Notes under the pieces: generated by a model
The model's input: only the letters and a program-made list of their open reading frames with translations
Databases searched by the model: none
Told to the model about the DNA's origin: nothing
Shown here: positions 1-64,000 of the stretch, piece after piece
How the letters are laid out: the number at the start of each line of letters is the position of its first letter
Numbering within the stretch: the first letter of the stretch is position 1
Program-made: the position numbers and the translations under genes
NCBI RefSeq assembly: GCF_963678975.1
Contig: NC_089272.1
Span: 57,420,713-57,484,712 of the forward strand
Source: Dysidea avara
Taxonomy: Eukaryota; Porifera; Demospongiae; Dictyoceratida; Dysideidae
Direction of reading: 5' to 3'
DNA: 64,000 bases

Positions 1-450
1 CAGCAGCTGCTCGGTTGAAATACAAAGAAAATATCCGCGAATTACATAAACTTTTAAAAATACGCACTGCCGCTTTCTCCCAAAGGGTATAAACTTTCTA
101 CTTGATTTATAAGCTGCAGATGAGTGGTACTTTAGCCTCCATACTTCAAAGAAGATTGGTATAACCTGTGGAAGACGCTACTGGCTTGTTATTCGAAGTG
201 TCCGGAATTAGCCGCATGCTGCATTTTTACACGCTGTTAAATTTCGGCTCATAATTCCTCAGCAGTTGATTGTATCGAAACGAAATTTGTACTGCAGATG
301 CACCATGAGATAGGCTTTAAAACGATTCCTAGAGTTTGTCTTAACTCGTTGTGAGTGCAGTGTTAGAGCAATTTTACTAAAGAGTATCCGGAATTACCCA
401 CATTTACCTTAATTAATTACGGGCTCACACCATAGATTGTGGCGGAATTC
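1..450. other. upstream sequence, no gene recognised
   Basis: No convincing coding stretch, TIR pair or RNA gene. A phrase containing TCCGGAATTA occurs twice (near 200 and 389), which may be ordinary repeat debris. It could hold the promoter and 5' leader of the exon that starts at 451, but no TATA box stands out. Confidence 0.3.
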
Positions 451-735
451 ATGGAAGAATCTCGGGAAGAATCAAGAGATACGTCGCTTTTTGGTGTTGG
501 GGATAGGTTTTCCTCTTACAAGGAATTGGAAGAACGGATTAAAGTTTATGAAGAGGCGAATTTTATTCAACTGGGGCATCAGGACAGCAGGACTTTGGAA
601 GATGCGAAGAAAAGAACTCTCAAGGGAGTAGAGAATGCTAACAAGGACCTAAAGTACTATTCTCTCTGTTTGTCGTGTAATTATGGCAGTAAAAAAATAC
701 CACCAAAGAAGTACAGGCCAGAGAAAGTAGCAAAG
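451..735 (+). CDS. FAR1/ZSWIM-like N-terminal exon
   Basis: The first ATG of this open frame is at 451. It gives 95 codons in phase 0 up to a good splice donor (CAAAG then GTTGGT). The protein is charged and contains a core reading VGDRFSSYKELEERIKVYEE, followed by a Lys-rich segment and a C-x2-C pair (LCLSCNY). This resembles the N-terminal FAR1/WRKY-like zinc-binding region of ZSWIM-type and MULE-derived proteins; the family call is by eye. No SWIM or transposase exon was found downstream. A PHD exon lies on the same strand at 5310, after a long intron filled with repeats, and could belong to the same gene, but phase 0 here and phase 2 there require at least one more exon between them. Confidence 0.5.
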
Positions 736-932
736 GTTGGTATAACTAGCTACATCGTTCAAATTCTGGTCTAAACTTTGTGTACTGGGATAGCTAAAGC
801 TGGATTAATCATTTTTCCAGGAGGTACTTACACAGCTATACTATGATGTGTGTATCAAATATTGTATTAGCCATTTGGTATTGATCGAACTTTGCATGAT
901 TTTAGTGTTTGGTGTGGTGTATGTATGTACGT

Positions 933-2222
933 TGTATGTATGTATGTATGTATGTATGTATGTATGTATGTATGTATGTATGTATGTATGTATGTATGTA
1001 TGTATGTATGTATGTATGTATGTATGTATGTATGTATGTATGTATGTATGTATGTATGTATGTATGTATGTATGTATGTATGTATGTATGTATGTATGTA
1101 TGTATGTATGTATGTATGTATGTATGTATGTATGTATGTATGTATGTATGTATGTATGTATGTATGTATGTATGTATGTATGTATGTATGTATGTATGTA
1201 TGTATGTATGTATGTATGTATGTATGTATGTATGTATGTATGTATGTATGTATGTATGTATGTATGTATGTATGTATGTATGTATGTATGTATGTATGTA
1301 TGTATGTATGTATGTATGTATGTATGTATGTATGTATGTATGTATGTATGTATGTATGTATGTATGTATGTATGTATGTATGTATGTATGTATGTATGTA
1401 TGTATGTATGTATGTATGTATGTATGTATGTATGTATGTATGTATGTATGTATGTATGTATGTATGTATGTATGTATGTATGTATGTATGTATGTATGTA
1501 TGTATGTATGTATGTATGTATGTATGTATGTATGTATGTATGTATGTATGTATGTATGTATGTATGTATGTATGTATGTATGTATGTATGTATGTATGTA
1601 TGTATGTATGTATGTATGTATGTATGTATGTATGTATGTATGTATGTATGTATGTATGTATGTATGTATGTATGTATGTATGTATGTATGTATGTATGTA
1701 TGTATGTATGTATGTATGTATGTATGTATGTATGTATGTATGTATGTATGTATGTATGTATGTATGTATGTATGTATGTATGTATGTATGTATGTATGTA
1801 TGTATGTATGTATGTATGTATGTATGTATGTATGTATGTATGTATGTATGTATGTATGTATGTATGTATGTATGTATGTATGTATGTATGTATGTATGTA
1901 TGTATGTATGTATGTATGTATGTATGTATGTATGTATGTATGTATGTATGTATGTATGTATGTATGTATGTATGTATGTATGTATGTATGTATGTATGTA
2001 TGTATGTATGTATGTATGTATGTATGTATGTATGTATGTATGTATGTATGTATGTATGTATGTATGTATGTATGTATGTATGTATGTATGTATGTATGTA
2101 TGTATGTATGTATGTATGTATGTATGTATGTATGTATGTATGTATGTATGTATGTATGTATGTATGTATGTATGTATGTATGTATGTATGTATGTATGTA
2201 TGTATGTATGTATGTATGTATG

Positions 2223-2252
<30 letters not shown>
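933..2252. repeat. perfect TGTA tetranucleotide microsatellite, 330 units
   Basis: The tetranucleotide TGTA runs for 1,320 bp without one visible interruption. Long open frames on both strands across it (Met-Tyr-Val-Cys or Ile-His-Thr-Tyr repeats) follow from the period-4 repeat having no stop codon and are not genes. It lies between the FAR1-like exon and a MITE, probably inside an intron. A perfect array of this length may be a recent expansion, or its length may be inexact in the assembly. Confidence 0.97.
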
Positions 2253-2253
<1 letters not shown>

Positions 2254-2304
2254 TGTATATTTGTGCTGTGTATGTGCACGTGTGTCTGCACAGTATTTAG
2301 ATTA

Positions 2305-2699
2305 GAGCTGAGCGATAGTACAACTATCACTATCACGATTGATGGTAACTTTTATATCACGATAACGATAGTATCACGATAGTACTAGCAGTTATCAAAG
2401 ACACTTAACCTCATGTAAATAGCACATAAATAATCCAATTACATACCACGTATCTGCTTTTTTAACACTTGTTTGGTAAACATTGTGACATATTACAATT
2501 GTAATTTTTGTTGTGCATCATCAACTAGACTTGCACAGTTTCCTCAACTTCAATGCTATCATGTTTGCTTCTGTTATCCATGGTTTTTGACTAAGCACAG
2601 GCGTGTTTAATATATCGCGATAGTACGATTGTAGACTATCATATCATGATTGTTACTCACTATCATGATAAGCGATAGATCGCAACTATTGCTCAGCTC
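2305..2699. mobile_element. TA-flanked MITE with GAGCTGAGCGATAGT TIR
   Basis: The left end GAGCTGAGCGATAGT pairs with ACTATTGCTCAGCTC at the right end (one mismatch). Both sides are flanked by TA, as for Tc1/mariner-type insertions. The interior has many short self-complementary GATAGT/ACTATC blocks and no coding capacity. Confidence 0.8.
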
Positions 2700-2701
2700 T
2701 A

Positions 2702-3171
2702 GTTTAAATGTGTGCCTGATATATATTAATGCAACAAATTCCAACTGTTCATGTGTTTGGTGAGATCTAGGGTTTTGTCACGGAAAAAACAATCCAATTG
2801 GATTATTTTATGGTAGCCATATTTGGTCAGCCCTGCGGTCATTCCCAATTTTTAAACTGATCTTGCATGAATTTTAATTAGCTTGCCTCTGTGGTTGCTA
2901 CACTCAATGCAAGACCTAGTAGTGCTGGGTAGTGTTGCACCGATAATCGGTTCAATAATCAGTATCGGCCTATGTTAGCTACTAGCTGATTAATCAGAAT
3001 CAAAGCCGATATTAATCTCCACTGTGCTGTGTAATATAATGATGTGGGGAAGGCTGGACATAAGTTATTTGGCATTTTAATTAAGTTATGTGTTGATGGT
3101 TTAGTAGTGACTACAAACCATGCCTATAATAAACTGTCAGGATCTGACTGACTTTAGCAGTTACCAGAATA
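2702..3171. other. intergenic or intronic DNA with a TIR-element fragment
   Basis: Around 2934-3025 there is a fragment beginning GTGTTGCACCGATAATCGGT, which recurs at 31847 and, degraded, near 40222. It looks like the end of a dispersed MITE. The rest shows no gene. Confidence 0.5.
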
Positions 3172-3720
3172 TGTGACTGGATATGGGAAAACCGGTCTTA
3201 TTGCCCATGACAGCAGATTTGATGTTCACCAAACTATCAAATTGCACCGTCAAAATCAGCTAGACTTGAGTGGTCCAGCTGCTTTTCCCAAGCACAGTGG
3301 TGATCCGTACGTGTGGTCTAGGGCCTTAATGGAGCTCTGGTCAGCATGGGGATGGTTGTATGTGGCTGTACAGCTCCGTGGTGTTGAATAAAGACCTGTG
3401 CTGTAAGTTTCCTTTCATTTTGAGACCCGGATGGCCCATAACTTGGCCTATTCATCTCTATGCCTTCTTCTTTAATATTTCTAAACAACATCTTGCCCTC
3501 CTATGGGTCCCTGCCTCCCACTCCTTTGGGGCTCATCTAATATAGGTTTAAAAACTAAGCTGTTTGCTACTTGTACAGTGGATGTTCTGGAAGGTAAGGT
3601 GTTTGTGTAAAATGTGTGAAAATTTGGTACACCTGACTTCAACTATTGGTGAGCTACAACACTCTAAATACTTTAATCTGGCATTTCTCGATACTTTTAA
3701 ATAGGCGATAAGACCGGTTA
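3172..3720. mobile_element. TGTGAC-family element, degraded copy
   Basis: The left end TGTGACTGGATATGGGAAAA leads into ACCGGTCTTATTGCCC, and the sequence runs closely parallel to the complete copy at 18736-19375. The right end stops inside the TIR at ATAAGACCGGTTATA, so the terminal GGGTCACA is lost. No coding capacity. A short ATT microsatellite follows at about 3837. Confidence 0.7.
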
Positions 3721-4086
3721 TAATGCTTTTATCCACCTATTGGAGCACCTGCTTTATGAAGCAAATCTAGTACTGTATAGTAGGAAAGTTTTGTAGAAAG
3801 AAACCATAGTAAATAAACTGCAATTTACATACAGTATTTATTATTATTATTATTGGATGAAGATGTGGCAGATTTAAGTTGCAAAATGTTGTTTGTTTAC
3901 CAAACACTCCATGGCTCCTATCAAACATTGAATTAGGCCATTGAATTATGAGAATTATTTTTGCTATATACAAAAGCAGAATCGTTTTGTCATCCTTGCT
4001 ATCCTACAAGTTGAGAAATGTTAGTTCCACAAGTGTTTCAGTATGTTATCAATTGCATACCAAATCCATAATATGAAAAGTAACTA

Positions 4087-4899
4087 CCGTAGATTCCCTA
4101 AAATTTCGGCATCTCTAAATATTCGGCACTCCCCGTGCTTTGAACGCAATGTGCTCTAATTTTCGGCAAGCGCAGGAAAGTTTCTAATAATAAGCGTGCT
4201 AATTTTTCGGCACTTGGAGTACTAGTTGACGAAGGTCTCTTGAGTACTGAGGATTCCCAGTGATCTCACACAATATGCTACCTCGATGCTGGATGAAGCA
4301 CCAAGTGTGAAATTGTTCAGGGAACGTACCCAACGATATCATCATGTGACATCACGCCGGCTTAGTACCGCAAAACGATCTTCGTTTCATAACTCTCCTG
4401 GCCCCACATCTCCTTGTAACATGATACATCCTCAGATAACGCTTTTTAAAGCCTTGGAACACTTCATGCAGCATCTGGTAGCGAGATTTATTGCGAGATA
4501 GTTTAATAATATTAGCTATTGATTGCGGTTTATATTTTTTATTACTTGTTGAAATCCTTAATATTACACCTGGGTGATTGTATTCAAAAGTGATGTAATA
4601 AATTGACCATCTCTCCTGGATAATGTAGGCAATCATAGTATATAGCGCTGCGGCCAAGTGAGTGTTGTGGTATCGTCAGTACCGCCTCAAGGCGTTCCTA
4701 TTGGTCCCTGCAGAAATAAATCCAGAAAGTAAGCAGTAAACGGATCGCAAATAACATAGCCATGAAGCGTGCAGACTGTATTAGGAATAGATCCCTAAAA
4801 ATTCGACAATAGCACCGAATTGGTACATTTTTTCCTAATTGTTCGGCCAGACACGAACGGAATTAATTTATTTCTGCCGAATTTTTAGGGAATCTACAG
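4087..4899. mobile_element. TA-flanked MITE with GTAGATTCCCTAAAA TIR
   Basis: The left end CCGTAGATTCCCTAAAATTT pairs with the right end around GGGAATCTACAG. Flanking TA on both sides suggests a Tc1/mariner-like or other TA-targeting element. The inner arms repeat TTCGGCA-type motifs. About 813 bp, non-coding. Confidence 0.75.
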
Positions 4900-5309
4900 T
4901 ATTCTACAATGAATAAACACTGTGTCAATACCTTACGCAACAGGCTTTTTTAAAAAGCACTTATGAATTTGCCGAATTGAATTTGTCTGTGCATGATATC
5001 CCTGGACTTGTCCATTCATCATATTAAACGTTGCCTCCCAGAGTTGAATTTTTCTGGCTTGTGTTTATAAAATACAGCCAGTGGATATATCAGCCACCCA
5101 CCAAAGAGTATTAGTCTGCTAGGGGAATGGCACACATCAGTTGTATCATGGGGTTTAGTGGTTAACCTAATATGTATACCTAATTATGATGGCCACATTC
5201 TGTATTATGTAGTATGATTTTATTGGAGCAGTAATAGAATAATACTTATGTAGTATTGGTAGTGTATTTGATAGGTGTTATATACATTTTCCTATATTTT
5301 CCCATATAG

Positions 5310-5691
5310 TAATACTACGATGGTTTGTAGACCCTGACATAGCTGATGCAGCTTTAAAAGGCCAACTTGTTACAGAAGATGAGGTGGGGGTGCAACCAGA
5401 AAGAGTATCACCATCCTGCTTGGATGAAAATGTATGCCTGGCTTCTTGCCAAAAGTACCTCACCAATGATGCCTGGAAGGCAGTGCTTCAAGTGGTAGAT
5501 GTCATCAAAAAACAGCCAACATATTATTGTGGGAGATGTACTCAAGCCATCTCAGATAGGACACAGTCTTCTATCATGTGTGACTGTTGCTTAACATGGT
5601 TCCACTTTGCTTGCGTATGTCTCAAGCAAAGTCCTAAGGCATCTTTTTGGTTTGTAGAACATGCACTGATTCAGCCAAGTCACAAAATTGA
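5310..5691 (+). pseudogene. PHD-finger exon with a one-base frameshift
   Basis: An acceptor (CCCATATAG) precedes an open frame that contains a zinc-finger pattern YYCGRC, then MCDCC, then WFHFACV, typical of a PHD finger. At about 5650 the frame slips by one base. In the next frame the expected final zinc ligands appear (WFCRTC) and a stop follows at 5689-5691. The simplest reading is a PHD module at a protein C-terminus whose last Cys pair is cut off by a one-base deletion; a sequencing error would look the same. It may be the 3' part of the gene that starts at 451. Confidence 0.6.
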
Positions 5692-6142
5692 CAGTTTTGT
5701 ATGTTTTCAGCTAATGATATACTATATAAGTACATGATCATTATTAAGTGAATTTGCGTACTAATGTTATCATTTCCTATAAGGGCTGTACAAGTTTGTT
5801 CAATAGCAACAAGGCTTGACACAATGCAGTGCACATGGGATAGCACTAAGAGGGCTAACACTAGAAAGATAGCATAAAGCGGTAAAAGGTGCCGAAGTTC
5901 AACTTGTAAAACTGTTGGTGTCTCCAGGTATACATGCCTTGATCAAGAGTAACAGAAAATCCAGTCCTTTTTTGTTGGTTGAGGGGCTTGACAGGGTCAT
6001 GATGTTCCACTTGGCTAGGGTACATATAGGGATTGGTATATAGTGTCACAATCAGTTCTTGATAACTAAGGTAGTCAAGGACAATGGGAGAATTACTGCA
6101 TGACAGCTGAAATTAGGCCAGGCTATCTTGATTACTTGTTTC
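5692..6142. other. non-coding, nothing recognised
   Basis: No open frame with family features on either strand and no clear TIR pair. It may contain 3' UTR of the PHD exon. Confidence 0.3.
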
Positions 6143-6920
6143 TAGGCCTGAACCTATTATGCTCAAAATTTTACCTATTATTCTTTCCAGAATTTCTCAA
6201 AAAATTCTCCTATTATTCTTTTTGTTATTCTTGTATCCAGCCTATTATTCCATAATTATTCTCATTCAGTATATATCTGGCTAGTCGCCTGGTTTTCAAG
6301 ATGCTGCTATAAGTAGTTTTGTCCGAATTATTAATAGCCATATATGAAGCATTCCACCTTACACATCATTTTTCTATCCATAATAGTTACAGCAGACTTA
6401 AAATAGCTATCTACAGTAATAATTCAAGTGTATTTAATTATTAGTGTATTATAATTAATAATATGCTGTAACTAAGTTAGGTAGATAATAATGTTCAAAG
6501 ACTTGAAGAAGATACACTGGCATAAGATATATATATATATATATGAGATGTACAAGTTTCAAAATTGCAGATAATCATATGCAGTTAAATCCCTGATGCT
6601 GGCTGCAGATTGTTAACATAAAACGATCTGACTGCTCTATTAGAGTATTTGAGCGCTCTATTAGAGTATATCGATCTTTTAGAGGCTTTTCAGCTCCTTT
6701 CAGCCAGCACTCCTGTCAGCTTTATATCATTTGTAGTAGCTTAACTCTTTCTTCTAGGTAATCAAGTAGAGACACGCCCCCTAATTCCACTGATTATTCC
6801 CGTGGTCGTCCGATTATTCTAAAATTATGCCTGTAACCATCCTATAATTCCGGAATTATTCTCACGAAATTGGTGACCTATTATTCTCAAGATTATGCCG
6901 GCATAATAGGTGCAGGCCTA
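6143..6920 (-). mobile_element. hAT-like non-autonomous element, 8-bp TSD
   Basis: The termini TAGGCCTG and CAGGCCTA form the TIR. The bases CTTGTTTC occur immediately outside both ends, an exact 8-bp target-site duplication typical of hAT transposons. The interior matches the element at 17193-17950 in reverse orientation. It carries two copies of the CTCTAATAGAG hairpin motif near 6630-6671. No transposase is encoded. Confidence 0.85.
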
Positions 6921-7243
6921 CTTGTTTCTCATCCACAGATTTCCATGCAGGCGGGAAGTTATTTAGAACAGAATGTCACTAGCAGCTAGCTCTACTAATA
7001 AAAGGGAGCCAGAATGTGTCATAGCTTAGCTGGCTCCTTGAGAGGTATAGCATGTGTGTTCTATGTAGGGATGTGACAGTTATAACATCACTGAAAATTT
7101 TAGCTATTCTCATTCCATAAAGCAATTAGGCAGGATTTCAGTGATGTGATGAGTAGCTAGCAAACTACTTTTTTCAACAGGCCAAACTGTACGTTCCTCT
7201 GATTGTTCTTCTTCAGCCGGTTACTCCAGCCTCGATCAATAAT
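6921..7243. other. non-coding spacer
   Basis: No feature recognised. It joins the hAT-like element to the minus-strand open exon below. Confidence 0.3.
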
Positions 7244-7446
7244 CTAGGCTGAAACAGCTACAATACTAGTAGACGAGGTCTGGTCCTTGCTGGCCTTCTT
7301 CAAGTTCAGATATATACACACGTACGGATATACTGCCTGAGCTCTTCGTACCCTCGTTTTCACAGTCTTCTGCTCAGTTATACCCCGCATTACTTCCTTC
7401 AATTCCTTGTAAGTAAAGTTTCCAACAACAAAAGGCGATGTACCAG
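7244..7446 (-). CDS. unrecognised exon-like open frame
   Basis: A minus-strand frame stays open for over 60 codons up to a TAG at 7244-7246 and has protein-like composition, including KELKEVMRGITEQK and VRRAQAVYPYVC. An upstream in-frame stop means an exon boundary would be needed near the 5' end. No family was recognised. It could be the last exon of a gene or a captured fragment. Confidence 0.25.
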
Positions 7447-7680
7447 TATGTCAGTCTTTAACTCTTCAGTCCATAGACAAACAGTTATCTTAAGTGACCA
7501 CGTGATGACATGCCGGAGCAATAGCCTGTGAGAGTTGCGTCCGGCTGCCGGAACAATAGCAACTTCCTACAGATTTTGTCCAATAAATGAGAAAACATTC
7601 GTACAGGTGACTCTTGCAGCTTATGTAGCCAGACGAAAAAGATTTTGCATACTAGAGTCTATGGCCTAGACCTCTCAGAC

Positions 7681-7866
7681 GTCTCGAAGGGAGCAAGTGA
7701 AGGGTTATCCCTTCGGTCGAACATCGGAGGCTTACTCTACATGATGTAGTCAGGGCAGGAACCCACGATCCGGCCGGTCCGGCATTGGCCGGACCACTTT
7801 TATTATTATTATTATTATTATTAATGGACAAAAATTGCTTGGCAGTACAAGACTGTCAAGCAATTT
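7681..7866. mobile_element. short insertion flanked by an 18-bp duplication
   Basis: GGCCTAGACCTCTCAGAC stands at 7663-7680 and again at 7867-7884, bracketing 186 bp. The insert ends in an ATT run and a small hairpin (AAATTGCTTG / CAAGCAATTT). The long flanking repeat suggests retrotransposition of a small SINE-like sequence. A GGTCGAACAT box is only weakly like a tRNA B box. Confidence 0.45.
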
Positions 7867-7884
7867 GGCCTAGACCTCTCAGAC

Positions 7885-8761
7885 TATCATTTGGATGCTT
7901 AGATTTAACGCAGCCAAATGCAAAGTAATGCAGATTGGTAACTCTCTTCCTGCATCATACACCATGTACGATGGCACTACAAATATATCTACTGACCTAG
8001 AACCGAGCCTAGAACTAGTGAACGAGAAGAAGGACCTTGGAGTGTGGTGCACAAGTGATCTCAAGCCATCTCTACACTGCCAAAAAGCTGCAGTCAAGGC
8101 TACTACACAGGTTCTTGGGCTTATTAGGCGATCTTTTAGAATTGACTCTACTGATATGTTTATGTTTCTGTATAAGATGTATGTTCGACCGCATTTGGAA
8201 TATTGTGTGCAATCTTGGAGTCCGTACTTGGCCAGAGACATCGACACCCTTGAAAAGGTTCAGAGACGTGTAACTAAACACCTTCGCGGATTAGCCCACT
8301 TGACTTATGAAAGCCGTCTTGAAATTCTGGATCTCTATTCTCTGTATTGCAGACGTCAAAGGGGTGATATGATTGAAACATATAAGATACTTAAACGACA
8401 TTATGACTTGGACCCATCTACATTTTTTACTTTAAATACTGCTACCACCAGGGGCCACTCTCTTAAGCTTTTTAAAGAAAGATCAAGATTACTTGTTAGG
8501 CAGAACTTTTTTACAAATAGAATAGTCAATCTATGGAACTCCTTACCTGACTTTATCATTTCTGCACCAACAGTTGCAACCTGCATGTATCTGTGCTTTA
8601 TACTCCCTAATGGAGGTCTGCACAGTATTAATAATAAATAAATAAATAAACCTTCAAGCTGCGCTTGGATAATTTTTGGAAGCAATCTAGATATGGGCAC
8701 CTTCAAAAGCCTGCGGCCTAGCCTGGCAAGTTAGCTTGCCTTGGCATCTACAAGCCCATTA

Positions 8762-8789
<28 letters not shown>
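7885..8789 (+). mobile_element. CR1/L2-like LINE, 3' end
   Basis: The frame from about 7895 to 8580 encodes the region C-terminal to the reverse transcriptase of CR1/L2-like elements: MLRFNAAKCKVMQIG, LYKMYVRPHLEYC, WSPYLARDI and YCRRQRGDMIETYKIL. The reading frame is broken at 8583 by a short insert and then resumes. The 3' UTR ends at GAGCCC/AAGCCCATTAAATAAT followed by an AAT run. The catalytic domain is missing (5' truncation). Closely similar to the copies at 10469-11025 and 11812-12383. Confidence 0.85.
8583..8648 (+). mobile_element. about 65-bp LINE 3'-tail stub inserted in a LINE
   Basis: Compared with the copy at 11812-12383, about 65 extra bases interrupt the codons after TVAT. 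They end in repeated AATA units and resemble the tail at 58840-58890 and the reverse tail at 16820-16885. This looks like an extremely 5'-truncated insertion of another LINE family. Confidence 0.65.
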
Positions 8790-8792
<3 letters not shown>

Positions 8793-10468
8793 GCTTGTCC
8801 CCGCTGTTATTTGTTCTGGCCTTAATGCCATTATCTGATGTATTAAACAACACTGGCAAAGGGCTTATTTTAGAAAAAGATGGGCTAAAGCTGAATCATT
8901 TGTTATACCTTGACGACCTTAAACTATTTGCAAGGACAAAGAATGAATTGGAATCCCTGCTGAATATTGTCCATATATTCAGCACTTCCATTTGCATGTC
9001 TTTTGGATTAAACAAGTGTGCCACAGCTTCTGTTGTAAGGGGCAAACTTACTGAAAGCAGCAATATTGCTCTGCCAGATGATGTTACCATAAAAGCTTTA
9101 GATGTTTTTGAGTCTTATAAGTACCTAGGAGTGTTTGAAAATAATGTGATTAAGGACTTCAAATCAAGTCAGTAGTCATCACTAACTACAAAAAGAGAGT
9201 GAGGAAAACCCTGAAATCTGCCCTAAATGGGAAGAACATCATCATTGCCATCAACACTTGGGCGATCCCATTAGTGCGTTATACTGCAGGAATAGTAAAG
9301 TGGACACAGGCTGAAGTGAGAAGTTTGGATGTGTCTACCAGGAAATTGTTAACAATGTACAAGTGCTTCAGTAAAACTGATGATGTCCATAGATTGTATA
9401 TCCCAAGAAAATTAGGAGGCCGTGGGCTTTTAGCTGTGGAAGAAGTGATGTACCGGGAGAAGTTAAATCTGAGTAAATATTTGGCATCTAACCCTAAACC
9501 CTGGCTTCAAAAAGTTTACATTAGCAGTGAGTTTGAGCTTAATGAAACCCCAGATGATTACAAGCACCGTTGTGTTCAGGAAAACCTTGAAATGTGGAAA
9601 GACAAACCATTACATGGACAATTCCTTCGTGAAACATTGGACTCTGTTGATATGAATTTTCAATGGAAATGGCTTTCTGCCAGCAATCTTAAAAAGGAAA
9701 CTGAAGGATTTATATTTGCTTGTCAAGATCAAGCGGTTCCTACTAATTTAATTAAAGTTAGAATTTTTCAGCAGCCTGGCTCTGTTAATTGTCGTCTTTG
9801 TGGTTCACAGCAAGAAACTGTCGATCATTTGCTCACAAGTTGCAGTGTCATTGCCCAGTCTTTCTACAAGAAACGGCATGATGCTGTTGCTAAGTTGGTT
9901 CATTGGGAGTTGGCAAAAAAAGGTGGCTTTGAAATCAATGACAAGTGGTGGGAACACTGCCCATTGCCCGTTCTTCACAATAATTCAATGAAACTCTTGA
10001 GGGACTTTACAGTTCAGACGGATAAACATCTGACACACAACCGGCCTGACATAATATGCCTTGATTTCACAATGAACTGCTGTTTTTTGATTGATGTTGC
10101 TATACCAGGAGATAGTAGAATTTCCCAAAAGATTTCTGAAAAACGGCAACGCTATAGTGACCTGAAGATTGAAATTCAGAAAATGTGGTCTGTAAGAGCA
10201 TCTGTGGCTCCTGTTATCATTGGTTCCCTTGGCTCTGTTCCTGAAGGTTTAAAAGATCAACTACAAACATTACAGATTTATCATACTAACCTCATCCCGA
10301 AGATGCAGAAGAGTGTCTTACTGAGTTCCTGTCATATTTTACGTCGGTTTGTGACAGAACATTAAAATCCTAACCTTTTGGCTAAAGTGTGGGATATAAC
10401 TTATTTTTTACATCTAGTTGTAATTCCAGCATTGCTGTGTGTATATTTAATAATAATAATAATAATAG
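8790..10468 (+). pseudogene. RLE-type non-LTR retrotransposon, 5'-truncated (R4/Dong-like)
   Basis: The sequence begins inside reverse transcriptase motif B (SLSPLLFVLA), directly after the AAT tail of the preceding LINE. The catalytic LLYLDDLKLF box is present. A frameshift near 9170 joins to a second frame (to 10365). That frame holds a C-x2-C-x8-H-x4-C zinc knuckle (CRLC...DHLLTSC), RHD, and the restriction-like endonuclease signature HNRPDIICLD...FLIDVAIPGD. This order is the C-terminal layout of R2/R4-type elements that nick their target with a type II-like nuclease. It ends in an AAT tail. Dead by truncation and frameshift. Confidence 0.8.
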
Positions 10469-11025
10469 GCAGCAGGCCTTTGAGAGTGCCCATATCTTGT
10501 TGTTCTCCATAAATCATCAAGATTCTTCTTAAACAATGCCACGGTTGGTGCAGAAATAACATCTGCTGGAAGAGAATTCCACAAATTAACTACTCTGTTG
10601 GTGAAAAATTATGCCTCACTAGCAGCCGAAATCGAAATTTAAAGAGTTTACGGTGGTGACCTCTGGTGGTATCCGTATTACTCAAAGTGAAAAATGAGGT
10701 AGGGTTGATGTCATAGTAACCATTCAATATCTTGTAGGTTTCAATTAGATCTCCCCTTTGACGTCTACAATACAGTGAATATAAACCAAGTCTCTCTAGA
10801 CGAGTTTCGTATGGTAAATCAAATAAACTAGGTAATAACTTGGTGGCATGTCTCTGTACTTTCTCTAGGAGATCAATATCTTTCGCCAAGCAAGGGCTCC
10901 AGACCTGGATGCAATACTCCAAGTGAGGTCTGACATACATTTTGTACAAAAAAGTCAACAAGTCAACAGAAAAGAGTTTGAAGGACCTTCTTAGCAAACC
11001 AAGAACTTGCATAGCTTTTGCATAA
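10469..11025 (-). mobile_element. CR1/L2-like LINE 3' fragment
   Basis: The minus strand encodes FLYKMYVRPHLEYC, YETRLERLGLYSL and YCRRQRGDLIETYKI, homologous to the 7885 and 11812 copies but more diverged. It abuts the AAT tail of the preceding plus-strand element, tail to tail. Confidence 0.8.
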
Positions 11026-11811
11026 CTTTTCAGCTACTTGAATTTGTAAAAAATCGAGATACTCTAATAGAGCAGTCAGCATCAAAATATACTCTAATAG
11101 AACAGTCATCGTGACACTCTAATAGGCATTCAGTATAGAATATAGCTACTGTTTTAATTATACTAGGCTGCTGTGTAAGCCATTACATATCTGATAATTG
11201 TCTCAAAGTTCCAGAGAGTCATCTGCAGATGGAATTGTATTGGACTAATCATGCATGTCATGCATTAGCAGTTGTAATCGTATCTCAAAGAACTAAGGAG
11301 ATTTATTATCATGAAAATAAGACTAGCTACTAACTAGATATGAAATTGAATTAATTGGTATACTGTAACACAAAATTATCATTGATGTTGAAAAGACTTC
11401 GCGTGTAAAATAACCTCCAGATGCCATTTCAGAGCATCTATTTTCAAAAATTTCCCTGGGGAGCATGCCCCCAGACGAAAGCTCAGAAGTAGCTTGGCAT
11501 GCTGTGTGTGCTTAGCACATGCAGTTGAGTATCACATGAAAGCAGATAATCTCTATAATTTAATTTAATTTAAAGATCACAATATTAGATCAATAAAAAC
11601 TGAATAGTGTGCATGACGGCTATGACCTCCATTGTAGTCCATACATGGCCGGACCACTCAAAATCTCTAGGCTCCGGTCCTGGATGCAGTTGAATATCGT
11701 TCCAGGTAAGCTATTTCAGGACATTTTCTGTAGAAGAGGAGGACTAAAGTTCTGCAACTCCAGTGTTTCTAGACGCTACAGTTGATCGATATTTTTGGTT
11801 TACGGACCCTT
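11026..11811. other. repeat debris with hairpin-motif cluster
   Basis: Two CTCTAATAGAG-type motifs occur at 11053-11106 plus a degraded third. A phrase GGGGAGCATGCCCC near 11459 recurs as GGGGCATGCCCC near 22274, suggesting one repeat family spans both places. No gene seen. Confidence 0.45.
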
Positions 11812-12383
11812 AATTGGCTATGTTTATATTTTTGTACAAGATGTATGTTCGACCGAATTTGGAATATTGCGTGCAATCTTGGAGTCCGTACTTAGCCAGA
11901 GACATCGACACCCTTGAAAAGGTTCAGAGACGTGCAGCTAAACACCTTCGCGGATTAGCCCATCTGACTTATGAAAGCCGTCTTGAAACTCTGGATCTCT
12001 ATTCTCTATATTGCAGACGCCAAAGGGGTGATATGATTGAAACATATAAGATACTTAAAGTTAAACGATATTATGACTTGGACCCATCTACATTTTTTAC
12101 TTTAAATACTGCTACCACCAGGGGCCATTCTCTTAAGCTTTTAAAAGAAAGATCAAGATTACTTGATAGGCAGAACTTTTGTACGAATAGAATAGTCAAT
12201 CTATGGAACTCCTTACCCGACATTATCATTTCAGCACCAACAGTTGCAACCTTCAAGCTGCGTTTGGATAATTTTTGGAAGCAATCTAGATATGGGCACC
12301 TTCGAAGGCCTTCGGCCTAGCCTGGAAATTTAGTATTGCTTGGGAATTTACGAGCCCATTAAATAATAATAATAATAATAATC
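11812..12383 (+). mobile_element. CR1/L2-like LINE 3' fragment with intact tail
   Basis: One open frame from 11814 to 12320 covers the region C-terminal to the reverse transcriptase (YKMYVRPNLEYC, VQRRAAKHLRGLAHL, NRIVNLWNSLPD). It is followed by a short 3' UTR and an AAT run. It is the best reference copy for judging the damage in the 7885 copy. Confidence 0.85.
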
Positions 12384-12446
12384 TTATATGCATACATGCA
12401 TGTATGCAAACATACAGAACGTAGCAGTTAGCTAGTGGGAGATGCG

Positions 12447-12455
12447 TATATAAAT
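12447..12455 (+). promoter_or_regulatory. possible TATA box of the 12532 gene
   Basis: TATATAAAT lies about 80 bp before the ATG at 12532 and would put transcription start about 50 bp upstream of it. Inferred from position only. Confidence 0.4.
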
Positions 12456-12531
12456 TCCTGTCTAGTTTTATACTGTTTGCAGTTGTATCTGAAGCAAATT
12501 TAGATCAAGTAATCAGAAAATCAGCTATAAA

Positions 12532-12753
12532 ATGGCTAAAGCAATCTTCGTTGTGATTATGCTGTGTTTTACATATGGCAACTGTCAAGTTGATCCGCAA
12601 GCATGTGCTGCTGCGACAAGTGCCGCAACCAACTGTCTAACCATGCTTGCCACTGGCAGTAATACAGTTTGCAGTGGCAATTGCGCAACACTGCTTAGGA
12701 CCTTATACGAAGACTGTGGATCGGTGCGTTATTTGTGTTGTAAATATTTGTGA
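12532..12753 (+). CDS. small secreted Cys-containing protein (exon 1 or whole gene)
   Basis: The ATG at 12532 opens a signal peptide (MAKAIFVVIMLCFTYGNC) followed by a mature part with spaced Cys residues (ACAAATSAATNC, VCSGNC, EDC). Unspliced it ends at a stop at 12751-12753 (73 aa). A GT donor lies right after the GGATCG that encodes Gly-Ser, at the same place and phase as in the gene at 20964, so this may be exon 1 of a paralogue. A TIR element begins at 12749, overlapping the last codons of the unspliced version, so the downstream exons may be displaced or lost. No function is assigned. Confidence 0.5.
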   Translation: MAKAIFVVIMLCFTYGNCQVDPQACAAATSAATNCLTMLATGSNTVCSGNCATLLRTLYEDCGSVRYLCCKYL

Positions 12754-13479
12754 CCGGATCTGCGAAAACCGGACATAATCGCACTTCTTTCGAATTCCTT
12801 CCATTAAAAATTTATAATCTACTAGCCAAGTGTACCCTCTGGTAAAGTTTCAGCCTCTTATGCTAATAAATTTCGGAATTACAGCCCTACAAAGTAGCAA
12901 AAACAGAAAAATCGATTTGTACAGCAAGTATATATGGAAAATAAATTACAGGCGCTTACAAAAACGGTTGTAACTTACCAACAAATTGAGGAACGGAGCT
13001 GAAATTTCACGGTCTTGTTTACCATGAATAGGGAAATCAATTACTGTTCAAATTCGTCCTTTACTCGCCTTTCTTCACTGCATACAAAGTTGAAATTCAG
13101 GAAGAATAAATAAATAAATTAAAATGAAAAATCGATCGCGTACGATCGCTTCAACGGGACGTAAACAAATGCTCATAGTTGCGTATTCTTAGGCCTACTG
13201 CAACGAAACAAAGATTTTCCAACTCCTCTAGAGCAGGCGAATAAGATAATATCTAGGTTTTTATTGTTAATTCCTTCTTTCACTAAGAAAGAGGCGTTCT
13301 AAAAATTTACGGATTTTTTCAATAATCCACAATGAAGTTGCTATAGTTCCGGCAGCGGGAAATATTTTGTCAGTGCTATTGTTCAGACAGTCCACTAGAT
13401 TTCTCACTCAACTTTAGGGGGCGCGAAAAGTAGTTTATAGTGTTAGGGTCGGGTTAGTTTCTTCTTCACCTTCAATATA

Positions 13480-14535
13480 TGTGACCGCCTCAGTAAAAAC
13501 CCGACTTGTTGACACAAGCATGCGTATTGAGAAAATTGAAATTTAAAAATAATTCCTAAAATTACGCATGCTACAAAAAAAATTACGCAAGTTTTTATCG
13601 GGCCAGTACTCAAAGAAGGAAGATTCAAATCGATTAAAACTATATACCATCTTATTTGCCTGTTCATGAAGAGTTCGAAAATCTTTGTTTCCTTTCTCTA
13701 GCTTCAACAGTATGTGTGTCACGTGCGTTTGTTTACGATGCGGTAAACGTATACAAGATTGTCATCGTTTCTTCTACGAAACCGCCTTCATATCCATTTG
13801 CGCAAGTATCTACAGGGCTAATACTATACCTTAGCTGATGTGCTGATCCAAGGTGAACGTTTTAAGCTAAATTGCAACGTTGTAGACTAATCCAAAGGGA
13901 AGTTATGGCTGCGAATGTAAGCGCCTGTAGTTTATTTTTAGTATAGTAGCTGGACAAATGAAAAAAGTACAAATCGATTAGGCCACTCAAAATAAATTTT
14001 CTGTTTCCCGTCCACCGCCCGCATCTGGTTACTGCCAGCTCTAAATATTCCATTATTCCGTATTCTTCCATTATTTCCGGTTATTCTTGCATACTGATAG
14101 GCTCAGTAACAGCTATCTTGAAACAGTGTCAGCTCAAGTGTCAACAGTGCTATCAAGTCAGCACAAACTTCACGTTTGTGTTATTTTTGCAACTTACAAA
14201 GGAAGGAACAAACTTAAACATGCTTTTATGCAGCCTTTTTGGCTATGCCAGGCAAATAATGGCTTGAAAAGCTAGCCAACCTTATAATAAAATAATGGAA
14301 ATGGACCGCCCGCCCGCATGCAAATATGCCAGAGTCTAGGACGGGAAACAGAGAATTTATTTGGAGTGGCCTTACCTTGCTCTTCCTACTGTCTATCGCT
14401 ATAATTCCAAAACTACACACCAAAGAAGGCTGAAATTTTGGTGGTCCATTCCTTGGACACTGCTGACATTGCTGAATGAATAAAAAATATTTTTTAATTG
14501 TGTGAACAAGTCGGGTTTTTGCTGAGACGGTCACA
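13480..14535. mobile_element. second-level TGTGAC element
   Basis: The left end TGTGACCGCCTCAGTAAAAA leads to CCCGACTTGTTGACAC. The reverse complement of the right end gives TGTGACCGTCTCAGCAAAAA and CCCGACTTGTTCACAC. Flanking TATA on both sides is a possible TSD. Contains the Harbinger-like MITE at 13981-14371. Confidence 0.8.
13981..14371. mobile_element. Harbinger-like MITE, third level of the nest
   Basis: TIR GGCCACTCAAAATAAATTTT...TTTCCCGTCC, with a reverse-complement right end GGCCACTCCAAATAAATTCT. TTA is duplicated at 13978-13980 and 14372-14374. GG-starting TIRs with 3-bp TTA duplications are typical of PIF/Harbinger elements. 391 bp, non-coding. Confidence 0.8.
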
Positions 14536-14594
14536 TATATTATATAGAAGTTACTCGACTCGGAGACATATAAGGTAGAAACTAAGGGAAGTGG

Positions 14595-14740
14595 GTAGCT
14601 GGGAGCTATACGTAGCACAATGTCAATGGTTACGACACTGGGCTCAACCACCGGAGGTCCCTGGTTCGATTTCTGCTCAAGGAATTTTGTTTCTTTTTTT
14701 TCGTTTGAGGACCTTTATTGTCTAAGTTTTATTTTTTATT
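14595..14740 (+). mobile_element. tRNA-headed SINE-like piece
   Basis: After a leader GTGGGTAGCTGGGAGC there is an A-box-like TAGCACAATG...TGGTTA and a B-box-like GGTTCGATTTC (about 14663). A T-rich body ends with TTGTCTAAGTTTTA. The same order of leader, boxes and body recurs at 49296-49425 and, reversed, inside 19710-19985. This suggests a SINE with a tRNA-derived pol III promoter; a precise tRNA parent was not identified. Confidence 0.55.
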
Positions 14741-14860
14741 CACGTGATTGTCGGATAATAGCAATAGCCAATACACAAATATTTGAGAATTTTACCCATT
14801 GCTTTATACTGTAAATTTAAGCTTGCGCGAATATGTCCGGTTTTAGCAGATTGGGTCACA

Positions 14861-15337
14861 TTTTATCTTTGTAGTAACGGCTATATTAATTGGACAATGC
14901 TAGTTAGGTGCCTTAACATTGATAGCTATAGTGCATTATAATAATGGTAGCTATAGCCAAAAGGGCTGATAGTTTATTTTCTCTTTTTACAAGGAATAAT
15001 AGTCAATAAATAAAAGAAAAAGAAAGTCTTCATGTCAAACTGGGCAAAGAGGCGAACTCTGCCCAATCCTGCGTTGATGCATGGAATCGTTTCCATTACA
15101 GATGCAGCATTACCACGTTGAACATCGATAGCAATCTTCTGAATCAAAAATTAGGTGGCCCTATTATCACCAGACTGTTTCATTATCCGGGAACCTATCT
15201 GCCTTACTAATGAAACGTGCACATTAGTACCGGGTCGGGTCACGAGAACCTATCTGCCTTACTAATGAAACGTGCACATTAGCGCCTGGTCGGGTCACGA
15301 GTTATCCGGGTCAAACCCGCTTTTAAAATTATCCGGA
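14861..15337. repeat. spacer with a two-copy tandem repeat of about 55 bp
   Basis: At about 15188-15299 the sequence GAACCTATCTGCCTTACTAA, continuing through CGTGCACATTAG to CGGGTCAC, is present twice in tandem. The remainder shows no gene. Confidence 0.75.
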
Positions 15338-15655
15338 TATTATTATTATTAATTTATTATGCACGAGCCTCAAAATGAGGGTGTGTGTGCATATAAAGTA
15401 CATCTATAAAATATCTACAGTCTAATAGTATTAAGTTTACTAATAAAGTTGTTCAAGTCAGTTATTGAATAGAAATCACAGGGTAATAAGTTCCATAGTC
15501 TGATTGAGGTTGGGAGGAAAGAATGATAGTAACAATTCAATCTTGCAGGTAGACTGATAAATCTCTTTAGATGACTCCATGTACCTGATGTTATTGGATG
15601 GATATGTTGTGAGAAATTAATAGAAATTAGATTGTTTATTTTTTCCCCAGGATAG
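15338..15655 (-). mobile_element. LINE 3' fragment
   Basis: On the minus strand a frame reads TWSHLKRFISLPARLNCYYH, then PTSIRLWNLLPCDF, a CR1/L2-like C-terminus, followed by a UTR and an ATT/TAA tail. Only the last 80 or so codons remain. Confidence 0.7.
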
Positions 15656-15723
15656 ACGGACTGCCCTTGCCACCACCCCCAGCACTAGGTGTTAAAGTGC
15701 TGGACAGCTGGAAATACCAGCAA

Positions 15724-16660
15724 TCAAACAAGGCCGCCAGACTCCAAGCGACCCTCGGAGTAGGCCAGATCAATATTAGTGGTTGATGGACGGCCAACTG
15801 AAGAGCGATGACCCCTCAAACACATCACTGCGGATCTTAACAATGAAAAGCAAAGCCTACATCGCAGCCAGAATAAGCATTTGCTGTAATTAATGCTACG
15901 CTTCTCAGCCAACATTGAAGCAAGCTTCCTGAAAACCGTTGTAGCAGTGGGCCCCATGCCACCAGTAACTACAAACACCAATGGTGAAAAGCAAGCTCTC
16001 TCAACCTCTCTAACACGCTCATCATATGCCCGTCTTTTTTCACGTTCATGAAGCTGGTAACATCTGGACAATTGGGAGCGAAAATAAGAGCGCGCAAAAG
16101 GGTTGAAAACCCTGACATCGAAAAACGCACGCTGCTTATTTCGACCCCAAAAATCCCTGGCAACAACATCAAGACGGGAACCATCTTCACTATTGGCAGT
16201 AGCAAATTGCAATGGCTCACCATCAAGAGGCTGGAGAGCAGGCTCAACACCAACATCACTGCACACTTCACTCAACAGACTTGCAGTTAAATCCCTGACT
16301 TCATTGTGGCGGATAGATGGAAACCGCCACAGGGACAAGTAAAGGCATGCTCCACACAAAAGGGCTTACCACAAACATACGTCTGAGGCAAGTTAACAGG
16401 TTGCCATTCAAATCTTAAACATAGGGCATCATGAAACACGACGCGCCTCGCTCTGATGCAGCTTCAAAGGCACGTCGCAAATTGTGGAGACAGTTGATCA
16501 CAAAGCAAGTCTGCTTGAGCAGATAGATCATTTCGGCGTGAGACCCGTAAATCAAGCTTGCACTGGTACATTTGCTGATAAACATCTAAGGAACAAGAAG
16601 TACATTTTCTTAAAAGATGGTCAACTAGAGGAGCCGCAACACGGCTAGAAGACAAAACGA
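15724..16660 (-). pseudogene. RLE-endonuclease part of a non-LTR retrotransposon
   Basis: Read on the minus strand, the upstream piece (16464-16655) contains a charged segment and a zinc knuckle region with CGKPFCVEHAFTCPCGGF. A one-base shift near 16330 leads into RHNEVRDLTASLLSEVC, SRLDVVARDFWGRNKQRAFF and DVRVFNPFARSYF. The order Cys/His knuckle, RHN, RLD and FDVRV fits a PD-(D/E)XK-type nuclease domain in a retroelement polyprotein. The reverse transcriptase itself is absent. At least one frameshift, so inactive. Confidence 0.65.
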
Positions 16661-17192
16661 TGAGTTACCAAAATATATATAGCACACGCAGTCTATATAG
16701 TTCAACATAAAATTGCATGCATATCCTACAAGCAAAACAAAAATTTAAAAGATTGCAAAATTAATTAAAATATAATTATATAGTTATGCATTTGTACCGT
16801 TAAAATTATAATTATAACTATATTGTATTGTATTTATTACTGTGCAGAGCCTCCACCAGGGAGTATGATTAAGGCACAGGAAAATTACAATTTTGCAGAC
16901 ATTTCTACCATTATAATTTGACAGCCTGTTTGTGTGATGATTTTTGCTTAGCAGTACACTAGAAGGACCTATACAAATCATTACATGTACAACATTTACA
17001 GTTACAGGTATAGCTAATTAACCAAAAGTGTGTGTTGTGCCATTTAGTAGTGCAAGGTGGCCAATTCATACCAATATTTCTTTTTGAAATGCCCCTGCAG
17101 CTATATAGAATCATTATTGTAGTGAATTGAAACTCTAGCAGCATAATTATTCTTATTACATAATCTTGTCTATAAATATTGCCTCTGTGTAT
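16661..17192. other. non-coding, contains a minus-strand LINE tail stub
   Basis: Bases 16820-16885, read on the minus strand, match the 3' UTR end of the LINE family whose tails lie at 8583-8648 and 58840-58890 (GGAGGCTCTGCACAGTAATA then repeated AATA). Nothing else recognised. Confidence 0.5.
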
Positions 17193-17950
17193 TAGGCTTG
17201 CGCCTATTATGCCGGCATAATCTTGAGAATAATAGGTCACCAATTTCGTGAGAATAATTCCGGAATTATAGGATGGCTACAGGCATAATTTTAGAATAAT
17301 CGGACGACCACGGGAATAATCGGTGGAATTGGAGGGCGTGTCTCTTCTTGATTACCTAGAAGAAAGAGTTAAGCTACTACAAATGATATAAAGCTGACAG
17401 GAGTGCTGGCTGAAAGGCCTCTAAAAGATCGATATACTCTAATAGAACGCTCAAATACTCTAATAGAGCAGTCAGATCGTTTCATGTTAACAATCTGCAG
17501 CCAGCATCAGGGATTTAACTGCATGATTATCTGCAATCCTGAAACTTGTACATCTTATACCAGTGTATCTTCTTCAAGTCTTTGAGCATTATTATCTACC
17601 TAACTTAGCTATACAGTAGTTACAGCATATTATTATAATACACTAATAATTAAGTACACTTGAATTATTACTGTAGATACGTAGCTATTCTAAGTCTGCT
17701 GTAACTATTATGGATAGAAAAATGATGTGTACGGTGGAATGCTTCATATATGGCTATTAATAATTCGGACAAAACTACTTATAGCAGCATCTTGAAAACT
17801 AAGCGACTAGCCACAGATATATACTGAATGAGAATAATTATGGAATAATAGGCTGGATACAAGAATAACAAAAGGAATAATAGGAGAGTTTTTTGGGAAA
17901 TTCTTGAAAGAATAATAGGTAAAATTTTGAGCATAATAGGCTCAGGCCTA
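17193..17950 (+). mobile_element. hAT-like non-autonomous element, 8-bp TSD
   Basis: TIR ends TAGGCTTG and CAGGCCTA. CTGTGTAT stands immediately outside both ends, a perfect 8-bp TSD. Same family as 6143-6920, opposite orientation, about 758 bp. Two hairpin motifs at 17433-17475. No transposase. Confidence 0.88.
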
Positions 17951-18735
17951 CTGTGTATAGCCATGCACTCATAATGTGGATTCATTTATGGTATGCCCCC
18001 AACCAGCAACCTGATACTGCTGAGGTTTCTTTCCAATTGCACTTTTACCCTGATATTTAATTCTTCCTGTTTATGGATTCCGCTTTCTTACTAAAGAGAA
18101 CAGAATATAGTAGAGAGACTGGAGACTGCTTACATGACTGCTCTATTAAAGTATCTTGATCTTACATGCAAAGAACCCTGCCATTTTTGGTAGGACCCGA
18201 GTTTTACTATGCCTAACTCTATGCTTCACCAGTGGTGTCGCAATCAGACGTTGATAAAAATACTAGTGAAATTTTACCTGGATTATACCACTACATAGCT
18301 AACCACGTATAGCTATAATGCACACGAAAAATCAATCCATAATCACGTGATCGATTTCTGGTTGAAAACTAATACCATTAGGTGGTCACAACATATTATT
18401 GAAACCTAAATAACTTGCTGCAGAAACTAAAACTTGGAGTTATTGCAGCCATGCCTTCCATTTTAGTCTCAGACGCGCTAGAAAGAAATTTCATGCCGCT
18501 TAGTTTGATGGAAGGAAAGCTCAGATCCATATGAAACTTGCGCTGTGCATGAAGTGATAACTAAACTATATTGCTGTATAGTGAAGGTTTGTGGGCTTTC
18601 CTTCTGTTGATTGCTGGATTGTTCCGAATCCAAAAATATGTGATTTTCGGCAGAGTATCTTCGTACCAAATCCACAGTAGCAAATCGATTTATTTCTGCT
18701 GTGGGTTATAATCAGGTATAGACCTGGACTATATA
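17951..18735. other. non-coding
   Basis: One hairpin motif (18136-18160, one base changed). No coding or TIR structure recognised. Confidence 0.35.
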
Positions 18736-19375
18736 TGTGACCCAGTCTGAGAAAACCGGTCTTATCGCCCATATCAGCAGATTCGATTTTTCACCCAGGA
18801 CACACAGCTACATGAATAAACTATCTAATTCCACACTTAGAATCAGCTAGACTTGAGTGGTCTGGTTTTGCTGGCTGCTTTTCCCAAGCCCAGTGGCGAT
18901 CCGTACGTGTGGTTTGGGGCCTTAATGGAGCTCTGGTCAGCCTGGGAATGACTGTATGTGGCTGTACAGCTCTGTGGTGTTGAATAAGTACCTCTGCTGT
19001 AAATTTCCTTTCATTTTAGCCAGTTTTGATACTTCAATGGCTCAAAACTTGGCCTAATTCATCCCTTGGCCTTCCTATTCAATTTTTGGACACCATCTTG
19101 CCCGCCTTCCAGGGCCCCCGCTTCCCACCCAATTTGCAGCACGCCTGATACAGTCAACCTTGGTTTAAAAATTTATCTAAAATGGCGGGAAACTTAGTTG
19201 TTGGCTTCTTGTACAGTGGATGCTCTGGAAGGTAAGGAATTGGTGTAAAACGTGTGGAAATTTGGTACACATTGCTTCAACCATTGGCGAGCTACAACAC
19301 ACTAAATACTTAAAACCGGCATTTCTCGATACTTTTAAATAGGCGATAAGCCCGGTGTTGTCAGACTGGGTCACA
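18736..19375. mobile_element. complete TGTGAC-family element with TA flanks
   Basis: The left end is TGTGACCCAGTCTGAGAAAA and the reverse complement of the right end is TGTGACCCAGTCTGACAACA. Both lead into ACCGG/CGGGCTTATCGCC. TA flanks both sides. 640 bp, non-coding, reference copy for 3172-3720. Confidence 0.85.
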
Positions 19376-19639
19376 TATGCCAAGTATGGGAAGGAACCCA
19401 TGCTTCATCCGGAGAGCGCACAATATTTCACGATTTCCAGCACAAAACAATCGCGATTCCCATTGTATGGAGAAAGATAAATAAGTTTTATTGGTACGCA
19501 GAAAAATACTTTGATATGCCCTACAGGTTGAAATGATAGGGGAGTAATTTCGTGTTTAATATCGATTTTTTTCATTGCGGACCCTAGCTATGGGAACTAT
19601 TATGACATAGCTAGACCATACAAAGTTCTTAACTCTAAC

Positions 19640-20114
19640 TGATGCTACCAACACCAGAGGCCATCAAGCTTTTACCAGACTGAATGCTCTATCCAACTTT
19701 TGTTTTGGCAGTGGTTACTGAACCGAAAGTCGGTTCAATAAGCCGGGCTCGCTATTGAACCGACAGTAAAACTTAGACAAAAAGGGTCACTAAACGAAAA
19801 AAACCACACAAAACTCAACCTGAGCTACAACCCTGGACTACTGGAACTGTAAGCAGTGGGCTTACCGGCTTACCACTGTGCTACCACTGCTAGCTACCCA
19901 CTTCCCCTCTGTAAGAAGAACGTAACCTAACGGTGAAGAAACTACTAGACGCGAAAATAAAAAACCTTTTGGTTCAGTAACCACTATCTTTTTTTTACTA
20001 AATGTATCATTAAGAGCTGGAATAATTTACCTCAGAAAGTAATCTCAGCACATACCATTGCTTCCTTCAAGTTGAAGTTAGACAGCTACTGGTCAAGTTC
20101 AGGATATATGACTT
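19640..20114 (+). mobile_element. CR1/L2-like LINE C-terminus split by a MITE
   Basis: Before the MITE the frame reads LTDATNTRGHQAFTRLNALS. After it the frame resumes at a KSWNNLPQKVISAHT-like segment and SFKLKLDSYW, ending in TAA near 20114. Removing 19710-19985 rejoins the two parts. Confidence 0.7.
19710..19985 (-). mobile_element. GGTTACTGAACC MITE carrying a reversed SINE-like piece
   Basis: The ends AGTGGTTACTGAACCGAAAG and CTTTTGGTTCAGTAACCACT are perfectly complementary. The T-rich flanks on both sides could be a 9-bp TSD. The interior, on the minus strand, contains GTAGCACAGTGGTAAG and GGGTTGTAGCTC, the decayed A and B boxes of the SINE-like sequence also seen at 49296. Confidence 0.75.
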
Positions 20115-20963
20115 AATTTTAGAAAACCAGCGATATCCGAACATTTTGGACAGAGGAATGGATTGGCTAAGTTTAAGCTTTATCAGTTATACAGTGTTGG
20201 AATTATTGCACACTGCAAAAACAAGCATCAGATAACCAGCTGGAAGAGAAATGAACCAACCACCTGTAGGGTCAAACAACCTACAAAATGATTGAATTTG
20301 CTTGTGAAACTCCAATAAACAATCGTATTTGTGTGCTGAGATATGCTAACTTCATAGACAAACGCTGGAGGTACATAAATTACAAATAATTTCCATATTT
20401 CTAATTATTTATAAATGCCAATTATAATAATAATTACCAATGCGGGTGACAAAACTGGATGTGGGCAGGTGACAGGAAACAAGGTATTAACAAATGTTGG
20501 GGGAGGTTTACATGATTTTCACATGAATCACATTCCATGCAAATAAATTTTTCAAGCATGCCAACTAACACTATAACCTCTAGCACAATTCTAAACAATG
20601 TTTGAAATACTCATGAGTAGCTATTACTAACTTACCACAGCTTACCTTCATACAACTTCGGATAGCATTTGATAAATAAAACTTAGCAATTAGTGTATTT
20701 GATACACGAGTTATTCTTGTCAGTTCCAGTATACGTACTTGTATTTACACTTATTGATACTGACAATTAACTAGTAAGATTTTTAGAGCACCACTGGCCT
20801 AGTTGGATGTCAAGCTACATTGGTGTGGGCTATGAAGTCATATGATTGGTAGAACCTTTCTCTGTAAATTAGCTATATTTAGCTAAATAGGTCCCAGTTA
20901 TATTATACAATTGATAATTTTAAAATTTGTGTGGCTGTATGCAATGCTACATTAATAACTGCA
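20115..20963. other. upstream region of the secreted-protein gene
   Basis: AT-rich non-coding DNA leading to the ATG at 20964. No unambiguous TATA box or repeat boundary. Confidence 0.35.
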
Positions 20964-21023
20964 ATGGTTTTACTATTACTGTATTATGTACAGGACAGTT
21001 CAGCATTTGATACTTTGTGTGGC

Positions 21024-21063
<40 letters not shown>

Positions 21064-23833
21064 ATGCTGCTTGTAGTGCTGCTGCAACTACATTGACTGC
21101 AAGTTCAGTGTGCAATAATGCACTTAGCGATGGATCTCGCCAAAATGCATCTGCCCTCTTCTGCAGTACTTCTGGTACATGCTACACATTGGGAAGAGCT
21201 GTTAGGACAACTTGCAGAGGTACTTCAGATTCAGTAAGTTTTTGTAACATAATATTAATTGTTTTGTAGTTTAATTGTTTACTTGTTTAGAAAATGTTGT
21301 GTGTTTGTGCATGTATATGGACACAGTATTTTTAAAGCATTTAGAAGTGTTATCTTAAAAGTGTGTAAAAATAAAAGTGGGTTGTTTTTTTGCATTATAA
21401 TATTATATTATCTGTCAGGTGTATGCTGATGTTTTCCATATATAATACCGTTTATACAATCTATAATTTGTAACAAGTGCTTTGCAAAGTAATTAGTAAT
21501 GCAAGGTACAAAAGCAGGTTTTCATATTATATTGTAATAAACTAGATATATAGTAGAATTTCATGACTCAGAATGAAATATTCCATAGCTGGTTGTATAG
21601 CTAGCTAGTTTTTGCATTAAAAAGTTGCCTTATGTTCATAAGTTACTTTGTGTCCACTGTCAGGTAAAGCAAATAAAATCAAAACAAGGTAAACACCTAA
21701 TTAACTCATCAGAAAGATTTGCATGTGAGCAGGAAGACTTTTCTCTTTATTGAAAAATGCTCCAGAACAGTGGAACAGAAGGTTATCTGTTACCATTAAA
21801 GCCTTTCAATATCTCAGGGGCTGAGAAATAAGAGAACAGAGAGGGCAACTGCCCCCCCCCCCTCCACCCACCCAATTTTAATAGTACAACAACTATTGTA
21901 CCTCTATTTAGTCCCAGCCAATTTAATTTGCTTTGGTTTAGTGGAGTTTGTAATGCAAGAATGGAAAACTACAGTACTGGGAGTGCACGAGATCGAGATA
22001 CTCTAATAGAGCAGTCACCTAACTACTCTAATAGAACATTCAGCAGAAATTAGAAGTTGGTTTATTCAATCTGCCTCCATTAACAGATGTATCTATATGT
22101 ATGATTCTATATGAAGTACCTTCATTTACTGATGTATATATCTATATACTGTACTTGCACAATATCTTAATGATAGTCGCTGTTATAAAATTTTAGCTAT
22201 TCAAGTACACGTTTATCACTGGAATTGCTCTCAGATTCAGTCTCAAAGCACTAAACTTTCAAACGTTCCTATGGGGCATGCCCCAGATACCCTCTAGTAT
22301 TGGTATGCTTTGCATGATTGATTTTAAAATACTTTGTAACTGACAGCCACTTCACATGCTTTGGAGTATTGTTCACCACCCCTACAACATCTATTACAGA
22401 TTTTAAAGTAGATTTCTTCCTTCATTGGGCTAATACAAGATAATAATTAACAGCAATTACAATTTTTATCAATAATGAAATTTGGAATGGTGGGGTGAAA
22501 AGTGAGTAGGAGAAACAATACAAAGTTTTCCTGGCCTAATATTAATGAATGTGGTATAGGACATCACATGTTTATTATAAATGAAAAAAAATTATAATCA
22601 AAACACTCAATAGTGTGTCATGCAAACAGATTCACGACAGGAAAATGTGTATTTTAGAGCATTTTGCAGTTAACTTCCATTCTGATTTAACATGTTCATT
22701 TTGTATTGTATGTCCTAAAGACAACCAATCTCCACCAATTTTCACTCTCATTAATTATTTATATTATTGTTGTCATGTAACTGCTTATGCAAACTAGCAG
22801 AATTTCCTACATATATTGGTAAACTATCAAGGTATATACAAACTTTCAGTAATGTGCTGGAAATCTGTTTAAATGTCAATGAGTTATAACTAAGGCAAAC
22901 GCCTACCACATATGCATATATATTAAACATTCATGAGTGTAGCAAGCACATTTCAAGATACTTATTGTAATAGAACCTTATAGCAAATCAACACCTTGCG
23001 CTGTCAGCAAAGCTAAATGGAACACAAAGGAAAACACAGGTAAGTCCATGAAACATGCATTGCACGTACTGTAATTTGCCAAAAGGCACCTGTTGGGCTG
23101 AAGTGATGTTGAACAGAAAACAAATCAAGCCTGTAGCCTTTGCTGTTATCAAGTTATGCTTGTCTGAAGGCATCAGTCAGTCAGGAAGTCAGTGGAAAAT
23201 TTTTGCTAAGCAACCTACTGGAAGCATTTCAGTTCATGCTGAAGGCTCGTTATACCTAACCAATACTACCAAGGCACCATTAAGGTATTGTTAGGCTGGT
23301 TTTAGGGTGATATATTTGGCCAGAAAAGTCCAAACTTTCATGATCCCTGATATACAGTACTGTCATACTGTATGATGTTTAACATATGTGACTGGGACTG
23401 CGAAATGTGGGCACATGATTTGCCTACTTTTTCAGTTTCCGTCCCTCATAACTTTTATACCATTATGGTATGGCAATGCAAGTTTTAGCCCTTAGTAAGC
23501 ATTTTAATTGGCTTTATGATGCAAGTTACAGATTGAAAACATTCTACTCTGGTACTGAGATATGGTCTGTAGAGTGGCGGGGTGTAGTTTGTGCCCACAT
23601 GCCCTGTTTTTGCAGGCCCAGTCACATACAGTAAATTTAAGTGTCAAGCTTTGTGATTCCTACTGTTAAGTATGTATTATTGACAAGTTGCTACGTAATT
23701 ACATTTTCCAAAATAGACCATACGTACTTACCTTGCTATGCTTAACAATCTCTGTGGTGGAGCTGGTGCTGTAAAAGGATTGGGAATCTTCAGTATACTA
23801 CTGGTGGCTGTGTTTGCAGTGATGTTTTACTAA
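20964..23833 (+). CDS. secreted, probably membrane-anchored Cys-containing protein (two exons recognised)
   Basis: Exon 1 runs from the ATG at 20964 to the donor after 21235 (GATTCA then GTAAGT). It encodes a signal peptide (MVLLLLYYVQDSSAF), then a run of 13 Asn from an AAC microsatellite, then Cys-spaced sequence (CSAAATTLTASSVC, FCSTSGTC). The last exon, 23717-23833, follows the acceptor CCAAAATAG and is in phase 0. It ends in a hydrophobic tail (GIFSILLVAVFAVMFY) directly before TAA, suited to a GPI signal or a membrane anchor. Middle exons may exist in the 2.5-kb gap but were not identified. The Cys pattern and the phase-0 Ser-Gly/Asp-Ser exon end resemble the gene at 12532, so the two are likely paralogues. 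Function unknown. Confidence 0.5.
21237..23386. other. intron with repeat debris
   Basis: Hairpin motifs at 21991-22045 and a GGGGCATGCCCC phrase near 22274. An open frame at 23055-23290 has no recognisable family and was not accepted as an exon. Confidence 0.4.
23387..23626. mobile_element. 240-bp TGTGAC-type MITE in the intron
   Basis: The left end TGTGACTGGGACTGCGAAAT pairs with the right end TGCAGGCCCAGTCACA. TA flanks both sides. Sister copy at 59516-59766. Confidence 0.8.
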
Positions 23834-24806
23834 ACTGATTTATATTCTGCTGAGCTACATTAGGAAACTTTAGGATACTATTGTTTTTTTGGTTGCATAC
23901 AGTTGAAATGTATATTTCATACATAATTTTCTTTTCTGATGATTTAAAATAACAAGGTGGTGGATGTGCTATATAGTTACAGGCTCCTTATCTATGGAAA
24001 CAGAGACAAAAGAGCAAAAGTACATGCAGATTAGTTTATTACTACTATTACAAAAGGTGTATATACACAATGGAGGGGAAATTTGGGGCAAATATCTAAT
24101 ACAACACTGTTTAAGTGCTATCCATGCATGGGACTGTACAAAGCATGTACAGAGAAGCTGTTTATGGTGCTAGTTTCATTTAAGTTTAGAGAAAGTGTAA
24201 TGATGCATTCTGCCCACTGTCTTTTTGATTTACCAGGTATCCACAAAAATATTTTCATGAACAATCAAGATATTCTAATAGAACACTCAACAGCTTGGAA
24301 GAGTAGAATCATCACAATACTGTGTGCTCAAGTTTGTGGTTACTACTCAATAAGACAACATTGGTATACTGATGATACACCTAGTGTTTAGACAACTGAG
24401 ACATTATTTGACTCTTACTGTCACCAAACATAGCTAACTAGTGAAGTTTTCTCTTAGACCACCTGCATTAATTTCAGCCTGGTTGTACATGTGCCTCTCC
24501 ATGTATATTTGTGATTCAGCAGACATAATGTACCTGAGCAACACGCAATGTGTTCAGTGCAATTTTAATACAAGAATAGAGACATACCACATACTGTATT
24601 ATATCATTGATGGTACAAAAATAAATATAAGCTTTCATCTTTTGTATTCAAGTGATTAAAAAATAAATGTATAGTGCATGGGTCACATACAGAATGTTTA
24701 TACCACATTAATTCCCATACATTAGACACACCTGAAAATCATTGCCTACTAAATATTTACATCCCTATTATTAACCCTCCATATTGATTACACACTGATT
24801 GGTTCT
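23834..24806. other. non-coding downstream region
   Basis: Probable 3' flank of the secreted-protein gene. One degraded hairpin motif at 24269-24290. No gene recognised. Confidence 0.35.
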
Positions 24807-25639
24807 ATCTATATCAAAACAGCCAAGCTGTGAATAAAGGATGCAGGGCCAGTCCAGGGTGAAAAAGGTATGAAATCCAAGGTGACAGCCAAGAGATGGT
24901 TATGATGGTAGGTTAATGGCAAAATTTTAACAACAATTCAGGCTGAATCCCAATGATTGTCATTATTATAATTTTTGCCATACAGTCAATTTCTTGGCTG
25001 CCACCTAGGATTTCATATCTTTTTTACCATGGCTTTTTTAGGGGCCACACCCTTTTTCGCAGTTTGGTTGTTTTGGTATAGATATCACTCTTTGTATTTG
25101 TATACTCCAAAGTCAGCCTGGCTGACTTTGGAACTTCTTTCACTTGTCTTTAGGCTTGAATCAATTATGCTTTGAAAATAACCTTTGAGCAGTGCTCAAA
25201 ACTCCAGTCAAAATTATATTTTCAAAATCAAGATTATGCCCTAAAATAGGCTATTTTATTAGAGTATATCTTAGAGCTGTATTAGAGTAAGTGACTGCTG
25301 TTTTAGAGTAAGTGACTGCTTAGTTGTAATTCTATTCAGGCTTCAAAACCATTGAGTCCTGAGCTGTAAAGCTTTAATAGTGAAACTTTCCACAGTAAGT
25401 ATGCAGCTGAAAACTTCTTTAATTTATGTGGTGCCCAATGTAAATGGTCAGCTATAGGGATTAACCATTACTTATTTGTGACCGAATTTGACAAAACAAG
25501 GCTTCCACACACATCCACTTTTATGACTTTGGAGCACCATAAGGAGTATGCCATTGGTTTAAAATTTTGACCTCTTTTTGTATATGTATACCCCAAAGCA
25601 TAGGCAGCCTTTAGGGCTTTTTAACCTATCATTTTTTTC

Positions 25640-26660
25640 TTTACCACAGGAAGAAGAAAAGATGAAGCAGGGTGATTTCTTTGTAGCTGAACTGTCTACA
25701 AGGTGATCCTTCTAGCTGATCTCTCTACCGGATGACTTGTTTGTAGCTGAACTCTCTACAGGGTGATTTGTTTGTAGCTGAACTCTCTACAAGGTAACTT
25801 CTTCTAGCTGATCTTTCTACAGGACGATTTGTTTGTAGCTGAATTCTCTACAGGGTGATTTGTTTGCAGCTGAACTTTCTACATGGTAGTTTCTTTGTAG
25901 CTGAACTCTCTACAATGTAACTTCTTATAGCTGAACTCTCTACAGGGTGACTTGTTTCTAGTTGATCTCTCTACAGGGTGACTTGTTTCTAGCTGAACTC
26001 TCTACAGGTGATTTGTTTGCAGCTGAACTCTCTTACATGGTGGTGTCTTTGTAGCTGAACTCTCTACAAGGTGACTTCTTCTAGCTGATCTCTCTACAGG
26101 ATGACTTGTTTCACTGTACCATTACATATCCTTGAAGACAGTAATCGAAAGTCTTTCCGGCATCACCTTTATAATTACTTATGTGTCAAGGAACTTCTTA
26201 ATCACTGTTTTGTGTTTTGTTGTGTACTTTTTAGTTTGTAGTGTACTGCAGGTATATGTATATGTATGTTTGTTTTTGTAGGCGGACACCTTGTACAGGC
26301 TTTGCCTTTTGTGTATGCCTTTCTTTTTGGTAAATTGATAATAATAACTGAACTCTCTACAGGGTGATCTGTTCATAGCGGAACTTTCTACTGGGTGATT
26401 TGTTTGCAGCTGAACTCTCTACACGATGGTTTCTTTGTAAGTGAACTCTCTACAAGGTAACTTCTTCCAGCTGATCTCTCTACAGGGAAATTTGTTTGTA
26501 GCTGAATTCTCTACAGGGTGATTTGTTTGCAGCTGAACTCTCTACATGATGGTTTCTTTGTAACTGAACTCTCTATTAAGTACCTTCTTCTAGCTGATCT
26601 GACTACAGGGTGACTTGTTTGTAGCTGAATTCCCTACAGAATAACTTGTAATGTAATATA
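25640..26660. repeat. minisatellite array, about 31-bp unit
   Basis: Units of the form AGCTGAACTCTCTACAGGGT plus GATTTGTTTGT are repeated in tandem with substitutions. It is the reverse complement of the array at 54640-57600. Interrupted by a non-homologous insert at 26112-26347. A two-unit remnant is also present at about 30420-30465. Confidence 0.92.
26112..26347 (+). mobile_element. LINE-tail-like insert in the minisatellite
   Basis: About 236 bp unlike the flanking units, ending in AATTGATAATAATAA immediately before a minisatellite unit resumes. The AT-rich repeated tail suggests a 5'-truncated retrotransposon end. No TSD could be defined. Confidence 0.45.
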
Positions 26661-27696
26661 ATTGAGTAAATTATAAACGCAGCTGAATACTTTATTAGGG
26701 TGACTGTTCTATTAGAGTATCTCGATCTCGCATTTGCTACACGTAGTTGCCTTTCGAATCATAACTCAGCGGTTTGTAATCCGATTCTTCTGTACTACTG
26801 CAAGGACTTTCTATTATGATTATTCCAGCTAGATACTGATTTTCAGCTCGTTACTCTAAGCAGTTTGCCTGGTAGACACGAAAACTAATAGTTTTTTTCA
26901 TAAAAATCGATCGCGTAATTTTGACACAGGTTGGGTTTTGTGTCATATCTCCATGGTCTTTATCCCAATTCCTTTCAAACCACAAAAAGGCACTCCTACG
27001 ATGGTTGCTCCATCTACATATCAATTTTCAACTGATTCTTCCAAGGGGTTTACCCTGTAGGCGTGACAGACCTTCGGCCTTATTTTACGCAAATAATCGG
27101 TCATAACTCCGTGAATGTTCATCGGATCCCTATCAAAGTTGGTACGGAGATCCGCCTTAATGAGCCCTTCAAGTGTACCAAATTTCAGCCCAATCCGAGC
27201 ACGCATTCGTGTTTTATGGCGAATTTTGCAAAGTGTGCGAAATCAGTGGCGGTGTCACAGTGATATATGTTTCCCCGGGTAACGTGTTTCCCGCACACAT
27301 ATCCCTAGGGATCCGTGTTTCCCCGCACACATATCACTAACTCGCTAGCGACCTACAAGTCACAGTGATATGTGTTTCCCCGGGTAATATGTTTCCCCTT
27401 TAAAGTCATGTGCAACGTACGTAGTGTTAGCATAGGCGCGCATGCGCTTTTAATAATCATAGCTAGTCATTGCACTTACCTATACTACTAATACTATAAT
27501 TATACATGTTGATGGAGGAAATCAAGCCATTCACTGGCATTCAACTAGAACTGCTAAACTGTGCTGTGATTTGGCTATGTAGCTATATATAACATCAGTT
27601 TAATAAAACAGTAGCTACAAGTACATGTACACAATAAAAATACTATATCTCTAGCTATATAGAGTAAATCATGTGATTGCAGCTACGTATAACTAA

Positions 27697-29293
27697 TCAA
27701 TGTACAAATTGCTCAATATTATGCTTAGTCTTGTAGCATTCTACACAGAGAAATGTGCTCTTCTTTGCTTCAGCAATGGTGGTGTTTGCACAATGCGCGT
27801 GTGTCCAACATTTGCATTGGTCACATTTTATCTGTAGAAAAGAGTTGCAAAAGATCAAGCTGCATAATATATATTTACTTTATACATACCCAGTCACAGT
27901 AGTCAAGGTGGCTTAAGCTAATGTCTGAAGCGCCACACATCACACACCTTTCCTTCATATCCACTATAAGATTAAATAGTTATTCATCATGCATGCATGC
28001 ATGCAAGACTAATGCTGCAATTGCATACCTGAATGGGACAAAATTGTGATTGCAATGTCAATCCTTGCCTGCATAATGTCCATACTGCTGAGTTGTTCAG
28101 CAATCTACATAAAGAAAGTAATTGTTAATATATTCGTGTATATAGCTATACCATTAAGCTTTATACGTCTACCTTCAATGAAAAGACTCCACAGTTGAAA
28201 GGATCAAATTGTATCTTCTTGCTCAGTTCATGAACTTTAAACTTGTCTATACTAACATCATCAGAAATCATGAAATCGCCCCTTGTCTTGAAATATTTCC
28301 TGTGTGTATATATGCACATGTGCATAAAACCATAATCGTATGCCAAATTATTTGCATGCATAAACAATTACCCACTTTAATGTAGCAAAGGTACCACGTA
28401 AAGCACGGGATGGTCCAAATGGATCAAAGTAGTAAAAGTGCTTTGATTCCAGGTCAATAGCCTAACAGTGTGTACATCAATACCTAATGTGATTTTATTG
28501 CTTAATTAATTAGCTTACAATAAATATCCAATGATTACTATCTTGATTGTAACACCCAACCAGATATTTCTTCTGATGTAAACTTTCCTGTATAAGGTGA
28601 CATATCACGCATCTTCAACATTGCACACAGGAGTATACTTACCCTGGATAATAGATAAGATCTGTGGCATACAGCTGAGCAGTTTATTATTGTTTTCAGT
28701 GTCTGGCTGGGGATGACAAAACAATTGCCATGTATATCTGCTAACAGCCTCAGATATCCATTAATAATCTAAAGAAGTGTTATATGTATAACACAAACAA
28801 GACATTTACGTAACAGCGTGTGGTTCTGTAAATAGCTATACATACCTCATCATTTAAGTAACAATTCTGCTTCAGGATGTGAAAGTTCCCATGATGGATG
28901 GAGAAATGGTTTATTCTTGCTTTTATCGCATGGCATGGCTGCCCTTTCCAAATGCATTCAAGTTGCTTCTAAAAGATACACAACACAATATCTGTTTTGT
29001 ATTATATCATTATGTAATACATGTGGTTCTGAGCCTTCTTTATTTGTAATCAGTGTAAGATTACTCAATGGGCGAGTTGTCTTTTGGTCTGTTTTCTAAT
29101 ATATATAGAGAGACAGTAGATTATACAGTTCTGTAAAAAACATAATTATAGTGACACAAAAATACAGTGATTGTACATATACACATAAAGTACCAGCAAG
29201 GCTAACATATCCTTCATATGTACTAACCTGTATAGCTGCCTTTACTTTGGAAGTGGTTTTGGACTTTTCAACTTTCACTACATCTTGCTTTGC
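27697..29293 (-). CDS. Ulp1-like (C48) cysteine protease with C-terminal PHD finger, gene 1
   Basis: Assembled by hand on the minus strand. Exons, 5' to 3': 29293-29228, 28968-28846, 28768-28643, 28587-28519, 28461-28376, 28299-28173, 28104-28029, 27963-27890, 27831-27697. All introns are GT-AG and the phases join; the donor at 28376 is GTGGGT. The protein shows the Ulp1 landmarks in order: YLNDEIINGYLRLL; catalytic His in SNHWIFI; Asp in FYYFDPFGPS; the oxyanion Gln in KKIQFD; and the nucleophile in PFNCGVFSLK. A zinc finger follows (RCVMC, YCDW, KCDQCKCWTHAHC, FLCVEC), which is PHD-like, then a stop. Such proteases cut SUMO-like or similar modifiers, and PHD fingers commonly read histone tails. 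The N-terminus beyond 29293 is unresolved, so the copy may be incomplete. It lies wholly inside a TIR transposon. Confidence 0.78.
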
Positions 29294-29644
29294 CTATATA
29301 TTCACATTAATGCTAGCTATCACACATATAGTTGCACTAACTTTGCCTTAGTGAGCGAGTTGGTTATATACAGCTAGTCTATATAGCTCAAAATACAATA
29401 AACGTTATTATTTTTCTTTACTGGCTCATACATGCAGTCAGCGGCGGAAGAAGTAGTTGATATGAGGGGGGACTGGGCTGACCCATGCAGACTTATTTCT
29501 ATAGTTTGGTAAAGTGAGACCAAAAAAAAAAAAGGTCACAACCAACTGACAAGAGCTTTCCACCTCACCAGCTACCATTTCTAGCTGATAAACTACATCC
29601 ACCAGTAGTTACAAAACCCGTCTAGTAAAACTAAGGATCCTTCC

Positions 29645-30175
29645 TCTGATGTACTTGTTCGAGTTACAAGATATATTATTTGCAATCAAATCAATCAAGG
29701 TACAATCTAAACAGTTCAATATTCATGATCATATCAACTTCAGCTCAGCTAATACTAGATCCGGCACCAGCAACAAATTGATCATCCCTCATCATTTAAA
29801 TAACGTATCTAGACATTCTTATTTCCATAGATTACCAACTCTCTGGAATGCCATGCCTATCCTTAACTTGGATCTAACGTTTCCTCTGCTAAAATCAAAA
29901 CTAAAAACTTTTCTCTGGGATCATTTTATAACTAACTTTGAAGATAACAACAATTGCTCATTACACTATCTCTGTCCTTGCTCAAGATGCCACCAGTCAC
30001 GTCCACCCACCTCAAACCTGAACTACTTGTAGAATCTGTATGTATGTGTGTATATAAGTAAGTAAGTAGGTAAATAAGTAATGTAATGTAATGTACTTTC
30101 GCGGCTGTTGGTACATGTTACCAACAGACCTTTGGTGTGTTTACACCATAAAGCAATAATAATAATAATAATAAT
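29645..30175 (+). mobile_element. non-LTR retrotransposon 3' end inside element 1
   Basis: The frame 29649-30032 ends a retroelement polyprotein (FSSANTRSGTSNKLIIPHHL, SYFHRLPTLWNAMP, LLKSKLKTFLWDHF). A UTR with the hairpin GGTACATGTTACC and an AAT tail follow. It differs from the CR1/L2-like copies elsewhere in the window. A hairpin motif cluster lies just downstream at 30210-30242. Confidence 0.7.
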
Positions 30176-30836
30176 AATTACATAGCTCGCTACACACTGA
30201 CTACTTCATTAGAGTGACTGCTCTATTAGAGTATCTCGATCTTTATCACGGTTTTCAGCCCCACTCCAAGAAAGATAATTTCGGTGTGATATCATTCTGA
30301 GCCCCCCCCCCTTTCCGCCGCCTATGCGTGCAGTACACAGTCTCTTCTAAATTGACTGTCACAGTATGGCTGGCTAGTATAATGCTTATATAGTAGCTAT
30401 ATAGCTAGTTATATTATACAGGGTGATATTTTCGTAGCTGAACTCTCTACAGGGTGACTTGTTTCTAGCTAGCTAACTATATACATGTAATAAGCATGGG
30501 TGTCTATTAGCTAGATATAGCTATATATCTACTGAATGGTTGGATCGCGTACTCAGTGTTTGCAACTAGCCATAGGGCCTTGGAGTTACTGCACGTTGGC
30601 TATAACTTAGTGGGAAACACGGATCCCTGGTGATATATGTGCGGGGAAACACAAATCCCTATAGGGATATGTGTGCGGTGAAATATATTTTAAAAATCGC
30701 TACGGGAAACACATATCACTGACAGCTTTTGGTGGGAAACACGGATCCCTAGTGATATGTGTGCGGGGAAACACGGATCCCTAGGGATATGTGTGCGGGA
30801 AACACGTTACCCGGGGAAACATATATCACTGTGACA

Positions 30837-32933
30837 GCGGATCTAGAAATTTTCAGAGGGGGTTTCAGATTGCACTTAATTTCAGCCTACGTAGCTATAA
30901 GTCGAAGACCAAAAAAAAAAAGTCACAACCAGCTGTCGAAAGCCGTAATTGTGATCTCAAAGGCTAAGGTATGAAGTTTTTCGCCAGTAGATAGTCCTTC
31001 TATAACACACTATAGCTATATAACTCGTGGCGAATTTATGGACCAAAAGCAGACCCGACAAGTTGAAGGCGAGTTTGATATCCAGATGTCTGTACTGATC
31101 CGTGAACAACAGGGAAGTGCTTTGGGGGGGTTCTTGAACTCTGGAATGACGAGTAGGGAACTGAATGTGTGATGTATGTCTGTTTTGTGAGATTTCAGTC
31201 TATTTCCTGCCTCTGACAGACTGTTTTGTGGTCTGGTGCTTTCATTTACCATTCTCGTCCATTTTGTAGTCTATGTGTGATGTATGTCGGTTTTGTGAGA
31301 TTTCAGTCTATTTCCTGCCTCTGACAGGCTGTTTTGTGGTCATACATCACACATTCAGCTCCCTGCTCGTCTGTCCAGAGTGCAAGAACTCCCCAAAGCA
31401 CTTCCCTGTTGTTCACGGATCAGTACAGACGTCTGGGGTGGTTATACAGGCCGCCAGAGAATGGTCCACCAAAAGCAGACCCGACAAGTTGAAGGCGAGT
31501 TTGATATGGAAATTGTTAGCCTGATAGTGCAGCAACTTCATGCTGGTGTTATCTCACTTTTGCCTTTTGCGCCCATATGGTTGATTTTGCTAAATATGGT
31601 CACAAATATGGACATGTTGCATTGACACTTACGATACTTATATAGAAATGCACAGTAGTAAACTTATACTTGTATGCCATGTATGTAGCTCAAAATCACT
31701 GAAAATAAACATTTCGCATACTGCATTTAGCAAACTGATAGTGGAAGAGGCAGGGTCGGATTTAGGGAGGGGCCCCCTTTCCTTTCTAAGTTAGTACTTG
31801 GCCAATAAAACCTTAAATCTTCTATGTGTATCAAAAGTAGTGTTGCACCGATAATCGGTTGAAGTATCGGTAACAACCGATATTAGCTAATTTAATTTTA
31901 CAAGTATTTAAAAAAAAAAATTTTTTTTTAATTCCGGCCCTAATGGCACTCCCATCCTCCCCGATCTCTAGCTAGAAGTTAAACCTAATAAATGACAAAA
32001 AGCAGAAGAAAGAAAAAGCAGCTAAACCTACAGAGCCTACACAGGCCTACAAAAACACCGCATGGACCGCCAGCATACACACAGCAAAACCCCCGGACAG
32101 GGGCCTTAACAAGAAAGCCCTGCAGACTACTGACACTGCACAAAAAGTAAGATGTCCTGCTTGTGTCAGCATGTAGGAAATTTTTTTAATGATTTCCTTT
32201 AGAATTTCCTATTTGAGTTATCATGCAGGAAATGTTTTTGAACATTTTCTGTACAATTTCCTGTTATTGTCACATTGCAGTAAATTGTTTTAACATTTAC
32301 AAGAAATGTAGATAAAATCAGTATTAAGATTTTCACCACATTCATGACTAGTGCAAATGCAGCTGTAAACTGATCAAATGGATACTGCAGGTTTCTTATG
32401 CTTAGCTCAGTGTAATACTGAGCCAAAACTTGGTTCTCAACACAACATAGGCTTTCAACATCATATAACAGAGTGTCTCTACAACAATGTGTAACACTGT
32501 AACCCATATTATGCTGCTGCAATAACATTTTAGTGGTATATGAATTGTTATACTAAGGAAGCTCTATTTTACTTTTAAAATTAACTTTACGTTATGCCAG
32601 AATTGTATCTAAATTAACTACACCATATTTCTCAGTGACTTACCGTGCTACAGAAAAAAGAAGCTATGGCATACAGTGATGATACTCAACCATTTAGGGC
32701 TTTCAACATGACAATGTAAACAGTCAACACATGGAGCTAGATAGTTATGTACTGTATGCCAAGGTAAATATTACATGAATTTATGGCCTTAATTGTGTGT
32801 TGCACTTTGTTTCTTTGTACAATATGGATGTTAGAATTTGTCATGAATAGTGACAGACAGCTGGGGAGTATGGCGTTGTGACAAAGTGTTTATTTTAGTA
32901 AATATCTAGCGATGGCTTTACTTACTGTTTCAG
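30837..32933. repeat. repeat-rich region with a foldback at 31038-31500
   Basis: An inverted repeat pairs about 31075-31170 with 31342-31440 (AACAACAGGGAAGTGCTTTG against CAAAGCACTTCCCTGTTGTT). The spacer contains two direct copies of a segment of about 65 bp (TTTTGTGAGATTTCAGTCTA...). GACCAAAAGCAGACCCGACA occurs at 31038, and a near copy flanks the far side at about 31467. A MITE-end fragment (GTGTTGCACCGATAATCGGT) occurs at 31847. No accepted gene. Confidence 0.65.
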
Positions 32934-33092
32934 CGGTTCACCATCTTCATGCAATGTACTTTAATGTATGCTACAATGATATACCTGGATTCGTGGAAAG
33001 GTACTGATTACTACGATAAAATAACCTGCACTTGGTTGCCAGGAGATAAAAAAGAAATAGTGCATTTCGTGAATAAAAATAATAAAGGAAAT
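32934..33092 (+). CDS. isolated internal exon candidate
   Basis: Between a good acceptor (TTACTGTTTCAG) and a good donor (GTAAGTGG), 53 codons are open. They read like protein: FTIFMQCTLMYATMIYLDSW, then GTDYYDKITCTWLPGDKKEI. No family was recognised and no partner exon was found. May be part of an unidentified gene or a relic. Confidence 0.35.
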
Positions 33093-34184
33093 GTAAGTGG
33101 CTATGAATATTATACATGTACACCATAAAAATTTCCCCTAGTGTATATATAAGGAATGGGAATATATGCCTTTACAGTTATGTGGGTGATTATGTGTAAC
33201 ATAGCTACAGTGCAGTGACTAAGTTGATGCCATCCTAGCATTCCCGGTTATCGCTCGGGTGACATATTATTGTAATGTTGCTTTATCTTAATTTTATAAC
33301 TGAAGCAAGCTATCAACTTAGCTATGATGATATCACATCATTTTACGTATAGCTAGTTTCTGTGTGCATTAGCTGCATCATACTGTCTACATTACCTGAT
33401 ACATGATGCACGCAAGTCTGCATTGACAATATACAATATGGCTAATCTCAACTCTTTGGTCAGTCATGGATGACGTTAACACAGTATACTGTAATGTTGT
33501 GACCTCCCCTAGTCTCTGTTGAGGCACCACAGCCAACTGTGGTATAGTCTCTCCCACAATCCTATAGTGGATGGTTGTCAAACCAACAGATGTTAGTCTT
33601 TGTGTCACTGCCACTGGGCACTTTCTGACAAGTGTATGTAATGTATAACAATAAATTACTGATTTTTGATTGTATATGTGTACTATCAATAGTTCATAAT
33701 AAGAGGTCTTATAGTATGGACTCTTGGTACAAGAGGTTATTGGTAGAACTTTATTGCAGGAAAAAACACTAATGACACTTAGATGGTTTATTAATTGTAA
33801 TGTTGGTTTACAGTTAAATGGCTTCTATCCATGCAAGAATTATGATGTTGTAAGAAAACAAAATGTTTGGATTACAGCACTCTCATATGGTGGTCTATAG
33901 CTAGTATCACATTACATTTTTTTAGTTCACAGATTTACTATACAGATTTGGAGACCTGTATGCCTTAAACACATTATGAGACCAACTAGATGTGATCATC
34001 ATTCACATGTAACTAGTAGCTAGTAATGTGCAAGGACTTGCATGAGGAATAAAGTTCTCCTAAAATTAGCTTATTTGCTAAGAAACTGCATGAGTGAGAA
34101 GGGTGGTGGCAGCTAATTGGTCATATTCATAGAGTTGAAGAATTACACATAACTATATTCAAATGTTTTGGTAGACCTTTTGGT
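33093..34184. other. non-coding
   Basis: No coding signal, TIR or tandem repeat accepted. Confidence 0.3.
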
Positions 34185-35760
<1,576 letters not shown>

Positions 35761-36025
35761 CCCAGGTGTTAAGTGGCAACCTGGTGACAACTGGGGAGGC
35801 AGACCATCCATAGCTCTGATATAACATATGTAGTGGGTGAAGGTACAGGTGATACTTAATTGGGCTGCCATGCCCACACATTCACATGAGATACTGTATG
35901 GTACACCTTTCTGTGAGTTACGTATAATACTAGTCCTGCCCTCGAAGGATTATGCTTACGATGACTCTTAGCACCAGCCTACATGGCAAGTGGTAGCTGA
36001 AGGTATTGTCTTTTGTGTGTGTGTT

Positions 36026-36094
<69 letters not shown>

Positions 36095-36723
36095 GGCTTT
36101 GCTCTGTTAGTGTAGGCTAAGGCTGACTAAGAAGTTGACAGGAATGCATCCAAGTACATGAATATTTTTACTAATCAGTGTGGACAATCTAATTAGCCAC
36201 AGTGCATCCACCGCACTAGCTATATGGCTGCGCATGGATGAGGTCACTGCTCTATCATGCTCATATATATATACCAACAGCATGCATGCATGCACAGATT
36301 GCGCACAATCACCTTTGCTGCATGTTTCTTCCGATTGTTCTAGTCGCAGTTAATAACGAGGCTCTAGCAATGATGCAGCTTGTTGTCATCCAGAACTAGA
36401 ACTGTGCTTGTGCTCCATGGCAGACTTACCTGCAAGGTATAGCTATAAAGACTGTCACAGCATTTATGATCGTTCATAGATATTGCCTCTTCCATCCTTT
36501 TCCGCCAGTTTCTAGCGACGCCACAATTGTATACCTTTGCTACAGTAGCTAGCTATGTACAGTGCTACACGCATTTGGCAGCTACAAAATCCCATGTTGC
36601 TTGCTGGCAAAAGGAGTAGAGGATAACACCCCCTGGGTCGAGAGACAACTGGGTGCATTCCACAAGCACTCATCATCTCTAGTACAACTACCTCACAGTG
36701 AATTGGTTAAGTCTACTTTATAG
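35761..36723. other. non-coding with a second GT run
   Basis: Contains the GT microsatellite at 36014-36088. No gene recognised. Confidence 0.4.
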
Positions 36724-36806
36724 ATGGCTGCAAGTGCAAGCTACCCTGACATAGGGAACTTTGCAGAAAGACATATAGGAAGAGCTGCATTTGTAGCAAT
36801 TGTGAG
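36724..36806 (+). CDS. possible first exon of an unrecognised gene
   Basis: The ATG at 36724 opens 27 codons (MAASASYPDIGNFAERHIGR...) ending at a clean donor (GTGAG then GTAAGA). Two further protein-like stretches downstream on the same strand (about 36897-36975 and 37070-37135) could be exons, but no consistent splicing was found. No family recognised. Confidence 0.28.
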
Positions 36807-37656
36807 GTAAGAAGATGTGGCTAATACATGATTCGTTATTAATTTGTTATCTATCATTGCATGGCAGTGGGATCTGTCATCAACATCACCTAGCTACATA
36901 AAGTTGTCAAAGGAAGTTACAAAGTAGATACTGATACTTTCAAAACGTGGACTGCTGATGATGTCTTGTGGTAGTACTGTAGATGAAATCACATAGTAAG
37001 TTCTGCTATAGTTCTTCGAAATGAGTATTTTGTGGTCTATTGAAGTTAGGCAGTGGAGAAACCTGTGATCATGGCTGGATCTTGTGAAAGCTATGAATGA
37101 CACTGTACAAGGAATAGTATACATTAATTCAAGGTTTGTCACAGAAAAAAATTGCCATAGCAATATTTTTATTGTAACAACATTTTTATAGATGCTACCT
37201 ACGTATAAGAACTATATATAACTAGTGATGAAACAGATTATGAGAAGAAAGCTGCACTCAATGGACAGAAGTAAAAGAGCAAATCTACATTAATTTTAGT
37301 GATGTAACATCCCTCAGAAAAAAGAATCCTGAAGGTGTCAAGAACTTCAATTCTGTGAACTGAAAATTATAGTTGCTGTACAAATGATGTGCTTTTTTAC
37401 TTATTAATGAAATACATATTGTCGGTAGTAAATACAACACAGGAGCGACACATTGCTAGCTATATTACTAGCGCAGTATAAAGCAGATGCACAATACAGA
37501 AAATGTTGATTTCAGCTACAGGATTTTTTACATCCCGTATGCATTTCATAGTGTTAAAATGTACATTTCTTCACTGCCTCATTTCCAGCACCATTCTAGA
37601 TGCAGTAAATCTTTCTCTATCCTCTGTATGAAACTTTACTGAAATCTACTAATGTT
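36807..37656. other. mostly non-coding, possible exon remnants
   Basis: Apart from the stretches mentioned for the 36724 exon, nothing is supported. Confidence 0.3.
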
Positions 37657-40215
37657 CTAAGTATGAAATGTGGCTGAAATGACAAATTTCATGCACATTT
37701 TATACTCATTACCTACAAGCGGACATGGAACTTTTCGCCCTGTGTGACCAAACTGCAGGGAGTGGGAGCATGAAACAGAGTTCAACTCCCACAAAGGACT
37801 GCCAGGCAACAGGCTAAACAGATGTAAAAATGTCCAGGCATTGTGGCGCCACAGACAAATAGAGAGTTGCTCTAGCAGATGGCGGTATGCTAGGCCACGA
37901 GAAATGCCACTCCTGGTGGTTGTCCTCAAAGCAATATCCTGCAAGACAGGATGACTAGCAGCAGACCACAAACCCAAGGACTCAACCACCAGGGGGACAA
38001 AAACACCTCCAGCAGCCTGTACAAGCTCATCATGGTGAGCATCCTTATCTTCTTCTCCCTTAGCAGCAGCCACACCTGCTGAAACTGCAGACCGACCCAA
38101 CAGAGATTCTTGTAATGGACAACGCACAGTAACATCGAAGTACGCAGGCTTCCCATGCACAAAGTCAGGGTGAAAAACATCACCCGGGCGATCCAATCGG
38201 GAACCAGCACACCGTTGCTCTTTACGGCAACCAGTGTTGTCCTGAAGTAAAGCATGATATATCACATCACATAAAGCATCGTGCCTACGTATACGCATGG
38301 GTCCATGTCCACAGCCCAGCAGATGATCACCAAATTGATCAACAATACTACCACATGGGCAGCGAACTGGAGAAGTGGCAGAAAAGAGAGGGACACCAAG
38401 CCAGTATCGAAGAGAACATACAAACTCCTGTGAGGACATGGATAGGCCTAAAGAATCACAAGGAATGGCCCGAAGCCATGAACTGGTACAGGGGTCAGCA
38501 GAAATTGAACAAATTCTGGCTTGGTCCCGAATGGTAAGTGAATTAAGCAAAAGGGTCTGACGAGCAATATCAAGTTCATGTTGGAAAACACGCTGCCCAC
38601 AAGCTGGATGGATAAGATCAGGAAGGGAATCACTGTTAATCAAGGGCAGCAGAATTGAGGTAGCAACATCCTGATCCGGGATGGAAGGAAACACGTCAGG
38701 ACCCCCACTAAAAGACTGGAGCAGACGATAACACAATTCTTGGGAGCTGAAACAAGAGCCTAAAAAGGCTGCTGAAGAGGTACTGGTAGCTTCACGCAAA
38801 CCCAATCCTCCCATAGAACACGGTAGAGTGGCCTGCAGCCAAGATAAGTCAGATATAGAAGATTTGCAAATACGACCTAAAGCAGATCGAAGATTATAAT
38901 CAAAACGTTCAAGTTGAGGAATAACACAATTTGGGGAAATAGTACGCAAGAGATGATTAAGTTTACAAACACCCAGACAACTTCGGAGAAGATGGAGTTC
39001 AACTTGAGGGTTCCCCAAACCCACAAGACGGTCCTGAAGAGAAGCCACCTTATCAACAGCCTTGCCAACAAATGACAAGAAATAATCAGAGGATCCCCAC
39101 ACAGGGGAACCAAGAAAGGCAGCTCCTTCCTCTTGCAACAACGAAATACGGGTGACAGATGATGGAAACTCCGGAAACGACTGATTACCAGAAGGCCAAA
39201 AGACCTCACATTTAGATAAATTAGGGTAGAGACCAAAACTCGGACCCCGCTGTACAAGCATTTGCAAAAAGGAGGCAAGGCTGGAGCGCGTACCCACCAA
39301 GGTTCCGTCATCCAAGTACCATAACTGAAAAGCCAGTCCAGCTGGGAAAGTAACACTGGATAAGAAATCAATAAGGACAAGGGAAAACAGTAATGGTCCA
39401 AGGGGATCACCCTGCTGTACGCCAGTTGAGGATGCAATCCGGTGGGGGCCAAAACGTAGTTCCCCAATGCAGCAGTAAGACCACTGCACCCAGCTAAACA
39501 ATTCCGGGAGATCAGATCGACAGCGTGATAGAAAGGAATCCCGGCTACACTCATTAAATGCATTGGTCATATCCACCTTTTAGCAACATAGTTCACAATT
39601 AGACCCCACAGTAGCAAGGATGGTACGAAGAGAATGTACAGCAGCTTCTAATCCATTACGAATACCTACACCAACCTGACCACGAGGAAGTAGCAAACTA
39701 GGAAGTGAATCACGCACAGACACACAACATACCTTGCTGACCAGACGACGAAGGGTCTCACCAACAGCAATTGGACGAAAGGCACCAGAGCCCTTTACCA
39801 ATGCAGTCAATGGTGCACCACAAAACCAAGGTGCAAGACGAGAATCAAGCTTACCAGCAAGCAAGGCATTAACACATCTTGTCAGGTTGGACAGACATTC
39901 AAAAGCAGCTGGTGAAGTTGAACCGCACACAGCATCCAATAAATGCTGAGGACGGAGAGCTGAGCTACCAGGAGAGGTTCCCTTGGGAAAGGAACGCAAC
40001 GCATACAACACAACCGAGGGCTCAACTACAAGTGAAACAGGGACATCACTGGACCGGGAAGGAACTACATTCTGAGGATAACGATGGATCAAATCATCCC
40101 GAGCTGCAACATTGTCATAGGAAGCAACACCCCTAGCGCCTAGAGCACGTAGCGCATTACCATAACGTCCATCTGAGGCCCAGCGCAAAGCAAGTCTAAT
40201 GTTCCCCTTCTCCAA
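37657..40215 (-). pseudogene. RLE-type non-LTR retrotransposon polyprotein, one in-frame stop
   Basis: Minus strand, about 850 codons, broken only by a TAA at 39579-39581. From N to C: a linker region with GTSPGSSALRPQHLL; reverse transcriptase motif A (KVDMTNAFNE) directly after the stop; motif B (STGVQQGDPLGPLLFSLVL); the catalytic LWYLDDGTLVG; a thumb region; a zinc knuckle (CPCGSIVDQFGDHLLGC); RHDALCDVIYHALL; then RLDRPGDVFHPDF and AYFDVTV, fitting a restriction-like endonuclease. The 5' part is missing at about 40216, where a MITE-end fragment abuts. It copies itself by target-primed reverse transcription when active. Distinct from the 8790 and 15724 families. Confidence 0.82.
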
Positions 40216-41887
40216 AGACTCAAGTATCGGTATCGGCTACGAAGCGGAAATAATTTACCGATTAACCGAAACCAGAGGCGTATCCAAGGGGAGGCATTTG
40301 CCCCCCATCACCGTACTGCGTTATTGTTTTTTTTGTTTTTTTTTGTTTTTTTTTAACTTCCGTCACAAGCTTACCAGTATTAAACCGACACGCAAATGAC
40401 TATAAATGTGCGCTACTACGCGGTATCACCAGGGGTTGCTAGTGAATGCGCACACACAACATTCAACTTGCTCGTGAATCCACCGAACGAAAATATTAGA
40501 GACACACCTCTATATTTAGCCTAGATTACTCACGTGATAGAGCATTTTCGAATCTAAAGAGTGACCCGCTCTAAGTGACCTAGCCGCGGCTGGAGTCGCA
40601 ACTCAAAGGAGACCAGATGACGCTACGAACCGGCCTACTGCCTACGAGGTGATAAAGTGTTAAATGTACCAAGTTTATTTCTCGAGTCAATCACACTGGA
40701 TCTTTGTACGGCAGTGCAGTCTATTTTGTCCGTCAGTCAGGCGGATCAGGCACAAGTTTACAAGTTCTGCTAGCAAGAAAGACAGGTGGGATTTCATGAT
40801 ATACGTAGCATTTTAATTTCGCCTAGTTAAATGAGTGACTGAACACGTCATCTTGTCAGAAGTTTGCTAGGACTGCAGCACAGGCTGTGGCTAACATAAA
40901 GTAACTTGTATATGCACTAAAATATTAACAATATAGCTTTACCGGACTGTGGATGAATTTGTTGGAGTACAGTTATGGCACGTACGATGATTCTCGACTA
41001 ATATACCTCCATTGAATCATTGATCAGTAATATGCATGAAATAGTTACGTAGCTAGTTGTGTAAGCTGTACTAATACAACACCGTATGTTGGCTAGCCCA
41101 CCATTGGGTCATTAGCCTTTTTTGCAATCATGAATGCTTTTGAGCGTTTCGTGGGGTTGCCTGCCCCTCCATCACCTTCTGGATAGGTACGCCCCTGAGT
41201 CCGAAACCCACAATAAATCGTTAAATTGACGGCAATGAACAGGTGAAAGTGAAGAAGGTGGTGAATGTAGCTGTAAGTGGTTTGCTGTAACTGTTTTGGC
41301 TTGCTTGTTTGCACAAGTATGGTTGCAAGGCTATAGTAGACTGTGTATATTTATAGGCTGCCCACGCAATTAGTTGATCACTCTTCAGAAAGGGTCTGTA
41401 GTCCCACTAAAAACACTTTTTGATAAGCTGGCTTAGCTGTTTTATAACTACTTGGCTTCCTTTTCCATGAAAGGAGATAGTAGCAAAACTGTATAAAACA
41501 TTGTAAAAGTCAGCCGCCCAAGCAATTAATTACATCATAGATATTAGAGTACAGGGATTAGAAACTAGCGCGCGCCCTGAAACACTCCGCCGTTGGTGAA
41601 TTCATGAGGCCAAAATGGTGTCTTCTGCTCTGGACTACTTTCTACGGGCGTGGAGTATTTCATGACAATCTCTTTATGTTTTACAAGTACTAGGCAAACT
41701 CCTATTGTAAGTCTTGTTGTGAGTTTTTGCCGCCATCAATCATTTTAATCTCAATCGACACGATTTTTTTGTGTACCTGTTGTGTTCATGGTAAGTTCAC
41801 TTTCGACTGGCAAACAATGCCACAGTAACCCTAAAGTAACATAGTTTTGCATGGTGTACTTCATTTTATTATTCCGCTTGATTAATG
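40216..41887. other. non-coding with MITE ends
   Basis: A degraded CAAGTATCGGTATCGG fragment at about 40222. An end reading CAGAGGCGTATCCAAGG near 40274 and an opposed end near 41165-41205 (CTGGATAGGTACGCCCCTGA) may be two termini of one family. At 41535 ATCATAGATATTAGAG starts an inverted repeat with 46455-46500. No gene. Confidence 0.45.
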
Positions 41888-42144
41888 CCCTTTGGCAGTC
41901 TCATCTCGGTTCTTTAAAATACTACTCCATGATTTATCAACTTCAACACAAGCGCTATTATGCGAGAAACATCTGCCAAGAACAATTATTGATTGGAATA
42001 ACTTGAAAATTGACAACATTGACACAATTAACCTTGACACTTTTAAGAACATTATAGATAAGCTAAACAATTTGTGATTTGTAATGCACATTAGCGTGCT
42101 GCCCCTGGTGGGCTTTGCTAATTAATAATAATAATAATAATAAT
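41888..42144 (+). mobile_element. LINE 3' fragment
   Basis: The open frame 41892-42077 ends a CR1/L2-like polyprotein (EKHLPRTIIDWNNLKIDN, LDTFKNIIDKLNNL). The short UTR GCTGCCCCTGGTGGGCTTTG leads to an AAT tail. Confidence 0.7.
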
Positions 42145-42282
42145 CTTTCAGTGGTACTGTGCAAAACTTCAAAGTATTGCGAAGACTTCAGCACTATTTC
42201 CCCAGTGGAACTAGACTTCTGTTCTTCGTAACAGGTAGACAAAAAACGGAGGTACCCATTGATGATCAAAATCGTAAATGGC

Positions 42283-42440
42283 TGTTGCATCCCGTACGCG
42301 TATTTTGTCCCATACGCGTATGGGAGAACCCATACGCGTATGGGATATCCCGTACGCGTATGGGCATTTTCCCTGTCCCATACGCGTATGGGCATCCCGT
42401 ACGCGTATAGGGCCCCGTACGCGTACGGGACGATATAATT
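42283..42440. repeat. left TIR with palindromic ACGCGT units
   Basis: Six or more near-copies of the 16-bp palindrome CCCATACGCGTATGGG or variants (CCCGTACGCGTATGGG, CCCCGTACGCGTACGGG) in about 150 bp. The opposed cluster is at 46148-46240. Repeated palindromes near transposon ends are often transposase binding sites; that role is inferred here. Confidence 0.85.
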
Positions 42441-42840
42441 TAATTCTGAGGCGCTTAGCGTTGCTTGCATAGATTCAACTGGGTTTACAAATACGTAGCT
42501 TTTGCAGTTCAGTTTCATTAAATATACCTTTGTTTTGGATGTACTACCTACTGGCATATACTATGTAGAAATTACATAGCTAGCACACTGCTGTCGCGCT
42601 TATTTGTAGCTAGCTAGCTAGCTATTTGTTTGCCTCATAGTACTTCGCGCACGTTTCTTCTCCATGCTATAAGCTGCTATGTACTGCATGTATCATATAT
42701 CTGGCCTTCACCATTCAAATCATGTGGAGCATGCATATGTTGATTAAATCGGATGAACTTCTTGAGTAGTCTAGCAACCTTTTGGGCTAGCTAGTCACGA
42801 GTCCCTTGAACAAATCAGGCATCATTCTGCCTGTCCAGTA

Positions 42841-42948
42841 AAATATTTACTTATTTATTTATTTGCAATGTACAAACTCAATTTGAGTATTAATTCTATA
42901 ATCTATAATTTCTAATTGTTATTAATGGAGTAGCGATGGGCATGTCAG
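42841..42948 (-). mobile_element. LINE tail stub with 15-bp TSD
   Basis: TCTGCCTGTCCAGTA is present at 42826-42840 and 42949-42963, bracketing 108 bp. Read on the minus strand, the insert ends in repeated AATA units. This is a textbook severely 5'-truncated retrotransposon insertion. Confidence 0.75.
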
Positions 42949-43632
42949 TCTGCCTGTCCAGTATAATAGATAAATAGCAAATTATTTATATAGCACACCA
43001 TAAATATCTAGCTATTCTATTATGTGACTGGACATATACCAGTGGTCAAATGCATGCTGGGTAGAAATTAATGTGAATTATTGTGTAAGCAGAACTATGG
43101 TAAGTTAGTATAAATAGCTACATGCACTTCGTACATATATAGCACAACATGCAGTACCGGGTAAATCATTAAAATCGATTGAAAGCTGCAATTCCATGAA
43201 TCAATATAATTATTATTAGCTATAACAAGCCAGGTCATAAATTAATGCATATAAATTAGACATGGACTAAGACTACATACTTATAACATAATAGTGCTGT
43301 CAGACCTTCAGTGCAGCTGGTCACTGTAAAGCTTTACAAACAAAAGCAAACAGCACAGCTAACATAATACCCATGCACTAACACAGAGTTCAGTCCAAGA
43401 GATTCGTTTCAACTAGTTAACGTAAGCGTAAGTGAGACTGAAGTTTACACATCCACTTAACGGTATATAAAACTACTAAAAATCGACTGATTTTCTGACA
43501 TAGGATCACATAATCATAATATCTACTCTGCACTAAGCAGTAGCAGTGCTAGCTCTACACCATGCATGTTCGCTGGGGGCCAAACACAATTTTATAAATT
43601 ATAATATGCCATACATTAATATTTAACCATGA

Positions 43633-45333
43633 TTACATAAAGTCAATTACATAGGTTGCACCAGTAGAACAGCACGGTCCAATAAAGTTAACTATAGGTA
43701 TATCCTCTGGATTCAACTTAATGCTAATGTGCCTGTTGACACAATTCAGGTGGTACCACGATTCACATGTTCCACAGCCAATCTACGTATATATTCAGCT
43801 GATAGTCAATGAAACAAAGAGCAAACAACACTTACCCAATCCTGTGCTTTAGTAGCAGTGAATGAGCAGGTCCTGCAATGCTCTTCTATGGGTTCTGCAA
43901 ACAAATAGATTGCTAACAACACTCATAAGTACCTTACAACTGCTTGTTTACCTGAATTGTTAAGTATTTCTTTTGCCATCTCTATTCTTAAATCGTGAAC
44001 TGTTCCAGCATGGATGTTCATTGGTAAATGTCTTAAATATTGTTCAGCAAACTATTTTAGAAATTCTTTATGTTGTGTTGCAGAATATACTTAAGGCCAT
44101 ACCTTCATAACATAAACTCCACAAGACGAATTGTCTTCCTGTATACTGTGTGGAGGCGTAACGACTTCCCATACATACTTCTTTGGCCAATATCCACCAC
44201 AATATTGATAGGTGCTGTAAGCGCTGCAAGAGAATTATATGCAAATAGCCAGGGATTATATGCAAATAGCCAGGGAGTTCAAAGAATGTGTTCCTGTTGA
44301 TATGCAAATTAATGTGTATACATACTTAACTAACTATGTGTGCAAAATATTAACTGTACTAACTTCCAGTTTTTTCTTATCCTTTGTATTAGTCTATGAT
44401 CTCTTTCTTCATACTTCTTTGGGTCAATGTAGAGAACCTTTCCATTCTTTGGTTCGATGATCTAAAGAAATAGTAGCTATAAAGATATAAATGTACAAAT
44501 ATGTCTGACCACCAATATCCAGTGCATCTTCTGGTAGCAGTAAGGTCCAATGAGGGCATTGTAATGAGACAAATCAACCTGCAGAAATATATGTATACAG
44601 GTGTCTGTAAGTCCTCGTAAAGTACCAACTCATACATTGCTTAAAACTTTCTTCTTAAGGATATACGTCCCATTACAAATGTCATTCACTGCAGACACGT
44701 CCATGATAAATATTTCTTCTTTGTGTGTTTGGAAGTGAGCATGCACATAATGCATACATTCATATGCACTAGACTTTTCTATGTATTATCTCTAACCTTT
44801 TTGTTGGCACGGATCATGTATAGTAGATAAGATGCTATCACCTATATACAACATATATACATATATGCTTGCTTGCATAAAGTTTACAAGCACGTACTTC
44901 ATCAGTAACCCATCCATTGGTGTCGATCAGTGACAGAATTCCCTCGTCGTAAACTTTGTAACTACCAAACTTCGCTTCAAAAAGCATCTGGGTTTTGTTT
45001 CTGATTCTCATTAATCGGCCTGCATGATAGCAATATTATGCAGACAGATGATATACCGGGCACAAAACGTTCGGTTTGATAATCATTTTCATCAACTTCT
45101 TCATCTGATGAATTAGGACAATACTGATGAACTACCCCTCCTGCAAAATAAAGATGAAAATGAATGAATGAAAAGTGTAGATAGAGAAAAGTAGTTACAG
45201 CCTACAAAATATCCTTACGGGATTTGTGCAAGTGGAAATAGTCAATAAGTACATTAGCCATTGTAGGCTCTTCTTGATTCAATAAGTCGGCTGTTTGTTT
45301 GTTTGTCTCTACATCATCCTTCAAATCATACAT
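43633..45333 (-). CDS. Ulp1-like (C48) cysteine protease with C-terminal PHD finger, gene 2 (intact)
   Basis: Eleven minus-strand exons: 45333-45219, 45140-45057, 45019-44898, 44841-44797, 44773-44636, 44578-44510, 44461-44364, 44223-44103, 44051-43952, 43894-43836, 43782-43633. They total 1,101 nt, that is 366 codons plus stop, with GT-AG introns and consistent phases. It begins MYDLKDDVE after an acidic linker-free start. Ulp1 landmarks: NGWVTDEVIASYLLYM; His in KMHWILV; Asp in VLYIDPK; Gln in PHSIQED; Cys in SSCGVYVMK. The PHD-like finger follows: HCRTC, DWIGCGTC, WYHLNCV, GPCC. Same domain order as gene 1 but low sequence identity, so the two are old relatives. The full catalytic set and open frame suggest a functional protein, perhaps a deSUMOylase-like or processing protease with a chromatin reader. 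Inside TIR element 2. Confidence 0.82.
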
Positions 45334-45398
45334 TTTGATTTAGTACACTTTACCATCAAACAGGTTTTATCTCAGCTAGGCTAACTAATCTTTATATG

Positions 45399-45423
45399 TG
45401 TTGTGTCCCTCATGCGTATTTTG
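45399..45423 (+). repeat. extra transposon-end copy near the gene 2 start
   Basis: TGTTGTGTCCCTCATGCGTA plus TTTTG is identical to the reverse complement of the right end of element 2 (46261-46237). It lies 66 bp upstream of the gene 2 ATG. It could be the left end of a nested 863-bp element (45399-46261) or an internal terminal duplication; no matching TSD supports the nested option. Confidence 0.7.
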
Positions 45424-46261
45424 TCTCCCCATCCACTCCCTGGATCAGTCCCGGCCCTATGCATGTGTGGCAAAGGCCACATGGGTGAGTGGTTGCTAGG
45501 AGCATGTTCGATTGCTGACTGGATAGCCACTTCACTTCCTGCTTGGATGGCTCCTTGAGGTATTGTTGCTCAGCAGTTGCTATCGGTGATGCTACATATT
45601 ACTTAATTGCCCCATGCAATGAAGTAATTTTCTCTAGTTATAATGTTGTTTATGACCCACACTGTTAAAAAGGATGTTCCCAGTACACCTTTCGGGGTGT
45701 CCCCCACATGTTCCAGAATAGCTAGCTATATACATTAGCTATACACTCCTGCATTTGTTGCAAACTTGCAATTTTAACTCTTCTAAGTGCTGATAGTTCA
45801 AATCAGGATTCAGGATACCAGCTGCTTTATCTATAAGTTAGTTTTGCATTAAGAATAAATATTATATTAAACTTGATATCATGCTATAGCTAGCTTTACT
45901 GTTTTATTCACATACAATGGACTGTGTACTACACCTTCATGCAAGTTCCAGTAAAACTATAAAAGTCATTTTTCTCTCCACGCCATGTCAACCCATTGAA
46001 GCTATCGATAGCGAATTAAGCGCCTCTAAAATCATTTATCGTCTAGCCAATTCATTCAGTTACAGCTAGATAACAGTGATTTTGTAGTGCAACAAAGCTA
46101 TTTGGACAAGATCTAGGCGTGCATAGTAAGATGGAACCTATTTCAAAACATCGTCCCATACGCGTATGGGCATCCCATACGCGTACAGGCACCCCGTACG
46201 AGTATACACGTATGGGATATCCCATACGCGTATGGGCAAAATACGCATGAGGGACACAACA

Positions 46262-47377
46262 TGGCGATGAAAACCACCCAAGACGATTAAACAACAGAAG
46301 CCAGAAGTATTAAAAGTCTTGTATATCAACTAAAATACCACAAGGTGGTTGAAATCAACTGTAAGACGACTAAACCACAAACTGCCATCCTGTCCGCATG
46401 GATTTAATCAATACCGAGGAGTGCTTCAACCACAATCAATGGTAGATATACACAGCGCGCGCTCGGTTGCCTATCCCTTCTCTCTAATATCTATGATTAC
46501 ATTGATTACATTATCATTACAAATACTGTTTAAGTAGGGTATGCATCAAAAGTGACGCACGCCGCCAAAAATACCGCCCTTAAAAACCATCTTAGAAACT
46601 TCTTACGCGACGAAAATCACCTTTACGGAATAATATTAGTCCATCTAACATCAAATGTAGCGTTAAAAACAAGAAAACACTTACTGACGGCCATATATAG
46701 AATTTTTTTAAAATCGTCTAAACACGAAATTTCGTTTCACTCACTCACTCACTCACTCACTCACTCGCTCACTGACCACAGTCGTAGCCTAGAGCCTAAA
46801 CGAAGCAGCGTACGGTCACCATTTTACGCCACAACAACAAACTCACCGGTGGGATGTGCCTTTTGGGGTTTCGACAAGTGTGCGCCCTGTGCGCCTTGTC
46901 TTTTCTTTTATCTTCAAACAGGCTGCTTGTCTTCTTCTTCATCCAACTAAACCATACCGAGGCGTTAATTTTCATATCAACACTTTCTTTAAGCAGCATA
47001 ATAGACGCAACGAAATTATTTAAGGCGCCTAGATTACGCTACTGTACGGCTTCCAACTGTACGGAGGTACCAGTACTTGACGATAGGTAACAAGGCCACG
47101 TCCATTCTTTATTCTACGTATTATCGATCTATCGATCAAGACCACGATGAACTCGCCCCTTTTACTCTAGCTGTATTTGTGACCACACACCCTCAAGTTG
47201 GTAGGCTGATTCGAGATACTCTAGTTTAATAATCGATCAAACCACAATGACCACACCCCTTTTTGGGGCAAGCACATTTTCTCAGGCTGACTAGAAATAC
47301 TCTAATACAGCAGTCACCCTAATAAAACAGTCACATGTTTATAGCTAGCTGCATGCTTTAACCAAAAAACTAAACAA
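46262..47377. other. repeat-rich non-coding region
   Basis: Contains GATATTAGAG-type inverted repeat (46455-46500) opposed to 41535, a TCAC microsatellite at about 46737-46768, and hairpin motifs at 47211-47235 and 47288-47333. Open frames here have no family features. Confidence 0.45.
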
Positions 47378-47654
47378 ACTAGTATATTAAAAATTATAAA
47401 TTTAAAAATGAAGCAGGGTTTCAAGCTATAAAAGTAGTGAAACAAGAGATAAACAATGGTAGCTATTACAGCATAGCTCAGTGGGAAATTCCTACTTTGG
47501 CATTGAACACAAAATAATTGTTATACCATGTCAAAGTAGGGATTTAACACTGAGCTATGCTGTAATAGCTACCATTGTTCATCTCTTGTTTCACTACGTT
47601 TTATAGCTTGAAACCCTACTTCATTTTTTAATTTATAATTTTTAATATACTAGT
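47378..47654. repeat. foldback element of 277 bp
   Basis: The left arm begins ACTAGTATATTAAAAATTAT and the right arm is its near-perfect reverse complement, ending AATATACTAGT. Arms of about 125 bp include GTAGCTATTACAGCATAGCT. A spacer of about 25 bp separates them. It can form a long hairpin when single-stranded or transcribed. Confidence 0.88.
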
Positions 47655-48864
47655 ACACGTAATATACTTCTATACAAGAGGCAGAAATGATATAGGTGAC
47701 ATTCTGGAAGCATGATTTTTTTTATTTGAAAGCTCTAAGACTGTTCACTTTGTTCTTGCAGTTAAGAGACAGAATATGAGACAGTTCTGCAAGAGTGGCT
47801 AACTGCTCTATTAGAGTATCTCGATCTTTTGTAAAAGTATTGCTAGTGCGTTCTCGTGTTGGGAAACTACTTGCATGAGTCCTCTTCTGCATCAATAAAC
47901 AATCTTTAGTGCAAAAAATAACAGTTGCTTGCAGTATTGCGTACGTGATCTCCCAGCTCCAGGTTCCGGTTTTACCAAGAAATCTCCCACTCCCCTTCTG
48001 GTTTTACCAATACACTCGACTGGCGCAGATCAAGAAATTTAAAAAAAGGTCACTATGTGGTTTTGAACGCTGTAAAGGTGATTTCAAAGGCATAAGTATG
48101 AAGTTTAGCCAATAGAAAAAGCCATAATATAATACAATATGTATAACTCTTTGTAATTTTTATCACCCAGACGAATCGTAAGGCGCGCGCTATTTAACCC
48201 AAGAAACACCCTAAAATCGCCCCTGCTCGACGTCTATATAATCACTGCCTAGTTATAGCCCGGGATACATTTCGTATATAACCCTGCTGGTTGGGCTATA
48301 TATGAAGTTTAGCCCGAGCGGCTCCTTTTATCTGAGGTGTGAAAGTGTATAATATATCAGGTGGGGGTAGCCAGCACCCACGAAAAACCAACACGATGTA
48401 TGAGAGTCCCTATATTTAAGTATTTCAAAAATATTTCTGTATTTAAAATATATTTGTAAATACAATGTAACTCTAATTTCGATTTTATCGTGATGTTTTT
48501 ACCTCGAGTGTTTGCCAATACTTGCCACCGTGCAGGAGACACGTAAGAGAGTAGCTGAGGGGATCTGAAGAACTTCAGCAGAGGCACAGGTGCACTTTGC
48601 ACTGTCGATTTGAATCGTTGCATAGAGCTGCGGCTGTAATTGAACGGTTTACACTAATTTCACAATGCTTCATGCCCGCGGGCGCCCCCCGAATGTATAA
48701 TTATATTGATATATTATACCACAATAGGTTTCAAGATAGTAGAGGGCGCTTTACTACTATTTAAAGAATGATTTATCACGATCTGTAGTCCAACGTTATG
48801 GTTAGGGTTTGGGTTCAGTATAAATCCAGTTACGGGTAGGGTTTGGGTTCAGCCATATTCTTTA
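47655..48864. other. non-coding with telomere-like short repeats
   Basis: A hairpin motif at 47800-47825. At 48799-48860 the phrase TTAGGGTTTGGGTTCAG or a near copy occurs twice, and a GTTAGGGTTAGG stretch follows at about 48957. They are too short and irregular to be a telomere. Confidence 0.45.
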
Positions 48865-49032
48865 GGTAGTGGTTACTGAACCGAAAGGTGTTTTATTTTC
48901 GCGTCTAGTAGTTTCCCCGAGCATTCGACTTGAGGAGACGAAAAAAGTAACATTAGCGTTAGGGTTAGGCTAGGGTTCAGCTTTGATTTCTTTTTCACCT
49001 TTAGGTTACGTTCTTCTTACTGTATTATAGTG

Positions 49033-49247
49033 TATACCGTATAAAGGGAAACTTTGGCCGGGGTAAACTTTGGCGAATAGCAAGCTAAATCGCATTTGAC
49101 TAAATAAATTTTGGTGAATTCAAGCTCAATCTGTAACGCCAATCTCAAGTGTTACGAGTAATTGGCGGGTTAAACTTTGACGAATTTGTAGCAAATCGTC
49201 AAATTCGCTAAAGTTTTCTTCCGCCAAAGTTTCCCCTATACGGTATA
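49033..49247. mobile_element. nested MITE with TATACCGTATA TIR
   Basis: The left end TATACCGTATAAAGGGAAAC continues into TTTGGC. It pairs with GCCAAAGTTTCCCC...TATACGGTATA at the right end. GTG on both sides may be a TSD. 215 bp, non-coding. Confidence 0.75.
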
Positions 49248-49295
49248 GTGAGACTACTACGTGAGTAGCATTTATAAAGTAGAAAAGTAGGGGTA

Positions 49296-49425
49296 GTGGG
49301 TAGCTAGCAGCGGTAGCACAGTGGTAAGCCTACTGCCTACAGTTTCAATAGTCCAGGGTTCGAGCCCAGGTTGAGTTTTGTGGTTTTTATCGTTTAGTGA
49401 CCCTTTTTTGTCTAAGTTTTACTGT
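49296..49425 (+). mobile_element. tRNA-headed SINE-like piece
   Basis: Leader GTGGGTAGCTAGCAGCGG, A box TAGCACAGTGGTAAGCC, B box GGTTCGAGCCC at about 49357, then a T-rich body ending TTGTCTAAGTTTTA. Best-preserved copy of the three. A looser relative with GATACAGTGG and GGGATCGAACTC lies at about 49795-49862. Confidence 0.6.
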
Positions 49426-49518
49426 CGGTTCAATAGCGAGTCAGGCCTATTGAATCGACTTTAGGTTCAGTAACCACTGCCTATTCTTTAATATACGCTA
49501 GAATCGGCGATCACTATT

Positions 49519-49747
49519 TGTGACAAGATTTGCCTTTTCCACACATTTGACATACCAGCAAACAAAATGATGTAACTCTTGACTCCTTATACTGATTAAC
49601 GTACCATTAGTATCCAAATGTAGCCAGATACTGTAGCTAAATATTAAGCAATTATATGACATTATCAAAAAGTCATGAAGCTTTAAAGTTTAAAAATGGG
49701 TCAAATTTTATGTGTGAAAAAGGTACATTTTTACAAATCTGGTCACA
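49519..49747. mobile_element. TGTGAC-type MITE
   Basis: TGTGACAAGATTTGCC pairs with ACAAATCTGGTCACA at the other end, 229 bp apart. Non-coding. Confidence 0.65.
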
Positions 49748-50440
49748 TTTTATATTATATTGCATTTAAGTACGTCGGGTTCTGGCAGCTGGCAGCAATG
49801 ATACAGTGGTTATGGCTCTGATTCATTACGAAACATCCTGGGATCGAACTCAGAATTTTCCCATTTTAGTTGTTTACAAGTTTTCAGTTAAAGTCACAAA
49901 AGGCATCAAGTGTTGTGAAAGTAGTGTTACCCTACCCTAATTGAAGTCATGATCGGACGGAAACGAGAATAACCAATTTTGTACGTGGTTCTGGATTTGG
50001 GATTTCTAAATATTTAATGGATTTCTAATTGGATTTCTCAGATAGTTTACGAGAGTCCCAAGACATTGGCTACCCCTTGATACCATGGCATGGGTGTACA
50101 TGAACACCCATATGATAGCTATACTGTAATGCCTTGTTTTTACATTGTACACTGTTAAAAGTTAGGTTTCATAGCAACTACTTTTGGGGTGTCTGGTTGC
50201 ATGTTTAAAAACATGTTCCCCATGGGTGTTAAAGAAAGGTGTTGCCATAACTATACTCACCAGTGCTGCATTTGGAGTGTTTCCATAGCCACGTTGTTAA
50301 AGTATTGGGTGTGGGGTCAGCACCTTTTGGCTGTTCGCCTGCTTGTTTAAGACGACTCCTTTAGAGTGCTAAATTAGGCCTGCGCCTTTTATGCTGTCAT
50401 AACTCTGATTCCCCTGAAATTAGTTTTAAACTATCATGGC
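49748..50440. other. non-coding, tRNA-like fragment and hAT-end fragment
   Basis: tRNA-like A/B boxes at about 49795-49862. A TAGGCCTGCGCC fragment at about 50373 resembles the hAT-like termini. The LINE begins at about 50441. Confidence 0.45.
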
Positions 50441-51437
50441 TTGCCACTGCTAATTTTTGTAGTGTTAGAAACAAACAAGCTGAATTGGAATTGTTTCTAG
50501 ATAATCAAGATATTCACTTATTAATAGGAACTGAATCACACTTAAACGATACAATTTTTGATTCAGAAGTTTTCCCCAGAAACTATTCTGTATTCAGGAA
50601 GGATAGAAATATTCATGGAGGAGGAGTATTTATTCTAGTTGAAAAATCCATACCATCATCAATTCTTGAGATAGACTTAACTTGTGAAGTTATCTGGGTC
50701 CTTTTACATCTCCAATATTCTCGTGACATCATCCTGGAAGCTTTCTATGCTCCTCCAAATTCTCCATCATCTGTATGGGATGAGCTCTCTGAAAGCTTAA
50801 CACAAGTAAGGCAAAAATTTCCAACCACAATGATCGTATTGGGAGGTGACTTTAATTGCCCTGGGGTGGATTGGTCGTCTGGTTCACTTATGGACTCTTA
50901 CATAACATGAACTTTCCGAGAATCCTTGATAACACTAGCTCATGATTTTATGTTGGAAAAACTGTTAATTTGCCAACCAGAGGTAATAACATTTTAGATT
51001 TGTGCTTTACCACCCACCCTGACTATATCCATCAGCGTATAACAGTATCAGGCTTCAGTGACCATGAGGCAGTTATTGTAGAACTGGCCAATCTTCAAGT
51101 TGGCCACAAGAATGTTCAGAAGAAAATATACCTTTAAAATAGAGCAAACTGGGATATAATTAGGGAAAATGTCTCTACAGTTTCAGACATGTATTTAACT
51201 TTGAATGAAAATAGCTCTAGAACTGTGGAACAAAATTGGAACTTTATTCATGAAAGTATTCTACAAATCGTTAAAGACCATATTCCAGCTAAGCAAATAT
51301 CTATATCAAGTCGCTTACCATGGATGACCTCTCAACTCAAAGGGCTGATTAAAAGAAAACAACGTTTGTATAAGCGAGCTAAAAGATTTAAACGCCCTTC
51401 TGATTGGAAAGCATATAAAGACATGTAATCCCAAGTA

Positions 51438-52197
51438 AGGTTACGGGTTAGGCGCTTAATAATAGGTTATTATTTTTCGATGCGCGATAATGGTTGGTGC
51501 AATATTGGCACGAAACTCGAGCAGGTGTTAGTGAGAAGGTTGTTAACTTTAAAGCATTGTATAGCCACGTGATAATAGCGGAAGAATCGTACAAAGTGAG
51601 TGTTAATAATTTACTGCGGAAGGTAGTCAAGCGTAAAATTAAGTCCCCGCAATGTGGTTGAACCAGCGTTTAGCGCTACTGCTTAATGTGGTTATTATTC
51701 ATCAAAAATAGCAGCTGTCAGCCAATTAGCACTAGTTTTTTTATAGCAGTGTCAATGGGTGGTTATATTATCTAGGTCCTGTCGTGGAGACTTTGTGGGA
51801 AAACTGACTAGAAGCTGGTTAATTATCGTATCTTTCAAGGATAATGGCGATTAGTTCTGCTACGGAAATACCGCGAGTGCACTACAGTGCTGTTACAATC
51901 AGATAACAACTCAATTCGTTCGTGACGACCTAGAAATCACTAAGTAATAGCTTATTAATGCTGAATATCATGGTCTGGCTTCCCATGAAACCTGGTTTTT
52001 GATGAATAGCAACTCAACAGTTTCGCTGTTTAGTGCCTGCATTTCTGTACAAGCGCATCCCTTGTTGAGTGTATCGCCGCTTTTGGTACTTCTTGTACAT
52101 TAATATACCATGTTATTTTAGTGTGTTCTTCCGTGCAAAACGGTTAAAACAGATCTATAAGCACCTACAAAATTATTTGATGGGTAACCCGTAACCT
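51438..52197. mobile_element. TA-flanked element with AGGTTACGGGTTA TIR, inside the LINE
   Basis: The left end AGGTTACGGGTTA and right end TAACCCGTAACCT are exact complements. TA is duplicated (51436-51437, 52198-52199). Removing the insert and one TA restores an open LINE frame. 760 bp, no transposase recognised. Confidence 0.9.
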
Positions 52198-52772
52198 TAA
52201 AACAACAGCGCCTTAAATATCTTACTAGTAGTCTAAACTCAGATTGTGACAACAGAAGAAAACATTTTGGAGGTTTATAAAGTCTCAAAAGCAGGATACA
52301 ACTGGCATTAACACATTACAGACACCTACTGATCAAGTAACTACACCCAAAGAAATTGCAGAAACTTTAAATAACCAGTTTAAATCTGTCTTTACAGAAG
52401 AGGACTTGGATAGCATCCCTGAAATGCCAGCGTCCTCATATCCATCTATAAACAACATTGATATATCACCAAATGGGGTTTTCAAAATACTATCTGAGTT
52501 GGATCCCTATAAATCCCCTGGCCCTGATGCTATCTCTGGACATTTAGTAAAACAAACTGCTGCTGAAATTACTCCGATGCTGACCCATCTCTTTCAACAA
52601 TCTTTGTCCACTGGTGTGGTCCCTAGACAATGGAAACTAGCACATGTCACTCCCATTTTCAAATCTGGCAAAAGATCTGTCCCACAAAACTACCAACCAG
52701 TATCTCTGACATCAATCATTTGCAAGGCAATGGAACATATACTCACAAGTCAAATTATGAAACACTTGGAAG

Positions 52773-53109
52773 CACTGTGAAAAAGGTGGGATATAATATG
52801 GTATTTCCAGTGGCTTATTGAATACAAATAAGCCTTAATATAAATCCTGTATTATATTCATCTTATACTTTAGTATAATGCATACTATACTATTGCATGT
52901 ATGGTTTCAGTTTAATTACCACAATATTTGAAATAGCTTATATCTGATATAATTCCCACACTATACCATCACATATATGGTTTCAGAATGTTTAACACAT
53001 TAACTAAAGCCTTATGTGGGATTGTTAGTATAATACAGGTTATACCAAGCTTTTTTGTATTCAATAAGCCACTGGAAATACCATCTTATATTCCTCTTTT
53101 TTCACAGTG
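52773..53109. mobile_element. CACTA-like MITE inside the LINE
   Basis: TIR CACTGTGAAAAAGGTGGGAT at the left and its near reverse complement at the right, extending over about 55 bp (GGTATTTCCAGTGGCTTATT). AAG is duplicated at 52770-52772 and 53110-53112. CACTG termini with 3-bp TSDs fit CACTA/EnSpm. Excision restores the LINE codons. Confidence 0.9.
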
Positions 53110-54548
53110 AAGCTCATGATATCTTAGTCCCCTGTCAATTCTGCTTTAGATCAAGGCATTCCTGTGAATCGCAGCTGCTTACTGTTACTGATGACTTTGC
53201 AAAAGCATTGAATAATAAACTCCAAGTAGATGTTGGTATACTAGACCTGTCCAAAGCATTTGATAAAGTTCCACATAAAAGACTGCTAAGCAAAATTGAA
53301 TTCTATGGCATTAGAGGCAAGATTTTACAATGGCTAGAGTCTTTCTTGAGCAATCGCTACCAACAAGTTGTTGTAGATGGTTCCTTTTCTAATCATTGTA
53401 AAGTCACATCGGGAGTACCACAAGGCTCAGTTTTGGGTCCTACCTTGTTCTTACTGTACATAAATAATATAACTGAGGGTATTAGTAGCCAAATGAAACT
53501 CTTTGCAGATGATTGCTTAATATACAAAGCTATTCACAGTTCAACAGACCATCAAACACTCCAACAAGACTTGACAATACTGTCAAAGTGGGCAGATAAA
53601 TGGTAAATGGCTTTTAACATCAGCAAATGTAAGATAATGCAAATTTCTAATCACCATAATAAAAGTTTATTTTCGTATGTAATGAATGGCACCTCACTGG
53701 CAGTTACAGAACAACATTTGTATCTTGGAGTAAAGTTGCATCACAGACTTTCATGGAAATCACATCAAGACACACGATAGTGTGTCGTGCGGCCCAAGAA
53801 GCCGGCGCGCCACACCGTGAGTATATTGACAGGAAGAACGAAAACGTCATTTTCACACCTTTGTATCTCGGTGATCACTTATCTAATTGGAACCAAATTT
53901 GCTACACAGTTGCTCGCCAGCCAAGGGAGTCTACATTCCAAATTTGAAGGAAATCGCTCCAGCCATTTCTGAGATACGAGCTGCCAAAGTTTCGTTGTTT
54001 TTTCTTCGTTTTTTTTTTTCTTCTTCTTCGTCTTTTCGCACACTTGCAAAAATTGCTATAACAAGCAAACGCGTACTCCGATCGCCTTGAAATTTGGCAC
54101 ACAGAAAGGGAGACCAAAGGCGAATCCTAGCATCAAATTTGGTACAAATCCGATGAATGGTTCAGGAGTTATGACCGATTATTCGCGTAAAACAAGATCA
54201 ATTTGTTGTCACGCCTACAGGGTAAACCGCTTCATGGAATGAGTTGGGAATTGCTATGTAGATGGAGTAACCATCGTAGGAGTGCCTTTTGGTGGTTTGA
54301 AAGGAATCGAGATAAAGACCACGGAGATATGACACAAAACCCAACCTGTGTCACAAATACGCGATAGATTTTTATGAATAAAAAAAGTATTAGTTTTCAC
54401 GCCTACTAGGCAAACCGCTTAGAGCAATGAGCTGAAAATCGGTGTATAGCTGGAATAATCTTCATAGAGAGTCCTTGCAGTAGTACAGAAGAATCGGATT
54501 ACAAACCACTGAGTTATGATTCGAAAGCCAACTCCGTGTAGCAAAAGC

Positions 54549-54595
54549 GAGATCGAGATACTCTAATAGAACAGTCACCCTAATAGAGCATTCGG
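54549..54595 (+). repeat. CTCTAATAGAG hairpin motif (representative of about 15)
   Basis: ATCGAGATACTCTAATAGAA then CAGTCACCCTAATAGAGCAT. The core CTCTA-A-TAGAG is self-complementary. Other loci: 6630-6671, 11053-11106, 17433-17475, 18136-18160, 21991-22045, 24269-24290, 25256-25320, 26700-26732, 30210-30242, 47211-47235, 47288-47333, 47800-47825, 59106-59150, 61656-61685. It is found in both orientations and within different repeat families. Confidence 0.85.
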
Positions 54596-54639
54596 CTAAT
54601 TTATTTACTCCATTATAGAATTTTATTACATCATAAGTT

Positions 54640-57600
54640 ATTCTGTAGGGAGTTCAGCTGCAAAAAGTTAATCTTATAGACAGTTCAGCAAGAAGACAGT
54701 CACCATGTGGAGAGTTAAGCAAATATACCACTATAGAGATTCAGAACATTACAAGTCACACTGAAGAAAGTTCAGCTATAAACAAGTCATGCACTGTGTA
54801 GAGAATTCAGCTACAATTAAGTCACTCTCTAGAGAATTCAGTTACACAGAATTCTGCTACACACAAGTCACTGTGGAGAGAGTTCAGCTACAAACAAATT
54901 ACCCTTTAGAGTGATCAGCTACAAACAAAACACTTTGCAGGGTGTTCAACTGCAACAAATCAATTACCTTTAGAGCGATCAGCAATGAACAAATCAACAC
55001 AAATCTACCTGTAGAGAGATCAGCTAGAAACAAACCACCCTGAAGAGAGTTCAGCTACAAAAAATCACCCTATAGAGACATCAGCTAGAAACTAGACACA
55101 ATGTAAGGAGTTCAGCTACAAGCAATCACCCTGTAGAGTTCAGCTAAAACAAATCAACCTGCAGAGAGATCAGCTACAAACAAATCACCTTATAGAGAGT
55201 TCAGCTACAAACAGATTACCTGTAGAGAGATCGGCTACAAATTAATCAACCTGCAGAGAGATCAGCTACACACAAATCAACTTGTAGAGAGATCAGCTAC
55301 AAACAAATCACCCTGTAGAGAGATCAGCTAGAAACTAGATACAATGCAAGGAGTTCAGCTACAAGCAAAATCACCCTTTAGTGAGTTCAGCTACAAACAA
55401 ATCAACCTGCAGTGAGATCACCCACAAAAACGCACTTGTACAGAGTTCAGTTACAAACAAATCACCCTGTAGAGAGTTCATCTACAAACAAATCAACCTG
55501 TAGAGCAATCAGCTAGAAATAAATCACCCTGAAGAGAGGTCAGCTACAAAAAATCACCCTGTAGAGAGATCAGCTACAAACAAATCACCCTGAAGAGAGG
55601 TCAGCTACAAAAAAATCACCCTGTAGAGAGATCAGCTACAAACAAATTGCCCTGTAGAGATATCGGCTACAAACAAATCAACCTGCAGAGAGATCAGCTA
55701 CACACAAATCAACTTGGAGAGAGTTCAGCTACAAACAAATTACCCTGTAGAGAGATCGGCTACAAACAAATCAGCCTGTAGAGAGTTCAGCTAAAACAAA
55801 TCAACCTGCAGAGAGATCAACTACAAACAAATCACGTTATAGAGAGTTCAGCTACAAACAAATTACCCTATAGAGAGATCGGCTACAAACAAATCAACCT
55901 GCAGAGAGATCAGCTACACACAAATCAACTTGTAGAGAGATCAATTACAAACAAATCACCCTGTAGAGAGATCAGCTAGAAACTACACACAATGTAAGGA
56001 GTTCAGCTACAAATAAATCACCTTATAGAGAGTTCAGCTACAAACAAATCACTCTGTAGAGAGATCAGCTAGAAACTGGACACAATGTAAGGAGTTCAGC
56101 TACAAGCAAATCACCCTTTAGTGAGTTCAGCTACAAACAAATCAACCTGCAGTGAGATCACCTACAAAAAAGCACCTTGTACAGAGTTCAGCTACAAACA
56201 AATTACCCTGTAGAGAGATCGGCTACAAACAAATCAACCAGTAAAAAGATCAGCTACACACAAATCAACTTGTAGAGAGATCAGCTACAAACAAATCACC
56301 CTGTAGAGAGATCAGCTAGAAACTAGTCACAATGTAAGGAGTTCAGCTACAAGTAAATCACCCTGTAGAGAGTTCAGCTAAAACAAATCAACCTGCAGAG
56401 AGATCAGCTACAAATAAATCACTTTATAGACAGTTCAGCTACAAACAAATTACCTTGTAGAGAGATCGGCTGCAAATTAATCAACCTGCAGAGAGATCAG
56501 CTACACACAAATCAACTTGTAGAGAGATCAGCTACAAACAAATCACCCTGTAGAGAGATCAGCTAGAAACTAGATACAATGCAAGGAGTTCAGCTACAAG
56601 CAAAATCACCCTTTAGTGAGTTCAGCTACAAACAAATCAACCTGCAGTGAGATCACCCACAAAAACGCACTTGTACAGAGTTCAGTTACAAACAAATCAC
56701 CCTGTAGAGAGATCAGGTAGAAGAATTCACCTTGTAGAGAGTTCATTTACAAAGAAACCATCATATAGAGAGTTCAGCTACAAAGAAATTACCCCGTAGA
56801 GAGTTCAGCTAGAAGAAGTCACCTTGTAAAGAGTTTAGCTACAAAGAAACCATCATGTACAGAGTTCAGCTACAAAGAAACCACCTGTACAGAATTCAAC
56901 TACAAACAAATCACCCTGTATAGAGATCAGCTAGAAGAAGTTACCTTGTAGATAGTTCAGCTACAACAATTCACCCTGTAGAAAGATCATGCTAGAAGAA
57001 GTCACCTTGTAGAGTGTTCAGTTACAAAGAAACCATCATGTAGAGAGTTCAGCTGCAAACAAATCACTCTGTAGAGAGTTCAGCTACAAAGAAACCGCCA
57101 TGTAGAGAGTTCAGCCTCATACAAACCACCTAGTAGAGAATTCAACTACAACAAATCACCCTGTAGAGAAGAAGTTACCTTGTAGAGAGTTCAGCTACAA
57201 AGAAACCACCATGTAGAGAGTTTAGCTGCAAACAATTCACCTGTAGAGAGTTCAGCTAGAAACAAATCACCCCGTAGAGAGATCAACTGGGCGAAGTCAC
57301 CTTGTAGAGAGTTCAGCTACAAAGAAACCATCATGTAGAGAGTTCAGCTGCAAACAAATCACCCTGCAGAGAGTTCAGCTACAAAAAAATCACCCTGTAG
57401 AGAGTTCAGCTAGACGAAGTCACCTTATAGAGAGTTCAGCTACAAAGAAACCATCATGTAGAGAGTTCGGCTATAAAGACACCACCATGTAGAGAGTTAA
57501 GCTGCAAACAAATCACCTGTTACAGAGAGTTCAGCTACAAAGAAACCATCCTGTATATAGTTCAGCTACATTTCAAGTCACCCAGTAGAGAGATCAGCTG
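54640..57600. repeat. 3-kb minisatellite with 31-bp unit and higher-order structure
   Basis: The unit is about TTCAGCTACAAACAAATCAC plus CCTGTAGAGAG, roughly 95 copies with variants (GATCAGCTAGAAACTAG..., GATCGGCTACAAAC...). A distinctive block (AACTAGATACAATGCAAGG to GCACTTGTACAGAG) occurs near 55330 and again near 56565, with a variant near 56070, showing duplication of multi-unit segments. CTACA and TGTAG within each unit can pair. Confidence 0.95.
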
Positions 57601-57814
57601 CAAAAAAAATCCTGTGGGGAATAATGAGCATGTAATAAATATATGTATATAATTTGTATAATTACTAATAAAATCAAAAATAATTGAAGTACTAAAATTC
57701 TTCTTTAAGTTCTTTTCTTCTTCCTGTGGTAAAGAAAAAAACACATGGGTTAAAAAAGCCCCAAAGCCAGCCATAGGCCGGCTTTGCAGTATACAAATAC
57801 AAAAAGAAGTGATA

Positions 57815-58139
57815 TCTAATCAAAAACAGCCAAGCTGTAAAAAAAGGTGCGGCCCCCAAAAAGGCCATGGTGAAAAAAGATGTGAAATCCAAGGTGGCGG
57901 CCAAGAAATGGCTGTGATGGTAGGTTAATGGTTACATTTTAATAACAACAATTCAGGTGAATTTTGTGCCGCTTGGTCTTGGCACCAAATTCACCTGAAT
58001 TGTTGTTATTAAAATGTAACCATTAACCTACCATCACAGCCATTTCTTGGCCGCCACCTTGGATTTCACATCTTTTTTCACCATGGCCTTTTTGGGGGCC
58101 GCACCTTTTTTTACAGCTTGGCTGTTTTTGATTAGATAT
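57815..58139. repeat. near-perfect palindrome, about 155-bp arms, 10-nt loop
   Basis: The left arm runs from ATATCTAATCAAAAACAGCC to GGTGAATTTTGTGCC. The right arm returns from GGCACCAAATTCACC to GGCTGTTTTTGATTAGATAT. The loop is about GCTTGGTCTT. Only a few mismatches. The worn equivalent is at 24810-25090. Confidence 0.93.
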
Positions 58140-58890
58140 AGATTACATCTGCAATAAGGCAAATAGAGCTGTTGGTTTTTTGCGACGAAATCTTCAGCAT
58201 TGTCCTAGCCATCTACGTGAGCTAGCATATAAACAATTTGGCTTGCCTATTTTAGAGTATTGTTCACCAGTGTGGGACCCATACCACCAAACCAACATAA
58301 TTGAGATGGTCCAACATAGAGCTGCTCGTTTTGTCACAGGTCAACCATGGAGACGAAATAATAGAGACAGCATCACTAACATCCTTGAAAACTTGCAATG
58401 GCCTACACTACAAGAACGTCGCAAATCAGCTAGACTAGTTTTACTATAATATTATAAAGTACTACATGATTTATTAATTATACCAAACTGTTACCTCCCA
58501 TTTAAATCTACTGTATTACGGACCCGACACTCACACAACTTTAAACTAGTACCTTACCAACCAAGAATAGATGTATATAAATATTCCTTCATCCCAAGAA
58601 CTGTACCAGAATGGAATAGATTAGATGATGAGATTATTGAGACTGACTGTGTTGAAGAATTTAAGCAAAAATTAGCCCCTTCTATGTATATAGTTAAGTA
58701 ACTTATCGTAATTGTATATATTTTTATAGTTTATTATTGTAATTGTACATATGTATATAATTAAGTAACTTGTCGTAATTGTACATACTTATATAGTTAA
58801 GTAGCTACGTAATTGAAATTGTACACATGCGATTGCACATCAGCATTATACCCCTGGAGGGTCCTGCTGATTAACAATAAATAAATAATA

Positions 58891-59260
58891 ATAATTATCA
58901 GAATAATAGGTCACCAATTTCGTGGGAATAATTCCGGAATAACAGGATGGTTATAGGCATACTTTTAGAATTATTGGACGTTCACGGGAATAATCGGTGG
59001 AAGTAAGGGGTGTGTCTATTATTAGCTAGACGAAAGAGTTAAGTTACCAAGAATGATATATAGCTGGCATTATTGTACAAGTGCTGGCTGAAAAGCCTTT
59101 AAAGATCGATATACTCTAATAGAACGCTCAAATACTCTAATAGAGCAGTCAAATCGTTTCATGTTAACAATCTGCAGCCAGCATCAGGGGTGTAACTGCG
59201 CTATTCTGAAACTTGTGTATCTTATACCAGTATATCTTCATCAAGTCTTTGAACATATAT
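58891..59260 (+). mobile_element. truncated hAT-like element (third copy)
   Basis: Matches 17205-17560 of the complete copy from GAATAATAGGTCACCAATTT onward, with the left TIR and the right half missing. It abuts the AATA tail of the LINE. Two hairpin motifs at 59106-59150. Confidence 0.75.
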
Positions 59261-59515
59261 ATTGATATCATTATCACTACAAAAAAAAGTGCATTTGCTT
59301 CTGCAATATAAATGTTGTACATCTGTTGTGTATGTCATATTTGATCATGTTGTTTACACATGTGATAAAGTGTGTATGTAACTATTTAATACATATGTGA
59401 GCCATTGTCTTTTTGTTTGTAGGCCAAATTTCAACCGTGTATGTGACTACTCAAATGTGAATCCTTTACCAGATGTGTCAGCAACCTTAATGTAATACAT
59501 ACATGTAATACATAA

Positions 59516-59766
59516 AGTGACTGGGCCTGCGAAAACAGGGCATGTGGGCACATGATTTTTGCCTACTTTTTCAAACTTCCTTGACTCATACCTTTTCATA
59601 CCATTTTGCTATGGCAATGATATTTTAGACCCGTAGCAAGCATTTCTTTGGCTTTATGATGCAAGTTACAGAATACAAATATTCTGTTTCAATACTGAGA
59701 TATGACCTGTAGTGTGACAGGGTGTAGTTTGTGCCCACATTCCCTGTTTTCGCAGGCCCGGTCACA
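59516..59766. mobile_element. 250-bp TGTGAC-type MITE
   Basis: GTGACTGGGCCTGCGAAAAC pairs with the right end CGCAGGCCCGGTCAC. It shares its interior with 23387-23626 (GTGCCCACAT, ATGATGCAAGTTACAGA). Confidence 0.85.
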
Positions 59767-59889
59767 AATATTATAAGCATTAGATTTGAAATAATTTATG
59801 AAATTATTAATTTTATAAATGAGCACTAAAAGGAGGTTACACATGTACAGTCAGTGTTGTACATCAAGTACAAAATGTTAAAGTCATGA

Positions 59890-60130
59890 GAACAGTTCGA
59901 TTGCCCATTCTGGGGCATTGTCTGGTTGTCTCCTGTCAGATACACCCTCCACCTTAATCTCAAGGCACATAGCCTTTAGCACGATCACATCGTCTATGCT
60001 CTAACTTTCTGTCAAGGCTATCAAAAACAGATTGCAACTCTTGGGATCTCCATGATAGCTTTTTTCTAATTAGTTTCTTTTTACTGGATTGCGGTTCACG
60101 ATCATCCTTGCTGCCACTGCTGTCCGGATG
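59890..60130 (-). pseudogene. exon-like fragment with a frameshift, unrecognised
   Basis: Minus strand, after an acceptor-like CTACTTAG: a frame reads DSSGSKDDREPQSSKKKLIR, then LSWRSQELQSVFDSLDRKLE, and meets a stop. One base over, the sense continues as LEIKVEGVSDRRQPDNAPEW. Basic, helical composition. Family not recognised; perhaps part of a transposon-encoded or DNA-binding protein. Confidence 0.35.
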
Positions 60131-61076
60131 CTAAGTAGAAACACTATCTACTACGGTGGCCCGTTCCGGTCTATTTCCCGGAAATTTCTTTCAAATTTCC
60201 GAGAAATTTCTTCACTTTTTCTCATTTCTCAACAGTTTCTCTAAAGTTTCTCACCTTTTTCTCAATTTTTTCTCTATTCTTGAAACTTTCCCTAAAATTT
60301 CTTTAGTACTTCTCGATCTTTTCTCGTTTCTCAAAAATTTCCATAGAATTTCTTTGAGAAATAAGACGTCATGTGCACGTGATCAGTACTTCTCTAAAAT
60401 TTCTATAGAATTTCTTCGTGGCATACGACGTCATAATGCGTAATTAAGAGTTCTTACTGTACAACTTAAAAGTGCGCGTGGATATGGCGGGAAAAGATGA
60501 AGTTTCTTTTTTGTTCAAGTGCGTTAAGGAAGGCAAGATTACGGGAGACGAAGCCATCGATATCATTGGCAAGGGCAGATTACCAGCCACCACAGGAGCT
60601 ATTATGAGATATGGACCCAATCATAGTATCCAACCCCCTACACCAACTGCAAGTAAGCCAGCAACCGTTATCTTGTTACACATACTGAACGTAGTTCGAG
60701 CACGTGCATATTGACTTTAATGTATAAACCTGGCTTTGGTCTGTAGAGCTGTCTGGTTTTTTGTCAAAACAAAATGCTCTATATGCAGTGCTCATGAGCA
60801 GTGGTGTTTTAAAAGCAGGATCTTCTGCCTTGAGCTCTTATCAGAAAATATCTTTTTTGTTCATAACATTTTTATTGTAGCCAACTTGTATTTTTCCTTT
60901 TAATGCCTGCTTTAAGTATAATATGTAGCTAGTCGCATGAAAGTCTCCTGTCCAGACCGTATTGCCTTAACTTCTTGACATTATCAATTAGAGATTATAA
61001 GTACCCCCTCAGAAAAAGTTTTGTCGTCTGCCCACACCTTTTTGTTCGGCAACTTTTTGCATACAATTTGTTGTTA

Positions 61077-61262
61077 CCGCCAAGGCCTTAACCATATAAT
61101 CTTACCGCCAAGGTCTCAACCATATAATCTTACCGCCAAGGCCTTAACCATATAATCTTACCGCCAAGGTCTCAACCATATAATCTTACCGCCAAGGTCT
61201 CAACCATATAATCTTACCGCCAAGGTCTCAACCATATAATCTTACCGCCAAGGTCTCAACCT
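61077..61262. repeat. tandem repeat, about 28 bp x 7
   Basis: The unit CCGCCAAGGTCTCAACCATA plus TAATCTTA is repeated about seven times. The variants GGCCTTAACC and GGTCTCAACC mark two subtypes; the last four are all of the second type, suggesting recent amplification. Confidence 0.93.
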
Positions 61263-61689
61263 TAATTTGCATGCAACAATTTTGAACAAGAATGGTATGG
61301 ATGATTCACCAGACCCCTTCCTAGAAATGGGGGGTTTTAAACTTCTAATTGACGAGTGGTGCTTATGAAGAACGTGACTAGCTAGTGTTTTATAGGCATC
61401 ACCAGCAACATGGCACTATCATTTTACTAGGTAGTAGTAAAAGAGATTATTGAAAAATATAAGCAACTCCAATGAGGAGAACGATCAAATAGCTCTAAGA
61501 AGACAAGATGTTCTGCTAGTGTTCAAAAGAGAAACCCAGTTTTAATTAAGGTCAGTGTATAACTAACTATTCTAATAAGCATCAGTGGTGGATCCAGGGG
61601 GTTTGAGAGGGTTCCATGGAGCACCCTTTTTGAAAAATCATCAATGAAGCACAATCAAAATACTCTAATAGAGCATTCACTAAAATCTA

Positions 61690-61984
61690 GTGATGTGCGA
61701 TATAGCTTATTGTTTACATTGCATATTACAAGCAAAATTATCACGATTATGATAATTATCATGACAATTAACATGTAACATTAGATGCCAGTCTACAGGT
61801 GAGAACTTATACAAACAACAAGTTTCTGAGTGCAGTTGTAACTAGTGATGAAAATTTCTATCAGAGAAAGTTTCTTGTTTATTGCAATTACTATGTATTT
61901 AGTTGAAATTTTTATATCACAATATAGCTTTGTCACAATATGATTATCATGAGATACACGGTATACGATAGATTGTACCATCAC
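61690..61984. mobile_element. small MITE with TAGTGATG ends
   Basis: TAGTGATGTGCGATAT at the left and a CATCACTA right end (reverse complement TAGTGATGGTACAATC). The interior is rich in TATCATGATAA-type self-complementary blocks, like 2305-2699. TA flanks are included in the end motif. Confidence 0.6.
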
Positions 61985-63540
61985 TACAATAATGCAACAG
62001 TCCAGGATGTAATCAAATGGCAGTTGCCAAATTGGTCATACTGTATGTTGAACTTGAGAAAAACTGAAATTCACTCAAAATTTCTGCTGCTTTTGGTCTG
62101 AGCCTTCAAAAGTGTGGGTTGCAAAAGTGAAACCCCGAAAGTATGGATCCACCCCTTGAGCATTAGCCACATGTGTGCAAATGACTTAATAAGTTTGTTC
62201 GATTATGTTAGATTACACTTGGTGGAATGAGGTTCGATGATGTAAAGCAACGTGGTGTACACTGCAAGGAACTTGGACCTAATGTTGGGGTTTCTATGGC
62301 ACCCACAGCAACGTATGATGAATTGGTTGAGGAAGGAATAAAATACTTCTTCAGTTACAAGGAAAACGCAGCAGGTGTGGCAAGTCGTGAATATTTTTTG
62401 GCAGATGGGCAAGGAAGCAAGTTGCCCAACACCTTGCAAGGCCGCTCATGGGTTTTGGCAGATTATCTACACATGCATGGCATATTCCCATCAAAGACTA
62501 GGATATTCTGTGTACAAGTAAGCAGTCTTGTGTATATGCTGAATGTGGGATATTTAATCATGTGTATTGGAAATCTATATAGCAAGAGATCATCGGTATT
62601 CCCAGTGAGCCAGTTAATGTTCCTACTCCAATACCAGAGCCAGGTACTTCTCATGTTGTTGCCACAATACCATCTGACTCAAATGATGAGGTGGCTTTGA
62701 GAGATGTACAATGCAGCAGTGACAAGAAAATAGGTAAATATATCACAGCTTTGTAACACAATTTCAATCTCTACGCATGTACGAAGATGAACACTTCATT
62801 CCATTTTCATCATTTACACTGGGACGTAAACTTGGTAAGGGGGGTTATGGATTGGTGTTCCTGTCCGAACTAAATGGAACGTTTGTTGCTGCAAAGCAAA
62901 TTCGATTCCATTGACATCAGATGAGGTCGACATGAGTGAGATTAATGTTTTAAGGTGATAAAATAGTTATATAGCTATATGATTTCCATATGTGCTTTTA
63001 TAACATTTGTTTACACTGAACAGCTCACTGCGCCACCCTAACGTTGTTGTGTTCATGGGGTATTCCAGAGATGAACATCACATATACATCTTGACTAATT
63101 ATGTACATGGCGGAGATTTATTCAACCTCCTTTTCAAAGAGGTACATTTATTGACTTGACTGAAATCTTTACATGTGTAATTATCGTCACAGAAAATACC
63201 ACTCTAAGCAAGTGACCAACTGTCAATAACCGATCAAGTGGCACAGGCACTTGCTTATATGCATGGATGAAAGTCTCCTTTTATTCATCGAGATGTAAAG
63301 CCAATGAACATATTGGTAAGTACATAATTATGTAGATTGATGTAATATAGGCAAGCATTGTCTGTGTACTTGTCAAGTTCTTCGGTGCCTTAATAGTACT
63401 ACTAGAGAAAGATTGGGTATAAATGTTATGAGATGTCACTGATATGGTACCTTAAAAGCTTTGTACATTGTGCAAATGAACTTCATAAGTACTTTTGTAT
63501 TACTTTGGACTTTCTGCTGCACATAAAACAATATACCATA

Positions 63541-63722
63541 TTTACTTGGTTAAACGCCACACCTTTAATAGTTGCCGCACTGAAGGGGGGCCCACAATCG
63601 ATTGTGAAAATAAGGGCTTAAACATCGTTCACGTGTATCGAACGGTGGTTAAGCTTGAATAGTCGCCACATCGATTTTTGAGACTATAAGGTAATAGTAG
63701 CCGCAGTGTTTAACCAAGTAAA
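63541..63722. mobile_element. TA-flanked MITE with TTTACTTGGTTAAAC TIR
   Basis: TTTACTTGGTTAAACGC pairs with GTGTTTAACCAAGTAAA. TA is duplicated at 63539-63540 and 63723-63724. 182 bp, in a kinase intron. Confidence 0.88.
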
Positions 63723-64000
63723 TATTGTACTTTTAAACTTATTTATGAATAAAATAATTTTATGGTTTGTTAGAAATTATAATTATTGTTCACAGGTTGA
63801 AAAGGGAACTTTCCATGTATACTTAACAGACATGGGATTAGCCAGACTCAAGACAACAGCTTGTACAATGACAAATGTTGGAAAAGCTGAAGGCACACCT
63901 TATTATTCTTCACCAGAATGCTTTTTTGGAAACACATGCCTTGCGTCTGATGTTTGGAGCTTTGGTTTAGTCTTATCTGAAGTGTTTGGGAGAAAGCATG

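Follow-up and report, generated by a model that had tools for sequence, protein, structure and literature searches.

Ginger1 DNA transposons, as originally described (Bao et al. 2010, PMC2836005), carry terminal inverted repeats (TIRs) of 40-270 bp with TGTNR ends, are flanked by a 4-bp target-site duplication (TSD) of the form CCGG or CCGT/ACGG, and encode a Gypsy-like integrase with a C-terminal OTU or Ulp1 domain and sometimes a PHD finger. The Ginger1 table of that paper gives 0-4 introns, and Ginger1-9_HM of Hydra is described in it as having Ulp1 and PHD, TIRs of 120 bp and 2 introns. The Branchiostoma Ginger1 transposase, on the other hand, is reported in the same paper to have no known C-terminal domain. 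A second paper likewise names a duplication of 4 bp as typical of Ginger1, and one of 4 or 5 bp for Ginger2 (PMC10045372). In plants, the ULP found in some transposable elements has been described as possibly transduplicated (PMC2528002). A literature search of partial coverage (titles and abstract openings) turned up no protease-only Ginger1, and it returned nothing apparently relevant on Ginger elements in sponge genomes. In this paper, we analyse a putative Ginger1 element, and its relatives in the same genome, in the sponge Dysidea avara.

The element stands in a stretch of 64,000 nucleotides (the window, in whose positions the coordinates in Table 1 are given). Its two inverted arms match at 87/87 bases, and GCGG is found on both flanks, exactly as a first-pass annotation made from the letters alone had stated. 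The end TGTCA fits the Ginger1 5' end TGTNR, and the TIR length falls inside the Ginger1 range of ~40-270 bp. The duplication GCGG is one base off the published CCGG type and has no counterpart among the published CCGG or CCGT/ACGG types; CCGC/GCGG is frequent in this sponge family (see below).

Table 1. Features of the element in the window.
Feature	Position	Strand	Remarks
Left target-site duplication	27249..27252	.	GCGG
Left terminal inverted repeat	27253..27339	+	87 bp, starts TGTCA
Subterminal direct repeat of TIR tip	27359..27397	+	92% over 39 bp
Exon J	27697..27831	-	stop codon and second half of PHD-like finger
Exon I	27890..27963	-	first half of PHD-like finger
Exon H	28029..28104	-	76 nt (109 nt in integrase-type copies)
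Exon G	28173..28299	-	holds the catalytic Gln187, Cys193 and the first in-frame Met (codon 167)
Exon F	28376..28461	-	catalytic Asp141
Exon E	28519..28587	-	catalytic His124
Exon D	28643..28768	-	
Exon C	28846..28968	-	LNDE motif, aligns with SENP2
Exon A	29228..29293	-	in full-length copies comes after linker and integrase exons
Deletion junction	29348..29350	.	integrase exons absent
MITE-like insertion	29440..30322	.	GGCGG/CCGCC ends; boundaries approximate
Nested insertion	29599..30177	+	(TAA)n tail; resembles a LINE by eye, nothing found by Pfam
Satellite-like piece	30411..30477	+	~65 bp (about two units) resembling 31-bp satellite unit, by eye
Right terminal inverted repeat	30750..30836	-	87 bp
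Right target-site duplication	30837..30840	.	GCGG

On the minus strand, from 29293 down to 27697, nine exons join into a frame of 882 bp, i.e. 293 codons and a stop, with AG/GT at every internal splice site and continuous phases. The predicted protein scores 35.8 bits against Pfam Peptidase_C48 (cut-off 20.7) and matches SENP2 (1tgz) by phmmer over residues 43-205 (E 2.1e-5), with His124, Asp141, Gln187 and Cys193 each aligned to its SENP2 counterpart (H, D, Q, C). The C-terminal Ulp1/PHD arrangement of Ginger1 is found here, with a PHD part that stays under the Pfam cut-off (17.3 bits against 24) but resembles solved PHD fingers, the KDM5B PHD finger being matched at E 3.9e-4. The exon model, Pfam and phmmer therefore bear out the nine-exon gene with catalytic His, Asp, Gln and Cys and a PHD-like finger that had been proposed at first pass. 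The first Met of the frame is codon 167, i.e. after His124 and Asp141, and no start exon could be located for the window protease frame. The nine window exons belong to a longer predicted gene, of which they make up no more than the 3' part.

A search with window 28252-29349 returned 13 candidates, all of which were scored; they comprised 11 near-full protease copies and two weaker partial loci. A protease-only group consists of five copies (the window copy, L028, L029, L009 and L030), and an integrase-bearing group also consists of five (L011, L031, L032, L033 and L035), with an extra 2.9 kb that contains integrase exons and a length of ~5.4-7 kb (7.0 kb in L033, which has an insertion). In the latter group the same protease exons are preceded by a Gypsy-like integrase, the whole gene being modelled with 16 exons; exon H is 33 nt shorter in the protease-only copies than in the integrase-type ones. 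The 16 modelled exons of L031 run without a stop through 940 residues (exon H is shortened there by the alignment), and the protein exceeds the Pfam cut-offs for Integrase_H2C2 (56.9 bits), rve (48.0 bits) and Peptidase_C48 (26.0 bits), with no PHD reported by Pfam at E 0.01. Its integrase shows DD35E spacing; by eye, RWLGPYI represents the GPY/F motif in the full-length relatives, and SYPAGY...KLYY in L031, read without alignment to references, may be compared with the YPYY before the zinc finger of Ginger1. The other four integrase copies are disrupted, L011 in exon I4, L035 in I2, L032 in I4 and the protease, and L033 in the protease. The 5' boundary of the first modelled exon, I1, is provisional, as the AG present there in L011 is not conserved in L031, and no start could be located for the full-length gene. 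Among the best 150 of 1,494 candidates, the integrase core exon was matched at 97% or more in exactly five copies, followed by stop-bearing copies at 83-92% and then by matches at 43% and below. The stop-bearing relatives (C2:11514970, C9:29470554, C1:63457932, C3:20449636, C1:33343558 and C12:5638896) are presumably older. In a further locus, L034 (2296-5924), most integrase exons have been lost by a separate, independent deletion, and the protease exons are open. The first-pass annotation had suggested a transposon with Ginger-like ends whose integrase is supplied elsewhere, perhaps by a longer copy; a transposon with such ends is borne out, and so is the presence of an integrase elsewhere, in the five integrase-bearing copies of the same genome.

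Compared with L011, the window copy lacks L011 element positions 2135-5060, ~2.9 kb of integrase exons, a segment which begins in the last codons of a linker exon and extends past the recognised integrase exons into the sequence upstream of them. The junction is identical in the window copy, L028, L029 and L009 when read side by side, and L030 was placed in the deleted group by its 98% identity rather than by a base-by-base reading of the junction. The window copy is without the integrase region, i.e. it encodes no integrase or transposase of its own, and hence is non-autonomous. The MITE-like piece has no match in L011, L031, L032, L034 and L035; L028 contains it but without the nested LINE-like fragment. 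Both pieces appear to have been taken up later than the loss of the integrase exons. The satellite-like piece also has no match at that place in L011 and L031-L035. Long arrays of a 31-bp satellite-like unit lie elsewhere in the window (54856-57608, 25668-26111 and 26346-26639), together with a TGTA tetranucleotide array of 1.3 kb (918-2258; 335 tandem copies, 99% match) and a 28-bp tandem repeat (61074-61261; 6.7 copies, 96%).

In the genome searched (550.8 Mb), the left end of the element occurs with 108/108 identical bases at 40 loci or more, one of them the window, among the best 40 of 502 candidates. Twenty of the other 39 loci (L009-L028) and one more (L033) were inspected. At three of the 20 (L028, L009 and L011) the protease lies inside the end-matched element; the other 17 have only the end regions in common with the window element, except that L012 also contains pieces of a neighbouring copy and L025 short matches to the window element. 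Open reading frames, viewed for part of the loci, include reverse-transcriptase-like fragments by eye in L010, L019, L020, L026 and L028. Target sites were counted in 26 elements. The count takes in the further protease copies but neither L035, whose match stops short of the right end, nor L030, which shows no terminal motif in the sequence inspected. An exact 4-bp TSD was found in 23 of them, namely 13 CCGG, 9 CCGC/GCGG and 1 ACGC, and was missing in three (L009, L012 and L026). With a binomial probability of 1/256 each, target preference ignored, at least 22 of 26 would be expected at P = 1.5e-49; because 40 left ends are identical over 108 bases and 23/26 TSDs are exact, the ends and duplications are not due to chance. 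At L009 (2838-8001), two same-ended elements stand head to tail with the six bases CACCGG between them. As for empty sites, which had been proposed as a check at first pass, the outcome was divided. A paralogous empty site of L016 was found in L037 and L038 (98.5% over 200 bp) and at window 27056-27243 (96.3% over 188 bp). None was found for the window copy, since only the window itself reaches the insertion point among the best 40 of 2,907 left-flank candidates; its left flank is a high-copy repeat, and L038, compared by eye, diverges from the window sequence before that point.

We consider it highly likely (probability about 0.92) that the window holds a Ginger1 DNA transposon made non-autonomous by an internal deletion, with the protease exons as a passenger, a reading to which the ends, the duplications, the deletion, the integrase-bearing copies and the lack of detectable selection all point. 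The full-length relatives encode one intron-rich transposase, i.e. a Gypsy-like integrase followed by an Ulp1-type protease and then a PHD-like finger, and the integrase would insert into CCGG-like sites, making 4-bp duplications. In the window lineage, a single deletion removed the integrase exons and left both ends in place, and the short form, now at five loci, was presumably mobilised in trans by the integrase of the full-length copies, with the remaining nine exons as a putative passenger. The five copies of the deleted group indicate that the short form spread. The retained exons probably yield no active protease. The protease had been called the cargo of the transposon at first pass, a description that does not stand, as Ulp1 and PHD form a known C-terminal part of a Ginger1 transposase (PMC2836005); most likely it is a passenger and not the cargo of a new lifestyle.

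Another reading takes the protease-PHD-only form as a selected derivative whose product acts in trans on transposition, be it by regulating, repressing or helping it, so that the short form would be a true partner of the full-length element in a two-part system. It would be in keeping with the five copies of the deleted group, i.e. with spread after integrase loss, with the retention of all four catalytic residues in the window copy, and with nine exons being open in 3/5 protease-only copies. The remaining two, L009 and L030, are broken (exon A of L030 is additionally clipped by the end of the stretch analysed). The change of the catalytic His to Tyr in L009, and a first Met that comes only at codon 167, past His124 and Asp141, argue against it. 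So do the substitutions: within the protease-only group (n=5) 8 are synonymous and 24 nonsynonymous, giving dN/dS of 0.77-1.12 (P 0.32-0.68 vs neutral), where this range and those that follow reflect the assumed transition bias. The six integrase-type copies show 6 synonymous and 12 nonsynonymous changes (dN/dS 0.51-0.75, P 0.14-0.36), and the two groups differ from each other by 7 and 15, respectively (0.55-0.80, P 0.14-0.39). Furthermore, exons are no less diverged than introns in three intact pairs, and in one intact pair they are more diverged (13/879 vs 2/714, P 0.017, uncorrected). No purifying selection on the protease exons was detectable in either protease-only or integrase-type copies at this low power, and with 32 changes only, weak constraint on the short form may still act. 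We therefore hold a selected derivative to be very improbable, and give similarly small odds to the claim that the lineage spread thanks to a shortened protein working in trans, for example a helper with deSUMOylating activity or one that competes with the full transposase. Given the full-length copies and the outcome of the selection test, the protease-only lifestyle contemplated in the first-pass annotation is discarded as the principal explanation, the integrase exons having been lost by deletion.

The remaining alternatives concern the origin and class of the element. TSD length alone is compatible with several superfamilies with 4-bp duplications, such as Ginger2/TDD, Sola and Academ. The H2C2, rve and GPY/F integrase, the C-terminal Ulp1, the CCGG-type target and the long TIRs, however, match Ginger1, which makes another superfamily even less probable than a selected derivative. 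Least probable of all is that a MITE-like element captured a host SUMO-protease/PHD gene (Pack-type gene capture), although the exons do resemble an ordinary spliced gene and plant MULEs contain ULP domains that are discussed as transduplicated genes (PMC2528002). In five copies in this genome the protease exons are preceded by integrase exons within one and the same element, integrase and protease exons share one open frame in L031, and all of the 11 near-full copies found by the DNA-level search belong to this family (L030 and L035 without one or both matched ends). Host gene capture is rejected because the protease exons run on from the integrase exons.

The domains and ends of the family match the published anatomy of Ginger1, to which we assign it as a predicted member. 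Set beside the published description (Bao et al. 2010), the family is like Ginger1-9_HM in its long TIRs (87 bp, against 120 bp in Ginger1-9_HM) and its integrase with C-terminal Ulp1 and PHD, like published Ginger1 in its TGTNR ends and in the 4-bp CCGG duplications of 13 of the 26 elements, and like the non-autonomous Branchiostoma Ginger1 copies in that the ends are those of an autonomous copy. Unlike Ginger1-9_HM, with which it was compared by description, the window copy has no integrase, and the full-length relatives, about 5.6 kb long apart from the 7.0-kb L033 with its insertion, have 15 introns between modelled exons, where Ginger1-9_HM has 2 and the published table lists 0-4. The many CCGC/GCGG duplications also differ from those given for Ginger1, and the Ulp1 and PHD-like parts set the family apart from the Branchiostoma transposase as described in the same paper. 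A ULP1-type protease in a DNA transposon is shared with KAONASHI-MULE and the ULP-containing MULE/CACTA elements of plants (PMC2528002). Given complete relatives elsewhere in the same genome, the window element is essentially ordinary, and no new kind of element is revealed. The transposases and ends of the plant elements, KAONASHI-MULE and MULE/CACTA, are unrelated to those of this sponge family. What the locus adds is a Ginger1 family that looks young and is rich in introns, its full-length and deleted forms occurring together in one genome. They can serve as a natural series with which to ask whether transposition requires, in cis, the Ulp1-PHD portion of a Ginger1 transposase.
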